Below, one piece after another: positions 1 through 64,000 of a stretch of 64,000 nt of DNA; position 1 is the stretch's first letter, and each line of letters opens with the position of its first letter. The notes below the pieces were generated by a model that was given only the letters and a program-made list of their open reading frames with translations, had not been told where the DNA came from and searched no databases. This DNA comes from Runella defluvii (GTDB lineage Bacteria > Bacteroidota > Bacteroidia > Cytophagales > Spirosomataceae): contig NZ_JACIBY010000003.1 in assembly GCF_014195535.1 (NCBI RefSeq), forward strand, positions 310,001 through 374,000. Direction: 5' to 3'. A program made the position numbers and the translations under genes.

Positions 1-1
1 T

Positions 2-364
2 TCAAATTTGTACATCGACGCCGACAAAAATATCAACTTTGATTTCTTTTTTGTTCGGAAAGTGATGTTTGTCAAGTACGCTCAGGGCTTTGTGGTAATG
101 CCTGGAGGGTTCGGAACGTTAGACGAACTTTTTGAAGCCTTGACCTTGATTCAAACCAAGAAAATTGGGCGTTTCCCGATTGTGTTGGTGGGAAGAAGTT
201 ATTGGTCGGGACTGATTGATTGGATAAAAGACACCATGCTGGAAACCGAACGTAATATTAATCCTGAAGACTTAAAACTGTTTAGCGTGGTGGATACCGC
301 CGAAGAAGCAGTGAAAGTCATTGACGATTTCTACGCTAAATACTTGCTCAAACCTAACTTTTAG
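2..364 (+). CDS. LOG-family protein (TIGR00730), 5' end cut by window
   Basis: The reading frame is already open at base 2, so the gene starts upstream and only its last 120 codons are present. The fragment contains PGGFGTLDELFEALTLIQTKK-like sequence (about bases 101-163), the PGGxGTxxE signature of the LOG / 'lysine decarboxylase-like' Rossmann family. Characterised members cleave cytokinin riboside 5'-monophosphates or related nucleotides to base and ribose phosphate in the cytosol, and many bacterial members are generic nucleotide hydrolases. The C-terminal WIKDTMLE...EEAVKVIDDFY stretch fits the usual family end. A strong terminator follows directly after the stop, so it is the last gene of its transcript. 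The family call is firm; the physiological substrate is unknown. Confidence 0.85.
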   Translation, partial: SNLYIDADKNINFDFFFVRKVMFVKYAQGFVVMPGGFGTLDELFEALTLIQTKKIGRFPIVLVGRSYWSGLIDWIKDTMLETERNINPEDLKLFSVVDTAEEAVKVIDDFYAKYLLKPNF

Positions 365-373
365 GGTTACTTT

Positions 374-406
374 GGTTCTGTGGATTACCCACAGAACCAT
401 TTTTTT
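374..406 (+). terminator. Rho-independent terminator
   Basis: Perfect 10-bp stem GGTTCTGTGG / CCACAGAACC (374-383 and 389-398), loop ATTAC, followed by a T run at 400-406. It ends the LOG-family transcript. It also argues against the upstream GTG at 380 as start of the next gene, since that codon lies inside the stem. Confidence 0.8.
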
Positions 407-409
407 ATT

Positions 410-1723
410 ATGCCCATTCCCGAGCCAACGTCCCAACCAACCCCTACGCTTCACAAAGTCATCACAACGCCCCAACTCTGGGCCATTGCCGTTGGGCTGG
501 TCGTATCGGGTGTTTATTTTGGTTGGAATTACGGCTGGGCCGTCGCAGGTACGTTGGGCTTTTTGGTGGCAACGCTCATCGTCACCGTTTTTTACCTAAC
601 GTTTATTTTTAGCTATACCGAACTCACCGCCGCCATTCCCGAAGCAGGTGGGGCATTTAGTTATGCCTTTCGAGCATTTGGCCCTGTCATGGGCTTTGTG
701 GCGGGGTTTGCAACGTTGGTCGATTTTGTCATGGGGCCTCCTGCTATCGCGTTTGCATTGGGTGGTTACGCCCATTTTTTACACCCCGATTTGTCGGTGA
801 TGGGCGTGGCTGTTGGCACTTACGTTGTATTCATCGCAATCAACCTCTTCGGAATGCGCGATTCGGCCAATTTCTCTTTGATTATCACGGCGTTGTCAGT
901 AGTGGAACTGCTTGTATTTATGGGGTTAGTTTGGCCGTTTTACAAAACCGAAAATTTTTTGGCGCACAATCCTCCAATTACTGCTGGAGGGGTTTTTGAA
1001 GCCTTGCCTTTTGCTATCTGGTTTTACGTTGCCATCGAGGGCGTTGCCATGGTCGCAGAAGAAGTAAAAGACCCCAAACGAACCATTGCCAAAGGGTATA
1101 TTTTGAGTATTCTGACGCTCGTTATTCTGGCCTTGGGGACGATGGTGTTGAGTGGCGGGGCTACCGATTGGCGGACGTTGATTGACATGGATTATCCATT
1201 GCCAGAGACGCTTTCCATTACGTTGGGGAGAAATAACGCGTGGACTAAGCTTTTTGCAAGTTTAGGGCTATTTGGACTCCTCGCTTCCTTTCACTGCAAT
1301 ACGATTAGCTATTCACGGCAAATTTATGCGTTGGCGCGTGAGCGCTATTTGCCTCAGAAATTAGCCACTTTAAATCAACGTTTCCGAACCCCTCACTGGG
1401 CATTGTTAGCGGGTGGAGTTGTGGGCTTGGTGGCGCTTTTTGTGGGTAAAACGGACGAAATTATCATTTTTTCAGTACTTGGGGCAATGGTGATGTACCT
1501 GACGAGTTTACTGAGTTTGTTTCGTCTGAGACAAACTGAGCCGCAATTGGAAAGACCCTACCGAACACCTTTTTATCCGTGGGTACCTCTGTTGGCGTTG
1601 GGGCTTGCGGTGCTTTGTTTAGTCGCCATTGTGTATTACAACCTGTACCTAAGCTCGCTGTTTCTGGGGATGCTTGCCGTTGCGTTGGGTATATTTATGT
1701 GGACGCGCAAAAGGAATAAGTAG
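410..1723 (+). CDS. APC-superfamily permease, ethanolamine-permease-like
   Basis: A 437-residue, strongly hydrophobic protein with about 12 predicted membrane segments. The N-terminal part reads VSGVYFGWNYG, then an E-A-GGAFSYA motif with a helix break, typical of the amino acid-polyamine-organocation family and closest in my reading to the Eat ethanolamine permeases (VSGxYFGWNYG is their signature). It probably imports a small amine or amino acid by cation symport across the inner membrane. I take ATG 410 rather than GTG 380, because the latter falls in the terminator stem. It converges on the next gene with 4 bases between stop codons. No eut or amino-acid catabolic genes lie next to it, so the substrate is an inference from family resemblance. 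Confidence 0.8.
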   Translation: MPIPEPTSQPTPTLHKVITTPQLWAIAVGLVVSGVYFGWNYGWAVAGTLGFLVATLIVTVFYLTFIFSYTELTAAIPEAGGAFSYAFRAFGPVMGFVAGFATLVDFVMGPPAIAFALGGYAHFLHPDLSVMGVAVGTYVVFIAINLFGMRDSANFSLIITALSVVELLVFMGLVWPFYKTENFLAHNPPITAGGVFEALPFAIWFYVAIEGVAMVAEEVKDPKRTIAKGYILSILTLVILALGTMVLSGGATDWRTLIDMDYPLPETLSITLGRNNAWTKLFASLGLFGLLASFHCNTISYSRQIYALARERYLPQKLATLNQRFRTPHWALLAGGVVGLVALFVGKTDEIIIFSVLGAMVMYLTSLLSLFRLRQTEPQLERPYRTPFYPWVPLLALGLAVLCLVAIVYYNLYLSSLFLGMLAVALGIFMWTRKRNK

Positions 1724-1727
1724 CATT

Positions 1728-2570
1728 TTATTCTTCGTACTCGCTTCGGTAGGTATTCATAAAGCCGTACAAATACCGAAAAGTAATGCCAAATTGGTAC
1801 GTCATTGGTTTTAATGCGGCAACAGATGTACTTTGAGCAATACGATTGACAAAAAGTTCGGTGCGTGACTCAATACTTGAGGAAGGAGCAAGGGTAGCTC
1901 GACCGTAGGCAACAATCTCAAAATGCTGAGAAATTCGTCCGACAAACTCCAAATTTCCTTCCCATTCGAGTTTGGCTTTGCCCGTCGTGTAAGAATAATT
2001 TTCAACGATTAGCGTATCAAATTGGGTTCGCGAACCACTCACCCGCGCCAGCCCTGCCAAATCAAACTGATTGATTTGGGTACGATTTCGGGTGGGTGTC
2101 CAGACGAATCCAGTCCCAACGTACATGCCCGATTTTTTTTGGATTCTGCCAAGTCGAAAAACCCGCCACTTGAAGCGGAGAGGAATGCTATGTTGTAAAT
2201 CTTCTATTCGATAAACAAAAGGACGCGCGCTATTGATGGCCAATACCATGCGCGAAGGATTGCGAATATAACCCGTTTCGATACCCCATTGGAGGTGGTG
2301 TAAGTAGCCAAATTGTGCTGCCGCGTATCCATCAATGACCGATTTTTGAAACCCAATAAGCCCTGTCAACGAACTACTGAGATTAGTCCCCATCCATTTT
2401 CCGCCCCCTTCGAGACCCATATACCAATGGTTGTCAACTTTTATCAGATCTGGGTGGTTAAAGATAATCGGACTACTCTTTCTTCGGGGAGTGTAATAGT
2501 CTTCGATTTGTGCGTAAGAAGCAGGAAGGAGGGTTGCCCAAAACAAAACAAAGAATAGAGTTCGCAGCAT
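1728..2570 (-). CDS. Secreted outer-membrane barrel-like protein, unknown function
   Basis: A 280-residue protein that starts with a clear Sec signal peptide (MLRTLFFVLFWATLLPASYAQ). The mature part has alternating polar/hydrophobic strands (for example WGIETGY, MYVGTGF, QFGITFRYLYGF near the C-terminus), as in outer-membrane beta-barrels of Bacteroidota. The frame stays open upstream to 2627, but the signal peptide places the start at 2570. No catalytic motif is visible. The gene upstream is divergent, with about 89 bases between starts, so a shared promoter region is likely. Barrel assignment is by sequence pattern only. Confidence 0.6.
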   Translation of the reverse strand: MLRTLFFVLFWATLLPASYAQIEDYYTPRRKSSPIIFNHPDLIKVDNHWYMGLEGGGKWMGTNLSSSLTGLIGFQKSVIDGYAAAQFGYLHHLQWGIETGYIRNPSRMVLAINSARPFVYRIEDLQHSIPLRFKWRVFRLGRIQKKSGMYVGTGFVWTPTRNRTQINQFDLAGLARVSGSRTQFDTLIVENYSYTTGKAKLEWEGNLEFVGRISQHFEIVAYGRATLAPSSSIESRTELFVNRIAQSTSVAALKPMTYQFGITFRYLYGFMNTYRSEYEE

Positions 2571-2659
2571 TTGGTTCGTTGATGGATGTTGTACAATATT
2601 ACGATTCCGTGCGGAACTTCGTTGCAAAGGTGGGTTGTTTTATCGTTATTCGCGCAATT

Positions 2660-2959
2660 ATGAAAGTGATATTTCCACAAACAGAAATAGTGTCTCCGTT
2701 CAAAGTAGGAGATAAAGTACGGGTTCATATTGCAACCCTCTACAAAAAACCGCCCTATGAGGTGATTGAAGGGACAGTGTATCAAGTTCGGGTGGCGTTT
2801 CCGTTGCTCTGGGCAACCAAAGCAAACGTTGAATTTGAATTGGCAGAACTCACATTTCGTTACGGGGTATTGCCCGATACAACCAATTTTCCTAAAATGA
2901 AAGAAGTTGAAAATCAACTTTATGACTTGCCCGAAGTGTGTTTAGAAGAATGTGGGTAG
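2660..2959 (+). CDS. Small hypothetical protein with an SH3/KOW-like start
   Basis: A 99-residue cytosolic protein, not recognised. Residues 13-45 (PFKVGDKVRVHIATL...YEVIEGTVYQV) look like a small beta-barrel of the SH3/KOW or Tudor kind, where a 'VGDxVxV' strand is common. No metal ligands or catalytic residues stand out. Start chosen at ATG 2660; an in-frame extension back to 2510 would run antisense into the neighbouring barrel gene and has no coding look. It ends 35 bases before the helicase gene and may be co-transcribed with it. Confidence 0.6.
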   Translation: MKVIFPQTEIVSPFKVGDKVRVHIATLYKKPPYEVIEGTVYQVRVAFPLLWATKANVEFELAELTFRYGVLPDTTNFPKMKEVENQLYDLPEVCLEECG

Positions 2960-2994
2960 AAAAATAGTACAGTTTAGACGAGATTACAAGATTC

Positions 2995-5900
2995 ATGGCT
3001 TTTTATAAAGGACTTATTTTTGAGAGTTTAGCAGCGTTACGAAGAGAAGCATCGACGGCAGTGCGGCAGCGAGGGAATGATATTTACCGAAATGGAGGGG
3101 TGAAAATGACGTCCTTCAACGGGGATTATTATGGGGCTAAATTTGAAGTTGAAAGCCAGTCTAGTTTTGAAAAATATGAATTAGAACTGGTCAACCTCGA
3201 CGATGCCGAGGGCGTTCAAAGTTATTGCGATTGTCCCTCAGAGCATTATCCTTGCAAGCACGCCGTGGCGGCGTCGTTGGCGTTAGATGAGTACCTTGAG
3301 CGTGACAATAAAAAACCGAAAGCGTCGGTGCAAGACCTGCAAAAGGTGATCATTGACCTGACCAATGGTAAACGCCCACAAGCGCCAAAAGTGATTGAAT
3401 TTCAGGAGAAAGGGATACACTCTATGGCGGATATTACCCTCGAAATGCCGTCGCTGGAGGAGCATTATATTCAACGGCATTGTTCTCCACAACACTGGAC
3501 GGGGCGGCGTCATTATTTGAATGTGTTTTCTGTTTTGAAAGAAAACGACTCTGAGACGCTGGATGTGTATGTGAAAAAAGACGGACGATATGCCGTGACG
3601 GTGAAGCGTTTGGAAAAAGGGCGTGTCCATCTGTCGTGCAGTTGTGAGCAAAAGCTTCGCACGCCTTTGTGCGAACACATGATGGGGGCATTGGTTTGGT
3701 TAAAAATGCAATACGGTGCTCATTACCTCGAATCGTTGCGGGATTGGGGCCCCGAAAAGAACGCTTTATTGGTGCGTTATGGATACACCTTGGAAGATGA
3801 TTTGGAGGGAAAGTTTGATTTTAAATTCAATCCAAAAGGGGAGTTAGAAATTATTTTGTTGGACAAAAGCATTCAGCCCATTGAGGGGGTGGAATGGAAC
3901 AATATTCTAAAAAATACCCTGCCTGTGAAGCCCAATAGCCCTTTTGTCCCCGTAAATGCGGGCAAAGAGCGGTTGGTTTACGTGTATATTTTTGAGCAAT
4001 TTTCGGTAAAAACCTTGCCCTTTATGCGCCTGGAAATTGCCAAAGGAAACCTCAATGCTAAATCAGGCAAAGTAACGAACGTCACCCGAAGTACGTGGGG
4101 CGACAAGGAACGACCAACTACCCAAACGGAAGATTTAGAAATTATCAAAACCAGTCGTTTGTTGGAACAAGAGTTTTTGCACGAAACCCTTCGCCAACGT
4201 GGACATAAAATCTCCGCCAATTCTTGGAACTTGAACTACACCAGCGAAGCCATCGACGAAGCCTTGGAAATTACGGGCAAGGTGTTGGAGAAGTTGTTTC
4301 CGATGTTGGTGGAAAAAGTGGTTCGGGTCAACAAAAAAAATGACAGTTACGGAAATACAGGCCATGCGGTAAAGGTGACAGAAACACCGCTTGATTTGCA
4401 TTTTAAACTCTCTCGGACGGGGCAGGAGACTTTGTTGGAGGCGTTTGTGGTGCTACCAACGGGAGAACAAATTTCTTTCCAACAATTACAAGATGTCGGA
4501 ACGTACTGGCTGGTCGTGCTGCCTGATAACCTACTATGCCGTTTTCGGTCAACGGCGGCGGCCAAAGTAGCACGCCATTTCTTGGAATTGGGCGGAGCTA
4601 TTCGCCTACGAAGTGTACGAGACGATGACTTTTTTAATGGGTTTGTGATTCCACTGGCCGACCAGTTTTCGTTAGAGTTTGACAAAGGTCAATCCATTAC
4701 CCAGGCCGATTTAGAATGGCAAGAAGGTCGGGTGTATTTGAAGGAAGTCGAAGATAATTTGCTGATAATCCCCGCTTTTATTTATTCCAGCGACGATGAA
4801 GCGTCGATAGAATTGCCGCGAGATTTTCGGCAAGCACGCGTAAATGCTTATAAAAATACTGTGCAAATTCAGCGGCGTGACCGAGATGCGGAAGAACAGT
4901 TTGTGCAATTTTTGCAAAGCCAACATCCTGATTTTGCCCATCAAACGGACGAATATTTTTATTTGCCTGCCGATTCGGTGTTGGAAAATGGCTGGTTGTT
5001 TCAGTTTTATGAAGCCTTGAACCAACATGGCGCCAAACTTTTTGGCTTCAATAACCTCAAAAAATTCCGATACAATCCCAACAAGGCGACCTTCAAAATC
5101 AAGAATTCGTCGGGTATCGACTGGTTTGATTTGCAGATAGAAATTTCGTTTGGCGAACAGGTTGTCTCCTTGGCCCAAGTACGAAAAGCTATTTTAAAGA
5201 AACAAAATTACGTTGAGTTAAAAGACGGTTCGTTTGGCTTATTGCCCGATGAGTGGGTTGCGCAGTACGCCCAGTTGTTTCGTTTTGGCAAAGTGGATGA
5301 CAAAAAAGACACCCTCCGCTTGTCGAAACAGCATTTTACAATTTTGGAACGTTACAAAGAGTATATCGAAAATCCGAAATTGCTACGTGAACTAGACGAT
5401 AAACGGGAGAAGTTGCTTGATTTTAGGGCTATAAAAGACATTGCATTACCTAAAAATGTGCAAGCTCAGTTGCGCCCTTATCAAGAAGAAGGCTACAAAT
5501 GGCTCAATTTCTTGGATGAATTTGGCTGGGGAGGTTGCTTGGCCGATGACATGGGATTGGGGAAAACGTTGCAGATGCTGACGTTTTTGCAAGAACAAAA
5601 AAATCGTTTCCCGAAAGGGGTGCATTTGGTGGTAGTGCCCAAAACCTTGATTTTTAACTGGCAAGCCGAAGCCGCTAAATTTTGCCCTGAATTGCGTTTG
5701 TACGTCCATACGGGGCCACAAAGAACCAAAAATACGCGCGTTTTTAACAAATACGACATCATTTTGTCCACCTACGGCTCCGTGCGTTCGGACATAGAGT
5801 TGTTGCAGGATTTTCGGTTTCATTACGTGATTTTGGATGAAGCACAGGCCATTAAAAATCCTGACTCGATGATTGCGAAGGCGGTGAAATTGATTAATGC

Positions 5901-6852
5901 CAAAAACCGCTTGACGATGACAGGGACGCCCGTCGAAAACAACACCTTTGATTTATACTCCCAATTTGATTTTCTAAATCCTGGTTTTTTGGGGGCAGAA
6001 GATTTCTTCCGAGCCGAATACGCAGTATTAATTGATAAATACCAAGACAAAACACGTGCTGCGGAGCTACGCCGAATGGTATATCCATTCATGCTAAAAC
6101 GTACCAAAGAAGAGGTGGCCAAAGACTTGCCAGAAAAGACAGAAACGGTGCTGTTTTGCGAAATGGACAAACGTCAACGCAAAGTTTACAATGCCTTTAA
6201 GGACAAATACCGTGATTTAATTGCGGGAAAAATGGACGAAGTGGGCCGCGAACAGGCGTCGTTCTTGATTTTGGAAGGATTATTAAAACTACGTCAAATT
6301 TGTGATTCGCCCGCCTTGCTTTCCGATGATGAAGATTATGGCAACGATTCGGTGAAGCTGGACGAAATTGTCCGAGAAATTGAAGAAAATGCTTCTGATC
6401 ATAAAATTGTCATTTTCAGTCAGTTCTTGAAAATGCTTGACCTCATCAAAGTAAAACTCGAACGCGACCGAATTCCTTACGAATACTTAGACGGCCAGAC
6501 CAACGACCGTGCCGAACGGGTAAATCGTTTTCAGGGAGATGAAGCCTGTCGGGTGTTTTTGATGAGTCTAAAAGCAGGGGGCATTGGGCTGAATTTGACG
6601 GAAGCCGATTATGTGTATATCGTAGATCCGTGGTGGAACCCCGCCGTGGAACAACAGGCGATTGACCGCGTTCACCGCATTGGCCAAACCAAACGGGTTT
6701 TTGCTTATCGGATGATTTGCAAAGACACCATCGAGGAAAAAATCATGCAACTCCAAGAACGAAAACGCGCCTTGGCCGATGATTTGATTTCGACCGATGC
6801 AGGGTTCTTGAAAAAGCTGGATAAAGACGATATTTTGCAGTTGTTTAGTTAA
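2995..6852 (+). CDS. SNF2-family helicase with two SWIM zinc fingers
   Basis: A 1285-residue DNA-translocase of the SWI2/SNF2 superfamily. There are two SWIM fingers: C78-x-C80...C87-x-H89 and C215-x-C217...C226-x-H228, expected to bind zinc and nucleic acid. A long middle region lacks recognised motifs. The SNF2 ATPase starts near residue 820 (LRPYQEEGYKWL), with Walker A DMGLGKT near 850, DEAQ near 948 and helicase C-terminal motif HRIGQT near 1226, so both RecA lobes are intact. Such proteins remodel protein-DNA complexes and are associated with repair, transcription recycling or defence. No methylase, nuclease or other defence partner lies nearby, so I favour a housekeeping remodeller. 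Confidence 0.9.
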   Translation: MAFYKGLIFESLAALRREASTAVRQRGNDIYRNGGVKMTSFNGDYYGAKFEVESQSSFEKYELELVNLDDAEGVQSYCDCPSEHYPCKHAVAASLALDEYLERDNKKPKASVQDLQKVIIDLTNGKRPQAPKVIEFQEKGIHSMADITLEMPSLEEHYIQRHCSPQHWTGRRHYLNVFSVLKENDSETLDVYVKKDGRYAVTVKRLEKGRVHLSCSCEQKLRTPLCEHMMGALVWLKMQYGAHYLESLRDWGPEKNALLVRYGYTLEDDLEGKFDFKFNPKGELEIILLDKSIQPIEGVEWNNILKNTLPVKPNSPFVPVNAGKERLVYVYIFEQFSVKTLPFMRLEIAKGNLNAKSGKVTNVTRSTWGDKERPTTQTEDLEIIKTSRLLEQEFLHETLRQRGHKISANSWNLNYTSEAIDEALEITGKVLEKLFPMLVEKVVRVNKKNDSYGNTGHAVKVTETPLDLHFKLSRTGQETLLEAFVVLPTGEQISFQQLQDVGTYWLVVLPDNLLCRFRSTAAAKVARHFLELGGAIRLRSVRDDDFFNGFVIPLADQFSLEFDKGQSITQADLEWQEGRVYLKEVEDNLLIIPAFIYSSDDEASIELPRDFRQARVNAYKNTVQIQRRDRDAEEQFVQFLQSQHPDFAHQTDEYFYLPADSVLENGWLFQFYEALNQHGAKLFGFNNLKKFRYNPNKATFKIKNSSGIDWFDLQIEISFGEQVVSLAQVRKAILKKQNYVELKDGSFGLLPDEWVAQYAQLFRFGKVDDKKDTLRLSKQHFTILERYKEYIENPKLLRELDDKREKLLDFRAIKDIALPKNVQAQLRPYQEEGYKWLNFLDEFGWGGCLADDMGLGKTLQMLTFLQEQKNRFPKGVHLVVVPKTLIFNWQAEAAKFCPELRLYVHTGPQRTKNTRVFNKYDIILSTYGSVRSDIELLQDFRFHYVILDEAQAIKNPDSMIAKAVKLINAKNRLTMTGTPVENNTFDLYSQFDFLNPGFLGAEDFFRAEYAVLIDKYQDKTRAAELRRMVYPFMLKRTKEEVAKDLPEKTETVLFCEMDKRQRKVYNAFKDKYRDLIAGKMDEVGREQASFLILEGLLKLRQICDSPALLSDDEDYGNDSVKLDEIVREIEENASDHKIVIFSQFLKMLDLIKVKLERDRIPYEYLDGQTNDRAERVNRFQGDEACRVFLMSLKAGGIGLNLTEADYVYIVDPWWNPAVEQQAIDRVHRIGQTKRVFAYRMICKDTIEEKIMQLQERKRALADDLISTDAGFLKKLDKDDILQLFS

Positions 6853-6860
6853 AACCTGCC

Positions 6861-6909
6861 GTGCAGCTGGTTACTCCTAACTTAAAATGTGCAGCTGGTT
6901 ACTCTTAAC
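6861..6909. repeat. Imperfect 21-bp direct repeat, two copies
   Basis: GTGCAGCTGGTTACTC followed by C or T and TAAC occurs at 6861-6881 and again at 6889-6909, one mismatch, 28-base spacing. It lies in the 194-base gap after the helicase gene. The rest of the gap is unremarkable. No function can be assigned. Confidence 0.6.
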
Positions 6910-7046
6910 CAGCCTCATAGAAAGAACAAATGGAAGTGGGTTGCTCACAACCCTGAGAAAGTAAACCTTCGGCATTTTGAGGTTGTTAGGGTTAGAATGA
7001 AGGAAGAAACTGCTTTTCTAAACGAATCAATTTTACACTCTTTTCA

Positions 7047-7724
7047 ATGAAATCCTTTTTTCACTACCTCAAATTAGCCCTTGTGGCCATTCCCTTGTTG
7101 GCATTTCAGCAAGACAAACCGCTCCGAATTGTTTTCTTTGGCGATTCGATTACCCAAGCTGCCGTTAAACCTGGTGGCTACATCGTTAAAATGGGTGAAA
7201 TGCTTGAAAAACAAGGACTAAAGGATAAATATGAGCTAATTGGAGCGGGAATTGGAGGGAATAAAGTATATGACCTTTACTTGCGCTTGGAAGACGATGT
7301 GTTAGCAAAACAACCCAATATTGTGGTGATTTACGTAGGGGTAAACGATGTTTGGCACAAAGCCTCATCGGGAACAGGTACTGACCCTGATAAGTTTGTT
7401 CGCTTTTACGAAGCATTGTTGAAGAAGTTCAAAGCCGCCAACATTCGGGTGGCTATGTGTACACCCGCCGTCATTGGTGAGCGCACCGATTTCTCCAACC
7501 AACAAGATGGAGATTTGAACCGTTATTCACAATTGATTCGCGATTTGGCCAAAAAACAAGGCTTGCCTTTGATTGACCTTCGTAAATCGTTTTTAGACTA
7601 TAACCTAAAAAATAACGCCACCAACGACGAAAAAAATATCCTCACAACCGATCGCGTTCACCTCAACGACGCTGGAAATCAGCTCGTAGCGGACGAAATG
7701 TGGAAAGTGTTGAAGGGAATGTAA
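7047..7724 (+). CDS. Secreted SGNH/GDSL-family hydrolase
   Basis: A 225-residue exported esterase-like protein. The signal peptide covers about the first 20 residues (MKSFFHYLKLALVAIPLLAF). SGNH blocks are complete: block I FFGDSIT with nucleophile Ser34, a conserved Gly in GAGIGG, block III GVND with Asn, and block V DRVHLNDAG carrying the catalytic Asp-x-x-His. These enzymes deacylate esters such as acetylated sugars or lipids; the specific substrate cannot be read. It stands alone between the helicase gene and the oppositely oriented moaE. Confidence 0.85.
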   Translation: MKSFFHYLKLALVAIPLLAFQQDKPLRIVFFGDSITQAAVKPGGYIVKMGEMLEKQGLKDKYELIGAGIGGNKVYDLYLRLEDDVLAKQPNIVVIYVGVNDVWHKASSGTGTDPDKFVRFYEALLKKFKAANIRVAMCTPAVIGERTDFSNQQDGDLNRYSQLIRDLAKKQGLPLIDLRKSFLDYNLKNNATNDEKNILTTDRVHLNDAGNQLVADEMWKVLKGM

Positions 7725-7810
7725 AGGTGAATGTCGATTGTCGAGGGTAGAATGTCGAATGAGCTCGCCCCGAAGTTAGCAACTTTAGCACATTTTACTG
7801 AATCATAAAA

Positions 7811-8227
7811 TTATGGGTGGGCGGCGACCCAAATTTCGCCGTCTTCAAAAAATTCTTTTTTCCAAATCGGTACCGTTTCTTTTAAGGTATCAATCGCAAA
7901 TTGACACGCTTCAAAGGCAGCCTTTCGGTGGGCGCAGGCAACGGCAATAATGACTGGAACCTCGCCGATGGCAAGCACGCCCACGCGATGATGTATCGAA
8001 ATCTTTAACACTGGCCAGCGACGCACCGCTTCTTCGGCGATTTTCTGCATTTCTTTGATGGCCATGGGGGCATAAGCCTCAAATTCTAGCCGTAATACCT
8101 GCTTCCCTTTGGTTTGATTACGAACCGTGCCGACAAAAGTGACAAGTCCACCCGCATCGTCAGAAAGAACGTATTGATAACAGGCATCAAGTGAAAGTGG
8201 CGCGTCGGTGAGTTGAATATCTATCAT
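7811..8227 (-). CDS. moaE: Molybdopterin synthase catalytic subunit MoaE
   Basis: A 138-residue protein with the MoaE fold markers: TFVGTVRNQTKG near residue 30, LEFEAY, then HHRVGVLAIGE and CAHRKAAFEACQFAIDTLK, and a C-terminal VPIWKKE with the active-site lysines. With the small subunit MoaD it inserts two sulfurs into cyclic pyranopterin monophosphate to form molybdopterin in the cytosol. Full length. No other mo-cofactor genes are in the window, so the pathway is split elsewhere in the genome. Confidence 0.93.
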   Translation of the reverse strand: MIDIQLTDAPLSLDACYQYVLSDDAGGLVTFVGTVRNQTKGKQVLRLEFEAYAPMAIKEMQKIAEEAVRRWPVLKISIHHRVGVLAIGEVPVIIAVACAHRKAAFEACQFAIDTLKETVPIWKKEFFEDGEIWVAAHP

Positions 8228-8383
8228 TGGGTGAAAAGCTTAACAAAATTACTCGGCCTCAAAAATAGTCAGTTCATCCCAACTATTTGCCGTTTCCCAC
8301 AATTCTGACCAAGAAAAACACTTTTTTAAAGCGTCTTTTGTTACTCATCCATTGTCAAAATTGTAATTTCCCCTTCTAGCTTT

Positions 8384-9643
8384 ATGAACCGATTACCAGC
8401 CATTCTCCTCACAATAGGCTTTTTTTTTCTGTTGGATTTGTACGTTTTTCAGGCCGTAAAAACCCTTTCTCGCGCTAGTTCACTAGAAACCCGCCGACTC
8501 ATTTCAACCATTTATTGGGCTATTCCCGTGGCAAGTTTAGTGGTTTGGATTGTCACTCAGTTCATCATTCCGCCCGATTCCCTTTCAAGAACCACGCGTC
8601 AACTCATCTGGAGTGCGTTGTTGATTCCCTATTTTGCCAAATTTTTTGGCATGTTTTTACTCCTTATCGACGATGTCGTACGTTTTGGAAAATGGGTGGT
8701 CAGTCTCTTTCAATCACAGCCACCAACAACTGCTCCCGTCGTGGACGCTCCTACGATTCCTCGTTCGGAGTTTTTGATGAAATCTGCTTTGGCCGTGGCA
8801 GGTACGACGGTCGCGGGATTTACCTATGGTATCATTTCGGGAGCGCACGATTACCGCATTCGCCGCGTTCGGGTTCCTGTTAAAAACCTGCCAAAAGCGT
8901 TTGAAGGAATAAAAATTGCCCAGTTGTCGGACATTCACTCGGGGAGTTTTTTTAACAAAACAGCCGTTCAAGGCGGTGTCGATATGTTGATGGCCGAAAA
9001 ACCCGATTTGTTTTTCTTTACGGGAGATTTGGTCAATAATACCGCCGATGAAGTAAAAAATTACATTGATATTTTCAAAAAAGTAAAAGCACCATTGGGG
9101 CAATTTTCGGTGTTGGGAAACCACGATTACGGCGATTATTACCAGTGGCCTTCGGTAGAAGCTAAAATAAAAAATCTCAATGATTTGAAAGATGCGCACC
9201 GTTTATTGGGCTGGGATTTACTCCTAGACGAACACCGCGCCATTAAAGTGGGTAACGAGCAAATTGGCTTGTTGGGGATTCAAAACTGGGGAATGGGTGG
9301 TTTTGCCAAATACGGAAGTTTGGAAAAAGCCCACCAACGTACCGACGATTTTTCCGTAAAATTGCTTTTATCGCACGACCCAAGCCATTGGAACGCCCAA
9401 GTAACTTCGCAGTTTAAGGACATCGACGTTGCCTTTGCGGGGCACACCCACGGAATGCAATTTGGGGTAGAAGTAGGCGGTTTTCAATGGAGCCCCGTGC
9501 AGTATCGATACAAACAGTGGGGTGGTTTATATACCCAAGGCGACCAACATTTATACGTCAATCGCGGTTTTGGGTATATTGGTTATCCAGGTCGAGTCGG
9601 TATTTTACCCGAAATTACTTTAATGGAATTAGTGAGTGCATAA
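8384..9643 (+). CDS. Membrane-anchored calcineurin-like metallophosphoesterase
   Basis: A 419-residue protein. The first ~165 residues have about four hydrophobic segments. From residue ~178 it carries the calcineurin phosphoesterase motifs in order: QLSDIHSG (D-x-H), FFTGDLVNN (GD), VLGNHDYGD (GNHD), LLLSHDP, and FAGHTHGMQ (GHTH), so the dinuclear metal site is complete. Architecture resembles YkuE/YaeI-type enzymes that act on membrane-associated phosphoesters. Substrate unknown. Start ATG 8384 gives a charged residue then a membrane helix. It converges on the next gene, with a small hairpin spanning both stop codons. Confidence 0.87.
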   Translation: MNRLPAILLTIGFFFLLDLYVFQAVKTLSRASSLETRRLISTIYWAIPVASLVVWIVTQFIIPPDSLSRTTRQLIWSALLIPYFAKFFGMFLLLIDDVVRFGKWVVSLFQSQPPTTAPVVDAPTIPRSEFLMKSALAVAGTTVAGFTYGIISGAHDYRIRRVRVPVKNLPKAFEGIKIAQLSDIHSGSFFNKTAVQGGVDMLMAEKPDLFFFTGDLVNNTADEVKNYIDIFKKVKAPLGQFSVLGNHDYGDYYQWPSVEAKIKNLNDLKDAHRLLGWDLLLDEHRAIKVGNEQIGLLGIQNWGMGGFAKYGSLEKAHQRTDDFSVKLLLSHDPSHWNAQVTSQFKDIDVAFAGHTHGMQFGVEVGGFQWSPVQYRYKQWGGLYTQGDQHLYVNRGFGYIGYPGRVGILPEITLMELVSA

Positions 9644-9660
9644 CCAATCAAAATGGTTAT
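9640..9660. terminator. Small hairpin between convergent genes
   Basis: ATAACCA / TGGTTAT (9640-9646 and 9654-9660) form a 7-bp perfect stem with loop ATCAAAA covering both stop codons. It could end transcription in both directions but lacks a strong T run, so this is tentative. Confidence 0.35.
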
Positions 9661-10502
9661 TCAATGTCAATGCCTTCTCCCAATTGTAAAACTTTATAAG
9701 GAGTGTGATACAGCCGAGCAAAGTGTTCAAATTCACTTGGTTCGGCTGTATTAAATTCAAATAGATGGTAATGATGAGGAACAACCAATTTGGCACCAAT
9801 CTGCTTCCCAAGTCGGGCTGCTTCTTCAGCATTGAGGTTGCCTGCTACCCGCCGCTCAGGCTTGTTGCCATTGATGGGTAAATACGCCACGTCAACTTGG
9901 TAAGGTGAGAGAAGTTCGGGCAAACCATCGAACCAAAGGGTGTCACCCGAATGATATACCCGATAGGGGCCAAATTCAACGACAAAGCCCATGAATTTAC
10001 AGCGGCCTTGGTCGTCTCGCTCAACCGTGTTGTGGGCGGCGGGGATGCCATGAAGTGTAAAGTTCTTTATTTCAAGGCTTTCTCCGTCGTTTATTCCTTT
10101 TGGCCAAGCAGTAGAACAGCCTAATCGTTGGCACACAAATGCCCGATTTGCTTCAGGAATGACCAGTTGGATGGATGGATTTCGGCTAAAAAGCGGTAAA
10201 AGCGTTTCGGCGTCGAGGTGGTCGGTGTGGTTATGCGACGACGTGACGATGTCGATACCTTCAAGCAGTTCGGGCGCAATCACCCGTTCACTCATACGAA
10301 CGTGGGGTTTGTCGGTTTGGGCGTACTTGATGCTTAACGAATCCGACAGATAGGGGTCAAACAATAAATGCTTCCCTTGCCATTGAATCAAAAAACCACT
10401 TTGCCCCAGCCACCATGTCCGAAAACCTGAAGGATTTGATTGGCTTTTTCTAATATCAGCAAGGAGTGCTTCGTCTTTTTGAAACGCTTGAATCAGGGCC
10501 AT
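9657..10502 (-). CDS. MBL-fold metallohydrolase, UlaG/NAPE-PLD-like
   Basis: A 281-residue metallo-beta-lactamase-fold protein. It starts MALIQAFQKDEALL; WWLGQSGFLIQW and LLFDPYLSD follow, then SHNHTDHLD (H-x-H-x-D-H metal site), a third ligand region around GIPAAHNT, YHSGDTLW with the bridging Asp, and VVPHHYHLFEF with the last His. This layout matches the UlaG-like / N-acyl-phosphatidylethanolamine phospholipase D-like branch that hydrolyses lactone or phosphodiester bonds in the cytosol. No signal peptide. An alternative start at 10529 adds nine residues of no clear character; I prefer 10502. Confidence 0.8.
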   Translation of the reverse strand: MALIQAFQKDEALLADIRKSQSNPSGFRTWWLGQSGFLIQWQGKHLLFDPYLSDSLSIKYAQTDKPHVRMSERVIAPELLEGIDIVTSSHNHTDHLDAETLLPLFSRNPSIQLVIPEANRAFVCQRLGCSTAWPKGINDGESLEIKNFTLHGIPAAHNTVERDDQGRCKFMGFVVEFGPYRVYHSGDTLWFDGLPELLSPYQVDVAYLPINGNKPERRVAGNLNAEEAARLGKQIGAKLVVPHHYHLFEFNTAEPSEFEHFARLYHTPYKVLQLGEGIDIE

Positions 10503-10655
10503 GTTATAACCATTTTCTTTGTTATGCAAAAGCCAAAAAACGACGAAAAATACCGCCGAAAAATAATCTAATCGCTTATAATTTCGTTTTTTAAGACTTT
10601 CGACCGTAATTAGCGTCTTGTTCCCGTCTTTATTTATTAACCTTATTAACTACCC

Positions 10656-11378
10656 ATGATACGTTCTGGCTTTTTGGGATTTTTTTTAGTTGCTATTTGT
10701 ATATCAACTGGTTTTGCACAAGATTATGACCGTTTCACCTTGAACATTGCGGCTGGCAAAAGTTTGTCTGTTCGGGAACTTGCTACCAAAGTTTTTGGAG
10801 AAACGCGTGGTGAAATTGCGGGAGACGGTATTGGTGCGCAATTTGTGGCCAGCTATTATCCAACCAAACGTCTTGGGTTAGCGGCCAGGGTTTCCTACAA
10901 TAAAAACGAAACTAGGGAAGAAGGAATTCAGAAGATTGCGTTAAATCAATATGGCATCCTTAATCCAGTGGTGGTAGAAGCAAAAGAATGGGATGTGTTG
11001 AGTGCGATGATTGGACCTACCTTGCGCTTAGGCGGTAGTCGTCTTGGATTAGAAGGGCGTCTATTGGTGGGTTATGCCAAAGTGAACAGTCCGATGTTTG
11101 TAACAACGGGTGCTTTTCAAAATTATAACATCAACGTAGAAACTTCGAGCCAAATGGCGTCAGATTTAGCATACGGTGCAGGGGCTACGTTTCATATTGG
11201 GCTTTTTAGCGGAGTAGCGCTTGTGGTAAATGCCGATGCAAGTTTGATAAGCACAACCTTTAAGGGTGTAAATAACAAAGTAACAACGACGGGTTTTCCT
11301 TCCGTTACACAATCGGTAGATATTCAGCAAAATGTAGGAGTCGTCAATGTAACTGGAGGTTTACGATTTGCATTTTAG
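10656..11378 (+). CDS. Outer-membrane beta-barrel protein, unknown function
   Basis: A 240-residue exported protein: signal peptide MIRSGFLGFFLVAICISTGFAQ, then alternating strand patterns (IGAQFVASYYPTKRLGLAARVSYN, MIGPTLRLGGSRLGLEGRLLVGYA) ending in the barrel-like GGLRFAF with a terminal Phe, the usual recognition signal for BAM-assembled barrels. Likely a small porin-like or structural barrel of the outer membrane. No specific family recognised. Confidence 0.65.
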   Translation: MIRSGFLGFFLVAICISTGFAQDYDRFTLNIAAGKSLSVRELATKVFGETRGEIAGDGIGAQFVASYYPTKRLGLAARVSYNKNETREEGIQKIALNQYGILNPVVVEAKEWDVLSAMIGPTLRLGGSRLGLEGRLLVGYAKVNSPMFVTTGAFQNYNINVETSSQMASDLAYGAGATFHIGLFSGVALVVNADASLISTTFKGVNNKVTTTGFPSVTQSVDIQQNVGVVNVTGGLRFAF

Positions 11379-11429
11379 GGTACTTATTAAGTAGTTGGGC
11401 AAAAGTTTTAGTGTATTAGTAGTTTATTT

Positions 11430-11560
11430 CGCTTCGGCGAAGCGTAACCTTTGTAGGCTAGAAATTGTCGTCCATAAAGTTAGAATCCTTTTGCTTCGGA
11501 GAAGCATAACAAAAACCAACAAGTTATGCTTCCGCACAGGCGGCTCTGTCCGAAGCAAAA
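11430..11560. repeat. GCTTCGG-core palindromes
   Basis: Two palindromic units sit in the gap after the barrel gene. The first, near 11430-11450, is a short CGCTTCGGCGAAGCG palindrome. The second, 11489-11560, is a long imperfect cruciform: outer arms TTTTGCTTCGG (11489-11499) and CCGAAGCAAAA (11550-11560), inner arms AAGCATAAC (11502-11510) and GTTATGCTT (11523-11531). They look like dispersed REP- or MITE-type units rather than a terminator. Confidence 0.6.
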
Positions 11561-11613
11561 ATTAAAAAATTACCTGTTGCTACTACAAATGTTGCGCCTC
11601 TACCGAGGCTACT

Positions 11614-11862
11614 TTGAATTACTCTAAAACTTTTACCCAATTATTAAATAAACCAAAAGAGACAATGGGAATTGTTGAGTTTGTATTAGATAGAGAACGG
11701 CGTCTCAGTGAGCAAAGAGGTGAAAAAAAAGGAAAAGAGGCTCAAAAGTTGGCTTTTGTGCTTAAAATGATAAAATCTACCGATTTTGATGATGCTCAAA
11801 TCGCAGGTTTGGCCGACGTGACGCTGGATGTTGTCAAAAAAATACGATTAGAGCATAAATAA
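11614..11862 (+). pseudogene. Probable 3' remnant of an Rpn-family nuclease gene
   Basis: An 82-codon open frame without a convincing start (only TTG 11614, or ATG 11668; the frame opens after a stop at 11563-11565). It holds a Lys/Glu/Gly-rich linker (RRLSEQRGEKKGKEAQ) and a short helical end (STDFDDAQIAGLADVTLDVVKKIR). That linker plus end pattern is typical of the C-terminus of Rpn/PD-(D/E)XK recombination-promoting nucleases in Bacteroidota. The catalytic N-terminal domain is absent, and palindromic repeats lie just upstream, so I read it as a leftover of a mobile-type gene. It could instead be a small expressed protein. Confidence 0.45.
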
Positions 11863-11885
11863 AAAAGTTTTCCTACATTTACGGC

Positions 11886-11969
11886 ATGAATAATTCAGCC
11901 CTTTATACGACTTGCTGGTGGCGCACTTTCCAACGGAGAAAGTGTGAACAGTCATGGCGTGTCCTTTAA
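11886..11969 (+). CDS. Putative trp leader peptide with tandem Trp codons
   Basis: An ATG-started 27-codon frame ending at TAA 11967-11969. Codons 10-13 read Cys-Trp-Trp-Arg (TGC TGG TGG CGC), with a third Trp at codon 24. Three Trp in 27 residues immediately upstream of trpB-trpA, with a terminator 25 bases after its stop, is the hallmark of ribosome-mediated attenuation. Right after the Trp pair, CGCACTTTC (11919-11927) can pair with GAAAGTGTG, giving the expected first hairpin. A TACATTTA stretch at 11873-11880 is a near match to the TAnnTTTG promoter element and would start RNA close to the leader. Too short for most gene callers. Function is inferred from arrangement. Confidence 0.7.
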   Translation: MNNSALYTTCWWRTFQRRKCEQSWRVL

Positions 11970-11993
11970 GAGGGTATTGTATAAAAATACATG

Positions 11994-12022
11994 AAGCCAC
12001 CTGTTTACAGGTGGCTTTTTTT
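11994..12022 (+). terminator. trp attenuator terminator
   Basis: Stem AAGCCACCTG / CAGGTGGCTT (11994-12003 and 12008-12017), loop TTTA, then seven T (12016-12022), ending 55 bases before trpB. Strong intrinsic terminator in a leader, so it probably controls read-through. The Trp-codon stretch GGTGGC (about 11915-11920) is complementary to GCCACC of the 5' arm, so the leader can in principle compete with the terminator. I could not find a classical 2:3 antiterminator by eye. Confidence 0.75.
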
Positions 12023-12077
12023 GTTTTCGGCCCTCCCCATTCGTTTTTTCTCTTCTGCCAAACCAATTTTTACAAAA

Positions 12078-13271
12078 ATGTCATATCAAGTAAACCAACA
12101 CGGATTTTATGGCCCTTACGGAGGTGCCTACGTACCCGAAGTTCTGTACCCCAATATCGAAGAACTTCAACAGCATTACCAGCATATATTACGCTCAGAA
12201 CGTTTTCAAAAAGAATACGAAACGCTGCTTTCTCAGTTTGTTGCAAGGCCCACGCCTTTGTATGAAGCCCGTCGGTTATCGGAAGAAATCGGTGCAAGAA
12301 TATTTCTGAAACGAGAAGATGTCTGTCATACGGGCTCACACAAATTGAACAATACACTTGGACAAGTGCTATTGGCAAAACAACTGGGCAAAAGGAAAAT
12401 CATTGCCGAAACAGGGGCGGGTTCACACGGAGTCGCGACGGCGACGGTGTGTGCGTTGTTGAACTTGGAATGTTGTGTTTATATGGGGGAAGTTGATATG
12501 CAACGCCAATACCCAAACGTAGAACGAATGCGCTTGTTAGGAGCCACGGTGATTCCAGCCACGTCGGGAAGTAAAACCCTGAAAGATGCCGTCAATGAGG
12601 CATTTAGAGCTTGGATAAATGAACCAGAAGATACTTTTTACGTTATTGGCTCGGTGTTTGGCCCCCATCCTTATCCCGACATGGTCGCCAGTTTGCAGTC
12701 CGTTATAAGCAAAGAATTGCGTGAGCAAGTTCCCGCCATTACGGGGCAGCAACTGCCCGATTATGTCGTTGCCTGCGTGGGAGGTGGGAGCAATGCCATC
12801 GGTAGTTTTTACCATTTTTTAGACGAACCTTCGGTGCAGCTCATTGCGGCCGAAGCAGCAGGAAAAGGCATCGAAACGGATTATTCGGCGGCGGCTACGT
12901 TCTTGGGAAAACAAGGAATTTTGCACGGTACACAGACTCTTTTTATGCAAACGCCCGACGGACAAGTAAAGGAGGCGCATTCGGTTTCGGCTGGATTGGA
13001 CTATCCTGGCATTGGGCCACAATTGGCGTATTTACACCACCAAAAACGTGCACAGTTTGTGGCAGTAACCGATAAGGATGCCCTAGATGCGGCCCTGTTA
13101 CTTTCAAAAATAGAAGGCATCATACCCGCACTAGAATCGGCTCATGCCATAGCGGCCTTGCGACAACTTTCGTTGGCACCTGCTCAAGTGGTGGTGGTTT
13201 GCTTATCAGGCAGGGGTGACAAAGACCTAGAGACTTACATCAATTATCGTTCTACCCAAAACACTTTATAA
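12078..13271 (+). CDS. trpB: Tryptophan synthase beta subunit
   Basis: A 397-residue PLP enzyme that condenses indole with serine to tryptophan in the cytosol as the alpha2beta2 complex with TrpA. Recognised by GFYGPYGGAYVPEVL at the start, KREDVCHTGSHKLNN with the PLP-binding Lys, GAGSHGVATA, ACVGGGSNAIG (phosphate loop) and SGRGDKD near the end. Full length and intact. Start ATG 12078 follows the attenuator; an in-frame upstream extension would run through the terminator and is rejected. trpA follows after three bases, so the two are co-expressed. Other trp genes are absent from the window: the pathway is split. Confidence 0.97.
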   Translation: MSYQVNQHGFYGPYGGAYVPEVLYPNIEELQQHYQHILRSERFQKEYETLLSQFVARPTPLYEARRLSEEIGARIFLKREDVCHTGSHKLNNTLGQVLLAKQLGKRKIIAETGAGSHGVATATVCALLNLECCVYMGEVDMQRQYPNVERMRLLGATVIPATSGSKTLKDAVNEAFRAWINEPEDTFYVIGSVFGPHPYPDMVASLQSVISKELREQVPAITGQQLPDYVVACVGGGSNAIGSFYHFLDEPSVQLIAAEAAGKGIETDYSAAATFLGKQGILHGTQTLFMQTPDGQVKEAHSVSAGLDYPGIGPQLAYLHHQKRAQFVAVTDKDALDAALLLSKIEGIIPALESAHAIAALRQLSLAPAQVVVVCLSGRGDKDLETYINYRSTQNTL

Positions 13272-13274
13272 TTC

Positions 13275-14054
13275 ATGAAAACCAGCAATAGACTTGTAAC
13301 TACATTTCAGTCAAAGCCTTCTTTGTTAAGTCTTTACATAACGGCAGGGTTCCCGAAATTGCCCGACACGGCAGTGCTGTTGAAAGAACTTCAAAAAGCA
13401 AATATTGATTTTGTGGAAGTTGGACTCCCGTTTTCAGATTCTTTGATGGACGGCCCCACGATTCAGCATAGCCACCAAGTTGCCCTTGAAAATGGAATGA
13501 CGCTGGAGGTTTTAATGGAACAACTTGATTCGGTTCGTTCCGAAATTTCGTATCCACTGGTGTTGATGGGCGCCCTCAATCCAATTGTTCAGTTTGGGGT
13601 AGAACGTTTTTGCGAACGTTGTCACCAAGTTGGCATTGATGGGGTTTTGATTCCAGACTTGACTTTGTCGGAGTACCAGAAGAATTTTAAGACATTGTAC
13701 CAAAAATACCACCTTGCCCCCATTTTTATGGTTACACCTCGTACAAGTGAGGCGCGTTTGCTGGAAATTGACGCCGAAGGAAGTGGCTTTTTGTACGTCA
13801 TGTCGTCGAGTTCAACAACGGGTGCTGCCAACAAAACGTTGTCAGATAGTAAGGCGTATTTGGAACGTATTCAGGCACTTCCATTGCGAAATCCCAAGGC
13901 AATAGGGTTTAATATATCAACCCGTGAAGAGGTAGAATTTGCGCATCGTTACGGCCAAGGAGCGATTGTTGGCTCGGCGTTTATCCGAAAACTACAACAA
14001 ACTGACGCTTCAAAGGCGGTTGAAGATTTTGTGAAAGAGCTAAGACTTAATTGA
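13275..14054 (+). CDS. trpA: Tryptophan synthase alpha subunit
   Basis: A 259-residue TIM-barrel subunit that splits indole-3-glycerol phosphate into indole and glyceraldehyde 3-phosphate and channels indole to TrpB. Diagnostic stretches are LYITAGFPKLPDT, FVEVGLPFSDSLMDGPTIQ with the catalytic Glu, GVLIPDLTLSEY with the second catalytic acid, and the phosphate-binding GFNIST and AIVGSAF loops. Full length. It begins three bases after the trpB stop and shares the attenuated transcript. Confidence 0.97.
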   Translation: MKTSNRLVTTFQSKPSLLSLYITAGFPKLPDTAVLLKELQKANIDFVEVGLPFSDSLMDGPTIQHSHQVALENGMTLEVLMEQLDSVRSEISYPLVLMGALNPIVQFGVERFCERCHQVGIDGVLIPDLTLSEYQKNFKTLYQKYHLAPIFMVTPRTSEARLLEIDAEGSGFLYVMSSSSTTGAANKTLSDSKAYLERIQALPLRNPKAIGFNISTREEVEFAHRYGQGAIVGSAFIRKLQQTDASKAVEDFVKELRLN

Positions 14055-14094
14055 AGTGCATCGGTTTGTGAGGTAAATTAAATCAATTTCTTCC

Positions 14095-14148
14095 TAACTT
14101 TGTTGTATAAATAATGCCAAAATTGGTTGAAAAAACAACCTACGTTTG
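14095..14148 (+). promoter_or_regulatory. Candidate mfd promoter elements
   Basis: Two exact TAnnTTTG elements lie upstream of mfd: TAACTTTG at 14095-14102 and TACGTTTG at 14141-14148. The second has a TTG at 14123-14125 (15-base spacing, shorter than the ideal 19-20) and would start RNA about 15 bases before the ATG. Either could serve. Confidence 0.4.
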
Positions 14149-14169
14149 TGGCTTTTTAGAATTAAGATA

Positions 14170-17100
14170 ATGCTTTCAACCCACGATTTTCTTCAGTTAT
14201 ACGCCAACGACAGCCTCGTTCAAGTCATTGTAAATCAGATTTCAAGCGCCCAGCAGCACGTCCAGCTCAAGGGGCTTGCTGGGAGCTTGGATGCTGTCAT
14301 TGGGGCGGCGGTACATCAAAGCTTGCCTCGATTGGGCTTGTTCGTAGCCAGCGACCGCGAAGAGGCCGCTTACCTACAAAACGACTTGCAAAATTTACTT
14401 GGCAAAGAAGTTTTGTATTACCCAACGTCGTACAAACGCCCCTACCACTACGAGGAAATTGAGAATGCCAACGTACTCATGCGCGCTGAGATTTTGAATA
14501 AACTCAACGTGGCCGTACCTGATAATTTTTTGGTGGTGACTTACCCAGAGGCACTTTTTGAAAAAGTAATCAACAAACGGTCGTTGCTTACCAATACCTT
14601 CACCGTAAGAGTAGGCGAGCGGTTAGATGCGCAGTTTTTGCGTGAATTTTTGTTGGGATACGACTTCGAAATAACTGATTTTGTGTTTGAAGCGGGTCAG
14701 TTTTCGGTGCGAGGGGGGATTATTGACGTGTTTTCTTATGCCAGTGAATACCCCTATCGCATCGAATTGTTCGGGGATGAAGTAGAAAGTATTCGTTCGT
14801 TTAATCCCGATTCGCAGTTGTCGGTAGAGGCGGTTAAGCACGTCAACATTATTCCTGATATTCAAAACAAATTGACGCTCGAAACCCGTGAGTCGTTTTT
14901 GAGTTTTCTTCCAACCAATGCCCTTTTGTGGTTTAAAGACGTAGAGTTGACCCTTGAGGTGATTGAAGAATGTTTTGAAAAGGCCGAAAATGCCCTGACT
15001 GGTGTTAAAAGTGGCGATATTCAATTGGTATCTGACCCGAACGAGATTTTTGAAACGCGTCGTGGGTTTTTGAACCAAATAAAAACCTTCAAAACGATTG
15101 AGTTTGGAAGGCGTTTTTATGGCCCATTTAGCCCAAAAAGCGATACAAACAATGCTTCTTTTCGAGAAACATGGGGGGCAAAACCGCAGCCTTCTTTTAA
15201 CAAAGATTTCAAACGATTGATTGATGATTTGTCCGAACGCCAGCACCAAGGTTATACCAACGTGATTGTGGCGGAATCGGCCAAACAATTGGAACGTTTG
15301 GAGAAAATAGTGAATGAGCTTGACCCGTATGTCAAGTTTCGCCCCATGAATATTTCGCTTCGAGAGGGGTACATCGACGACCAGCTCAAGGTGATTTGTT
15401 ATACCGACCACCAAATATTTTCACGCTTCCACAAATACCACGTCAAGGAGAAATTTAGTAAGTCAAAAGCCTTGACATTGAAGGAGTTGAAGTCGTTGAA
15501 AACGGGCGATTTTGTGACCCACGTGGATTATGGAATTGGGCGTTTTGCGGGCTTGGAAAAGGTAGATGTAGGGGGGCGAGACCAGGAAGCGATTCGCCTG
15601 ATTTACCGCGACAATGACATTTTGTTTGTCAGCATCCACAGTTTGCACAAAATCGCGAAATACACAGGCAAAGAAGGCGGCGTAGTGACCATGAGTAAAT
15701 TGGGCTCGCCAGAGTGGGAAAACAAAAAATCAAAAGTAAAACGACAACTCAAGGACATTGCGCAGGAGTTGATTGGACTTTATGCCAAACGCCGAAATGC
15801 CCAAGGTTTTGCTTTTACCAAAGATACCTACCTACAAGCCGAACTCGAATCGTCGTTTTTGTACGAAGATACGCCTGACCAAGCCAAGTCAACGGCGGAT
15901 GTGAAAGAGGACATGGAGAAACCGCATCCGATGGATCGTTTGGTCTGTGGTGACGTCGGTTTTGGGAAAACAGAAGTGGCCGTTCGGGCGGCGTTTAAGG
16001 CCGTAACCGATAGCAAACAAGTGGCTGTGTTGGTGCCGACGACGATTTTGGCCATGCAACATTACAAAACGTTCAGCGAGCGTTTGGCCGATTTCCCTGC
16101 GCGGGTTGAGTACATCAACCGCTTCAAATCTGAAAAACAAATCAAGGAGATTTTGAAAGAGGTAGAAGCGGGAAGGGTGGATATTTTGATAGGTACACAC
16201 CGAATTGTCAATAAAGACATCAAGTTCAAAGATTTGGGCTTGTTGATTATTGATGAAGAACAAAAGTTTGGGGTAAAGGTCAAAGACCGATTAAAAGAAA
16301 TGCGCGTTAATATCGACGTGCTGACCCTGACGGCAACCCCGATTCCGCGAACGCTCCACTTTTCTCTCATGGGCGCCCGTGACTTATCGGTGATTGCGAC
16401 GCCTCCACCAAACCGCCAGCCAGTAACGACTGAGGTGCAGGTCTTTAGTGAAATATTTATTCGTGATGCGGTAAGTTATGAGCTTAACCGCGGTGGGCAG
16501 GTTTTCTTTGTCCATAATCGTGTCAACGACATTGAGTCTATTGCCAACTTGATTTTGCGCTTGGTTCCAGAGGCCCGTATTGGGGTTGCGCACGGCCAAA
16601 TGGAAGGCGATAAACTGGAAAAGGTGATGATGCGCTTCATCGAGGGCGAATACGATATTTTGGTAAGTACCAACATCATTGAGTCAGGGATTGATATACC
16701 AAATGCCAATACCATCATCATCAATTCAGCCCATTATTTTGGGATGTCAGACCTTCACCAAATGCGGGGTAGGGTAGGACGTTCCAACCGAAAAGCATTT
16801 TGTTATTTGTTGACGCCGCCCATTTCCCACTTGACCACCGATGCCCGCAAACGACTTCAAACGTTGGAAGAGTTTTCGGAGCTAGGCGATGGCTTCAAAG
16901 TGTCAATGCGTGACCTTGATATTCGGGGGGCAGGAAATTTATTGGGCGCCGAGCAGAGTGGTTTTGTCAATGACCTTGGGTACGAAATGTACCACAAGAT
17001 TTTGGACGAAGCCGTGCAAGAATTAAAACAAACGACGTTCAAGGATTTGTTTGATTTGGGCGAGGCGGTACAGGCCATTCAGGTCGATTGCCAGATTGAA

Positions 17101-17535
17101 ACCGACTTGTCGATTTTGATTCCAGATTATTACGTAAAAAATATTTCGGAACGTTTGTCGTTATATACTCGTCTGGACAACCTCAAGAGTGAAGAAGAAT
17201 TGAGCGCTTTTGGTGATGAGGTTGCAGACCGCTTCGGTCCTTTACCTGAGGAAGTAACGTGGTTGATTGAGATGGTGAGAATCAGGTGGATGGCCGAAGC
17301 GCTTTTTATGGATAAGTTGACCCTCAAAAATAATACGCTCAAAGGCTACATTATTTCAACTGGCAACGATTCGTTTTTCCAGTCTCCAAAATTTGGGCAT
17401 ATCCTCAGTCATATCCAACGCAATCCCAAGCGTTTTGCGCTCAAAGACCTTAAAAACAAATTGCTTCTTACTTGCTCCGACGTTAGGAGCTTGCCTGAGC
17501 TACGCAAGGTCTTGGAAGAACTGACGGTGAAGTAG
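14170..17535 (+). CDS. mfd: Transcription-repair coupling factor Mfd
   Basis: A 1121-residue DNA translocase that removes RNA polymerase stalled at lesions and recruits UvrA. Domain order is complete: UvrB-like homology region (RGGIIDVFSYASEYPYRIELFGDEVESIR near residue 185), the RNA-polymerase interaction domain (GDFVTHVDYGIGRFAGL near 445), the RecG-like translocase with GDVGFGKTE Walker A near 594, DEEQ near 694 and the helicase C-terminal motif QMRGRVGRS, and a TRCF C-terminal domain. Start taken at ATG 14170; a TTG at 14146 overlaps the putative promoter. Single gene, following trpA by 115 bases. Confidence 0.96.
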   Translation: MLSTHDFLQLYANDSLVQVIVNQISSAQQHVQLKGLAGSLDAVIGAAVHQSLPRLGLFVASDREEAAYLQNDLQNLLGKEVLYYPTSYKRPYHYEEIENANVLMRAEILNKLNVAVPDNFLVVTYPEALFEKVINKRSLLTNTFTVRVGERLDAQFLREFLLGYDFEITDFVFEAGQFSVRGGIIDVFSYASEYPYRIELFGDEVESIRSFNPDSQLSVEAVKHVNIIPDIQNKLTLETRESFLSFLPTNALLWFKDVELTLEVIEECFEKAENALTGVKSGDIQLVSDPNEIFETRRGFLNQIKTFKTIEFGRRFYGPFSPKSDTNNASFRETWGAKPQPSFNKDFKRLIDDLSERQHQGYTNVIVAESAKQLERLEKIVNELDPYVKFRPMNISLREGYIDDQLKVICYTDHQIFSRFHKYHVKEKFSKSKALTLKELKSLKTGDFVTHVDYGIGRFAGLEKVDVGGRDQEAIRLIYRDNDILFVSIHSLHKIAKYTGKEGGVVTMSKLGSPEWENKKSKVKRQLKDIAQELIGLYAKRRNAQGFAFTKDTYLQAELESSFLYEDTPDQAKSTADVKEDMEKPHPMDRLVCGDVGFGKTEVAVRAAFKAVTDSKQVAVLVPTTILAMQHYKTFSERLADFPARVEYINRFKSEKQIKEILKEVEAGRVDILIGTHRIVNKDIKFKDLGLLIIDEEQKFGVKVKDRLKEMRVNIDVLTLTATPIPRTLHFSLMGARDLSVIATPPPNRQPVTTEVQVFSEIFIRDAVSYELNRGGQVFFVHNRVNDIESIANLILRLVPEARIGVAHGQMEGDKLEKVMMRFIEGEYDILVSTNIIESGIDIPNANTIIINSAHYFGMSDLHQMRGRVGRSNRKAFCYLLTPPISHLTTDARKRLQTLEEFSELGDGFKVSMRDLDIRGAGNLLGAEQSGFVNDLGYEMYHKILDEAVQELKQTTFKDLFDLGEAVQAIQVDCQIETDLSILIPDYYVKNISERLSLYTRLDNLKSEEELSAFGDEVADRFGPLPEEVTWLIEMVRIRWMAEALFMDKLTLKNNTLKGYIISTGNDSFFQSPKFGHILSHIQRNPKRFALKDLKNKLLLTCSDVRSLPELRKVLEELTVK

Positions 17536-17558
17536 GTGGGTAGTTCTTCGTTTTTTAT

Positions 17559-17566
17559 TAGTTTTG
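17559..17566 (+). promoter_or_regulatory. Candidate promoter -7 element
   Basis: TAGTTTTG, an exact TAnnTTTG match, 32 bases before the glycosidase start. No good TTG at the expected distance, so weak. Confidence 0.35.
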
Positions 17567-17597
17567 CCCCTTTCCTAACCTTCTTGACTCTTTTGTT

Positions 17598-18968
17598 ATG
17601 CCCCAAACGTTACGTGTGATTTTACTGTTGCTTCTTGCGACAACTACGCTCTTTGCCCAAAAGAAAAAACGAAGATCGTCTTCTCGAAAAAAGAAGGCGC
17701 CAGTGACCGTAGTTAGCCAAGGCATTTTTCCGTTGAAAGTCAGTAAAAATGGCCGTTATCTTACCGACAAACACAACCGCCCCTTTTTGCTAAATGCAGA
17801 TGCGGGCTGGAATCTTCTTGCTAAACTTAAACTAGAAGAGGCAAAAGTGTATTTGTCGGCTCGTAATGCACAGCAATTCAATACGGTTTTTGTCCAGTTG
17901 CTTCCAACCGAACCCGACGATGCAAACGCGTATGGTCAGTTTCCGTTTGCGTCAAAAGGCGACTTTTCCAATCCTAACGAAAAGTATTTCCAATACGTGG
18001 AAGAGGTAGTTCGTTATGCGTCTCATTTGCAAATTGTGGTGGCGCTTGCACCCGCTTGGCTAGGGTGTTGTAAAACGAATTGGGATGAGGTGCAGCGAAA
18101 GAATGGCACCGACAAATGCCGCACGTATGGTGCTTATTTGGGAAGACGATTTAATAAATTTTCAAATATACTCTGGGTAATGGGCGGCGACCGTGATCCC
18201 CAACAAGAGGAAATCGTGCAGCGGGCGATGGCCGAGGGCATCAAAGCCGAAGCGCCGCATCACCTGATGACCTACCACGCGGCAAGCTCGCATTCCAGCA
18301 CGGATGTGGCAGGAAAGGAAGCTTGGCTGGATTTTAGTATGATATACACGTATTTTCGAGGAAAGACGGGTACTTGGACCATGGAAATGCCCCAGGTCTA
18401 TGAAGCCTCATTGAGCGAACATAACAAAAATCCCCGAAAGGTATTTATTTTAGGTGAATCACAGTATGAGGATGAAAAAGATGGAAATGCCCAAGTGATT
18501 CGTCGGCAGGCGTATTGGTCGCTATTAAGTGGTGGAAGTGGGCATTGTTACGGAAGTTCAGTCGCTGATTTTGGGGACGATTGGCGGCAAAAAATCCAAC
18601 TTCGAGGCGCACAGGATATGGAGCTGTATTTCAAAATTTTTAGCGGATTGCCGTGGTACTTGTTTCGACCCGATACCACCGATGAGGTTTTGGTAGAAGG
18701 GCGAGGTACGTACGGAAATGATGATTACGGGATTGTGTCGGTGTTGCCCAACAACCGCATGGCAGCCATTTATATACCCACAAGTAGGACATTAAAAGTG
18801 AATGTTGGTAAAATAAATGGTACAAATATTCGCGCTTTATGGATTAATCCCCAGACCAACAAACGGTTCATTGGTGGCTATTTTAAACCGCAGGGAATCA
18901 GGGAACTTACGCCACCTACCTTGGATGAAGATTGGTTGCTGTTGCTAGGCAATGTAGGCCGAAAGTAA
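17598..18968 (+). CDS. Secreted DUF4038 / apiosidase-like glycoside hydrolase
   Basis: A 456-residue exported protein: signal peptide MPQTLRVILLLLLATTTLFAQ, then a very basic linker (KKKRRSSSRKKK), then the DUF4038 TIM-barrel with the usual opening (VSKNGRYLTDKHNRPFLLNADAGW) and NILWVMGGDRDP, whose acidic residues are candidates for catalysis. The last ~90 residues (ALWINPQTNKRFIGGYF...DEDWLLLLG) match the small beta-domain often appended to these enzymes. The family includes apiosidase-type GH140 and related enzymes acting on plant cell-wall side chains. The precise sugar is not readable. Likely periplasmic or surface located. Confidence 0.8.
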   Translation: MPQTLRVILLLLLATTTLFAQKKKRRSSSRKKKAPVTVVSQGIFPLKVSKNGRYLTDKHNRPFLLNADAGWNLLAKLKLEEAKVYLSARNAQQFNTVFVQLLPTEPDDANAYGQFPFASKGDFSNPNEKYFQYVEEVVRYASHLQIVVALAPAWLGCCKTNWDEVQRKNGTDKCRTYGAYLGRRFNKFSNILWVMGGDRDPQQEEIVQRAMAEGIKAEAPHHLMTYHAASSHSSTDVAGKEAWLDFSMIYTYFRGKTGTWTMEMPQVYEASLSEHNKNPRKVFILGESQYEDEKDGNAQVIRRQAYWSLLSGGSGHCYGSSVADFGDDWRQKIQLRGAQDMELYFKIFSGLPWYLFRPDTTDEVLVEGRGTYGNDDYGIVSVLPNNRMAAIYIPTSRTLKVNVGKINGTNIRALWINPQTNKRFIGGYFKPQGIRELTPPTLDEDWLLLLGNVGRK

Positions 18969-19065
18969 ATCTGCCAAATCTGTACCAGAAGGTGTTTTTG
19001 GAACGATTTTTGCTTATTTTTACCGAATAATAAACACATAAAATAGAACTTACTTCATCGCTGTA

Positions 19066-21087
19066 ATGACCAAGATAACGTGTTGGTTGTACTGTTTTTT
19101 GGGTTTTGTGGGTCTTTGCCGCGCACAAGAGGTGCAGTGGGCCAGTAAGTTACAGGGTTTTTCTTCTGAATATATCAAAGAGTCAACGGGCAAAGAATAC
19201 AGAGCTGTGCAAGTGTTGGGGTATCCCAATTCGATACCTCCTTTTGGCGAAACCGCCTGTGCTTGGTCGCCTTACAATGCCGATTCTAACGTTGAAGAAT
19301 GGATTAAGGTCGGTTTTGATTCACCACAAAAAGCGCGCCAAATCGTCATTGTTGAAAATTTTAACCAAGGTTGCATCACCAAAGTTTTTGCTTACGATGC
19401 GGCTGGAAAAGAGGTGTCGGTGCTCGACAATGGGATGCCCGTTTTGTCGGATGTAGGCCGCGTGTTATCGCTCAACATGCCCGATACTACGTTTGTGGTT
19501 AGTTCCATTAAAGTAGTTTTGAATCCGATTCGGGTAAAAGGGTACAATCAGATTGACGCCATCGGCCTAAACACCTCTTCTAAACCTTTTGAGCTTAAAA
19601 TCAATGTGTATAAAGATGCTCCCAAAGAAATTATCAAGGAAAATTTGGGCGTGGGGGTCAATTCTAAGGCGCAAGAAGTAGCGCCTGTGATTTCGCCCGA
19701 TGGGAAAACGATATTTTTTACTAGAGGGAAATTTGAGAAAAATATTGGTGGTGCCGAAAATCAGGATGTTTGGTTCTCCACCCGCCAAGGCGAACTGTGG
19801 GGGGAAGCCCAGAATATGGGAAGTCCAATTAACAATGCCGACAACAATGCCATCGTGAGTATTTCGCCCGATGGAAAGACGTTGTACCTGATGAACGTTT
19901 ATCGCCCCGATGGAACGATGACGTTTGGTTTGTCAAAGTCAACTCGTTCTAAATCAGGATGGAATGCGCCTGTGGAGTGTAAAATTGAAGATATTTACAA
20001 CCTTGATAAACGAAATAACACCGAGTTTGCGCTTTCCCCCAAAGGAAATGTATTGGTTATGTCGGTCAAGCGGCAAGATACCAACGGCGACCGTGATTTG
20101 TACGTGTCATTTTTAAAGAGCGACGGCACGTGGAGCAAGCCCCTCAACATGGGAAGCGTCATTAACACTGCCGACGTAGAAAGTGCGCCTTTTATTGCTA
20201 CCGACAACAAAACCCTCTACTTTACGTCCTACGGCCACGCGGGCTACGGCGGAGGTGACATTTTTATCACGCGCCGATTAGACGAAAGCTGGACGAAATG
20301 GTCGCAACCCGAAAACTTGGGCCCAGCCATCAATACACCTCAATGGGACGGCTTTTTGAGTATTCCTGCGTCGGGTGATTATGCCTACGTCAGCTCGATG
20401 CAAAATTCCATGGGGGGCGAAGATATTTTTCGTTTCAAGGTATATTCTGCTATTCGCCCCGAACCCGTAGCCATGATTTCGGGGAGTGTGTTGGATGCTG
20501 ATACAAAAAAACCCGTGACAACGGAAGTGGTGACCAACTTGATGAAGGACAACTCGAACGTGTCGAAAGTTGAGTACGACCCCGAAACGGGAGAGTATAA
20601 AATTTTGCTTCCTGTGCAAGAATCATATCGACTGAGCGCGGTGAAAGATGGTTTTTTTCCGTTGGACGAAATCGTTGATCTTTCCAAAGACAAACGCTAC
20701 CGCGACATCAAACGGAATATTTTATTGGTTCCCATCAAAGAAGGAAAGAAGATTACGCTCAATACGGTGGTGTTTGAGCAAAGTAAATTTGAGCTTGTAC
20801 CCCAGTCACTGCCCGATTTAGACCGAATCGCCGAAATGATGAATAAATATACCAACATGGAAATTTTGGTGGAAGGTCATACCGACAACCAAGGCGATTT
20901 TAACCTCAACATGGAACTGTCGGATAATCGAGTGAAAGAGGTAAAGAAGTACTTAATGGGGAAAGGAATTGCCGAACCGCGCATTCAAATTAAAGGTTGG
21001 GGCTCTACCAAGCCCGTTGCCAGTAACGAAATAGAAGAAACCCGTAAGAGAAACCGCCGAGTAGAATTTACGATTCTCAAGGTCTGA
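19066..21087 (+). CDS. OmpA-family protein with PD40 beta-propeller repeats
   Basis: A 673-residue envelope protein. Signal peptide ends near residue 20 (CRAQ). Residues ~20-180 form a discoidin-like beta domain (WIKVGFDSPQKARQIVIVENF). Residues ~200-470 hold several PD40/WD40-like blades with the repeated 'ISPDGKTIFF' and 'ATDNKTLYFTS' motifs. Then comes a carboxypeptidase-regulatory-like domain (ISGSVLDADTKKPV), and from ~560 an OmpA domain with VEGHTDNQGD and DNRVKEVKKYL, residues that bind peptidoglycan diaminopimelate. Common in Bacteroidota as a peptidoglycan-anchored outer-membrane protein, sometimes linked to gliding/type IX functions. Eleven bases separate it from the next gene. Confidence 0.88.
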   Translation: MTKITCWLYCFLGFVGLCRAQEVQWASKLQGFSSEYIKESTGKEYRAVQVLGYPNSIPPFGETACAWSPYNADSNVEEWIKVGFDSPQKARQIVIVENFNQGCITKVFAYDAAGKEVSVLDNGMPVLSDVGRVLSLNMPDTTFVVSSIKVVLNPIRVKGYNQIDAIGLNTSSKPFELKINVYKDAPKEIIKENLGVGVNSKAQEVAPVISPDGKTIFFTRGKFEKNIGGAENQDVWFSTRQGELWGEAQNMGSPINNADNNAIVSISPDGKTLYLMNVYRPDGTMTFGLSKSTRSKSGWNAPVECKIEDIYNLDKRNNTEFALSPKGNVLVMSVKRQDTNGDRDLYVSFLKSDGTWSKPLNMGSVINTADVESAPFIATDNKTLYFTSYGHAGYGGGDIFITRRLDESWTKWSQPENLGPAINTPQWDGFLSIPASGDYAYVSSMQNSMGGEDIFRFKVYSAIRPEPVAMISGSVLDADTKKPVTTEVVTNLMKDNSNVSKVEYDPETGEYKILLPVQESYRLSAVKDGFFPLDEIVDLSKDKRYRDIKRNILLVPIKEGKKITLNTVVFEQSKFELVPQSLPDLDRIAEMMNKYTNMEILVEGHTDNQGDFNLNMELSDNRVKEVKKYLMGKGIAEPRIQIKGWGSTKPVASNEIEETRKRNRRVEFTILKV

Positions 21088-21098
21088 ATTTGCCCTGC

Positions 21099-22280
21099 AT
21101 GTCTCAGCCACCCAAACGTGAATTAAAAGAGTATGTCGCCATTGGCCATACCGAAGCCGAAAACCACTTCCGAACCCAGCAGTCGCAGGCCCAACAACCC
21201 TCCATTTCTTCCGATACTACCCGTACTTTGACGGAGTTTTTGTGGTTCAACGTCTTTGGGTTTGCTTATCATTACCTCAAAAGCCGTTTTGGGAAACGCC
21301 ATCCCTACCAAAGCTATCCCCAAGGAGACGATAACGGGATTTTCCAAATGGAAGGAAAAAATGGCGTAACTCAACTTGCGTTGCTTTCAGATTGGGCTTC
21401 CGATACCCCCGAATCCGACGCAGTGGGAGCAGTTGTGGCATCGCATTCCCCCGATTATTCAATTCACTTGGGAGATATTTATTTTGTCGGAACGCCCAGC
21501 GAAGTAGCCGCCAATTTTACCAGCCCCAAGGCATCGTGGCCGCGCGGGAAATGGGGCAGTTTGGCCTTGTCGGGAAACCACGAAATGTATTCCAATGGGG
21601 ACGCTTTTTTCAAGTATTTACTCCCCACGATGGGGGTTCGAGAAGGGGATTCGGTGCGGATTCAAAAAGCAGGTTTTTTTTGTTTGGAAAATGATCACTG
21701 GCGCGTTATTGGACTGGATACGGGCTATACCTCGGTCGAACGTCCGTTTCTAGAAGTGCTCTCTCCCCCCGATTGTCATTTACGAAAAGAACAAGTCTCG
21801 TGGCTGCGCGAACAGGTACAATTAGGAAACCCCGCCGATCAGCGTGGTATCGTGTTCTTGAGTCATCATCCCCCTTTTTCTTCGTTTCGTAAGTCGTTTC
21901 CTGAGCCTGCCAAGCAGCTCTCCCAACTTTTAGGCGATGCCGTGCGTCCTGTTATATGGATATGGGGACACGAACACCGAATGGTCGTATATCATCCTAA
22001 ACAACTCACCAACTTAACTATTAATGGTCGGTGCATTGGCCACGGAGGAATGCCTGCGGAAATTGATTTACCGAAAAATAACAAAGAGGCGATTGCCTTT
22101 TATGATCAGCGAAAACGTACTACATTACGGCGCATTGATGTTGGTTTCAACGGATTTGCCTGGCTAACTTTCGACCAACAACATCTTTCCATTGAGTATC
22201 GTGATATTAACGATGCGCTGGTTTACAGGGAGTTAGTTCGGGTTGAGGAAGGTAAACTAGAGTTTTTGCCAATCACTTAA
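21099..22280 (+). CDS. Calcineurin-like metallophosphoesterase
   Basis: A 393-residue cytosolic-looking protein with all metallophosphoesterase motifs: LLSDWASDTPES (D; the usual D-x-H is replaced by D-x-A), YSIHLGDIYFVG (GD), LSGNHEMYS (GNHE), LSHHPPF, and WGHEHRMVVY (GHEH). Substitution in motif I is worth noting, although many relatives of this branch have it. It probably hydrolyses a phosphoester; substrate unknown. Start set at ATG 21099, since the upstream TTG adds only three residues. It follows the OmpA gene by 11 bases and precedes two lipoprotein genes: likely one operon. Confidence 0.82.
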   Translation: MSQPPKRELKEYVAIGHTEAENHFRTQQSQAQQPSISSDTTRTLTEFLWFNVFGFAYHYLKSRFGKRHPYQSYPQGDDNGIFQMEGKNGVTQLALLSDWASDTPESDAVGAVVASHSPDYSIHLGDIYFVGTPSEVAANFTSPKASWPRGKWGSLALSGNHEMYSNGDAFFKYLLPTMGVREGDSVRIQKAGFFCLENDHWRVIGLDTGYTSVERPFLEVLSPPDCHLRKEQVSWLREQVQLGNPADQRGIVFLSHHPPFSSFRKSFPEPAKQLSQLLGDAVRPVIWIWGHEHRMVVYHPKQLTNLTINGRCIGHGGMPAEIDLPKNNKEAIAFYDQRKRTTLRRIDVGFNGFAWLTFDQQHLSIEYRDINDALVYRELVRVEEGKLEFLPIT

Positions 22281-22294
22281 AAACTGTAAAACGT

Positions 22295-22840
22295 ATGAAA
22301 AAATTAAGCTACCTCGTTTTCATCGGCATAGGGCTGGTAGTGGGGTGCCAATCTGGCGTGGATGTCAACGAACCACCTGCGGGAGCACCTGCGTTCAGCG
22401 GGGAAGGCTATCGCCCGATTTATGCTTCTGAAAATGAGGTGAACCAAGTGACAACCGAAGCGCCGCAGCCGCTGAAAAAACCTGGCAAAATCTACGTTAG
22501 AGGCAATTATTTATTTATCAATGAACAGGGCAAAGGGATTCATTTGATAGACAACGCTGACCCACGAAACCCCAAAAAAATGTCGTTCATCAAGATTTTG
22601 GGGAATGTTGACATGGCGGTGAAAGGCAACTTTTTGTATGCCGACAATGGCCCCGATTTTGTGGTGCTCAACATTGCAGATCCTACGCAAGTGAAGGTAG
22701 AAAAACGAATCACCAATGCGTTTCCGTCGCCTTCGTACCCTCCTTACAATCAGATTTATTTTGAGTGCGTTGAGGCATCGAAAGGTGTTGTGGTGGGTTG
22801 GGAAAAAGTGAAAATGAATCGTCCTAAATGTTTTCGTTAA
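22295..22840 (+). CDS. Lipoprotein with LVIVD-type repeats
   Basis: A 181-residue lipoprotein: MKKLSYLVFIGIGLVVGC with lipobox Cys18. The mature part has the LVIVD/propeller-like pattern 'KIYVRGNYLFINEQGKGIHLIDNADPRNPKK' in which short strands alternate with NADP/DPT turns. Family function is unknown; these lipoproteins face the periplasm or cell surface. Paralogous in style to the next gene, from which it is separated by nine bases. Confidence 0.75.
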   Translation: MKKLSYLVFIGIGLVVGCQSGVDVNEPPAGAPAFSGEGYRPIYASENEVNQVTTEAPQPLKKPGKIYVRGNYLFINEQGKGIHLIDNADPRNPKKMSFIKILGNVDMAVKGNFLYADNGPDFVVLNIADPTQVKVEKRITNAFPSPSYPPYNQIYFECVEASKGVVVGWEKVKMNRPKCFR

Positions 22841-22849
22841 GCAATCGTT

Positions 22850-23611
22850 ATGAAAAATTTTAACTTAGCTACCCTTTGTGCGCTCTGTTTTGCATTTGCT
22901 CTTGGCTGTGCAACCGACAAAAGTGCTGACGTAAATCCTAATAGCCAAACGGGTACGGGCGGTTCGATGGCCCGATTTGCCATTGTGGGTGATGTGCTTT
23001 ATTGCGTCTTGCCTGATAAGCTTCAGGTTTATTCTATCGCTAACCCAACCAATCCTGTGTCGGCAAAAACTATCCCTTTGACGGTAGGTTTGGAAACGAT
23101 TTTTCCCTACAAGAATGCCCTTTTCATCGGTGCCAATGCTGGGATGTACATTTTTGATAACCAGCAGCCTGACTCTCCTGTGTTGTTGTCGAGCTATTTT
23201 CACGTTCAAAGCTGCGACCCAGTCGTTGTTCAAGGAAACTATGCTTACGTTACGCTCCGTGGAGGCTCGGGCTGCCGACGAATGGCAACCGCTAGTACGT
23301 TGGACGTGGTTGACGTGACTGATTTGAAAAGCCCAAGGTTAATCAATTCCCAAACGATGGAATCACCCTACGGGTTGGGCGTAAGTGGCGACCAACTGTT
23401 TGTTTGCGAAGGAGATCGGGGGATGAAAATTTTTGACCTAGCCGACCCCAAACAGCCTAAATTGAAACACGTCATAGGAGACATTAAAGCCTACGATGTG
23501 ATCCCTACGAGCAAAAGTTTACTAGTGACGGGCGACGGCGGCTTGATTCAATACGGTCTGCAAGAGGGCGGGAAGCTGGAGGTGTTGAGCAAATTAGCCA
23601 TTGAACCTTAA
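22850..23611 (+). CDS. Lipoprotein with LVIVD repeats
   Basis: A 253-residue lipoprotein (leader MKNFNLATLCALCFAFALGC, Cys20). Repeats such as GDVLYCVLPDKLQVYSIANP, YVTLRGGSGC..LDVVDVTDLKSP and QLFVCEGDRGMKIFDLADP are LVIVD units that build a beta-propeller. Same family as the preceding gene and probably arisen by duplication and divergence. Its function is unknown. Confidence 0.78.
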   Translation: MKNFNLATLCALCFAFALGCATDKSADVNPNSQTGTGGSMARFAIVGDVLYCVLPDKLQVYSIANPTNPVSAKTIPLTVGLETIFPYKNALFIGANAGMYIFDNQQPDSPVLLSSYFHVQSCDPVVVQGNYAYVTLRGGSGCRRMATASTLDVVDVTDLKSPRLINSQTMESPYGLGVSGDQLFVCEGDRGMKIFDLADPKQPKLKHVIGDIKAYDVIPTSKSLLVTGDGGLIQYGLQEGGKLEVLSKLAIEP

Positions 23612-23621
23612 CACTTGCGGA

Positions 23622-24335
23622 ATGAAAAAATACAGATGGTATTGGCTCTTTTTGTTCAGTTTAATGGGCAAAATGCTTTGGGCGCAAGATACACTTCGTC
23701 CCAAAGTAATCTTAAAAACAGTCCCCACAACCCTCATAGACCCCGATAATACGCTGACGCTTGGGGCAGAGATACCGATTGCAACGCGTTGGAGCATCTA
23801 TCAAGAGGCTGGTTGGGGTAATGCGGCTTTGAGTCCTTGGGAAGATGGGAAAGAGTTTGCCAGCAAAAATAATTTCCGATTCCGAACCCAGGGCCGTTAT
23901 TATTTTTCTGATCCTTATTCACAACGAGGGAGTTGGTATTTAGCCGTTGAATATTACCGAAAAGAGGTTTTTATTAAAGAATATCGGGCATTGGGCAGAG
24001 GCTGCAACCTCACCACAGGAGGATGTGCTTATTTTGAAGAAGGATTTTTGAAAACCCGTCGTCGGGTTTCGGCTAGCCATGTAAAAGCTGGTTATCAGGT
24101 GGTTGTGCCAAGGCGATTGGTGATTGATTTGTACCTTGGGGGCGGATTTCGAAATCTCTTGGTCACTAACGATGCCGAGGAGGGAAGCATAAACAACTGG
24201 TGGCGAAATGTAAATATTTTTAATTTGCGTACCCTTCAGCCAGGCAGGTACGAAACCATTCCGTCTATTACGGGCGGATTTAGTTTAGGATTTCTTCTAG
24301 GACAACGAAACCCGAAAGCATTACCTTTGCGTTAG
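23622..24335 (+). CDS. Secreted barrel-like protein (DUF3575-like)
   Basis: A 237-residue exported protein: signal peptide MKKYRWYWLFLFSLMGKMLWAQ, then a small barrel pattern (NTLTLGAEIPIATRWSIYQEAGWG, LVIDLYLGGGFR, SITGGFSLGFLLG) resembling DUF3575 outer-membrane proteins of Bacteroidota. ATG 23622 is chosen over an earlier in-frame start inside the previous gene. It ends the five-gene run that starts with the OmpA protein. Confidence 0.65.
   Translation: MKKYRWYWLFLFSLMGKMLWAQDTLRPKVILKTVPTTLIDPDNTLTLGAEIPIATRWSIYQEAGWGNAALSPWEDGKEFASKNNFRFRTQGRYYFSDPYSQRGSWYLAVEYYRKEVFIKEYRALGRGCNLTTGGCAYFEEGFLKTRRRVSASHVKAGYQVVVPRRLVIDLYLGGGFRNLLVTNDAEEGSINNWWRNVNIFNLRTLQPGRYETIPSITGGFSLGFLLGQRNPKALPLR
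24322..24329 (+). promoter_or_regulatory. Candidate promoter -7 element
   Basis: TACCTTTG, an exact TAnnTTTG match inside the end of the barrel gene, about 47 bases before the DUF4177 gene. No clear TTG upstream; tentative. Confidence 0.35.
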
Positions 24336-24375
24336 CAAAAAAAGAGATACTGCTAACAGACAAAATAGGATAAAA

Positions 24376-24576
24376 ATGCAAACCTACGAATACAAGGTAA
24401 TTGAGGTTAAACCTGGGGGTTTCTGGGGAACCAAACTTGACCCACAAGATATTGAAGATAAGCTCAATAGCATGGCAAGTGAAGGATGGGAGTTGGTGAA
24501 CTCATTGGATATGAACGCCTACGAAGGGATGACTTCTAAAATTGTTTTCATTTTTAAACGGGCAAAAACTTTCTAA
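24376..24576 (+). CDS. DUF4177 family small protein
   Basis: A 66-residue protein with the DUF4177 pattern MQTYEYKVIEV...LNSMASEGWELVNSL...IVFIFKR: a short beta-alpha-beta fold with invariant GWELV. Function unknown. Its stop overlaps the mnmE start by one base (TAATG), so the two are translationally coupled. Confidence 0.85.
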   Translation: MQTYEYKVIEVKPGGFWGTKLDPQDIEDKLNSMASEGWELVNSLDMNAYEGMTSKIVFIFKRAKTF

Positions 24577-25925
24577 TGGTTTTTCAGCAAGAACCTATTT
24601 GTGCCTTGGCGACCCCGTCAGGGGTAGGAGCCATTGGGGTGATTCGAGTGTCAGGAGAAGGGACATTTGCGGTCGTCAATAAACTTTTTCGGGGCAAAGA
24701 CCTGACGAAAGTCGATTCCCATACGGTTCATTTTGGAACCATTCGTTCGGGCAACGACATCATTGATGAAGTTTTAATCGCTGTTTTTAAAACACCAACT
24801 TCGTTTACCAAAGAAGATACGGTCGAAATTTCTTGCCACGGCTCAGACTACATCATTCGCCAAATTTTGAAGCTCCTCGTTCAAAATGGCGCACGGTTGG
24901 CGCGTCCAGGGGAGTTTACGCAACGCGCCTTTCTCAATGGTCAGTTTGACTTAGTACAGGCCGAAGCAGTGGCCGATTTGATTGCCGCCGATTCGGCCGC
25001 TAGTCATCGCACGGCCTTGAACCAACTTCGGGGTGGATTTTCAAAAAAATTGGCATTTCTGCGCGAAGACCTGATTCATTTTGCCAGCATGGTAGAGTTG
25101 GAATTGGATTTTGGCGAGGAAGACGTTGAATTTGCCAATCGGGACGATTTACGGGCGTTGATAAATAACCTTCAAACGACCATCGCGCCGCTCATTGATT
25201 CCTTCGATTTTGGAAATGCCCTCAAAGAGGGAATACCCGTGGCCATCATTGGGGCACCCAACGTGGGCAAATCGACGTTGCTCAATGCGCTTTTGAACGA
25301 AGAAAAAGCCATTGTGACGTCGATTGCAGGAACCACCCGCGACGTTATCGAAGATCTCCTTTACCTAGATGGCATCAAATTCCGAATCATTGATACGGCA
25401 GGTATTCGTGAGACGGTTGACGTGGTGGAGTCAATTGGGATTGAGCGTTCCAAAAAAGCCATGAACCAAGCCGACGTGGTGGTGCTGTTGTTTGATAGTC
25501 CAGAAACCTACGCCGATGTGGAGCAGTTGGCGGAAGGGCTAGAGGAGGGGAAAAAGGTGTTGTGGGTAAGGAATAAAGCGGATTTGACCTCACCCAACGG
25601 AGGGGCAGGGGGTGAGGTTGAAATCCCCATTTCCGCCAAAACAGGTACAGGTATCGAAGACCTTAAAAAAGCATTGGTCGCAGTGGCAGTGGCTGCCAAA
25701 GCCGCCGACGATACTGTGGTGACCAACTTGCGTCATTATGAACACTTGGTAAAAACGCAACAAGCCCTATCGGACGTTCTGAATGGCCTTGCGATAGGAA
25801 TTACGGGAGACTTTTTGGCGCAAGATATTCGTTTGGCATTGCACCACTTAGGAGAAATCACGGGGCAAATCGCTACCGATGATTTATTAGCTAATATTTT
25901 CAGTAAGTTCTGTATTGGAAAGTAA
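24576..25925 (+). CDS. mnmE: tRNA uridine-5-carboxymethylaminomethyl modification GTPase MnmE
   Basis: A 449-residue GTPase that, with MnmG, installs the cmnm5 group on wobble U34 of certain tRNAs. N-terminal tetrahydrofolate-binding domain (ICALATPSGVGAIGVIRVSG), helical domain, then the inserted G domain with GAPNVGKST (G1, near residue 225), DTAGI (G3), NKAD (G4), SAKTG (G5), and the C-terminal FCIGK with the catalytic Cys. Intact. Between G4 and G5 there is a 30-base repeat-like insertion coding a Gly/Pro-rich loop (separate entry). Confidence 0.97.
   Translation: MVFQQEPICALATPSGVGAIGVIRVSGEGTFAVVNKLFRGKDLTKVDSHTVHFGTIRSGNDIIDEVLIAVFKTPTSFTKEDTVEISCHGSDYIIRQILKLLVQNGARLARPGEFTQRAFLNGQFDLVQAEAVADLIAADSAASHRTALNQLRGGFSKKLAFLREDLIHFASMVELELDFGEEDVEFANRDDLRALINNLQTTIAPLIDSFDFGNALKEGIPVAIIGAPNVGKSTLLNALLNEEKAIVTSIAGTTRDVIEDLLYLDGIKFRIIDTAGIRETVDVVESIGIERSKKAMNQADVVVLLFDSPETYADVEQLAEGLEEGKKVLWVRNKADLTSPNGGAGGEVEIPISAKTGTGIEDLKKALVAVAVAAKAADDTVVTNLRHYEHLVKTQQALSDVLNGLAIGITGDFLAQDIRLALHHLGEITGQIATDDLLANIFSKFCIGK
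25588..25617. repeat. GGGGTGAGG-type hairpin repeat inside mnmE
   Basis: CCTCACCC (25588-25595) and GGGTGAGG (25610-25617) are perfect 8-base inverted arms around a G-rich loop. They are kept in frame, coding part of the loop LTSPNGGAGGEVE between GTPase motifs G4 and G5. Similar C-rich/G-rich units occur in cas4 and between cas1 and cas2, suggesting a dispersed element. Confidence 0.5.
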
Positions 25926-25957
25926 CAATTTTTCTATTTTACACTTCACTATAATCC

Positions 25958-27862
25958 ATGACCCAAATGAAGTTTTTGTTTACCCTCTTACTGGTTGGTT
26001 TGGTGCAGCTTTCGATGGCGCAAACCCCTAAAATCAACGAAGATTCTGTCTATATTCGTCAGCACTATACCAAAATGGAACGCATGGTTCCGATGCGTGA
26101 CGGTGTCAAACTTTTTACGTCGATTTATGTCCCCAAGGACATAGCAAGCGGGAAAAAGTACCCGATTATGCTCAATCGGACTCCTTACAGCGTTGCTCCC
26201 TATGGAGATACACTCTACAAAACTTCCTTGGGGCCGTCGATGCTATTTGCGCGCGATGGTTATATTTTTGTTTACCAAGATGTCCGCGGAAAATACATGT
26301 CGGAAGGCAGTTTTGAGGCGTACCGTCCGTTTATTCCAAATAAGAAAAACGCGACCGACAACGATGAAAGCTCCGATGCCTACGATGCGATTGAATGGTT
26401 GGTGAAAAATATCGAAGGCAACAACGGAAAAGTGGGCACGTGGGGAATCTCGTCGCCTGGTTATTATTCTACCATGACGACCATTGAGTCCCATCCTGCC
26501 CTCAAAGCGGCCTCGCCTCAAGCCCCTGTGACCGACTGGTTTATGGGGGATGACCGCCACCACAACGGCGCTTTCTTTTTGATGGGAACGTTTGCCTTTA
26601 TCTCAGGTTTTGGCGCGCCGCGTCCCGTACCTGCGGCCAAAGCACGTCCAGGGTTTTCGGCCTATGGTACGCCCGATGGCTATGAGTTTTACATGAAATT
26701 GGGTCCTCTCAAAAACGTCAATGAGCGGATTTTTAAAGGCGAAAACCGCATTTGGAATCAGTTGATGGAAAACGAAACCTACAACGAGTTTTGGCAGTCA
26801 CGTACGCCTGTTCCGCATTTCAAAAATGTAAAACCTGCCGTGATGGTTGTTGGGGGCTGGTTTGACCAAGAGGATTTGTACGGGCCATTGAAAGCCTACG
26901 AAGGTATCGAAAAAAATAGCCCCTCGTCGTCGAATCGTTTGGTGATGGGGCCGTGGATTCACGGAGGCTGGGCGCGTGGAAAAGGCGAGTCGTTAGGACA
27001 CATTCGCTTCGGCTCGGCGACGAGTGAGTTTTACCAAAAAAACATTGAATTGCCTTTCTTCAATCACCATCTGAAAGACGCGCCTGATCCTAAATTGCCC
27101 GAGGCGTACATCTTTGAAACGGGTGCTAACCAATGGCGTACCTACGACCAGTGGCCGCCCAAAAATTCGGTAGAAAAGAAATTGTATTTCCACCCCGACG
27201 GTAAACTTTCATTTAACCCAACCCCAGAAAGTGTCCAAAAGGGAAAAGAACCTGCGTTCAACGAATACACCAGCGACCCTGCACGTCCTGTCCCTTATAC
27301 GTCTGAGATTCGTGTCATAAGAGGAAGTGATTTTATGTACGAGGACCAGCGTTTTGCCTCACAACGCCCCGATGTATTGGTGTATGAGTCAGACGTGTTA
27401 ACCGATGATGTGACCATTTCGGGAAATGTTTTTGCTGACCTTTTTGTGTCAACGACGGGAACGGATGCCGATTTTATTGTAAAATTAATCGACGTTTATC
27501 CTGGCGACGCACCCAACGACAGCCCCGAGAATCCCCGAAAAGCGATGGGTGGTTTTCAATTGTTGGTGCGTGGTGAGGTGATGCGTGCTAAGTTTAGAAA
27601 TAGCTTTACCACTCCAGAACCGATGAAACCTGGCAAAATTGAACACGTAAAGTTCGATATGCAAGATGCGGCGCACCGTTTCAAAAAAGGCCATAAAATC
27701 ATGGTTCAGGTTCAAAGTAGCTGGTTTCCGTTGGTTGACCGCAATCCGCAGAAGTTTTTGAATATATATAAAGCCGACGCGAGCGATTTTCAAAAGGCAA
27801 CTCACAAAATATTTTGTTCGGGAAATGCCTCCTCGTATGTCGGTGTTCGGGTAGTAGAATAA
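25958..27862 (+). CDS. Secreted CocE/NonD-family alpha/beta hydrolase
   Basis: A 634-residue exported enzyme of the X-Pro dipeptidyl-peptidase / cocaine-esterase / glutaryl-7-ACA acylase group. Signal peptide MTQMKFLFTLLLVGLVQLSMAQ. Catalytic serine in GTWGISSPGYY near residue 165, catalytic Asp around GGWFDQED, His in GPWIHGGW. The C-terminal ~220 residues are the jelly-roll domain of the family (DVTISGNVFADLFVSTTGTDADFIVKL-type). Natural substrates are ester or amide bonds; the exact one cannot be read. A second ATG lies nine bases downstream and is equally plausible. Confidence 0.88.
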   Translation: MTQMKFLFTLLLVGLVQLSMAQTPKINEDSVYIRQHYTKMERMVPMRDGVKLFTSIYVPKDIASGKKYPIMLNRTPYSVAPYGDTLYKTSLGPSMLFARDGYIFVYQDVRGKYMSEGSFEAYRPFIPNKKNATDNDESSDAYDAIEWLVKNIEGNNGKVGTWGISSPGYYSTMTTIESHPALKAASPQAPVTDWFMGDDRHHNGAFFLMGTFAFISGFGAPRPVPAAKARPGFSAYGTPDGYEFYMKLGPLKNVNERIFKGENRIWNQLMENETYNEFWQSRTPVPHFKNVKPAVMVVGGWFDQEDLYGPLKAYEGIEKNSPSSSNRLVMGPWIHGGWARGKGESLGHIRFGSATSEFYQKNIELPFFNHHLKDAPDPKLPEAYIFETGANQWRTYDQWPPKNSVEKKLYFHPDGKLSFNPTPESVQKGKEPAFNEYTSDPARPVPYTSEIRVIRGSDFMYEDQRFASQRPDVLVYESDVLTDDVTISGNVFADLFVSTTGTDADFIVKLIDVYPGDAPNDSPENPRKAMGGFQLLVRGEVMRAKFRNSFTTPEPMKPGKIEHVKFDMQDAAHRFKKGHKIMVQVQSSWFPLVDRNPQKFLNIYKADASDFQKATHKIFCSGNASSYVGVRVVE

Positions 27863-27870
27863 AAAGACAA

Positions 27871-27908
27871 TTGTTTGAATTTTACAAGCATCCGTTTGAT
27901 TCAAACAA
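27871..27908. promoter_or_regulatory. 10-bp inverted repeat upstream of aldo/keto reductase
   Basis: TTGTTTGAAT (27871-27880) and ATTCAAACAA (27899-27908) are perfect inverted arms, 18-base loop. No T run follows, so an operator or weak terminator are both possible. Confidence 0.4.
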
Positions 27909-27930
27909 CCCTTGGTTTGGCTCCAACTTT

Positions 27931-27938
27931 TACTTTTG
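27931..27938 (+). promoter_or_regulatory. Candidate promoter -7 element
   Basis: TACTTTTG, exact TAnnTTTG, 41 bases before the aldo/keto reductase ATG; a TTG lies at 27912-27914 (16-base spacing). Confidence 0.45.
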
Positions 27939-27978
27939 CATTGTTAAATATCAATCAAAAGTTAAAAACAAACGAGCT

Positions 27979-28992
27979 ATGAAGTACAACTTGTTAGGAA
28001 ACACAGGACTGAAAGTATCGGAATTGTGTTTAGGTACCATGACCTTTGGAGGCAAAGGAATGTGGACTGCTATTGGTACGTTGCCACAAGACGAAGTAAA
28101 TGCCTTGGTGAAAGCCTCGGTAGAGGCGGGGATTAATTTTATTGATACGGCCAACGTTTACAGCGAGGGCCTTAGCGAAGAAATGACGGGGAAGGCTATT
28201 CGTGAATTGGGCTTGAATCGCGATGAATTGGTAATTGCGACCAAAGTACGAGGGCGCATGGGCGCGGGGCCAAACCAAACGGGTTTGACCCGCAAACACA
28301 TTTTGCAACAAGCCGACGAAAGCCTCAAACGCCTCCAAATAGACTACATCGACTTGTACCAAATTCATGGGTTTGACCCCGTTACGCCCTTGGAAGAAAC
28401 CCTGTCGGCGTTAGATTCGTTGGTTCAAAGTGGCAAAGTTCGGTACATTGGTTGCAGCAATTTAGCAGCTTGGCACATCATGAAAGCCCTGGGAATTTCG
28501 GAGCGTAACCACTGGTCGAAATTCATTTCGTTGCAAGCGTATTATACGATTGCAGGCCGTGATTTGGAACGCGAAATTGTTCCGATGCTCCAGGATCAAA
28601 AAGTGGGCTTGATGGTTTGGAGTCCGTTGGCGGGTGGTTTATTAAGCGGGAAATACGGTCGCCACGAAACACCCGAAGATGCTCGACGCGCTAATTTCGA
28701 CTTCCCACCTATCAACAAAGACAAAGCCTATGACATCATCGAAGTGATGCGCGAAATAGCTACCGAAAAAGGAGTAACCGTAGCTCAAATTGCGCTAGCT
28801 TGGTTGCTGCATCAGCCTGCGGTTTCGACGGTAATCATTGGCGCAAAAAAACCAGAGCAGTTGGCCGATAACATCAAATCGACCGAGGTGAGTCTAACCG
28901 CCGAAGAATTGGCACGTTTGGATTTAATCAGCAAATTGCCCGCCGAATACCCCGCGTGGATGATTGAACGCCAAGGCGCTGACCGCCGATAA
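27979..28992 (+). CDS. Aldo/keto reductase
   Basis: A 337-residue NADPH-dependent TIM-barrel oxidoreductase of the cytosol. The catalytic tetrad is present: Asp in FIDTANVY, Tyr in the same NVYSEG motif, Lys in VIATKV, and His in YQIHGFDP. NADPH-binding end: IIGAKKPEQLADN. Closest in style to the AKR subfamily of Tim/YajO-type sugar or aldehyde reductases. Start ATG 27979; a longer upstream frame is not coding. It is followed 33 bases later by an AraC-type regulator, which probably controls it. Confidence 0.9.
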   Translation: MKYNLLGNTGLKVSELCLGTMTFGGKGMWTAIGTLPQDEVNALVKASVEAGINFIDTANVYSEGLSEEMTGKAIRELGLNRDELVIATKVRGRMGAGPNQTGLTRKHILQQADESLKRLQIDYIDLYQIHGFDPVTPLEETLSALDSLVQSGKVRYIGCSNLAAWHIMKALGISERNHWSKFISLQAYYTIAGRDLEREIVPMLQDQKVGLMVWSPLAGGLLSGKYGRHETPEDARRANFDFPPINKDKAYDIIEVMREIATEKGVTVAQIALAWLLHQPAVSTVIIGAKKPEQLADNIKSTEVSLTAEELARLDLISKLPAEYPAWMIERQGADRR

Positions 28993-29025
28993 GTCCTTGT
29001 ATTTGAGTAATTAAAGAAAACAACA

Positions 29026-29925
29026 ATGTCAATCGTCGAAACCTTAGAAGAATTTTATCGGCAAAAATATGCGACGCTTCCTGAAATAGACCCCAACGAT
29101 CCTGGGCATTTTAACGTATTTCGGGTAGAAGACCACGCGCCAACTAAAAAAGCGCCGCTAAAGTATGCGCGTCGGGAGTTTTACAAAATTTCGCTGATAA
29201 AAGGGCATTTTGTCTATCACTATGCCGATAAAAGCTTGGAGGTGAACGGAGCGACATTGTTGTTTTTTAACCCCGAAGTTCCCTACACCATGGAGCACTT
29301 GGGGGAGGAGCGTACGGGTTTTTTCTGCATTTTTAGAGGAGAATATTTTAGCGACCACCTCCGAAATAGTTTGCGAGAATTGCCCATGTATGCCCCTGGA
29401 GGAAAGCCTGCTTATAGGCTAGATGAGGCTCAATTTCGCAGTTTTGGGGTGATTTTTGAAAAAATGTTGGAAGAAATTCAGTCCGATTATCGTTTCAAAA
29501 ACGACCTCATTCGGAACTACATTATGGAAATCATTCATAATGCGCTTAAAATCCAACCCTCCGAAAAACTGTATCGGAACATTGATGCCAATGCGCGCAT
29601 TACTACCGTTTTTATGGAATTGCTCGAACGGCAGTTTCCCGTTGAACCTACTACCCAAAAATTTCAATTGCGCTCTGCGAAAGACTTCGCCGAAAAGTTG
29701 AATGTCCACGTCAACCACCTCAATCGGGCGATTAAACTAAGTACGGGAAAAACAACCACCGAGCACATCGCCGAACGACTGATGGGAGAGGCCAAAGCGA
29801 TGTTGCGCCATACGCATCGGAACGTGTCAGAAATCAGTTACTCACTGGGGTTTGAAGAACCTGCCCACTTTAACCATTTCTTCAAAAAACACGCAGGAAT
29901 GACGCCTACGGCGTTTCGGGCGTAG
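29026..29925 (+). CDS. AraC-family transcriptional regulator
   Basis: A 299-residue regulator: N-terminal cupin-like sensing part (YKISLIKGHFVYHYADKSLEVNG, LFFNPEVPYTMEHLG), then the AraC double helix-turn-helix at residues ~205-298 (SAKDFAEKLNVHVNHLNRAIK and VSEISYSLGFEEPAHFNHFFKKHAGMTPTAFR). Typical of Bacteroidota AraC proteins next to aldo/keto reductases. Ligand unknown, likely an aldehyde or redox-type signal given the neighbour. Regulation of the preceding gene is an inference from adjacency. Confidence 0.9.
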   Translation: MSIVETLEEFYRQKYATLPEIDPNDPGHFNVFRVEDHAPTKKAPLKYARREFYKISLIKGHFVYHYADKSLEVNGATLLFFNPEVPYTMEHLGEERTGFFCIFRGEYFSDHLRNSLRELPMYAPGGKPAYRLDEAQFRSFGVIFEKMLEEIQSDYRFKNDLIRNYIMEIIHNALKIQPSEKLYRNIDANARITTVFMELLERQFPVEPTTQKFQLRSAKDFAEKLNVHVNHLNRAIKLSTGKTTTEHIAERLMGEAKAMLRHTHRNVSEISYSLGFEEPAHFNHFFKKHAGMTPTAFRA

Positions 29926-29957
29926 AGGGAGGGATGCATAAGGTGTGACTCTTCTAA

Positions 29958-29978
29958 CCCCATGCCTTTAGGCTGGGG
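29958..29978. repeat. Short hairpin in intergenic gap
   Basis: CCCCA and GCC arms pair with GGC and TGGGG around TTTA, with one bulged T (29958-29978). No T run follows. It sits in the 120-base gap between the AraC gene and yjbQ-like gene, and may be a dispersed palindrome or weak terminator. Confidence 0.35.
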
Positions 29979-30047
29979 AATGCAAGCAGGAACAATAATA
30001 CGTAAGCTTTAGCCATGACTTTTCGATAGTAAGATGCTAAAAATCAA

Positions 30048-30470
30048 GTGAAATTCTTTCAACAACAACTCCAATTAAAACCTCGCAAACGAGGCTTTCA
30101 CCTCGTAACTTCCGAAGTCTTGCAGGCTTTTCCCCAACTGCGCGAAATCTCCGTTGGCATGTGCCAAGTATTTATCCAACACACGTCAGCATCGTTGACC
30201 ATCAATGAAAACGCAGACCCTACGGTTCGTCAAGATTTTGAAATGTTTTTTAACAAGGCCGTCCCAGAAAACGACCCCGATTATCGCCACGATTACGAAG
30301 GTTCTGACGATATGCCTGCGCATTTAAAAGCCTCAATGTTAGGCGCTTCGGTGCTCATGCCCGTAAGAAATGGGCGTTTAGCGTTAGGAACTTGGCAGGG
30401 AATTTATTTGTGCGAACACCGCAACGATGGAGGTGCTCGCACAGTTATGATAACAGCGTGGGGAGAGTAA
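30048..30470 (+). CDS. YjbQ-family secondary thiamine-phosphate synthase
   Basis: A 140-residue UPF0047/YjbQ protein with the family core HTSASLTINENADPTVR, the middle NDPDYRHDYEGSDDMPAH, and end GTWQGIYLCEHRN. Proposed activity is a backup thiamine-phosphate synthase, but this rests on overexpression rescue in other bacteria. Full length. GTG start at 30048; no earlier ATG in frame fits. Confidence 0.88.
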   Translation: MKFFQQQLQLKPRKRGFHLVTSEVLQAFPQLREISVGMCQVFIQHTSASLTINENADPTVRQDFEMFFNKAVPENDPDYRHDYEGSDDMPAHLKASMLGASVLMPVRNGRLALGTWQGIYLCEHRNDGGARTVMITAWGE

Positions 30471-30475
30471 ATTGT

Positions 30476-31453
30476 TTACTTACAGTCGCATAAGTCGCGG
30501 TCAACGTACGTTTTTTTGCCACTGGCCGTGAGGTAATAACAGCCCCCACTTTTGCCAATGTACAGGGCATTCCCGTTATAAACGCTGCATTTGGTGTCAA
30601 CATTAATGGACGTGCTGCGGTAGTCAAATCGCGCGTTTTGGAGGGCTGATTGGGTAGAAGAGGGGAGGTTGCTGAAAAAATCCATGCCCGTTTTTCGCTC
30701 CAATTCGCTCACGGTTGTGATATAGCGAATCCAACTTGTGTTCTTGACCGTACTGTTTTTGTTCGGGAAATCGACGGCAATCACGGGCGTAGTGCTGTTG
30801 ATTTCATTCACCGAGGCATTTCCAGGCAATACCACAATGATTTTATACACCCGCGCGGGGACATTGACCACGTCGTCGAGTTTGGTAGCGGTGCCTTTGC
30901 TTCCTTCGCCACCTGTGCCATAGGCACCTGCCGTTATGTACAGTTTGTAGCCTTTCTCGACCAATTCCCGACTAAATTGTTCCAAGTGCTCCCACGCTTC
31001 TCGGTTGAGGTCGGGCGCTTGCGGAATCATGTTGGTCATCAAAAAAGTGCTTGAATTGCTAGGTATCGAATTGGTTCGGTCGGCCGACGGGCACAAATGC
31101 CCACGGTCAAATCCTGAACTTGAATAGTCGCTAGGTTTTATTTTAGGCCAATCTTGTGGCAAAGCTTCGTCGGGACGAAAATCATTTTGGCGGTCAATCG
31201 TTCCCAACCATTTTGGCGACAACTCCCACGCTACCCAGTTGGCATGGCCTTTGGAACGGTTGTACGAAAGCGCAAATTGGGGTTTGTTCAATAAATAATT
31301 GTCGTACGACGAAGGATTGGTTTGAGCATTACTTGGATTTCCAAGGGCTAAATGTGGGCTTTGATTAGTAGTTGCAGGCGTGTAACCTGGAGCACAACTT
31401 GAGACGACAACAGCTACCAGCGCTAGGACAGCCAACGAACGGAAAAGATTCAT
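30476..31453 (-). CDS. DNA/RNA non-specific endonuclease lipoprotein
   Basis: A 325-residue secreted nuclease of the beta-beta-alpha-Me NUC family. Lipoprotein leader MNLFRSLAVLALVAVVVSSC with Cys20. Catalytic motif GFDRGHLCPSADR near residue 115, with the general-base His and neighbouring Asn (LTNMIPQAPDLNREAWEHLE), intact. A Cys-rich tail (residues ~285-325, SVYNGNALYIGKSGGCYYL) looks like a small extra domain. Probably degrades extracellular nucleic acid. It converges on yjbQ with a 5-base gap. Confidence 0.88.
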   Translation of the reverse strand: MNLFRSLAVLALVAVVVSSCAPGYTPATTNQSPHLALGNPSNAQTNPSSYDNYLLNKPQFALSYNRSKGHANWVAWELSPKWLGTIDRQNDFRPDEALPQDWPKIKPSDYSSSGFDRGHLCPSADRTNSIPSNSSTFLMTNMIPQAPDLNREAWEHLEQFSRELVEKGYKLYITAGAYGTGGEGSKGTATKLDDVVNVPARVYKIIVVLPGNASVNEINSTTPVIAVDFPNKNSTVKNTSWIRYITTVSELERKTGMDFFSNLPSSTQSALQNARFDYRSTSINVDTKCSVYNGNALYIGKSGGCYYLTASGKKTYVDRDLCDCK

Positions 31454-31491
31454 ACAAATAAATTTTACAATAAGTACAGAGGCAAAGTTAA

Positions 31492-31604
31492 TAGTTATCT
31501 GTTAATCGTTAACTGAGTGTCTTGTCCTAGCATATTCTAAAAAATACTTAGTGGGTTGATAATCTGTGTTTTACAATTGACGAGTAACGGTTGACGATTA
31601 ACAG
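31492..31604. repeat. Seven-base-period inverted repeat
   Basis: Arms at 31492-31515 and 31577-31604 are built of 7-base units (TTGACGA, GTAACGG, TTGACGA, TTAACAG; and the complement on the other arm). The central GTTAACGATTAACAG-like blocks match in 14 of 15 positions as reverse complements. The 256-base gap around them has no gene. Same family of units as the repeat at 44345-44478. Confidence 0.55.
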
Positions 31605-31709
31605 GCTGTTTCTCACATTTGGCTCCAAAGGTGTTATTTTTTTCACGGCACACAAAAAACGAATGAATAACTCTTTTATTTGTACACTTCATCTAAACTT
31701 ACTATCCCA

Positions 31710-32702
31710 ATGCGCTTGATTTTTTTACTTCTGTTTTTAAAAATTACCCCCCTATTTGCCCAAACGAAGGGAATGACGCCCGCTTCTATTGGGATAGTGG
31801 GCGACACCGCCGATGTAACCGTTCCGACCCAAACGGGCTTTGTGTTAGGTGGCGGGAGTACCGACGTCAAAGAAGCCTTGCAGTGGATGATTGAACGTGC
31901 TAAAGGCGGCGATGTGGTCATTATTCGGGCCAGTGGCGCTACGGGCTACAATGATTTTATCTATGGTTTAGGAGGGGTTAATTCGGTAGAAACCTTGCTT
32001 ATCAATAATCGAGAATTGGCCATGAATCCTGCTGTTGGACAGCGAATTAGGCAAGCCGAACTTCTTTTTATTGCGGGTGGTGACCAAGGGAATTATGTGA
32101 AGTTTTGGCAAGATACCCCCGTTGAAGAAGCCATCAATTATTTGATTCACGTCAAAAAAGCACCTATCGGAGGAACGAGTGCGGGTTGTGCTATTTTGGG
32201 GGAAGTTGGTTTTGCTGCCCTCAACGACGGTATCAATTCAGAAGAAGCCCTAACAAATCCTTTTCATCCCAAAATGACCCTTTTAAACGGTGGTTTTATT
32301 GATATACCCATCTTAAAAAATACCATTACCGACACCCACTACAGCAACCGCAGTCGGCACGGACGACACTTGGCTTTTTTGGCTAGAATGAAACAAGATT
32401 GGGATATGAAAGCCAAAGGAATTGGGGTCGATGAAAAAACTTCGGTATGCATTGATGAAAAAGGCATCGCCCGTGTCTTTGGGAGTCAAGCAGCTTATTT
32501 TATTATGGTCAACAAAAAGAAACCAGAGCGCTGCGAATCAGGACAAAAACTGACGTGGAACCGTGGCGGAAAAGCCGTAAAAGTGTATAAAATCCCCGCG
32601 ACCCTCAACGGAGACGGGCGCTTTGACCTAAACACTTGGAAACTCCCCAAAGGCCAAACGTGGACGTACTGGTTTGCCAATGATGGCGTCATTACCGAAT
32701 AA
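31710..32702 (+). CDS. Secreted cyanophycinase-like S51 peptidase
   Basis: A 330-residue peptidase. Signal peptide MRLIFLLLFLKITPLFAQ, then FVLGGGSTDVKEAL, the PIGGTSAGC motif near residue 165 with the nucleophile Ser, and an IDTHYSNRSRHGRH-like stretch with a His that fits the S51 fold. Characterised members hydrolyse the beta-Asp-Arg peptide cyanophycin or dipeptides; secreted relatives in heterotrophs use external peptide polymers. Substrate unproven here. ATG 31710 is chosen since it begins the signal peptide. Confidence 0.82.
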   Translation: MRLIFLLLFLKITPLFAQTKGMTPASIGIVGDTADVTVPTQTGFVLGGGSTDVKEALQWMIERAKGGDVVIIRASGATGYNDFIYGLGGVNSVETLLINNRELAMNPAVGQRIRQAELLFIAGGDQGNYVKFWQDTPVEEAINYLIHVKKAPIGGTSAGCAILGEVGFAALNDGINSEEALTNPFHPKMTLLNGGFIDIPILKNTITDTHYSNRSRHGRHLAFLARMKQDWDMKAKGIGVDEKTSVCIDEKGIARVFGSQAAYFIMVNKKKPERCESGQKLTWNRGGKAVKVYKIPATLNGDGRFDLNTWKLPKGQTWTYWFANDGVITE

Positions 32703-32759
32703 TCAGCGTGCATCTGCGTGGATTTAATCTGCGCCCATCTGCGAGAAAAAAATAAACCC

Positions 32760-33611
32760 ATGAAAAAGATACTAATAGCATTTTTATTCCTAGCCCAAAG
32801 CCTATTGGCCCAAACCTCCAACGAAATCCGTCTGATTATTCGCTCGGACGATATTGGTTTTTGTCACACGGCCAACGCCGCCTGCATGAAAGTCTATACC
32901 TATGGAATCAGCCGTTCGGTAGAAATCCTCGCCACCGCACCGTGGTTTATGGAAGCCGTGAAAATGCTTAAAACCCAGCCCAATTACGACGTCGGCGTGC
33001 ATTTATGCCTCACGAGCGAGTGGGAAAACCTAAAATGGCGTCCCTTAACGTCAGCTCCTTCGTTGACGGACGCCGACGGGTATTTTCCACAGTTTGTTTG
33101 GGAAAACAAAAAATTAAAAGACAGCCCGTATCTGCTTCAAAAAACCATCAACGTCGCCGAAGTAGAGCGCGAGTTTCGGGCACAAATTGAACTCGTCAAA
33201 AAGCACTTGCCGTGGGCAAGTCACTTATCGGCGCACATGGGTTGCACCAACGCTACTGCCGAGGTAAAAACGATGGTAGAGCGCTTGTCGAAAGAATATA
33301 ACTTACCCATTCAAATGCCCAAAGACGTTCAGTACGTTCGTGGGTTTGGTGGAGCCGATAAATCGCCCGAACAAAAGGAAAAAGATTTGGTCGAAATCCT
33401 CAAAAATCTTCCCGCAGGAACGCACTTTTTGGTCGAACACCCAGGTTACGATTCGGGAGACATGAAAGGTGTAGGACACGTGGGCTACGAAAATGTAGCT
33501 TATGACCGCGAAGGGGTGACGCGCGCTTTTACGAGTGCCGAAGTAAAAAAAATCATTGCGGAGCGCGGTATCAAGCTAGTAAGCATCAAAGAAGCTATGC
33601 AGGGGAAGTAA
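32760..33611 (+). CDS. Secreted ChbG/HpnK (YdjC-like) deacetylase
   Basis: A 283-residue exported protein with signal peptide MKKILIAFLFLAQSLLAQ and the YdjC/ChbG family markers: LIIRSDDIGFCHTANAA with the paired metal-binding Asp, VGVHLCLTSEW, and SHLSAHMGCTNAT, whose His ligands complete the site. Members deacetylate N-acetyl sugars such as chitobiose. Start at ATG 32760 follows a short 'ATCTGCG' repeat run (32706-32745), common intergenic filler in such genomes. A strong terminator follows it. Confidence 0.83.
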   Translation: MKKILIAFLFLAQSLLAQTSNEIRLIIRSDDIGFCHTANAACMKVYTYGISRSVEILATAPWFMEAVKMLKTQPNYDVGVHLCLTSEWENLKWRPLTSAPSLTDADGYFPQFVWENKKLKDSPYLLQKTINVAEVEREFRAQIELVKKHLPWASHLSAHMGCTNATAEVKTMVERLSKEYNLPIQMPKDVQYVRGFGGADKSPEQKEKDLVEILKNLPAGTHFLVEHPGYDSGDMKGVGHVGYENVAYDREGVTRAFTSAEVKKIIAERGIKLVSIKEAMQGK

Positions 33612-33621
33612 TAAAAAAAGA

Positions 33622-33672
33622 AACTGTCTAAAAAGGGGGCGCTGGAGAGCGCCCTTTCTTTTTAAGACAGTT
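33622..33672. terminator. Bidirectional terminator
   Basis: Outer arms AACTGTCT (33622-33629) and AGACAGTT (33665-33672), inner arms GGGCGCT / AGCGCCC around GGAG, A and T tracts on both sides. It separates convergent genes. Confidence 0.8.
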
Positions 33673-33697
33673 CTTGTATATAGAAGGGTTCGGAATG

Positions 33698-34603
33698 CTA
33701 GTGCTTATTCAATACGACAATGTTTTCGGCTTCATACGTGCCGCCTTCAGTTTGTAAATGATACACCTTGTCAACGGTTCGGAAAGCTGAGGCAATGTTG
33801 GTCAATTCGGCAGTAAGGTACCTGCCCGTAACGGCGTCCCGCACAAAAAGCCAATCGCCTGCGCGGAGGTCTTCCACGCGTTTTTTACCCAAAAGTGTCA
33901 AAACAGGATGGTAGGGCGTCACCTCCAACGAAAGTAAACCACTTTCGTTGCGCGTACTTACCCACGCTTGCCCGTTGGGACGAACAAGCAGGCGCGTAAG
34001 CGAAAAAACGCCTTCATTGACAACCACTCTCTCAACTCGATTAGCTCGTATGCCCGTAATTTCATCACCAGCTTTGATGCCCGAAATTTTCTTTTCGGTA
34101 CCATCCACGAGGTTGACAAAAGTTTCGGCAGGAAAGCAAAATTCCTGAGGATGTGCTAAAACAATCTTTGAGTGCGGTTGAGCTTGGCTTAATGCAAACG
34201 CGACGCAAATGCCCAGTCCGTCGTTGGTAAGGCTTTTGGCTTTTAAGTCAGCTACGAAATTATCCTTAACAGCTTTGGACGAAGTTTCATTGGGTAAAAC
34301 GAGCGTTACGAGGCGGTTTTGCGACGAATACACGACCAGTTGTCCAAGTGCGCTTTGGCCAGTACGTTCCGAAATATCATAAAACGATACCTTGTGTTCC
34401 ACACCATCGTTAAACTGAAACGACAGCGGGGTTTCGTACTGACGATAGGAGAGGCCGTGGCTCCGAAAATGTTGTTTTGGGGAGCCACTACGAATCTCTA
34501 CGGCTTTTGCTTTGTCAAATTCGGCCAACGTCATTCCTGGCTGCCTTTCCTGAGCAAACGTTGCCCAACTGACAGCGACTAAAACAAAGGGAATAAATCT
34601 CAT
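33698..34603 (-). CDS. Secreted protein with C-terminal Hint (hedgehog/intein) domain
   Basis: A 301-residue protein with signal peptide MRFIPFVLVAVSWATFAQ. Residues ~20-150 form an unrecognised N-terminal part. From ~157 there is a Hint domain: starts FCFPAETFVNLVDG (a Cys at position 1 of the usual splice block), then ISGIKAGDEI, VTPYHPVLTL with the block-B-like His, LRAGDWLFV, and ends YHLQTEGGTYEAENIVVLNKH at the protein's own C-terminus. Such Hint modules self-cleave or splice in relatives; nothing follows it here, so the visible outcome would be release or lipidation of the N-terminal part. Start six bases after the aminotransferase stop implies one operon. Confidence 0.72.
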   Translation of the reverse strand: MRFIPFVLVAVSWATFAQERQPGMTLAEFDKAKAVEIRSGSPKQHFRSHGLSYRQYETPLSFQFNDGVEHKVSFYDISERTGQSALGQLVVYSSQNRLVTLVLPNETSSKAVKDNFVADLKAKSLTNDGLGICVAFALSQAQPHSKIVLAHPQEFCFPAETFVNLVDGTEKKISGIKAGDEITGIRANRVERVVVNEGVFSLTRLLVRPNGQAWVSTRNESGLLSLEVTPYHPVLTLLGKKRVEDLRAGDWLFVRDAVTGRYLTAELTNIASAFRTVDKVYHLQTEGGTYEAENIVVLNKH

Positions 34604-34609
34604 GACTTT

Positions 34610-35794
34610 TTAGCTGACCGATTTTGCAAAAGCATCTTTAAAGGCTTTCATTTCGTCCATGGTTCCGATGCTTACGCGGCACCAGTGTTGTTGGTCAAAA
34701 AACCAACTTTTAACACTGACGCCCTCAGCCATCATTTTTTGAAGGAGCATAGGCCCTTTCATTTTGATGGGAAATAAAACGAAGTTTGCTGATGAAGGTA
34801 AATAACTGTATCCCATTGAAGTAAGACTGTCGCAGAGGAATTTCTTAGATTCGATGGTGTTTTTTAAAACCATGTCCTGAAATGCTTTGTCTTTGAAAGA
34901 CGCAACTGCCGCCGCTGCCGAAGTGGTAGAAACGGTAAAGCCGCCCGAGCAGAATTTGCGCAAATCTTTCAACAAAGCTGGTTGCCCCAAGGCGTAGCCA
35001 ATTCGCAAGCCCGCAAAACCGTGGAGCTTAGAGAGCGTACGCAAGATGAGCACATTTTGTCCTTTACGGATACATTCTACCATGCTATCCGTGGCGGGAT
35101 TGGGAGCGTAGTCGATGTAGGCTTCGTCCACTAAAACCGTTGCTTTGGGAGAAACCGAATCACAAAACGACTTTAACTTGGCCGAAGGCAACATCACACC
35201 CGTTGGGTTGTTGGGGTTGCACACGTAAATCATGCTAGTTTCGCTGTTTACGCGCGTTGCCATCGCTTCCAAATCGTATTGATAGTCCTTGGTCAAAGGC
35301 ACTTTTTCCGTTTTCATTGTTGCGCCGTCTTCGCGGGCATCGCGTCCAGAGATGTAGCAAGTTTCGGCCATCATCACTTTTCCTTTGGTGGCGGCCAATA
35401 GAAGGCTTGCCATCAACAATTCCGAAGAACCTGCCCCCAGCATCACTTGGTCGGGTGTGACGCCGTGCATGCCTGCAATCGTCTTTTTGAGTTCGGCCGT
35501 TACGGGGCCAGCGTACAAAAAGGCTTTTGGTGCGTTGTCGGCAATGGCCTTAATCGCCGTTGGCGCAGGGCCCCAAGGGTTTTCATTGGACGACAAACGT
35601 GCCCGTACTTGGGGTGCTGCTGCCAACAGAGCCTCTTGAACAATTTCTCGTTCGCGCTCAGCATATACATCAAAAATTCCTAGTGATGAATAAGCCGTTG
35701 ACGCTTGAGCTGTAGTTGCTGAACCCAAAGCAAGTCCTGATGAGGCCAGTAGCCCAGACTTTAACCAATCCCGACGATTTACAATAAAAGACAT
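34610..35794 (-). CDS. Tat-exported PLP aminotransferase (HisC-like)
   Basis: A 394-residue class I/II aminotransferase preceded by a twin-arginine leader: NRRDWLKSGLLASSGLALGSATTAQAS. The fold-I core is complete: SSNENPWGP, GAGSSELLMA (phosphate cup), YVCNPNNPTG, VDEAYIDYAP with the PLP-binding Asp/Tyr, LRTLSKLHGFAGLRIGY with the Schiff-base Lys, and WCRVSIGT with the substrate carboxylate Arg. It is close to histidinol-phosphate aminotransferases by sequence, but its export signal argues against a role in His biosynthesis. The ATG at 35794 is supported by the leader and the promoter upstream. A paralogue lies across the susC/susD pair at 41474. Confidence 0.85.
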   Translation of the reverse strand: MSFIVNRRDWLKSGLLASSGLALGSATTAQASTAYSSLGIFDVYAEREREIVQEALLAAAPQVRARLSSNENPWGPAPTAIKAIADNAPKAFLYAGPVTAELKKTIAGMHGVTPDQVMLGAGSSELLMASLLLAATKGKVMMAETCYISGRDAREDGATMKTEKVPLTKDYQYDLEAMATRVNSETSMIYVCNPNNPTGVMLPSAKLKSFCDSVSPKATVLVDEAYIDYAPNPATDSMVECIRKGQNVLILRTLSKLHGFAGLRIGYALGQPALLKDLRKFCSGGFTVSTTSAAAAVASFKDKAFQDMVLKNTIESKKFLCDSLTSMGYSYLPSSANFVLFPIKMKGPMLLQKMMAEGVSVKSWFFDQQHWCRVSIGTMDEMKAFKDAFAKSVS

Positions 35795-35931
35795 AGTGAT
35801 AGCGGTAAAAAGGTTTTCGTTTTGTTTCCCAAAAGAAAAACTGGACTCTCGCTTGGCGGCGATAAAACGGAAGTACTTATTCTTACTATATATACTAATG
35901 GTGTGAATAAGTGACTGCGTCTTTGATGATG

Positions 35932-35961
35932 CAAAATTAGAAAAATATAATTTAATGTCAA
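35932..35961 (-). promoter_or_regulatory. Promoter of the minus-strand aminotransferase
   Basis: On the minus strand, TAATTTTG (plus strand CAAAATTA, 35932-35939) is an exact TAnnTTTG -7 element, with TTG (35959-35961) 19 bases upstream. RNA would start near 35925, about 130 bases before the ATG. Confidence 0.6.
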
Positions 35962-36291
35962 TACATATTTCAAAAATGTGCAATCAAAAATTTAACAAAA
36001 ATCAAAATTTTGGCGTATATACATCAAAAATTAAACTAAAAAATGGTAAAAAATCAAAAATATAACCAAAATGACGTTTTTGATAAACAAGCTATTTTTG
36101 TTATTTTGTTGTTAATAATTGTTTGGTAATGATTGAAAATATAGAATAAAATAATGTAAAAACAACAAATAATTGCATTAAAACAGTAAAATGTAAATAT
36201 TTTGCAAAATTTATTAAAATATATTTGGCAATTTGGAGATGATGCTATACTTTCGATTCAACAAACTAAGGAATAGTACAATTTTCTTCTA
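35962..36291. other. AT-rich intergenic stretch, no gene seen
   Basis: About 330 bases of A/T-rich DNA between the divergent transcripts. I see no plausible frame. It holds TAnnTTTG matches on the plus strand at 36093-36100 and 36220-36227 (the latter with a TTTG at 36201-36204, 15-base spacing), the best candidates for the susC promoter. Confidence 0.6.
36201..36227 (+). promoter_or_regulatory. Candidate susC promoter
   Basis: TTTG (36201-36204) and TATATTTG (36220-36227). Sequence is exact but the spacing of 15 is short of the usual 19. If used, RNA starts near 36234 and the susC leader is about 425 bases. Confidence 0.35.
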
Positions 36292-36608
36292 GTTGAATAG
36301 CTCCAGAGCCGCACTTGTAGGGGTTGTTTCAACACTAAAAATTGAAAGGTCTCTGTGCAGACCACCATATTTCTTGCAAGGAAGCAAACGAGGTTATGAA
36401 CGTTTGCTCGCTGAGTATCGCAGTTACTTGAAATTCCAAAATGGCATCAGATTGAAATCCGAACGGGAAGTTTAGCTTCTTTCCATTCGCTGTTTTCAAT
36501 CGAAAGATAAAGGAGGAAAAATCCTCTTGCTTGGCCACGCTTGCCCGACTGTTCGGATGGTTAGTTTATGCTAATGCGGCCAGTATAGATTAACAACTGT
36601 TCAGTCGG
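36292..36608 (+). ncRNA. Structured leader RNA upstream of susC
   Basis: A run of local and long-range pairings, all perfect: GTTGAA/TTCAAC (36292-36297, 36328-36333), GGTCT/AGACC (36348-36352, 36359-36363), AGCAAACG/CGTTTGCT (36383-36390, 36401-36408), GATTGAAA/TTTCAATC (36450-36457, 36494-36501), GAGGA/TCCTC (36513-36517, 36522-36526), and CCGACTG/CAGTCGG (36545-36551, 36602-36608), the last only 50 bases before susC. It matches no riboswitch I know; it may be a cis-regulatory leader or a separate RNA. A short frame here (36293-36475) has no protein-like features. Stated pairings are by eye. Confidence 0.5.
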
Positions 36609-36659
36609 TGCAATGCGTGAAAGGAGTCACACGAATACCTAAAACTAAACTGTTACCAG

Positions 36660-39600
36660 ATGAAAAAATATCTACTTTTATCAGCATTAATGACAATCGC
36701 GTGGGTTGGATATGCCCAAAGGTTTGTCAAAGGTACGGTTACTTCAAAAGACGAAGGCGCTTTGCCTGGCGTGAACGTAATCGTAAAAAGTACGAGAGCT
36801 GGAGTTGTGACGGATGCAGAAGGAAATTACAAAATTAGCGTTCCTGACGATAACGCGGTTTTGGTCTATAGTTTTATTGGTTATTCAATTCAGGAAATTC
36901 CCGTAGGCGGGCGTTCAAGCATTAACATTGAGCTTCAACCCGATATTAAAGCGCTTCAGGAGGTAGTAGTAACGGCTTTTGGTATCGAGAAAGAGAAAAA
37001 GGCCCTTGGTTACACCGTACAAGAAATCAAAGGAAATCAAATTTCTGAATCTCGCTCCAACAATGTTGTCAATAGCCTCTCTGGGCGCGTGGCAGGGGTG
37101 CGCGTGGCGAGCAACGGAGGGCCTGGAAGTGGCTCAACGGTGCAGATTCGAGGAAGTTCGTCGGTTTCTGGGAACAACCAACCGCTCGTTGTTATCGACG
37201 GTGTCCCCATCGACCAATCAACCTCTAGTCGTATGACTAGCGGTGAAAAGCAATTCGGCGGTGGTTTGTCGGAAATTAGTCCCGACAACATCAAAGATAT
37301 TAGTATCCTAAAAGGCCCTAACGCGGCAGCATTGTATGGTTCGCGCGCGGCCAACGGGGTTATTTTGATTACCACCAAAAATGGCGCGGGTACCAAAGGA
37401 ATTGGTATTGAGTTTAACCACAATACAACTTTTGAGCGCCCATTGGTCAAACCAAAGTTTCAAAACATGTACGGTGGAGGAAACGGATACCGTACTTGGT
37501 ATAATGACGGTTGGTCGGGTACAATTACTGATCCTACCGAAATCCAACAATACCGCGCTGCCTATGGCCCTAACGCACCTTTGACTGGAACAGAAGGGAC
37601 GGACGAAAGCTGGGGTGCTCCTTTGGATGGCCGTCTGGTACGTCATTGGTACACGGGAGCTGATGTAGCGCCGCTTACTCCTCAACCCAACAACTGGGAA
37701 GGATACTGGGAAACGGGTGCTACTACAACCAACAACGTAGCCCTTTCGGCAGGAAACGATAAAGGAAGCTTCCGCTTGTCGATGGGTCGGATGGACCAAA
37801 AAGGGATTATGTACAACAATGACTTTTGGCGGAATAACTTTAAATTGAATACTAATTACAACTTCACTTCAAAGTTAAGTGCAACAGTATCAGCTGAATA
37901 CGTAAAAAGTGGCTCAGATAACCGTTCGTTCCAAGAAGGTCAGCAGTTTATTTGGGCACACCGCCACACCGATTGGTCGATGTTGAAAAAATATGCCGAT
38001 TATACAACGGTGCATATTCAACGTAAAGTGGCTGGTCGCCTTCCAGACAATGACCCGCCTAACTGGCAACATACGTTTTTTACCAATCCATTCTACACGC
38101 AAGACTACCTGCCATCATCCAATGAAAAAGACCGTTTGGTAGGTAACATTGCCTTGAACTACAAAATTTCGCCTTCGTTTAGTGTGTTAGCTCGTTCGGG
38201 AACGGACTATTGGTCAGATACGCGCATCAACGTCATCAACTTCGACCGTGTTCGTAACGGAAACCGTACACCTGGACAATATTCGGAAGATGTACAACGT
38301 GCCCAAGAAACCAACAGCGACATCATTTTGTCGTTCAACAGAAGCGTAACCAACAACATTTCGGTAAGTGCTCAAGCGGGAGCCATCAAACGTACCAATT
38401 ATTTCAAACGTAACTTCACGCAAGTTGGGGAGTTGGTGGTAGATGGCCTTTATAACTTATCAAACTCCGTAACCAGTTTGAACACCGTGTCGAGCCGCAT
38501 CGAAAAAACAGAAATGCAAAGTGTGTTTGGAACGGCACAGGTAGGTTGGAAAAACGCCTTGTTCTTGGATTTTACAGCGCGTAACGACTGGTCTAGCACG
38601 TTGCCTTCTAATGCTCGCTCGTACTTCTATCCATCGGTTTCGGCAAGCGCAGTAGTGACAGATTTGTTGGATCTTCAAAGCTCTATTTTGACTTTTGGTA
38701 AAGTGCGCGCTAGCTGGGCACAAGTTGGAAACGATGCTTCGCCGTATCAATTGGCCCAAACATTCCGCTCAGCCAGTGCTTGGAATGGTAGCACACCCGA
38801 GTATTATGAAAACACTACCATCTCTAATTCTAGCCTTAAACCCGAAATCACAACAGGAATTGAGTTAGGTTTAGACTTGCGTTTCCTTCGTGGTAAGTTA
38901 GGATTGGACGTGACGTATTATAATCAATCGTCTAAAAACCAGATTCTTGGCGTAGAAATCTCAAAAGCATCTGGTTACAATAGTCGCATCTTAAACGCGG
39001 GAGAAATTGTCAACAAAGGACTTGAAGTGGTATTGTCAGGGACACCTTTGAAAACCGTAAACGGATTTACGTGGGATGTGAGCTTTAACTTTGCCCGCAA
39101 CCGCAACAAAGTAATCGCACTTGCGGAAGGATTAACTACTTATACGCTACACACTCAGCGTGGATTGACTTCGGAAGCTCGCGTTGGCCAACCTTATGGT
39201 GCTTTGTACGGCATTGGTTTTGAAAAAGCTCCTGACGGTCAAATTATCTACAAAGACGGTTTGCCAGTGGTTTCAACCACACCACGTTTGCTCGGAAATA
39301 TCCAGCCTGACTGGACGGGTGGTTTCTCTAACACCTTCACGTACAAGAGCTTCTCTTTAGCTGCTTTGATTGATGTACGCGTAGGAGGCGATTTCTTCGA
39401 CGAAGGTACGGGAACGGCGCGTTGGACAGGTCAGTACGAAGAAACGGCGATTGGACGTGAAGAAGGTATCATCGGTAAAGGGGTAAAAGTGGTAAGCACC
39501 AATGCAGATGGCTCGTCGGTATATGCACCAAACGACATCATTGTGGCAGCCAATCAATTATACGGGTACAACAATCCACGTCGTTATCATGAAGCCGTTA

Positions 39601-39851
39601 TTTATGACGGAAGTTACGTCAAACTTCGCGAGATGTCTTTCGGTTATTCAGTTCCTGAGGCCATCTTGAAACGCTCTTTTATTCGCTCGGCCAAAGTGTC
39701 AATCGTTGGACGTAACCTTGCGATTTTGTTCAAGAATACACCACACATCGACCCAGAAGTGGACCGCTTCGGTGGAAACCGTCAAGGGTTTGCGTACGGC
39801 GAGTTGCCTAACTCTCGTAGTGTTGGTTTTAACGTATCTCTCGGATTCTAA
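36660..39851 (+). CDS. SusC/RagA-family TonB-dependent outer-membrane receptor
   Basis: A 1063-residue TonB-linked importer. Signal peptide MKKYLLLSALMTIAWVGYAQ, a carboxypeptidase-like beta-domain (residues ~22-105: GTVTSKDEGALPGVNVIV), plug (SGRVAGVRVAS, VQIRGSSS, PLVVIDGVPID, GPNAAALYGSRAANGVILITTKNG), then a 22-strand-type barrel ending ...GFNVSLGF with terminal Phe. It imports a ligand through the outer membrane using TonB energy, with SusD as lid. Downstream order susD, aminotransferase, permease, lipoprotein suggests amine or peptide rather than starch; no glycoside hydrolase is present. Confidence 0.95.
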   Translation: MKKYLLLSALMTIAWVGYAQRFVKGTVTSKDEGALPGVNVIVKSTRAGVVTDAEGNYKISVPDDNAVLVYSFIGYSIQEIPVGGRSSINIELQPDIKALQEVVVTAFGIEKEKKALGYTVQEIKGNQISESRSNNVVNSLSGRVAGVRVASNGGPGSGSTVQIRGSSSVSGNNQPLVVIDGVPIDQSTSSRMTSGEKQFGGGLSEISPDNIKDISILKGPNAAALYGSRAANGVILITTKNGAGTKGIGIEFNHNTTFERPLVKPKFQNMYGGGNGYRTWYNDGWSGTITDPTEIQQYRAAYGPNAPLTGTEGTDESWGAPLDGRLVRHWYTGADVAPLTPQPNNWEGYWETGATTTNNVALSAGNDKGSFRLSMGRMDQKGIMYNNDFWRNNFKLNTNYNFTSKLSATVSAEYVKSGSDNRSFQEGQQFIWAHRHTDWSMLKKYADYTTVHIQRKVAGRLPDNDPPNWQHTFFTNPFYTQDYLPSSNEKDRLVGNIALNYKISPSFSVLARSGTDYWSDTRINVINFDRVRNGNRTPGQYSEDVQRAQETNSDIILSFNRSVTNNISVSAQAGAIKRTNYFKRNFTQVGELVVDGLYNLSNSVTSLNTVSSRIEKTEMQSVFGTAQVGWKNALFLDFTARNDWSSTLPSNARSYFYPSVSASAVVTDLLDLQSSILTFGKVRASWAQVGNDASPYQLAQTFRSASAWNGSTPEYYENTTISNSSLKPEITTGIELGLDLRFLRGKLGLDVTYYNQSSKNQILGVEISKASGYNSRILNAGEIVNKGLEVVLSGTPLKTVNGFTWDVSFNFARNRNKVIALAEGLTTYTLHTQRGLTSEARVGQPYGALYGIGFEKAPDGQIIYKDGLPVVSTTPRLLGNIQPDWTGGFSNTFTYKSFSLAALIDVRVGGDFFDEGTGTARWTGQYEETAIGREEGIIGKGVKVVSTNADGSSVYAPNDIIVAANQLYGYNNPRRYHEAVIYDGSYVKLREMSFGYSVPEAILKRSFIRSAKVSIVGRNLAILFKNTPHIDPEVDRFGGNRQGFAYGELPNSRSVGFNVSLGF

Positions 39852-39864
39852 ACGACTTATCTCT

Positions 39865-41325
39865 ATGAAAAAATACACATTACTTTCGCTGACGTTGGCG
39901 GCTCTTTTGGGTTCTTCTTGTACCAAAGAGTTTGACAAAATGAACATCGACCCCAATAACCCAACGGCCATTGGTCCGCAGTATTTGCTGCCCTACGCCA
40001 TGGAAAAATCGGTGGACAGATTTTGGGGGGGAAGCACGCGTTTTGAGCGTTTGAACATCGACGGAATGATGCTTTGGATGCAGTATTTTACCCGTAATAT
40101 TTACTCAAACGAAGGAGATAACTACGGACTTTCACCCGCATTTTACAACAACAACTGGGCGTCTTTCTTTAACGATGGCTTGTTGAACTTCCAACGAATC
40201 ATTGTTGATAGTTCGCCAACGGGCAAAGCGCCAAACACTAATTACGAAGGCGTGGCATTGGTAATGCGTTCGTGGTTGTTTTCGGTGACGACGGATCTTT
40301 GGGGTGCCATTCCGTATTCGGAAGCCTTAAAAGGGACAGCCGAGTCGCCTAGCTACACCCCTGCGTATGATTCACAAGATAAAATCTATGAAGGATTGTT
40401 GAACGACCTGAAAATTGCCAACGAAAAACTCATAGTCGGTGGGCCAGGCGTTCAAGGGGATATTATTTACGGAGGTAACATCCTGAAATGGAAGAAGTTT
40501 GCCAATTCATTGCGTTTGCGTTTGGCCAATCGCCAGGCTGCGAAGAAGTCGGCTGAGTCGCGGGCGATTATGAGAGAAATTTTGGGCGATGCCACAAAAT
40601 ACCCCATTTTTACGAGCAACGATGACAATGCCTTGATTAAAAATACGGCAACGCTCCCAAGCAACAACGAATGGCACGAAGTGATGGTACGCGGTAGCCG
40701 TACTGACTGGAACATCAGCAGCACCTTGGCCGATAAGCTCAACGCTTTGGGCGATACCCGCATCACGATTTATGCGAATCCAGTAGCTGGAAAATACGTA
40801 GGACACCCCAACGGTTTGCCCGATGCCATTGCCACGACTTACTTGTCGTCGAGCTCAACGATTGGAAACTACTTCACCCGCCCCGAAACACCAAGTGTGA
40901 TTATGACGCTTTCAGAATTGAACCTGATTTTGGCCGAAGCAGCCATTGATGGAGACATTACAGGCGATGCCAAAACGTATTTTGAAAACGGGATTACGGC
41001 TTCTTTTGAACAATATGGGTTGAAAGTGCCTGCCGATTATTTTACCAAAGTAGGTGCCGTAACGCGCGAAAAAGTACTTGATCAAAAATGGATAGCACTC
41101 TACGGAGTAGGGGTAGAGGCTTGGACCGAATACCGCAGAACAGGTTTCCCTGTATTACCTGCCAAAGATCCACGCGCCGTTTTTGAAAATGATGGTGTGT
41201 TGCCAACCCGTTTGCCGTATCCAAGTACCGAATATTCACTCAACAAAGCTAGTTTGGAAAAAGGTATTGCCCTCAATGGCGGTGCCGATAACATGAAAAC
41301 CAAGCTTTGGTGGGTTGAAAAATAA
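39865..41325 (+). CDS. SusD/RagB-family substrate-binding lipoprotein (SusD-like 2)
   Basis: A 486-residue surface lipoprotein with leader MKKYTLLSLTLAALLGSSC (Cys19), then the SusD-like helical/TPR fold of the second type (KEFDKMNIDPNNPTAI at the start, WLFSVTTDLWGAIPYSEAL in the middle). It forms the lid of the SusC channel and captures the nutrient. Start at ATG 39865, 13 bases after susC; a longer upstream frame overlaps susC and is rejected. A stem-loop follows before the aminotransferase gene, perhaps to balance expression. Confidence 0.93.
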   Translation: MKKYTLLSLTLAALLGSSCTKEFDKMNIDPNNPTAIGPQYLLPYAMEKSVDRFWGGSTRFERLNIDGMMLWMQYFTRNIYSNEGDNYGLSPAFYNNNWASFFNDGLLNFQRIIVDSSPTGKAPNTNYEGVALVMRSWLFSVTTDLWGAIPYSEALKGTAESPSYTPAYDSQDKIYEGLLNDLKIANEKLIVGGPGVQGDIIYGGNILKWKKFANSLRLRLANRQAAKKSAESRAIMREILGDATKYPIFTSNDDNALIKNTATLPSNNEWHEVMVRGSRTDWNISSTLADKLNALGDTRITIYANPVAGKYVGHPNGLPDAIATTYLSSSSTIGNYFTRPETPSVIMTLSELNLILAEAAIDGDITGDAKTYFENGITASFEQYGLKVPADYFTKVGAVTREKVLDQKWIALYGVGVEAWTEYRRTGFPVLPAKDPRAVFENDGVLPTRLPYPSTEYSLNKASLEKGIALNGGADNMKTKLWWVEK

Positions 41326-41339
41326 GTCATTTGTTAAAT

Positions 41340-41392
41340 TTTTATTCACAGAAATACATAATTTGAATTTTGCTATGTAGTTGTGAATAAAA
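41340..41392 (+). promoter_or_regulatory. Intercistronic stem-loop
   Basis: Perfect 11-base arms TTTTATTCACA (41340-41350) and TGTGAATAAAA (41382-41392), with inner ACATA/TATGT. Lies between susD and the downstream aminotransferase. It may stabilise or partly terminate the susCD message, or be an operator. Confidence 0.5.
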
Positions 41393-41473
41393 TAGTTAAC
41401 TTAGAGTCACCATAACAAAGTACCAACAAAAGCCATAAGCTAAACCACCAATTCAAAACACACTCACAAACAC

Positions 41474-42655
41474 ATGACACAGATTATCAACCGCCGCAGT
41501 TTACTTAAATCAGGTTTGATGACCTTAGGAGGAATGGCCGCTGCCCCAGCAGTAGGTGCCTTCGCAAATGTACCTTCACGTATAGACACCAACGGTAACT
41601 TATTTCATAGCCCTTTACTCAGAGAAACGGTGTTGGAAAACCCGCCAAAAACGCCCCCAACCATCGTGCGTATCAATGCCAACGAAAACCCTTACGGCCC
41701 TCCAATGAGCGCTCGGAAGGCAGTGGCAGATGCCGTTGCGGGCGGTAGCCGTTATTCGTGGAAAGAGTTAGAAAACCTTGTTGGAAAAATCGCTAAAAAA
41801 GAAGGCGTTACTCCTGACCACATCATGATGGGCCCTGGTTCGTCGGATTTGTTAGAGAAAGTGGCCATCGTACTTTTCCAAAAAGGTGGAAATGTAGTTT
41901 CGGCTGACCCAACTTATATGTCATTGGTAAAAGTAGCCGAAGCGACGGGAGCTACTTGGAAGGCGGTGCCGTGCAAAGGTGACTGGTCGCACGACTTGAA
42001 AGCAATGGAAGCGGCCATCGACAAGGACACAAAACTTGTTTATATCTGTAACCCTAACAACCCAATGGGTAGCATCACGTCGGGCAAAGAGCTATTGGAT
42101 TTCTGTTCACGTGTTTCGGAAAAAGTACCCATTTTTGTGGACGAAGCGTACCTTGAATTGGCCGTAGGTGCTGATACTCAGAGTATGGTGTCGTTGTTGG
42201 CACAAAAGAAAAACGTTATCATCGCCCGTACTTTCTCAAAAATTATGGGTATGGCAGGTTTGCGCGTAGGATACGTAGCGGCGCTCCCTGCAACGTTGGA
42301 TAAAATTCAGAAAATCACCCGTGGTGGAATGGGAATCACCCAAACGTCGATTGCCGCAGCGGTGGCAAGTATGGACGATGCAGAGTTCCAAGACACAACA
42401 CGTAAACTGAACCACGAAGTGAAGATGTATCTTTGCAAAAACTTGGATCGTTTGGGTTACAAATACGTGCCTTCATACACCAACTTCGTGATTTTCCCGA
42501 TCAACATTCCGACCAAAGAATTGCTCCAAAAAATGATGGCGAAAGGCATCATGGTACGCGGATACGAAATTCAGGGCAAGCCTTGGTGCCGCGTAAGTAT
42601 GGGGACGATGGACGAAATCAAGCAGTTTGTAAGTACGCTTGAGGCGATAAGCTAA
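41474..42655 (+). CDS. Tat-exported PLP aminotransferase (HisC-like), paralogue
   Basis: A 393-residue fold-I PLP enzyme with a Tat leader (NRRSLLKSGLMTLGGMAAAPAVGAFA). Core motifs: NANENPYGP, GPGSSDLL, YICNPNNPMG (Thr of the usual NPNNPTG replaced by Met), VDEAYLEL, ARTFSKIMGMAGLRVGY with the catalytic Lys, and WCRVSMGT with the carboxylate Arg. Clearly paralogous to the minus-strand gene at 34610. It is in the same orientation as susC/susD but 148 bases after susD. Likely a periplasmic transaminase acting on the imported substrate. Substrate unknown. Confidence 0.85.
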   Translation: MTQIINRRSLLKSGLMTLGGMAAAPAVGAFANVPSRIDTNGNLFHSPLLRETVLENPPKTPPTIVRINANENPYGPPMSARKAVADAVAGGSRYSWKELENLVGKIAKKEGVTPDHIMMGPGSSDLLEKVAIVLFQKGGNVVSADPTYMSLVKVAEATGATWKAVPCKGDWSHDLKAMEAAIDKDTKLVYICNPNNPMGSITSGKELLDFCSRVSEKVPIFVDEAYLELAVGADTQSMVSLLAQKKNVIIARTFSKIMGMAGLRVGYVAALPATLDKIQKITRGGMGITQTSIAAAVASMDDAEFQDTTRKLNHEVKMYLCKNLDRLGYKYVPSYTNFVIFPINIPTKELLQKMMAKGIMVRGYEIQGKPWCRVSMGTMDEIKQFVSTLEAIS

Positions 42656-42730
42656 TTTTGAAATAAGGACAGCGGCGTAGGTAGCAAACCTACCTACGCC
42701 CAACGAATTGTTACTTTTCCACATTTACTT

Positions 42731-43825
42731 ATGAGTGAAGCTTTACAAAAAGCCATAACCCTTCTGGCGTTGATTGGGTTAGGTCTTATATTACGTTCTA
42801 AGTTTAAGAACAAAGAACAAACCAACGGAATCAAGGAAATGGTGCTTTCGGTGGCACTTCCTGCCACGATTTTTATTGCGTTGATGAAAATCGACGTGGA
42901 CGCCAAGCTGATTGTAGTTCCTGCGTTAACGTTGTTGTTTAACTTTTTTATGTATTTCACAGCGCCGTTGGCCTTTCCTTTTTTTGGCATCGAAAAAGAC
43001 AGTTCGATGGGGCGTACGTTGGTGATGTTGTTGCCGTCGTTGGCACCAGGCTTATCGTGCTTCCCGTTTATTGCCGAATTTTTGGGTGAAAAAAGTGTAG
43101 CCATGGCTGCGCTTGGCGACGTAGGAAACAAGTTTTTTGTATTGATTTTCTTGTACGTTATCGCTATGAACATGTTCCTCAAAAATACCAAATCGGAGGA
43201 AACCAAAATGGGCGAAAAAATCAAAAGTCTTTTGATGAACCTCGTTCAAGAACCCATTAACATCATCATTATTTCGGCGGCGGTTTTGTTGAGCTTAGGC
43301 TTAAATTTTAAAGCACTTCCGATGATTGTGCAGGAAGTATTTGACAAAACAAGCGCGATGATGACGCCGTTGGTGTTGATTTTTATCGGGGTAGCTGTTC
43401 AACTAAAACAACGTAAAAAAAGACTTATTGCTTCGTTGTTGGTATTTCGTGCAGGACTAACGATGCTTTTTAGCGCCGCTGTTATTACACTGCTGGGCAT
43501 TCATGACCCAACCATGATTTTGTTGGCCACCGTCATTCCGTTGAGTTCGGCGAGTTTTTGGCCATTTGCACACATCTCAGCTTTTAACTCACGCGAAGAA
43601 GCCCTGGAGATTCCAAAAGAACGCCGTACGTTTAATGCCGAGTTAGCGGTGTTGGTCATGGCCTTTTCGTTGCCTTTTTCTACGTTACTTATTTTAGGGA
43701 TTTTGTCAACGGGAACGTTTTTTGCCCATACCAGTACCATTGCCATCTCGGGAATTGTTTTGATGTTAGTGGGTTTTGTTCCAACTTTTTTGGGACGTAA
43801 AACCGTTCGTTTGTCGAAAGCATAA
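42731..43825 (+). CDS. AEC-family (auxin-efflux-carrier-like) permease
   Basis: A 364-residue membrane protein with about 10 hydrophobic helices in two halves (LQKAITLLALIGLGLILRSKF ... MVLSVALPATIFIALMKI; second half FDKTSAMMTPLVLIFIGVAVQL, MILLATVIPLSSASFWPF). The pattern of 'LPATIF' and 'PLVLIFIG' with Pro in the middle of helices fits AEC/bile-acid transporter-fold carriers. Its direction of transport cannot be told. Encoded 75 bases after the aminotransferase, so it probably carries the periplasmic product across the inner membrane. Confidence 0.6.
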   Translation: MSEALQKAITLLALIGLGLILRSKFKNKEQTNGIKEMVLSVALPATIFIALMKIDVDAKLIVVPALTLLFNFFMYFTAPLAFPFFGIEKDSSMGRTLVMLLPSLAPGLSCFPFIAEFLGEKSVAMAALGDVGNKFFVLIFLYVIAMNMFLKNTKSEETKMGEKIKSLLMNLVQEPINIIIISAAVLLSLGLNFKALPMIVQEVFDKTSAMMTPLVLIFIGVAVQLKQRKKRLIASLLVFRAGLTMLFSAAVITLLGIHDPTMILLATVIPLSSASFWPFAHISAFNSREEALEIPKERRTFNAELAVLVMAFSLPFSTLLILGILSTGTFFAHTSTIAISGIVLMLVGFVPTFLGRKTVRLSKA

Positions 43826-43876
43826 AAAACGACGAACACTTGTTACAATGAATGTTTCAACAAAACTGATGAACCA

Positions 43877-44347
43877 ATGAAAACTTTGAAAATATTCTTA
43901 TTTGTGGCTACGGCCTTGGCAGCAGCATCTTGCAAAGTAGAAGACCCCTTTGTGGACAGAGTTGTTTCGCCTGTATTGCTAGTGTTTGACAATGCCGTGG
44001 GCGATGGCGGAGGTTTTACAACTGAGCCTACCGTCACGTCAAAAGCGACAAGTACGCAAGCGACGGTCAGCGTTCGGATTTTTGAATTGGACAAAACCAA
44101 TATTTTGGATTACAAGAAAGGCATTGACTCTATTCCTCTTACGGGGTTGAGTTTGGCCTTGACGACGCGCACGGGAACAAAAATTGCCGACGTGACAACC
44201 GACTCCAAAGGCCGTGCAACGATTACAAAAACGTGGGCTGAATTTGGACTAGCAGCCCCTAAATCTGGAAATACTGTATCACTAACACTGACTGGAAAAT
44301 ACAAGGAGCAAGCGTTTACAAAACTAGCGCGTCTCCAAGCGAATTAG
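43877..44347 (+). CDS. Lipoprotein, unknown function
   Basis: A 156-residue lipoprotein with leader MKTLKIFLFVATALAAASC (Cys19). The mature part is beta-rich, rich in Thr and Ser (TGLSLALTTRTGTKIADVTTDSKGRATI), like an Ig/Big-type domain. No enzyme motifs. It ends the susC transcript, 51 bases after the permease. Confidence 0.7.
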   Translation: MKTLKIFLFVATALAAASCKVEDPFVDRVVSPVLLVFDNAVGDGGGFTTEPTVTSKATSTQATVSVRIFELDKTNILDYKKGIDSIPLTGLSLALTTRTGTKIADVTTDSKGRATITKTWAEFGLAAPKSGNTVSLTLTGKYKEQAFTKLARLQAN

Positions 44348-44478
44348 TCAATAGTTGACAGTCCACAGTTGTCAGTCGATAGTTTACAGTCCATAGTCAA
44401 TGGTCTAATCTATCGACAGTGGACTATGGATGACTCGACTACCATGGACTATTGACCATCGACCGTGGACTATTGACT
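44345..44478. repeat. Seven-base-period inverted repeat before cas operon
   Basis: The gap after the lipoprotein is built of 7-base units such as AGTCCAT, AGTCAAT, AGTCGAT on the left and TGGACTA, TTGACCA, TCGACCG on the right, which are reverse complements. AGTCAATAG (44346-44354) pairs with CTATTGACT (44470-44478). The whole can fold into a long imperfect hairpin. It is noncoding and lies just before the terminator. Confidence 0.65.
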
Positions 44479-44520
44479 TAAAGATTATTGGTGGGTTTGA
44501 ATAATCAATGATTGAACTGA

Positions 44521-44555
44521 CAACGCCGAGGCACTCGTCTCGGCGTTGTTTTTTT
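44521..44555 (+). terminator. Strong rho-independent terminator
   Basis: CAACGCCGAG / CTCGGCGTTG (44521-44530, 44539-44548), loop GCACTCGT, seven T. Separates the susC operon from the cas genes. Confidence 0.85.
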
Positions 44556-44633
44556 ATTTTTTTAGTAAAACATAAGTAAAGTTCTCGTTAAACTAACTTA
44601 TGGCATAAATTAGCGTTCTAAATGACATAATTC

Positions 44634-45437
44634 ATGCGATTCAAACTCACGTTAGCCCCCGTTAGAGACCGTCAGCGTTTAGTGTTCAACTACCAATATC
44701 CCCTGCAAGCGTGGATTTATGGTCGCTTGGCCAATGCCGACGCTGAGTATGCTGGTTTTCTGCATGAACGGGGCTACCAAGTACCCGAGAGTCGAAAGGC
44801 GTTTAAGCACTTTACTTTTTCAGCTTTGCAAATACCCAGCATCGAACCCATTAAGAAAGGTGATACGTATATGGTGCTGCGTTCGGGTGTTTTGACGTTG
44901 TATATTTCATTTTATGTGGACAAAGCGGCCGAAAATTTTATCGTTGGGCTGTTTCAACAGCAGCAACTGAGCATTTATAATCGAGAATGTAGGGCCGATT
45001 TTGTGGTAGAACGCGTGGAGACAGCGCCCTTGCCCGCGATGGAAAGTTCGATGACATTTCGTACGCTGTCGCCGATGGTTGTGGCCCAAAAAGTAGATGA
45101 TTTGGATCAATATTTAACCCCAACGGACGCTGATTTTGGGCGATTTTTTGCGGTGAATTTGGTCGATAAACTGCGTTCGGTGCAACCTTCCATGGAGATG
45201 GACGCGGCGATTGCCGAGCGACTGGTCAAGTTTGAGTTGCTAAGCGACCCTGAACGGATAAAAAAGCGAGGTTTTCTGGCCAAAGAAGGCAAAGAGAAGG
45301 AGCAAACAAAAGTAATTGGTTATCACAATTTTACGTTTTCCCTGACCGCCCCGCCCGAACTCATCGAGGTAGGCTATTTGGGAGGATTTGGGAAGTATTG
45401 TTCGATGGGATGTGGGTGTGTAGAGGTGGTGGGATGA
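44634..45437 (+). CDS. cas6: CRISPR pre-crRNA endoribonuclease Cas6
   Basis: A 267-residue RAMP protein with two ferredoxin-like domains. His44 in FLHERGY is the likely general base of Cas6 catalysis. The C-terminal glycine-rich loop GYLGGFGKYCSMGCGCVEV is the family hallmark. It cuts pre-crRNA within the repeat, leaving an 8-base 5' handle (here expected ATTGAAAC). Full length. First gene of the cas cluster, 196 bases after the lipoprotein gene, and separated by the terminator. Composition matches the surrounding chromosome, unlike cas3-cas5. Confidence 0.92.
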   Translation: MRFKLTLAPVRDRQRLVFNYQYPLQAWIYGRLANADAEYAGFLHERGYQVPESRKAFKHFTFSALQIPSIEPIKKGDTYMVLRSGVLTLYISFYVDKAAENFIVGLFQQQQLSIYNRECRADFVVERVETAPLPAMESSMTFRTLSPMVVAQKVDDLDQYLTPTDADFGRFFAVNLVDKLRSVQPSMEMDAAIAERLVKFELLSDPERIKKRGFLAKEGKEKEQTKVIGYHNFTFSLTAPPELIEVGYLGGFGKYCSMGCGCVEVVG

Positions 45438-45496
45438 AGGGTTTTGGAAGTTAATTTTTAGAAAAAGAAAATGCGCTAGGTTAATGAATTTGAGTT

Positions 45497-46423
45497 ATGA
45501 ATAAATTCAACGATAATAGTCCAAAATACCGCTTGTTGGCAATTCTCAAGCTCCTCATTGAGAGCCCGTACCAATATACGAGAAGGACATTGGCGACCAT
45601 GTACAACGTTGTCCCCGATACTATCAAAAAGGATTTTGAAGAGCTTCGTGATGCCGATTTTAATGTGGAACACGACCATCAATACCGATATGCTATCGTT
45701 CCTAACAAGTCGATGCAACACTTAGAGGATATGCTGTTTTTTACAGAAACCGAGAAAGAAATTTTGATGGATGCTCTTGCCAACAATGCCAAAGCTTCTG
45801 AAAAAAGAACAAAGCGAATGCAGGAAAAATTGAATGCCATTTATGATGTATCAAAATTGGGAAGTAGCTTGTTTTCAAGGACTTTTCTCTCGAAAGCGAA
45901 TTTGCTGGAGCAAGCCAAGCAACATAAAAAAGTGGTGAAACTGATCAATTACCGTTCAACGAATAGTAGCGAAGTGTCAGATAGGTTGGTAGAGCCGTTT
46001 TCGGTAAATGTAAAAGAAGACATACTTCATGCTTTTGCCATCGAACGCAAGGACATTCGGCATTACAGGATTTCAAGAATTGAGCGAGTAGAATTGCAGG
46101 AACTACCTTGGCTATACGAAACGCAACATTATGTAACTGCCACAGACCCTTTTAGGATTGTAAATGACCAAAAAATACGGGTGCATATTCGCCTGCGTGT
46201 GGGTGGCTATAACGAATTGATAGAACGCTTCCCGCTTACGCAAGCCTATTTACAACCCTCGGCTGGCGAACCTGGTGTATATGATTTTGAATGTAATGTA
46301 AATGAAAAGTTCTTTGGGCTGACCAACTTTATTCTGGGCTATCACGAGCATATCGTTGAAATCGTAGAACCTGAATCGCTCATTGCGCATATCCGAAGGC
46401 ACATTGCAAAAATAAATTTTTAG
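45497..46423 (+). CDS. WYL-domain transcriptional regulator
   Basis: A 308-residue regulator: N-terminal winged HTH (LLAILKLLIESPYQYTRRTLATMYNVVPDTIKKDFEELRDADF), then a WYL domain (VVKLINYRSTNSSEVSDRLVEPFSVNVKEDILHAFAIERKDIRHYRISRIERVEL) expected to sense a ligand such as a nucleic-acid piece or nucleotide. WYL proteins regulate several CRISPR-Cas and anti-phage systems. It sits between cas6 and cas3, 59 bases after cas6, so it probably controls this operon. A G-rich run (46451-46464) follows before cas3. Confidence 0.88.
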   Translation: MNKFNDNSPKYRLLAILKLLIESPYQYTRRTLATMYNVVPDTIKKDFEELRDADFNVEHDHQYRYAIVPNKSMQHLEDMLFFTETEKEILMDALANNAKASEKRTKRMQEKLNAIYDVSKLGSSLFSRTFLSKANLLEQAKQHKKVVKLINYRSTNSSEVSDRLVEPFSVNVKEDILHAFAIERKDIRHYRISRIERVELQELPWLYETQHYVTATDPFRIVNDQKIRVHIRLRVGGYNELIERFPLTQAYLQPSAGEPGVYDFECNVNEKFFGLTNFILGYHEHIVEIVEPESLIAHIRRHIAKINF

Positions 46424-46498
46424 AAAATTTGAGGGGTAGGGCGAATAATGAGGGGGGGAGGGGTGAATATTTGAAACAGAAAATTGATTTACGAAAAT

Positions 46499-49030
46499 AT
46501 GAACATAGAAGAATACTACAAAAAAACATTTTCTGATGGCATTGTTCCATACAGTTATCAGCTTGCCGTAGCTAAAAAACTATTGGAAGGTAAAAATGTA
46601 ATATTACAAGTCCCAACAGGAGCAGGAAAAACGTGGGCATCTATAATGCCTTTTTTGTATGCGCGAGAATTAGGGCTTGACTCATTTCCTGAAAAAATGA
46701 TTTATAGTCTTCCTTTGAGGACTTTGACAAACTCTATTTATGAAGATGTTTTTGAAGTTCTTAAAAAAAATGGGTATGATGAAGGAGAAATAAAAAGACA
46801 AACAGGAGAATATTCTGATGACCCCTACTTTGAGAAGAATATTATTTTTTCAACTATTGATCAAACGTTAAGTAATTTCCTCTGCTTTCCATTGCCGTTA
46901 TCACCACGACAAGCCAATATTAATGCAGGGGCATTGATTGGAAGTTATTTAGTATTTGACGAATTTCATTTGTTAGATAGTGAGCTTTCAATGGCAACCA
47001 CTATTGGTACATTGAAAATGCTCGGGAATCTTTGTAGATGTTGTATAATGACTGCGACACTTAGTGAAGATTTTATGTGCTCTCTCAAAAGTACGTTGGA
47101 TAATTACGAAATTATCACATTAGATGATTTTGAGGTTGATAAAAGTAGAATAAGGTCTTTACTTCCTACCGAAAATAAGAAAACCGTTTGCGTTTTAGAT
47201 ACAACACTAAATGCAGAAAATGTCATTGAAAACCATAAGGATAAAACAATAATCATTTGTAATCGGGTTGAAAATGCACAAAAAATCTACTATGAACTGA
47301 TTGAGAAAAAGGAGATAACCGATAATTTGAAGTTCAAAAATGCCGAAATTATCTGTTTACATTCTCGCTTTTTTGATAGTGACAGGAAAGCAAAAGAGAA
47401 TAAGTTGAAGAACTTATTCGGGAAAAATGCTACCGATACCAATGTGATATTAATAGCAACGCAAGTAATTGAGGCAGGAATGGATATTTCATGTTCAGTC
47501 ATGCACACAGAAATATCACCAATAAGCTCTTTTTTACAAAGGGTTGGTCGTAATGCTCGCTTTGCAGATGAAATTGGGAAAGTATTTATTTATTCACTTT
47601 TGGAGGTTGAAGAGAAAGAACGAATAAAGTTAGAACCAGAAAACAAAGAAGATAAGACTGAGATAGCGAAATTGAATAATAAATATTTGCCTTATGATAA
47701 AGATTTATGTGAAAAAACATTCACTGAACTTAAAAAATATCAAACACTTGATGGAAATATTCTAAAAAAACTAATTGAAGCAGTATTAGGCGAAACAGAA
47801 AAAGATTTAATTAAAAATATGTCTTCTGGACAAGCTGGCGGATTTAATCAAGAAAAGATTAAACAAAGCTGGAAGGATTGTAAAAAGAATAACTACCGAC
47901 ATACAATTAGAGATATTCAGAGTGTAGAAGTTATTTTAATCAATGAGAACCAAAAAAATGAAGTTGCCAAATATCCATTTCGCTTCCAATCAATTGGTAT
48001 GTATAAATGGAGCTTAGTTTCATGGCTAAACAAAATTATGAAAGGAGAAGGTGTAAGAAACTATGATATTGAATCGAATACACTTGCATGGACTTTGGAA
48101 GAAAATACCTTCTTAGGCGAAATGAATTTTGAAAATGATGAAGATGTTAAATTTACGCTTCAAAAGCTCACTACTCTTGATAAAATCCCAAACCGTTTAT
48201 TCGTAAATGCCTATTATTTAGGCTATGATGAAGGTATAGGGTTAAACTGGCAATATGAATCTACATTTGATAATTCGTCGCCAAGAAGCGTGTATAAAGA
48301 AAAGAAAGATGATTTCAAACCACTTGAAAAAGATACGTTCTATCAGCACAATATGGGCTTAATTGGAGCTTTTGAACAAGAATTTTTGGGAGATAAAAGA
48401 AATAAATTGGACTTTGTATTTAAGCAATTGGCTGACTACATTGATATGTCAGAGCTAGAAAAGGATAATTTTATTGAACTGATAAAGTGGATGATTGTTT
48501 TACACGACTACGGAAAGCTCAATGAAAAATGGCAAGTGCCCATGCAAAAATACCAAGCATTGAAAGACACCAACTGGGAACTTGAAGTATTGGGACATAC
48601 AGATTATGACTCAAAGGATGAAAAGGACTTAGCCTTAGCAAAACAGGCAGGACTTAACCAAAGACCTCCACACGCAGGCGTTGGAGCTTATGCTATCCAA
48701 GAAGTACTAGATGAATATTATGATAATGCCTATTTAAAAAGTGGTATCTCCATGGCAATAGCAAAACATCATAGCCCAGACTTATCAAAAGCAGAGTATC
48801 CAACTTTTAAGATTTCAGAATTTAATTATAACGTTATGCGAAAACTGTTGGCACAGTTCGAGTTAGACTTTGACTTGGAAAAAAATGATACAGAGGGAAG
48901 ATTGGATGGGTTTATATTAGATGATAGTGATTTTAAGCAGTATGTCATTTATTTGTTTTTTGTAAGGATTCTTAGACTTTGTGACCAGAAAGCGACAGAT
49001 AATTTTAAAAAATATTTTAACGAAAACTAA
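46499..49030 (+). CDS. cas3: CRISPR helicase-nuclease Cas3 with C-terminal HD domain
   Basis: An 843-residue protein. The helicase comes first: Walker A PTGAGKT near residue 40, DEFH box near 154, MTATLS, and QRVGRNAR near 347. The HD nuclease is at the C-terminus: VLHDYGK with His669-Asp670, HAGVGAY near 725, and KHHSPD near 757. In common Cas3 proteins the HD domain is N-terminal, so the order is reversed. It unwinds and cuts target DNA after Cascade binding. ATG 46499 is used (a TTG at 46484 is weaker). AT-rich codon use. It ends one base before cas8. Confidence 0.93.
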   Translation: MNIEEYYKKTFSDGIVPYSYQLAVAKKLLEGKNVILQVPTGAGKTWASIMPFLYARELGLDSFPEKMIYSLPLRTLTNSIYEDVFEVLKKNGYDEGEIKRQTGEYSDDPYFEKNIIFSTIDQTLSNFLCFPLPLSPRQANINAGALIGSYLVFDEFHLLDSELSMATTIGTLKMLGNLCRCCIMTATLSEDFMCSLKSTLDNYEIITLDDFEVDKSRIRSLLPTENKKTVCVLDTTLNAENVIENHKDKTIIICNRVENAQKIYYELIEKKEITDNLKFKNAEIICLHSRFFDSDRKAKENKLKNLFGKNATDTNVILIATQVIEAGMDISCSVMHTEISPISSFLQRVGRNARFADEIGKVFIYSLLEVEEKERIKLEPENKEDKTEIAKLNNKYLPYDKDLCEKTFTELKKYQTLDGNILKKLIEAVLGETEKDLIKNMSSGQAGGFNQEKIKQSWKDCKKNNYRHTIRDIQSVEVILINENQKNEVAKYPFRFQSIGMYKWSLVSWLNKIMKGEGVRNYDIESNTLAWTLEENTFLGEMNFENDEDVKFTLQKLTTLDKIPNRLFVNAYYLGYDEGIGLNWQYESTFDNSSPRSVYKEKKDDFKPLEKDTFYQHNMGLIGAFEQEFLGDKRNKLDFVFKQLADYIDMSELEKDNFIELIKWMIVLHDYGKLNEKWQVPMQKYQALKDTNWELEVLGHTDYDSKDEKDLALAKQAGLNQRPPHAGVGAYAIQEVLDEYYDNAYLKSGISMAIAKHHSPDLSKAEYPTFKISEFNYNVMRKLLAQFELDFDLEKNDTEGRLDGFILDDSDFKQYVIYLFFVRILRLCDQKATDNFKKYFNEN

Positions 49031-49031
49031 C

Positions 49032-50786
49032 ATGTATCAAAACTTTTCAATTAAAAAAGAATCTGGCACTTACTCTGAGACATTAGAAGCTTTTGGGGTT
49101 GCAAAACTTATATCAAATATTTTCTCAAACCTTAGTATTCAAGGTGTACAAATAAAAATTGAAGATAAGGGGAGTTTTTATTGTGTAAGTAGCAATAAAC
49201 CTTTAACAAACGAGCTTTTAGATAACTTGTCATATTTCTTGATATTAAAATTTATCAAAAAAGATGCAAGTCAAGAGGTTCCAGAAGGTCTTCTGGTGAA
49301 TGACTATTTCAATTATCCTGACCAAAAGGTTGAGTTAGATAATTATAAGAAGCGATTTACCGAAATTGAAAGCAATAAGCTCTTGAATGTAGAGCAGAAG
49401 AAAGTTGAACGTAAGAAACTAGCAGAAGAAAAACTGTCAGAATTTGGCAAAAAGCTAGATGCTGAGTTTGATGTGTACAGGGAAATAATCAAGAACCCAT
49501 ACGCATCATTTAGTAAACTCTTCGATAACTTTTACCAGAATAGGGACAACTTTAGATTATTGGTTAAAGAGATTTTGAATTTCTATACCGATCAACCTAT
49601 TGCTAAAAGGTCGTTTAAATTAGCAGATGAAAAGCCAACATCTCAGCAGTTATACAACCCGAATCAAGGGAAAGGGCTGAACCGAGGAAAAGCTAACAAT
49701 CCTTCAATGGGTAATCTAGACTCAAATTGGATTTCCGAAACGATGAAAATTTCGGGTGCGTTAGACATGATGGTTTGCCAGTATGTAAAAGTTGGTTCTT
49801 CGTATGACTTAAAGGTATTTGTCCCCGAGTTTAATGATATTCTATTGCACAAAGCAAAAGATGTTGTGTGTCATTTTAAAAAGCACCTGAAAAGTACTTC
49901 ACCAATAAAATTGGATATTATAAACATTCTTGATTTTACTGAAAAGTTTATAAAAGAAACACCCGAATACAATAAAGGAAAGGTAAAAAACACAATAAAA
50001 GGCTTTCATTCTGTTTATCAAAAGGATTTGGGTCAAAATAAGGCGGTGGCAAATATTGCCTTTATTCAAACTCCAGATTTTGTTGAGTATAAAAATAAGG
50101 ATGAGAGTTTAGAATGGATTGAAATTCTAAGCCAGCAAAAATCTTTAATATCGAACATTGAAGAATTAGGTGATTCAATGCAAGGATTGCAAGCCTATAG
50201 GGATTTTCTTGGAAGTGTATCTAACTCAGCGTTGGGTCATTTTTCAAAATTCAATTACTGGTACTCTGGTTATTTAATGCAACAATTGACCAAAGGGAAC
50301 AAATTTGTAAGGGCATTTAAAATTGAACATTTAAACAAATTTTATCACAATATGGAACCAAAATTAAGTGAAATTATCAACAATGAAGGTTTTAAGGCCG
50401 TCGCGGGTGCTATTAGAAGAAGTACTGTAAGTCTTCAGTACACACCTAAAGACCAACGAAAATTTGATATTCGATATGGTCTAGCTCAGCAGCTTCAAAA
50501 CAAATCTAAATCAAAGGAGGATTTAGCAACTTTCATTGGTGAGTTTATCAGTACTTATAATGCTGAAACAGGAAGAAATGCTGAAAAGAATGGAGGTAAA
50601 GCTCTTAGAGCCAATGTAAAAGAAGGAGAATTGATGAGGTTTTATGATATTTTAGACAGTAATCCTCCTCGTTTAGTAGGTGCATTATTAGCGTCTTATG
50701 GCTTTGCTCTTTCATCAAAAGAAAAAGTACAAGAGCCAGACGAAACTGAGCAAACGCAAGATAATCAAGAAGATACTAACCAATAA
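49032..50786 (+). CDS. cas8: Cascade large subunit Cas8 (type I-B-like)
   Basis: A 584-residue protein in the large-subunit position, between cas3 and cas7. It has no CxxC zinc pair. Readable stretches include FKSAL-like helices, LGSVSNSALGHFSKFNYWYSGYLMQQL and a C-terminal helical part (FIGEFISTYNAETGRNAEKNGG) that could act as the small-subunit portion. Large subunits bind the PAM and R-loop in Cascade. Sequence is too divergent to name the sub-subfamily by eye; neighbours (DevR-like Cas7) point to the I-B branch. Charged, Gln/Glu-rich tail. AT-rich like its neighbours. ATG 49032 is one base after the cas3 stop. Confidence 0.82.
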   Translation: MYQNFSIKKESGTYSETLEAFGVAKLISNIFSNLSIQGVQIKIEDKGSFYCVSSNKPLTNELLDNLSYFLILKFIKKDASQEVPEGLLVNDYFNYPDQKVELDNYKKRFTEIESNKLLNVEQKKVERKKLAEEKLSEFGKKLDAEFDVYREIIKNPYASFSKLFDNFYQNRDNFRLLVKEILNFYTDQPIAKRSFKLADEKPTSQQLYNPNQGKGLNRGKANNPSMGNLDSNWISETMKISGALDMMVCQYVKVGSSYDLKVFVPEFNDILLHKAKDVVCHFKKHLKSTSPIKLDIINILDFTEKFIKETPEYNKGKVKNTIKGFHSVYQKDLGQNKAVANIAFIQTPDFVEYKNKDESLEWIEILSQQKSLISNIEELGDSMQGLQAYRDFLGSVSNSALGHFSKFNYWYSGYLMQQLTKGNKFVRAFKIEHLNKFYHNMEPKLSEIINNEGFKAVAGAIRRSTVSLQYTPKDQRKFDIRYGLAQQLQNKSKSKEDLATFIGEFISTYNAETGRNAEKNGGKALRANVKEGELMRFYDILDSNPPRLVGALLASYGFALSSKEKVQEPDETEQTQDNQEDTNQ

Positions 50787-50797
50787 ACACTACCAAA

Positions 50798-51784
50798 ATG
50801 GCTGAAGCTAAAAAAATAATTGCCTCAATCTCAATCAGTGGAGAAATTACGCTAAATCTTCATTCTTTAAATAATGAAGGAGGTGAAGGAAATCAAATTA
50901 TCACTCGTCAAGTAACAATTGTTGATAAAGAAGGGGAAATACATACCGTCAATGCTATCTCTGGCGATATGTTTAAACATATACATGCCGTTCATTTGGC
51001 TCAAATTGCTAAAGAACAACAATTGCCTTTGAGCAAATATGCAGAAGCTTTAAATCCGAACAGAATTTCTGGGGAAGAATTAGGGAGTTATTCTAAAAAT
51101 AGTATTGCTAAAGCGAACGGTACTGCTGCTGATGTTATAGATGCGATGATTGATATTTGTACAGTTTGCGATACGCATGGAATTTTGATTACTGACAAAA
51201 TTGGAGAGAATAAAAACAGTTCAAACACGCCAAGAAAATCAACAGTTGAATTTGGTTGGACAGTGGGAATCCCCAATAAAACTAATACTGAAAGTTACTT
51301 GCATACAAAACTTGTTACGAATGCTGGAAGTACAGAAACAACGGGAAGTAATGAAGGACAAAATATTTTCCATCGTCCCGCCAACCATGGAGTGTATGCT
51401 TTCGTCTGTAGTATAGACGTTTACCGTATTGGATTTAATGATATTTCAAGAAAATATCCAGATGGAGTTGATAGAGCCGCGCGCTATAAAGCACTATTGC
51501 AAAGTTTATTGAGTTCATTTATTAATCCAAAAGGGGCTATGACGAGCACCCAAAAGCCACATATTACTGATTTTAAAGGAGTTGTTGCAATTTCAAGTAA
51601 ACTAACTCCTGCTCCAACTATCAGTGCTATAAATGATGGTTACCAAGCTGAAATCACGAAAATTGCTAACAGCTTGAACAAGATAGAGTCAGATATGATT
51701 GAACTGAAAAAATTTGATGGCTTAGGTAATCTTGCCGAAATTATTGCAGATTTAATGACGTATGAACCCTACAAAATTTCCTGA
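50798..51784 (+). CDS. cas7: Cascade backbone Cas7 (Cst2/DevR-type)
   Basis: A 328-residue RAMP protein. The opening IIASISISGEITLNLHSLNNEGGEGNQI is the recognised DevR/Cst2 N-terminus, with ISGDMFKHIHAVHLAQIA following, and FHRPANHGVYAFVCSIDVYRIG in the middle. It forms the crRNA-coating backbone of Cascade. It starts 11 bases after cas8, and its stop overlaps the cas5 start (ATGA-like TGATG). AT-rich. This protein is the main reason for the I-B call. Confidence 0.93.
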   Translation: MAEAKKIIASISISGEITLNLHSLNNEGGEGNQIITRQVTIVDKEGEIHTVNAISGDMFKHIHAVHLAQIAKEQQLPLSKYAEALNPNRISGEELGSYSKNSIAKANGTAADVIDAMIDICTVCDTHGILITDKIGENKNSSNTPRKSTVEFGWTVGIPNKTNTESYLHTKLVTNAGSTETTGSNEGQNIFHRPANHGVYAFVCSIDVYRIGFNDISRKYPDGVDRAARYKALLQSLLSSFINPKGAMTSTQKPHITDFKGVVAISSKLTPAPTISAINDGYQAEITKIANSLNKIESDMIELKKFDGLGNLAEIIADLMTYEPYKIS

Positions 51785-52452
51785 TGATGAGGTTTTCGGC
51801 AATTTTTCAACCAACGACATTATTTTCGCTAAAAGAAAGTAATTCAACGAATAAAGGAGCAAAATCCCTTTTTTTGCCTTCGCCTTATTCTATAAAAATG
51901 GCAATTCTTAATCAAGCCATTACGATTGGTGGTGATTTGTCAAAATTAGAGGAGAAAAAAAGTCAAGAATTTGGGTTTATTCGTGACTCAAAAATAAGTT
52001 TTTATATACCTGATTCAAATAGTTTTTGTGTAAACAATTCATTTGTTAAAATTCAAGAACCAGTAAGAGAGGGAAGTGGATTTAAGCCAACCATTTCTTT
52101 CAGAGAATATGTTTTCATCTCAGACAAGATTGAAATCATTTTTGAAGTTTCGGCAATTGAAGCAAAACAATATCTCTCGAAATATTTGTATAAAATCAAT
52201 TATTTTGGGAAAAGAGGTTGTTTTTTTCAGTTTTTGGAATTTAATGATAACCCTCCAGAAGCCAATGTTAAGCCATTTGATGCTAAAAAAGGAGTTATGG
52301 GAGTCTTACAGTCGTATGACGATTTTGATGAAAAAGCGACTTTTGATAGTGTAAATAGTTACTCCAATTCGACAGTAAAAAGGTCGAAGCAGATATTAGT
52401 GTTGCCATTACAAATAGTAGGTGCATCAAAAAGCTTTACATTATTCAAATAA
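51784..52452 (+). CDS. cas5: Cascade subunit Cas5
   Basis: A 222-residue RAMP protein following cas7, with start ATG 51784 overlapping the cas7 TGA by one base (a second ATG at 51787). N-terminal FSAIFQPTTLFSLKES with SLFLPSPYSIKMAIL matches the Cas5t-type opening that contacts the crRNA 5' handle. Ends with LPLQIVGASKSFTLF. Smaller and divergent; the assignment relies on position and the opening. Last gene of the AT-rich block; transcription would continue to cas4. Confidence 0.82.
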   Translation: MMRFSAIFQPTTLFSLKESNSTNKGAKSLFLPSPYSIKMAILNQAITIGGDLSKLEEKKSQEFGFIRDSKISFYIPDSNSFCVNNSFVKIQEPVREGSGFKPTISFREYVFISDKIEIIFEVSAIEAKQYLSKYLYKINYFGKRGCFFQFLEFNDNPPEANVKPFDAKKGVMGVLQSYDDFDEKATFDSVNSYSNSTVKRSKQILVLPLQIVGASKSFTLFK

Positions 52453-52503
52453 ATTAATGACGTTTCCTCGACATTTTGATACACAGGGAAATATCAACTT
52501 TCT

Positions 52504-52531
52504 GTAGAGATGTTGTCTTCAACGTACCTAC
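52504..52531. repeat. Degenerate REP-like palindrome
   Basis: Twenty-eight bases starting GTAGAGATGTTG and ending CAACGTACCTAC. It matches the perfect palindrome at 52923-52950 over most positions (about 22 of 28) and lies upstream of the transposase gene, as expected for a REP unit served by that transposase. Confidence 0.6.
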
Positions 52532-52560
52532 CCTTTAGCATTTTTTGTAATCCCATTACC

Positions 52561-52614
52561 ATTCCCCCCAACCCCCGTCTAATGCCTAAAAAACTTAGAC
52601 GGCTATGGGGGAAT
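52561..52614. repeat. Long imperfect hairpin at the transposase start
   Basis: Inner arms CCGTCTAA (52575-52582) and TTAGACGG (52595-52602), outer arms ATTCCCCC (52561-52568) and GGGGGAAT (52607-52614). The transposase ATG (52605) is inside the 3' side. Could be a terminal hairpin of the element, recognised by a Y1 transposase. Confidence 0.5.
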
Positions 52615-53198
52615 TGTTTGAGAACAAATACCGTATCGAATCGGCACGGTTAAAAGGATGGGATTATGGGTCGGAAGGGGCCTATTTTATTACCATTTGT
52701 ACCAAAGACCGAGCACATTTCTTTGGCGAATGTGTCAATGGAAAAATGAAATTATCGACCATGGGGGCAATTGTGCAGGGGTGTTGGTACGACATCCCCG
52801 CGCATTTTCCACACATTGCGTTGGGCGCCTTCGTGACGATGCCTAATCATATTCACGGGATTTTGGTATTGGATAAATCGTTGCGGGAACAAAATCGGGG
52901 GGACAACGGTGACGACGACGACGTAGAGACGTTGCATGCAACGTCTCTACCCCCCACGAATGCCCCCGCATTTTATCAGGCGATTTCGCCCGATGCAGGG
53001 TCGATACCAACCGTAATTCGTTCGTTTAAATCGGCCTGTACCAAACACATCCGTGAAACCTTTCCACAGCAGAATTTTGGTTGGCAAGAACGTTTTTGGG
53101 ACAATATCATTCGGAACGAAGCATCGTGGGATAGGATTCGTAACTACATCGTCACCAATCCTGCCAACTGGAACAAGGACAAATTTTTTGACCAATGA
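52605..53198 (+). CDS. REP-associated tyrosine transposase (RAYT, HUH/Y1 family)
   Basis: A 197-residue Y1 HUH nuclease. The metal-binding MPNHIHGI (H-I-H) and the catalytic Tyr in RNYIVTNPANW are both present, so it appears intact. N-terminal GAYFITICTKDRAHFFG is typical of RAYTs. It nicks single-stranded hairpin DNA and is associated with REP elements. Two REP-like palindromes are nearby, one inside the gene. It is located between cas5 and cas4, and its TGA overlaps the cas4 ATG (ATGA). GC content resembles cas4/cas1, not cas5. Such a position inside a cas operon is unusual. Confidence 0.9.
   Translation: MGELFENKYRIESARLKGWDYGSEGAYFITICTKDRAHFFGECVNGKMKLSTMGAIVQGCWYDIPAHFPHIALGAFVTMPNHIHGILVLDKSLREQNRGDNGDDDDVETLHATSLPPTNAPAFYQAISPDAGSIPTVIRSFKSACTKHIRETFPQQNFGWQERFWDNIIRNEASWDRIRNYIVTNPANWNKDKFFDQ
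52923..52950. repeat. Perfect 28-bp palindrome (REP-like) inside the transposase gene
   Basis: Arms GTAGAGACGTTGCA and TGCAACGTCTCTAC, contiguous, no loop. It is read in frame (VETLHATSL), in a variable Asp-rich loop that tolerates insertion. It is a copy of the unit at 52504 and typical of dispersed REP palindromes. Confidence 0.85.
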
Positions 53199-53746
53199 AC
53201 ATCACTGCGACATTGCTAAACTATTACCAGCTGTGCCACCGCAAAATGTGGCTGCACTACCATGCCATCCGAATGGAACACACCTCGGAGGTGGTGTATG
53301 AAGGCAAGCTGATAAGGGAGGAGAGCTATCCTTTTCGGGCCGATAAAAACGAAGAGGTGGAAATATCACTCCCTCTCCAGAAAGGAGATGGCTGGGGTGA
53401 GGAGGTTGTCCTAACGGCCAAAATAGATTTTTTTGACGCCAAACGTGGGATTGTCCACGAAACCAAGAAATCGGCAGCCAAAGAATGGGCGCACGTCGCG
53501 CAGGTGCAGTTTTATCTGTACTTGTTGCAAAAAAATGGCGTAGAAGTCAGCCACGGTGTTATCGAATACCCCAAATTACGCCAAACCGAACGGGTGACAC
53601 TTGGCGAAGAGGACGTGCTACGAATTGAAGCCAACATCGAAAAAATCAGGGAAGTGCTCGAACAAGAACAATGTCCGCCAAAGTTGCCGATTTCAAAATG
53701 CAAAGCGTGTAGCTATTTTGAATTTTGCTGGGTGGGAGACGAATAA
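53195..53746 (+). CDS. cas4: CRISPR-associated exonuclease Cas4
   Basis: A 183-residue PD-(D/E)XK nuclease with the Fe-S cluster Cys: Cys14 in YQLCHRK and the C-terminal set C-x8-CKAC-x5-C (CPPKLPISKCKACSYFEFC). RecB-like active site IDFFDAKRG...HETKKS with Asp, Glu and Lys. It trims 3' overhangs and helps choose PAM-side spacers during adaptation with Cas1-Cas2. Its start overlaps the transposase stop (ATGA), so coupling is tight. A G-rich repeat unit (53371-53405) codes the EISLPLQKGDGWGEEVV loop. Confidence 0.93.
   Translation: MNITATLLNYYQLCHRKMWLHYHAIRMEHTSEVVYEGKLIREESYPFRADKNEEVEISLPLQKGDGWGEEVVLTAKIDFFDAKRGIVHETKKSAAKEWAHVAQVQFYLYLLQKNGVEVSHGVIEYPKLRQTERVTLGEEDVLRIEANIEKIREVLEQEQCPPKLPISKCKACSYFEFCWVGDE
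53371..53405. repeat. C-rich/G-rich repeat unit inside cas4
   Basis: CCCTCTCCAG then AAGGAGATGG then GGGGTGAGG-type sequence, in frame within cas4. Same type of unit as in mnmE and in the cas1-cas2 gap. Confidence 0.5.
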
Positions 53747-53766
53747 CAACCATTGGAAGACAAAAA

Positions 53767-54771
53767 ATGAAAAAAAGCTATTATCTCTTTAACCCTGGCC
53801 GCTTGAGCCGTAAAGACAACACGCTCTGTTTTTTGCCCGTTGACGAGGACGGTAACGAAGGACAGCCGCGCTACATTCCCATTGAAGGAGTCGATAACCT
53901 GTATTGTTTTGGGAGTTTGGACGCCAACAGCGCGATGTACAATTTTTTGGGTAAAAACCACGTATCGGTTCATTTTTTCGACTATTACGAACATTATACG
54001 GGGTCGTTTATGGCCAAAGAGTATTTGTTGGCGGGCAAAATGCAAGTAGAACAAACGCGTCATTATCTCTCCGACAAAAAACGGATGGTCGTAGCCAAGA
54101 CCTTGGTTGAAGGGGCGGCTTTTAACATGTCCAAAAACCTGAAGTACTACCAAGGGCGTGGTAAAGACGTAGCCAAGCAGCTGGGACAAATCGAAAGTTA
54201 TACGCCTTTGATTTCCAATGCGGGAAACATTGCGGAGTTGATGGGCATCGAAGGCAATATCCGACAAGCCTATTACGGGGCATTTGGAGAGATAATCAAC
54301 GATTTTGACATGGGAACCCGCAGCAAGCAACCGCCTCAAAACGAGGTGAATGCGTTGATTTCGTTTGGGAACATGATGTGCTACACGGTATGTTTAGACC
54401 AAATTTACCACACCCAACTCAACCCTACCATTAGTTTTTTGCACGAACCTGGGGCGAGGCGGTATTCGTTGGCATTGGATTTGTCGGAGATATTCAAACC
54501 GATGTTGGTCGATCGCACGATTTTCAGCGTATTGAACAAAAAACAGCTACAAGCCAGCGATTTTCGGCAGGATATAAACCGCTGTGTGTTGAAAGAAGGG
54601 GCAAAAAAGGTATTTGTACAAGCGTTTGAAGAGCGGCTGAAAGAGACATTTAAACATCGTTCGTTGGGTAGAAGCGTGAGTTATAAGCATTTAGTAAAAC
54701 TAGAGTGTTACAAACTGCAAAAGCACCTGCTGGGTATGGAAGTGTATAAACCTTTTAAAATGATGTGGTAA
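53767..54771 (+). CDS. cas1: CRISPR integrase Cas1
   Basis: A 334-residue integrase. Metal ligands: Glu in MGIEGNIRQAYY, His in SFLHEPG, Asp in ALDLSEIFKP. With Cas2 it inserts new spacers at the leader end. Start at ATG 53767, 20 bases after the cas4 stop. Full length and intact, so adaptation is probably functional. Native composition. Confidence 0.97.
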   Translation: MKKSYYLFNPGRLSRKDNTLCFLPVDEDGNEGQPRYIPIEGVDNLYCFGSLDANSAMYNFLGKNHVSVHFFDYYEHYTGSFMAKEYLLAGKMQVEQTRHYLSDKKRMVVAKTLVEGAAFNMSKNLKYYQGRGKDVAKQLGQIESYTPLISNAGNIAELMGIEGNIRQAYYGAFGEIINDFDMGTRSKQPPQNEVNALISFGNMMCYTVCLDQIYHTQLNPTISFLHEPGARRYSLALDLSEIFKPMLVDRTIFSVLNKKQLQASDFRQDINRCVLKEGAKKVFVQAFEERLKETFKHRSLGRSVSYKHLVKLECYKLQKHLLGMEVYKPFKMMW

Positions 54772-54806
54772 CCCCACCCTGTCTCTCCCCAGTAGGGAGG
54801 GGAAAG
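54772..54806. repeat. C-rich/G-rich repeat unit in cas1-cas2 gap
   Basis: CCCCACCCTG, CTCTCCCC, AGTAGGGAGGGG: a third unit of the C-rich/G-rich family, filling almost the entire gap between cas1 and cas2. Confidence 0.45.
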
Positions 54807-54810
54807 CGCT

Positions 54811-55074
54811 ATGTATGTAATATTGGTGTATGATATTGGAGAAAAACGAGTGGCAAAGATGTTGAAACACTGCCGCAAGTACCTGAACTGGATTCAAAAT
54901 TCGGTGTTTGAAGGAGAAATCACGGAGGCGAAGTTGAAAGAAATGTTGATGGGTGCGCGGGCGATTATGAATGAGGACCAAGACAGCGTCATCCTATTTA
55001 AGAGTCGGAACGAGCGGTGGCTCGACAAAGAAATTATTGGGGTAGAACGAAGTTCCATTGATAACTTTCTTTGA
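54811..55074 (+). CDS. cas2: CRISPR adaptation protein Cas2
   Basis: An 87-residue protein with the Cas2 opening MYVILVYDIGEKRV (Asp8 in the metal site), NSVFEGEIT and the dimerisation tail (VILFKSRNERWLDKEIIGV). It bridges two Cas1 dimers in the integration complex. It starts 39 bases after cas1; the leader and array follow. Confidence 0.97.
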   Translation: MYVILVYDIGEKRVAKMLKHCRKYLNWIQNSVFEGEITEAKLKEMLMGARAIMNEDQDSVILFKSRNERWLDKEIIGVERSSIDNFL

Positions 55075-55171
55075 GGGCAAAGTCGTCGAAGTCGGAAAAC
55101 GGCTCAAAAGTTCGTTGACATATTGACTATAAAAACCCTTGAAGTTGACGTAAGTGTTTGATAATGAGCAG

Positions 55172-55218
55172 TCGTCGATGGTCTAGTAAAATCGAGTCAT
55201 TGGCCATCGACGATTTTT
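55172..55218 (+). terminator. Hairpin with T run in the CRISPR leader
   Basis: TCGTCGATGG (55172-55181) and CCATCGACGA (55204-55213), 22-base loop, then TTTTT. Likely ends the cas transcript before the array promoter. Confidence 0.6.
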
Positions 55219-55221
55219 CAG

Positions 55222-55252
55222 TTGAAAAATACCGCAAAAAACCTTAAAATTG
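55222..55252 (+). promoter_or_regulatory. Candidate CRISPR array promoter
   Basis: TTG at 55222-55224 and TAAAATTG (7 of 8 positions of TAnnTTTG) at 55245-55252, 20-base spacing. RNA would start about 20 bases before the first repeat. Confidence 0.5.
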
Positions 55253-55278
55253 AGCCAAAATAGCCGTTTTTCCAACGG

Positions 55279-58200
55279 CTTTAAATCGTACCATTTTGGA
55301 ATTGAAACTCTATGGGTGTAAGTTATTGCTAGATAAATCAAATCTTTAAATCGTACCATTTTGGAATTGAAACGTATTCGTATCCTTACACTGACCCGTC
55401 ATCGGGACACTTTAAATCGTACCATTTTGGAATTGAAACCAAAAAATAAACTTACCTTACTTACTAAAATAGGTACCTTTAAATCGTACCATTTTGGAAT
55501 TGAAACTCTGCATCCCCCCGCCCGCAATATCTGTAATAGTACTTTAAATCGTACCATTTTGGAATTGAAACTCATTTTCGGCCTTTGCACGTTCCACCGT
55601 AAACGCCTTTAAATCGTACCATTTTGGAATTGAAACCAAGGTGAGCGTACCACTTTTGTTTTTCTTGAAATAGCTTTAAATCGTACCATTTTGGAATTGA
55701 AACTTTTGGAAACATCGGTATCAAGAAAAAAGCCCTGCTTCTTTAAATCGTACCATTTTGGAATTGAAACTTGCGAAAAATGGGTTTAACGTCCGATAAA
55801 GAAAACTTTAAATCGTACCATTTTGGAATTGAAACAACAGCACAACCGTAATGCCATTGCTTGTACAAATACCTTTAAATCGTACCATTTTGGAATTGAA
55901 ACTTTTCTTAAATTTTATTGCACAATTAAAGTGCCTGCTTTAAATCGTACCATTTTGGAATTGAAACTAAAGCGTTTAGAGGCTGTATCAAAATAGGTTT
56001 GGCTTTAAATCGTACCATTTTGGAATTGAAACCATTTTTCGATTGTTAAGCGCTCTATTTTAACGCCTCTTTAAATCGTACCATTTTGGAATTGAAACCT
56101 TGACCAAACTAGCCTATCATTCCAGATACGCATCTTTAAATCGTACCATTTTGGAATTGAAACCGTCCTGCGGTGGTATCTTTCCAATCTCGTTTGATTC
56201 TTTAAATCGTACCATTTTGGAATTGAAACAATGTCAGGCGTATAAAATTTAAACTCTATGCTACTTTAAATCGTACCATTTTGGAATTGAAACATGTTAT
56301 AGACCCCTCGAAGGTAATACCACCAGCGCCACTTTAAATCGTACCATTTTGGAATTGAAACTGAAAAAACAAAGACATGGGATGGAATGGGGCGTTTCTT
56401 TAAATCGTACCATTTTGGAATTGAAACACGAAGTTCATTACTACGAAGGACGAACTTGGACACTTTAAATCGTACCATTTTGGAATTGAAACGCGTAAAT
56501 CCGTTCCAGTGTCTTTTCTACCAAAGGTGCTTTAAATCGTACCATTTTGGAATTGAAACTAAACCTGGCGTACTCTCGGCCTTCATCGTCTGCGAACTTT
56601 AAATCGTACCATTTTGGAATTGAAACTGAACACGCACCCTAACTTCATTGACGCTTCACGTAGCTTTAAATCGTACCATTTTGGAATTGAAACATTTGAC
56701 GGTGGGGAGGTGCAGTGTTTTGATTTGGACTTTAAATCGTACCATTTTGGAATTGAAACCAGTAAACTTGGTAGAGTCTGTATCAAAACAAATTACTTTA
56801 AATCGTACCATTTTGGAATTGAAACACAGGTTTTGAAATCTTTGGAGGCGGCAAATGAAAAGCTTTAAATCGTACCATTTTGGAATTGAAACATTTTCCC
56901 AAGGATAAAACCAAAAAACGTTGTACTCTTTAAATCGTACCATTTTGGAATTGAAACAAAATTCTGTTGTGGTTATCTCCGTACCAATCAGTTCTTTAAA
57001 TCGTACCATTTTGGAATTGAAACTGTATCGAATGTTTAAGGACGTGGCAGAGATGGAGGGCTTTAAATCGTACCATTTTGGAATTGAAACGCATCTTGCT
57101 TACCTACGAGCGGCACTTTGATAATCTTTAAATCGTACCATTTTGGAATTGAAACTTTTGATTGACTTGTTGTGCATTTAATCCGTACTTTCTTTAAATC
57201 GTACCATTTTGGAATTGAAACAGTACTTTTTCCGCTTTTTCGCGGGATGGATCGACTTTAAATCGTACCATTTTGGAATTGAAACCATAGCATCGTCGTT
57301 GGCATCGGCACACAACTGCTTACTTTAAATCGTACCATTTTGGAATTGAAACTTTCGAAAATGGTTGAGAAATACGGGCATTTGCTGCTTTAAATCGTAC
57401 CATTTTGGAATTGAAACATTACGTAAATAACCATTACCAAAATGAACATTAACCTTTAAATCGTACCATTTTGGAATTGAAACAGATTCAATCGGAAGGT
57501 ATGGCCTCGGAACGTGGCCTTTAAATCGTACCATTTTGGAATTGAAACCAAGCGCAACGAACGCCGCCACGTCTGCTACAACAGCTTTAAATCGTACCAT
57601 TTTGGAATTGAAACTCAAAATCATGTCATTAACTCAAAAAGATTTTTTTACTTTAAATCGTACCATTTTGGAATTGAAACACAAAGTGAATCTAGGTAAG
57701 GCGGCAGAAAAGTACACTTTAAATCGTACCATTTTGGAATTGAAACTATTAAGGGGCGGTTAGTGCTTGTAGTTGGGAGTCACCTTTAAATCGTACCATT
57801 TTGGAATTGAAACATCAGAAGAGACGATGATAACAAGCTACCATCATCTTTAAATCGTACCATTTTGGAATTGAAACAAAGGATGAATAAATAGGTGTTA
57901 TCTTGCTTTTTCCTTTAAATCGTACCATTTTGGAATTGAAACCTTTTAAACAATCTTTCAACCTCAATTTTTACAACCTTTAAATCGTACCATTTTGGAA
58001 TTGAAACTTTGGCGGTAATCATCACCATGCTTCCGCCTAAGGCTTTAAATCGTACCATTTTGGAATTGAAACATACGTGGACTCCACAAATGATTAATCA
58101 AACTGACACTTTAAATCGTACCATTTTGGAATTGAAACAGAGGAGCATACAAACCCGTATGGTTGCCCCAACCCTTTAAATCGTACCATTTTGGAATTGA

Positions 58201-60909
58201 AACTACACATTGACGCTGTTATTGACATTTTGAGTCCCTCTTTAAATCGTACCATTTTGGAATTGAAACTTGCTGGAGGCGATTTCAATGACATATACAC
58301 GGTTCTTTAAATCGTACCATTTTGGAATTGAAACAATTCCGTTAAAGGTGTTCTGACTTCTCGGTACTGAGCTTTAAATCGTACCATTTTGGAATTGAAA
58401 CATTATACGCCTTCAAGCGATGAATTATTTGTAACAAACTTTAAATCGTACCATTTTGGAATTGAAACCCGCTTACGATGTTTAAGTCTTCGTTTGTGAG
58501 CGTCTTTAAATCGTACCATTTTGGAATTGAAACGTGCAATCGCAATGGGGAATTTGTGCGAAAGTACAACTTTAAATCGTACCATTTTGGAATTGAAACT
58601 TGTTGGGAGTGGTTTAAAGTGTGAGTTTTACAGTTCTTTAAATCGTACCATTTTGGAATTGAAACTTTGGTTGTACTCTTGTTCCTGCTGTGCATTTTTG
58701 AACTTTAAATCGTACCATTTTGGAATTGAAACGCACGAAGTTTTCACCGCTGAGCATCAAAATATTTTCTTTAAATCGTACCATTTTGGAATTGAAACTT
58801 CGTGATAAGATTGTACTGTCAGCCTTTCCAGCATCTTTAAATCGTACCATTTTGGAATTGAAACATCATCTAATTTATCATCATACTTTATTCCTATAGA
58901 CTTTAAATCGTACCATTTTGGAATTGAAACGGAGCATATATTTTTACAGATATTAAAGATAAAAACTTTAAATCGTACCATTTTGGAATTGAAACAACGC
59001 AATCAAGTCGCTGGTTCACGCTGCATTATAACTTTAAATCGTACCATTTTGGAATTGAAACGTGTGGCGGTAAGTTCTTCTTTCGTTACACCTATAGCCT
59101 TTAAATCGTACCATTTTGGAATTGAAACGTTAAAAACGAAGAATTTACCGATCCCAAATACGAGCCTTTAAATCGTACCATTTTGGAATTGAAACAAGTC
59201 AAGCCCTAAGAAAGATGGATACGGCAAAGCTTTAAATCGTACCATTTTGGAATTGAAACGATAGGGTAGTGGATTTAGTTTTTCAGAACTCAAGACTTTA
59301 AATCGTACCATTTTGGAATTGAAACGAAATGGGCACCGCTTTTCTACCAAACTTTTGGGACTTTAAATCGTACCATTTTGGAATTGAAACGAACAAGACA
59401 AAGAGGATGGATATTTTTTGCCCTTCTTTAAATCGTACCATTTTGGAATTGAAACAACGCGGGAAAATTTGGGCATCGCCCAGCCTGGAACTTTAAATCG
59501 TACCATTTTGGAATTGAAACTTGCGAACTTCATTTCGGCGGGTGGCACGGTTGACCCTTTAAATCGTACCATTTTGGAATTGAAACTAGACAATTATTTG
59601 CATGAAATCTGCAGCGTAGTTCTTTAAATCGTACCATTTTGGAATTGAAACGCCAAAGTTTTATCAGATGGGATAATTTTGGTTGGAACTTTAAATCGTA
59701 CCATTTTGGAATTGAAACAAAAAAAGGAAACAAAGAACCTGTACAGCAGTGCCATCTTTAAATCGTACCATTTTGGAATTGAAACACGAATACCGTCGCG
59801 GCGGCGCTACCAAGGCCGACTTTAAATCGTACCATTTTGGAATTGAAACTTTGCAGCTTGAAATCTACTTTCGTGGCGTTGCTTCTTTAAATCGTACCAT
59901 TTTGGAATTGAAACGTTGCATTGCCTAGTGCAATCGCCTGCGCACTCGCCGCTTTAAATCGTACCATTTTGGAATTGAAACATAAGTACAACTAGCTCAT
60001 CGAACCGATTACGGAGTCCTTTAAATCGTACCATTTTGGAATTGAAACTCAACGCCCTGGCTTCTTTCTTTCCAGTCTTGATCTTTAAATCGTACCATTT
60101 TGGAATTGAAACCGCTCAAACGCCAACTGATTTTGCTGTGCTACCAACTTCTTTAAATCGTACCATTTTGGAATTGAAACTTGAATATGACTTTGGAGCG
60201 CACCCAGCATAAGTTTCTTTAAATCGTACCATTTTGGAATTGAAACTGTTTTTGGCGACGCTACGGGCTTCGTAGAAGATAACTTTAAATCGTACCATTT
60301 TGGAATTGAAACACGATAGGGGGAGCCATATACACGCCAAATGTGTAGCTTTAAATCGTACCATTTTGGAATTGAAACCCACCTCCGCCAGCATCACCAG
60401 CGTAGAGCTAGTGAGCCTTTAAATCGTACCATTTTGGAATTGAAACAGATGGCAATAAAGCGACTCGTTATGCGCAGCCCAAACTTTAAATCGTACCATT
60501 TTGGAATTGAAACTAAATAAATGTACTCCTCCAGTGCCATTTATCGCTCTTTAAATCGTACCATTTTGGAATTGAAACTAGGTTATATTACGAGACTCAA
60601 CAACTCCTCCCTCTTCTTTAAATCGTACCATTTTGGAATTGAAACAAAGCTCGCTGATCTGCCTAGCGACGACTCAAAACTTTAAATCGTACCATTTTGG
60701 AATTGAAACCAGAAAAGAGCGGATTTTGAGCTACGTAACTACGCGTCTTTAAATCGTACCATTTTGGAATTGAAACTAAAATAAGCTATTGTCTTCCAAA
60801 GCCATACTTTACTTTAAATCGTACCATTTTGGAATTGAAACGCAGCTTGCCGACAGCGACCCCAAGGCACTAGCCGCTACTTTAAATCGTACCATTTTGG
60901 AATTGAAGA
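55279..60909 (+). CRISPR. CRISPR array, 86 repeats / 85 spacers
   Basis: A 30-base repeat starting CTTTAAATCGTACC and ending TTTTGGAATTGAAAC-like sequence (last eight bases ATTGAAAC), first copy 55279-55308. I counted 86 copies by eye; successive starts are 64-68 bases apart, giving spacers of 34-38 bases. The copies I inspected are identical except the last (60880-60909), whose final bases read GAAGA in place of GAAAC. That decay marks the distal end, so the leader is on the cas2 side. Repeat length and the terminal GAAAC fit type I-B. No self-targeting spacer was noticed within the window. Confidence 0.97.
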
Positions 60910-60940
60910 GCAGTTTGATTTGAGAAGAGGAGGCTGGTTA

Positions 60941-60983
60941 GAAAAACAAAAAGTGCCCTAAAATAAATTTAAGGCACTTTTGC
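60941..60983 (-). terminator. Terminator of the tRNA gene
   Basis: AAAAGTGCC (60949-60957) and GGCACTTTT (60973-60981), with a T-rich run on the minus strand after the stem. The ~30 bases between the array and this hairpin hold nothing recognised. Confidence 0.7.
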
Positions 60984-61003
60984 GATGGGAACTGTTGTTT
61001 GAG

Positions 61004-61077
61004 TGACCCCGTTAGGATTCGAACCTAAGACCGACAGATTAGAAATCTGTTGCTCTATCCAGCTGAGCTACGGGACC
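61004..61077 (-). tRNA. tRNA-Arg (anticodon UCU)
   Basis: A 74-base cloverleaf on the minus strand. Acceptor GGTCCCG pairs with CGGGGTC (two G-U pairs), the D arm contains AGCTCAGC-TGGATAGAGC, anticodon stem ACAGA/TCTGT encloses loop TTTCTAA (anticodon TCT), and the T arm has GGTTCGAATCC. CCA is not encoded. It reads AGA. Its own divergent promoter lies upstream. Confidence 0.96.
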
Positions 61078-61098
61078 TGTTCTTGTCGAACGCGGGTG

Positions 61099-61129
61099 CA
61101 AAAATAAATGTTTTTGCGACTTTTAACAA
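61099..61129 (-). promoter_or_regulatory. tRNA-Arg promoter
   Basis: On the minus strand TATTTTTG (61099-61106) is an exact TAnnTTTG with TTG (61127-61129) 20 bases upstream, a textbook Bacteroidota spacing. It starts about 20 bases before the tRNA. Confidence 0.65.
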
Positions 61130-61144
61130 CATTCTCCCCAAAAA

Positions 61145-61176
61145 TTGTGTATCCCTCCCGAATCTGCCTATTTTTG
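61145..61176 (+). promoter_or_regulatory. galK promoter
   Basis: TTG (61145-61147) and TATTTTTG (61169-61176), 21-base spacing. It would start RNA about 30 bases before the GTG start. Divergent from the tRNA promoter. Confidence 0.6.
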
Positions 61177-61211
61177 TGACTTACTAAAGACCCACAAACC
61201 AACTATTTAGC

Positions 61212-62381
61212 GTGTATTTGTATTCAGAAAAAATTGTCGAGGACTTTCAACAAATTTTTGGAAAAACTCCTTCTTTCGTCGTGCGTGCTCCTGGTCGCAT
61301 CAATCTTATTGGCGAACATACCGATTATAACAATGGGTTTGTGCTGCCCGCGGCTATCGACAAAGCGATTTACTTCGCCATCGCCCCCCGCACCGACCGA
61401 CTTTGTAAGGTATATGCCGCAGATTTGAACGATACGTTTGAGTTTAGCCTTGATTCGCTCAATAAATGCCCCAAAAGTTGGGCCAATTACCTCATTGGCG
61501 TGACGAGCGAACTGATAACGGACGGGTATGTCATTCCGACGGGTTTTGAGGTTGCTTTCGGTGGTGATGTACCAAACGGAGCGGGTCTTTCGTCGTCGGC
61601 AGCAGTGGAAAGTGGAATGGGATGGGCGTTAAGTGAGTTATTTGGATTGGCAATCCCGCGTTTACAACTCGCTCTCGTTGCGCAACGGGCTGAACATCAC
61701 TTCGCTGGACTTCAGTGTGGGATTATGGACATGTTTGCGTCTATCCACGGCAAAGCTAATTCCGTCATTCGCCTTGATTGCCGCGATTTGACGTTTGAAT
61801 ATTTTCCCTTCGATTTTGAAAATTATCAGTTAGTGCTCTGCAACTCGGGAGTAAAACATACGTTGGCCGATTCAGCTTACAACACCCGCCGCCAAGAATG
61901 TGAGCAAGGTGTGGCCATTTTACAGCAATTTTACCCGACTATTACCAGCTTACGGGATGTAAAGTTGGCCCAAGTGGAAGCGCATAAAGCCGATTTTTCT
62001 GAAAATGTTTATCGCCGTTGTCGGTACGTGACGGGCGAAATTGAGCGAGTCGTAAGTGCGTGTGAAGATTTGCAACGGGGTGATTTAGTGGCTTTTGGAA
62101 AAAAAATGTACGAAACGCATACGGGATTGAGTGAGGATTATGAAGTGAGTTGCGTAGAACTTGATTTTTTGGTAGAACAAACGGTTGCGCTGACCGAAGT
62201 CTTAGGGGCTCGTTTGATGGGCGGTGGCTTTGGCGGCTGTACCATTAATATCGTCGAAACGGCGCAAGTGGATTCTTTTATCGAAAAGATGACGGTGGCC
62301 TACCGCGCGCAGTTTAACAAAAAACTGGTCTGCCACGTCGTGGGTATCACGGAAGGCGTTGCCCGACTAGAAAAGCTATAA
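61212..62381 (+). CDS. galK: Galactokinase
   Basis: A 389-residue GHMP kinase that phosphorylates galactose at C1, the first step of the Leloir pathway. Motifs: VRAPGRINLIGEHTDYN (galactokinase signature), PNGAGLSSSAAVESG (ATP loop), CGIMDMFASIHG with catalytic Asp, and MGGGFGGC near the end. GTG start at 61212, with a good promoter upstream. The next gene is 24 bases away, so they may be co-transcribed, though glpD-type function is unrelated to galactose. Confidence 0.96.
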   Translation: MYLYSEKIVEDFQQIFGKTPSFVVRAPGRINLIGEHTDYNNGFVLPAAIDKAIYFAIAPRTDRLCKVYAADLNDTFEFSLDSLNKCPKSWANYLIGVTSELITDGYVIPTGFEVAFGGDVPNGAGLSSSAAVESGMGWALSELFGLAIPRLQLALVAQRAEHHFAGLQCGIMDMFASIHGKANSVIRLDCRDLTFEYFPFDFENYQLVLCNSGVKHTLADSAYNTRRQECEQGVAILQQFYPTITSLRDVKLAQVEAHKADFSENVYRRCRYVTGEIERVVSACEDLQRGDLVAFGKKMYETHTGLSEDYEVSCVELDFLVEQTVALTEVLGARLMGGGFGGCTINIVETAQVDSFIEKMTVAYRAQFNKKLVCHVVGITEGVARLEKL

Positions 62382-62404
62382 CGTTACACTAAAAACTCAT
62401 TCCC

Positions 62405-64000
62405 ATGAATCGTTCAAAAAATTTGCAACGCCTTCAAAATGAAACGTTTGATATTTGTATCATTGGAGGCGGTGCCAGCGGGGCAGGTTGTGCGCTCGAC
62501 GCGGCACTGCGCGGCTTTAAGGTGGCATTGATTGAAAAAAAAGATTTTGCCTCCGAAACTTCGTCGAAATCGACCAAGCTGATTCATGGGGGAGTACGTT
62601 ACCTTGAACAAGCGTTTAAAAACTTAGATTTTGCTCAGTTAAAACAGGTACGTCACGGCTTAGAAGAACGCCAAATTGTGCTCCAAAATGCCCCGCATTT
62701 GGCCCGACCGTTGCCCCTTCTGACGCCCGTTTTTAGCTGGTTTGAAGGGTTATACTTTACGATTGGGTTGCGGATGTACGACTTTTTTGCCAAAGGGGAT
62801 GCGTTGCCCAAAAGCCGTTGGTTGAGCAAAAAAGAAACCCTCTTGCGAATGCCTTCGTTGGATGCTAAAAAATTGCACAGCGCAGTTTTGTATTTTGACG
62901 GACAGCTCGACGACGCGCGTTACTGCCTTGCCTTGGCCCACGCAGCCGAAGAAGCAGGGGTTGCTGTTGCCAATTATACGGAGTTAGTGGGGGTAAAAAA
63001 AGATACCAATGGCAAGCTGACCGAAGCGCAAGTAAGACCCACCGAAGGGGAGGCTACGTTTGGGATAAAAGCAAAATTATTTATCAATTGTACGGGGGCA
63101 TTGGCGGATCACGTTCGATTGATGGCCAATCCTAAATTATCAAAACGTATTCGTCCGAGTAAAGGGGTGCACGTGGTGTTGCCATACGAAGTGCTGAAAA
63201 GTGATGATGCCATGCTGATTCCAAAAACTAGCGATGGGCGTGTCGTTTTTGCGATTCCGTTTGAGGGGCAGTTGTTGTTAGGAACAACTGATACGGATTA
63301 TAAAGATTTGGACAAAGAACCTATTTTAGATGACAAAGAGGTTGATTTTCTGTTGGATACGCTTACTCGTTATTTGGCCAAACGCCCCGATAAGTCTCAG
63401 GTAAAGGCAGGTTTTGGTGGACTGCGACCTTTGCTGGCGGCGAGTGAGTCGGCCTCTACCAAAAAGCTGGTTCGTGACCACGAAGTTGAACACGACCCTA
63501 CGTCGAATTTGGTAAGTTTATTGGGAGGAAAATGGACAACTTACCGTTATATGGCCAAAGATACCATCGACAAAGCCTGTGAATTGCTGAGCGTTGACCG
63601 TGAATGTACAACGGCTCAACATCTCTTAGTTGGTGGTGAAGATTATGCGTTTGAAGATTGGAAAATTATTCAAACGGTATATCGTTTGGCCAAAGATATA
63701 GCCAAAAATCTCATTCGTAAGTACGGAAGTCGGGCGCACAAAGTCGCGCGTCTGACGCAAGAAAATATCCTTTGGGCGCAGCGATTGGTGGACAAATACC
63801 CATTCATTCAAGCGGAGGTTATTTACCAAGTTCGGGAAGAAATGGCCTTGACCTTGCGGGATGTATTTGCGCGACGTACGCGTTTGGAAATTCTGGATTG
63901 GGAGGCTGTTATGGAAGCCCTGCCCGTTGTGGCCGATTTGATGGCGCAAGAATTGGGCTGGACGGCGGAACAAAAACAGCAGCAAATCGACGAATACACG
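62405..64000 (+). CDS. glpD: Glycerol-3-phosphate dehydrogenase (FAD), 3' end cut by window
   Basis: A frame from ATG 62405 that is still open at the window end (532 codons seen). FAD-binding DICIIGGGASGAGCALDAALRG near residue 20, TKLIHGGVRYLEQA, then HRVHVVLPYE-like and LLLGTTDTDYKDLD, GGLRPLLAAS and LLGGKWTTYRYMA are GlpD markers. The C-terminal domain (RVREEMALTLRDVFARRTRL) has begun. It oxidises sn-glycerol 3-phosphate to DHAP at the membrane and passes electrons to quinone. The family call is strong; only a short tail is missing. Confidence 0.93.
   Translation, partial: MNRSKNLQRLQNETFDICIIGGGASGAGCALDAALRGFKVALIEKKDFASETSSKSTKLIHGGVRYLEQAFKNLDFAQLKQVRHGLEERQIVLQNAPHLARPLPLLTPVFSWFEGLYFTIGLRMYDFFAKGDALPKSRWLSKKETLLRMPSLDAKKLHSAVLYFDGQLDDARYCLALAHAAEEAGVAVANYTELVGVKKDTNGKLTEAQVRPTEGEATFGIKAKLFINCTGALADHVRLMANPKLSKRIRPSKGVHVVLPYEVLKSDDAMLIPKTSDGRVVFAIPFEGQLLLGTTDTDYKDLDKEPILDDKEVDFLLDTLTRYLAKRPDKSQVKAGFGGLRPLLAASESASTKKLVRDHEVEHDPTSNLVSLLGGKWTTYRYMAKDTIDKACELLSVDRECTTAQHLLVGGEDYAFEDWKIIQTVYRLAKDIAKNLIRKYGSRAHKVARLTQENILWAQRLVDKYPFIQAEVIYQVREEMALTLRDVFARRTRLEILDWEAVMEALPVVADLMAQELGWTAEQKQQQIDEYT

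Follow-up and report, generated by a model that had tools for sequence, protein, structure and literature searches.

The presence of an apparent transposase gene inside a CRISPR-Cas operon of Runella defluvii raises the question of whether this gene serves the CRISPR system or is a guest within it. We analyzed a 64,000-nucleotide stretch of DNA (the window) that contains a type I CRISPR-Cas operon in the order cas6, regulator-like gene, cas3, large effector gene, cas7, cas5, RAYT, cas4, cas1, cas2 and array. An intact Y1/HUH ORF of the RAYT type lies between cas5 and cas4 on the same strand. The features of the operon are as follows.

44634 to 45437, + strand: cas6 (PF01881, PF21350)
45497 to 46423: regulator-like gene of 308 aa between cas6 and cas3, no family match
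46484 to 49030, + strand: cas3 (TIGR01587, TIGR01596)
48981 to 50786, + strand: large effector gene, cas8-like by position only
50798 to 51784, + strand: cas7 (DevR/Csa2; PF01905)
51784 to 52452, + strand: cas5, by a weak TIGR01874 match under its cut-off and by position
52504 to 52531, no strand assigned: degenerate GTAG REP palindrome 5′ of RAYT, 79% complementary to the intragenic REP (fold z −3.2)
52566 to 52611, + strand: RNA hairpin enclosing the RAYT start codon (arms found; fold of 52555 to 52620, z −4.8)
52605 to 53198, + strand: RAYT/TnpA_REP gene, 197 aa (PF01797; NF047646 below its cut-off; 4er8 by profile and fold)
52923 to 52950, no strand assigned: perfect 28-nt REP palindrome within the RAYT ORF (fold z −8.4)
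53195 to 53746, + strand: cas4 (PF01930, 156 bits), its start overlapping the RAYT stop (ATGA)
53767 to 54771, + strand: cas1, I-B type (PF01867, TIGR03641)
54811 to 55074, + strand: cas2 (PF09827)
55279 to 55967, + strand: first part of the CRISPR array, which goes on past the stretch read (repeats read directly)

The large effector gene matched neither Pfam nor NCBIfam. The regulator-like gene, for which there was no NCBIfam match, is presumably of the WYL type. This gene lies within a block of DNA that is 94% identical in the related genome G165, and the effector genes downstream of the block differ.

The original prediction described a complete RAYT gene between cas5 and cas4 in the same orientation, with intact catalytic motifs (H-I-H and Tyr) and a TGA overlapping the cas4 ATG as ATGA. 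Reading the ORF confirmed all of these points. The cas5 stop is at 52452, the HUH motif (N81-H82-I83-H84) and Y181 are present, and the gene ends CAATGA, with its TGA sharing four nucleotides (ATGA) with the cas4 ATG at 53195. The start had been placed at 52453, which needed correction: the ORF begins at the ATG at 52605, and the stretch 5′ of it contains the degenerate REP and most of the strong start-codon hairpin.

An alignment of 46 RAYTs showed that N81, H82, H84, W160, Y181, I182 and N185 are invariant. The WQ motif corresponds to W160 and Q161. The Tyr motif of the window RAYT is YIVTNP, in which the Tyr, Ile, second Asn and Pro of the alignment consensus YIxNNP are present and the first Asn is Thr. 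The protein scored 24 bits against PF01797 (Y1_Tnp), narrowly above the gathering cut-off of 23, and its place in the window was not among the matches of a PF01797 search of the genome at E 0.001. The score against NF047646 (REP_Tyr_transpos) was 55.6 bits, under the curated cut-off of 80, with the best stretch confined to the C-terminal part. A profile built from five cas4-adjacent RAYTs matched 4er8, a TnpA_REP, as the sole solved sequence at E 0.01. Similarly, the best fold match of an AlphaFold2 model (mean pLDDT 81.5) was 4ER8 (E 9.8e-7), followed by transposases of the IS608/ISDra2 type. Sequence identity to 4ER8 is nevertheless only 19%, and the window RAYT has a long linker that contains a REP-encoded peptide. 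This peptide, VETLHATSL, is encoded by the intragenic REP at 52923 to 52950 and lies in the low-confidence linker of the model, where residues 102 to 117 have a pLDDT below 50. The perfect palindrome inside the ORF had escaped the original prediction. The linkers of two related RAYTs (L053 and L052) carry a glutamine-proline dipeptide expansion arising from a simple DNA repeat, which in L053 lies beside the intragenic REP.

Because of these motifs and the REP inside the ORF, the window RAYT appears to fit TnpA_REP subclass 2.4 of Quentin et al. 2018. As given in PMC6006769, this subclass shares with the window RAYT the NH[IFV]H, WQ and YI..NP motifs, GTAG REPs, a REP inside the transposase gene, low copy number and occurrence in Bacteroidetes. 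The single deviation is YIVTNP, with Thr at the fourth place, for the subclass motif YIxNNP. The E. coli TnpA_REP enzymes are assigned in the same source to subclass 2.2. The main text of that paper contains neither the word CRISPR nor the word restriction, and so it does not describe RAYTs that reside within cas or hsd operons.

We also examined the REP palindromes. In the window genome the palindrome was found at 10 places at up to 3 mismatches, including the copies at 52504 and 52923, and its reversed control was found at none. For a wider view we used 131 distinct RAYT loci picked by RAYT similarity alone, with a query built on cas4-adjacent RAYTs; two duplicates were dropped, and only loci of at least 100 bits and 150 aa entered the count. 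Of these RAYT ORFs, 105 of 131 contained a palindrome whose 9-bp arms match perfectly, a number that fell to 3 of 131 in shuffled sequence. With up to 5 mismatches allowed, the region 5′ of RAYT had 12 REP-like palindromes in L065, 9 in L053, 3 in L066 and 2 in L051. In the same region L054 was without a REP copy, and the window had only the degenerate copy at 52504. By eye, the start-codon hairpin of L054 has a more regular form. There were no REP-like palindromes in the RAYT-less relatives L055, L056, L057, L060 and L071, of which L057 is a short contig. In L065 (7187 to 8449), and also in L066, the copies belong to a tandem array whose units, about 12 in number and about 103 bp long, contain one REP-like palindrome apiece. 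The array in L065 is placed within the CRISPR operon, between the last effector gene and RAYT. Thus, some of these cas operons contain a complete REP/RAYT system.

Cas4 was found in 63 of the 222 genomes of the family, and a RAYT was located at cas4 in seven of these 63. Besides the window genome, RAYT is directly 5′ of cas4 in G162, G165, G171 and G172 of the same genus and in G117 and G120 of another genus. The other 56 genomes had no RAYT match at cas4 (E 1e-20; a few contigs end near cas4). A contig scan covering the best 80 of 551 matches yielded an eighth cas4-adjacent RAYT, L168 from Amniculibacterium aquaticum. In a class-wide Cas4 search, with 29 matches of at least 50 bits by our own count, comparison with RAYT added only G161 (L256), in which RAYT is 3.1 kb before cas4. 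Thus, RAYT at cas4 is rare outside the window's family, and its recurrence in other genomes makes the arrangement more than chance.

Six RAYT rows from the two genera formed one clade with support of 99/99, and the best RAYT tree placed L168, L188 and L140 elsewhere. A single origin of all seven cas4-adjacent rows, L168 included, was not on the best tree, and the AU test did not reject it (p 0.178). The L168 RAYT was likely recruited independently. The values of w for RAYT were 0.05 to 0.13 (seven pairs with a finite value), as compared with 0.025 to 0.09 for cas4 and 0.02 to 0.05 for cas1, and the dS of RAYT was within about two-fold of the cas4 and cas1 values. RAYT is therefore under purifying selection and somewhat less constrained than cas4. 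Since this selection acts on amino acids, translational coupling alone is insufficient to account for it. The catalytic residues are intact in the cas4-adjacent copies that were read, with the exception of the G165 RAYT (L054, 8453 to 8965 on the cas4 strand). This copy has lost 26 residues in frame, including the Tyr motif, with its ORF and its ATGA overlap with cas4 kept. Because 56 of the 63 genomes have no RAYT at cas4 and one copy has lost the Tyr motif, RAYT is dispensable, and it does not show the regular presence of a CRISPR core or ancillary cas gene.

These results bear on whether the gene arrived by a recent accidental transposon insertion that overlapped cas4 by chance. Y1 transposases can move, and the window genome contains further REP copies. 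However, the only further matches in this genome fall in one paralogue, in two segments of 57% and 44% identity, so that the next copy is 57% identical over its matched part. The window RAYT shares the Y1 HUH fold with the TnpA of IS200/IS605 elements; unlike a mobile element of that kind, it has no near-identical copies in the genome and carries a REP in its ORF. Occurrence in two genera, the low w and the 99/99 clade likewise argue against this scenario, which we regard as hardly credible. Instead, the original suggestion of a long-settled arrangement was supported by the seven genomes, the single clade of the six readable RAYTs and purifying selection.

The perfect stop-start overlap had been considered an unusual outcome for a pure insertion. 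This argument turned out to be weak. Among the cas4 genes compared, 51 of 82 start with NTGA, and of 71 loci with some different upstream ORF, 13 have it end at exactly −4; L052 (G172), in truth a RAYT locus behind an assembly gap, was counted among these 71. An NTGA start offers an easy stop to an incoming ORF. A −4 overlap was present in all seven cas4-adjacent RAYT loci with a readable RAYT end, including the window; L052, the eighth locus, in which the gap hides part of RAYT, ends alike by eye. The difference between 7/7 and 13/71 is real, yet six of the seven come from one clade. Given the NTGA starts and the other loci at −4, the overlap is no sign of a special partnership. We rejected it as proof of function, as other genes in this position share it.

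The slot directly 5′ of cas4 holds a variety of genes in relatives: AAA_14/DUF4143 ATPases, an AbiEi-AbiEii pair, a weakly kinase-like protein, DUF1016/YhcG, PRiA4_ORF3 or none. Slot content required 19 changes on a Cas4 tree, which was a quick tree with SH-aLRT support only, from which eight broken or distant rows of 82 were excluded and for which the slot labels of L052 and L067 were assigned by eye. Genes of the AAA_14/DUF4143 type are 5′ of cas4 in nine loci (L056, L058, L060, L061, L064, L075, L081, L090 and L103), and in seven of these they end between −4 and +1 of the cas4 start. AbiEi/AbiEii-type genes occupy this position within the cas operon in L059 (by Pfam), L067 and L068, and the last AbiE-type gene of L059 and L068 closes with ATGA on cas4. 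The original prediction named related loci that lack the transposase, with cas5 joined directly to cas4, as evidence against it, and comparable loci exist: in L071 and L057 an effector gene, Cas3, runs straight into cas4 without RAYT. The junction of CRISPR effector and adaptation genes thus serves as a slot for which a pool of guests is available, among them RAYT, AAA/DUF4143, the AbiE pair and YhcG.

Alignment of the window with related loci revealed exchange of the effector cassette beside RAYT. Against L051, blastn matches of the window were confined to cas6 (ending at 45445) and to the sequence from 52598 onward. Similarly, against L054 they covered cas6 and the neighboring gene (ending at 46487) and the sequence from 52553 onward. 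These breakpoints precede the RAYT ATG by 7 and 52 bp, which places RAYT on the adaptation side, where it stays with cas4-cas1-cas2. Against L052, identity was 98.2% up to the cas5 stop and 81% across the part from RAYT through the adaptation genes. The claim that recombination had joined the modules at this point thus held insofar as the site of effector-cassette exchange directly precedes RAYT. Replacement of effector genes beside intact adaptation modules is reported in the available text of PMC5704561. The present case agrees with that shuffling and differs in having a guest gene at the border; that text makes no use of the word transposase. The proximity of the breakpoints to RAYT would also be expected if RAYT and its REPs acted as a hinge that causes module exchange through nicking at hairpins. 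However, L056 and L057, both of which are without RAYT, show the same change, with their match starting exactly at the cas4 start. Since exchange is also seen without RAYT, we rejected RAYT as its cause and consider the hinge very unlikely.

Relatives of this RAYT are found in other immune operons. A hsd or cas gene (at least 70 bits, with HMMs built on RAYT neighbors) was within 700 nt in 31 of the 131 RAYT loci, 22 being type I restriction and 9 CRISPR. All 48 of the 48 nearest hsd or cas neighbors were on the RAYT strand, and in 21 loci RAYT was flanked on either side by such genes at distances of up to 1500 nt. When the five loci from the window's clade were set aside, 26 of 126 RAYT loci were near hsd or cas genes. 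The remaining 100 of the 131 loci lacked such a neighbor at up to 700 nt; defence operons are thus enriched and not exclusive. With 1.5-kb flanks, hsd or cas neighbors were present in 17 of 54 RAYT loci and in none of 30 IS200-type TnpA controls (Fisher p 3.5e-4), a comparison biased toward the RAYT side because the neighbor HMMs were seeded from RAYT neighbors. Excluding the window's clade gave 12 of 49 against 0 of 30 (p 2.5e-3). Representative HsdR, HsdS, HsdM, Cas9, Cas1, Cas2, Cas3 and YhcG genes were confirmed by Pfam and NCBIfam. In a seed-independent check with PF04313 in a 395-genome draw, at least 8 of 100 RAYTs were within 7 kb of an HsdR match on the same strand, as compared with about 0.2 expected by chance (a rough estimate from about 340 HsdR genes), and four of these were within 20 nt of the match.

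The restriction gene maps read hsdM-RAYT-hsdS, hsdS-RAYT-hsdR and hsdS-RAYT-hsdM. In L141 (G275), which has the last of these orders, there are −4 overlaps at either end of RAYT. Type II CRISPR maps read cas9-RAYT-cas1 (L188) and cas9-RAYT-AAA-cas1 (L248), and a type I map from the window's genus reads cas3-RAYT-YhcG-cas1-cas2-cas4 (L256). In L168, the gene of 351 aa before RAYT had no Pfam match and a sub-threshold Cas7 match. CRISPR context required 4 changes on the RAYT tree, which does not include L133/L256. Of the slot guests, RAYT and YhcG were also found in restriction operons. These results point to RAYT as a recurrent guest gene of bacterial immune operons.

The restriction loci weigh on the earlier speculation that RAYT affects spacer acquisition. 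In this reading RAYT would be an accessory factor, an ssDNA nuclease made together with Cas4-Cas1-Cas2 that trims hairpins for them or otherwise handles these structures. Retention of RAYT with the adaptation module through effector exchange is what such an accessory factor would show, as are the intact catalytic residues of all cas4-adjacent copies read but L054 and the position between effector genes and cas1 in L188, L248 and L256. However, only 7 of the 63 cas4-positive family genomes have RAYT at cas4, L054 keeps the ORF without its Tyr motif, and the same family resides in restriction operons, where spacer acquisition is absent. We therefore think a role in acquisition unlikely. A somewhat less remote proposal, which we still doubt, is that the REP hairpins and RAYT form a built-in attenuator that lowers translation of the coupled cas4-cas1-cas2 genes, or of HsdR in restriction operons. 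The fold scores of the start-codon hairpin (z −4.8) and the intragenic REP (z −8.4), the REP-like copies, as many as 12, that immediately precede RAYT in one relative, the ATGA overlap with cas4 and the location of RAYT directly 5′ of hsdR in several loci are consistent with attenuation. Conversely, the position of RAYT in restriction operons varies (hsdM-RAYT-hsdS and hsdS-RAYT-hsdM also occur), most relatives do without RAYT, and coupling alone would not hold amino-acid changes at w near 0.1.

Taken as a whole, RAYT is probably a REP/RAYT guest that has settled where modules of defence operons meet, is carried with the adaptation module and is not a spacer-acquisition enzyme. According to this model, a REPtron, consisting of a domesticated TnpA_REP gene and REP hairpins, would have settled at the border of the effector and adaptation modules of the CRISPR operon, in a slot directly 5′ of cas4 that takes many unrelated guest genes. 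An upstream ORF often closes on the cas4 ATGA, by which cas4 may be translationally coupled to the preceding gene. Recombination with a break 5′ of RAYT would exchange effector cassettes, such that RAYT travels with cas4-cas1-cas2. Purifying selection would keep the protein for REP processing, in which it might cleave single-stranded GTAG REPs, or for another benefit to the host. The same family has also become established, on repeated occasions, at borders between the subunit genes of type I restriction operons and of type II CRISPR operons. Some benefit is missing from the guest account, because w near 0.1 would not be expected of a guest that is simply tolerated.

One possibility, which we offer tentatively, is that subclass 2.4 TnpA_REP proteins and their REPs are functional guests of multi-subunit immune operons, having been recruited several times where the effector and adaptation modules of CRISPR-Cas (types I and II) meet and many times at the junctions of type I restriction subunits. 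Such a guest might tune the expression of a dangerous module or add an ssDNA-directed defence activity. PMC8049555 describes RAYTs as domesticated single-copy genes with vertical inheritance and argues that their REPINs confer a benefit. A preference for borders inside immune operons provides a concrete, testable setting for this long-term retention. A limited search of the RAYT/REPIN, CRISPR-accessory, restriction-modification and defence-island literature, including the available text of PMC3733652 and PMC8266576, found no report of an association of RAYT with CRISPR or restriction.

Operons of other kinds also have RAYTs settled at their borders. The paralogue in the window genome (L009, G000:C9:223262-224083) has a −4 overlap with the next gene, and one shared pair of conserved genes flanks this second RAYT in six loci (L009, L123, L124, L125, L126 and L183).
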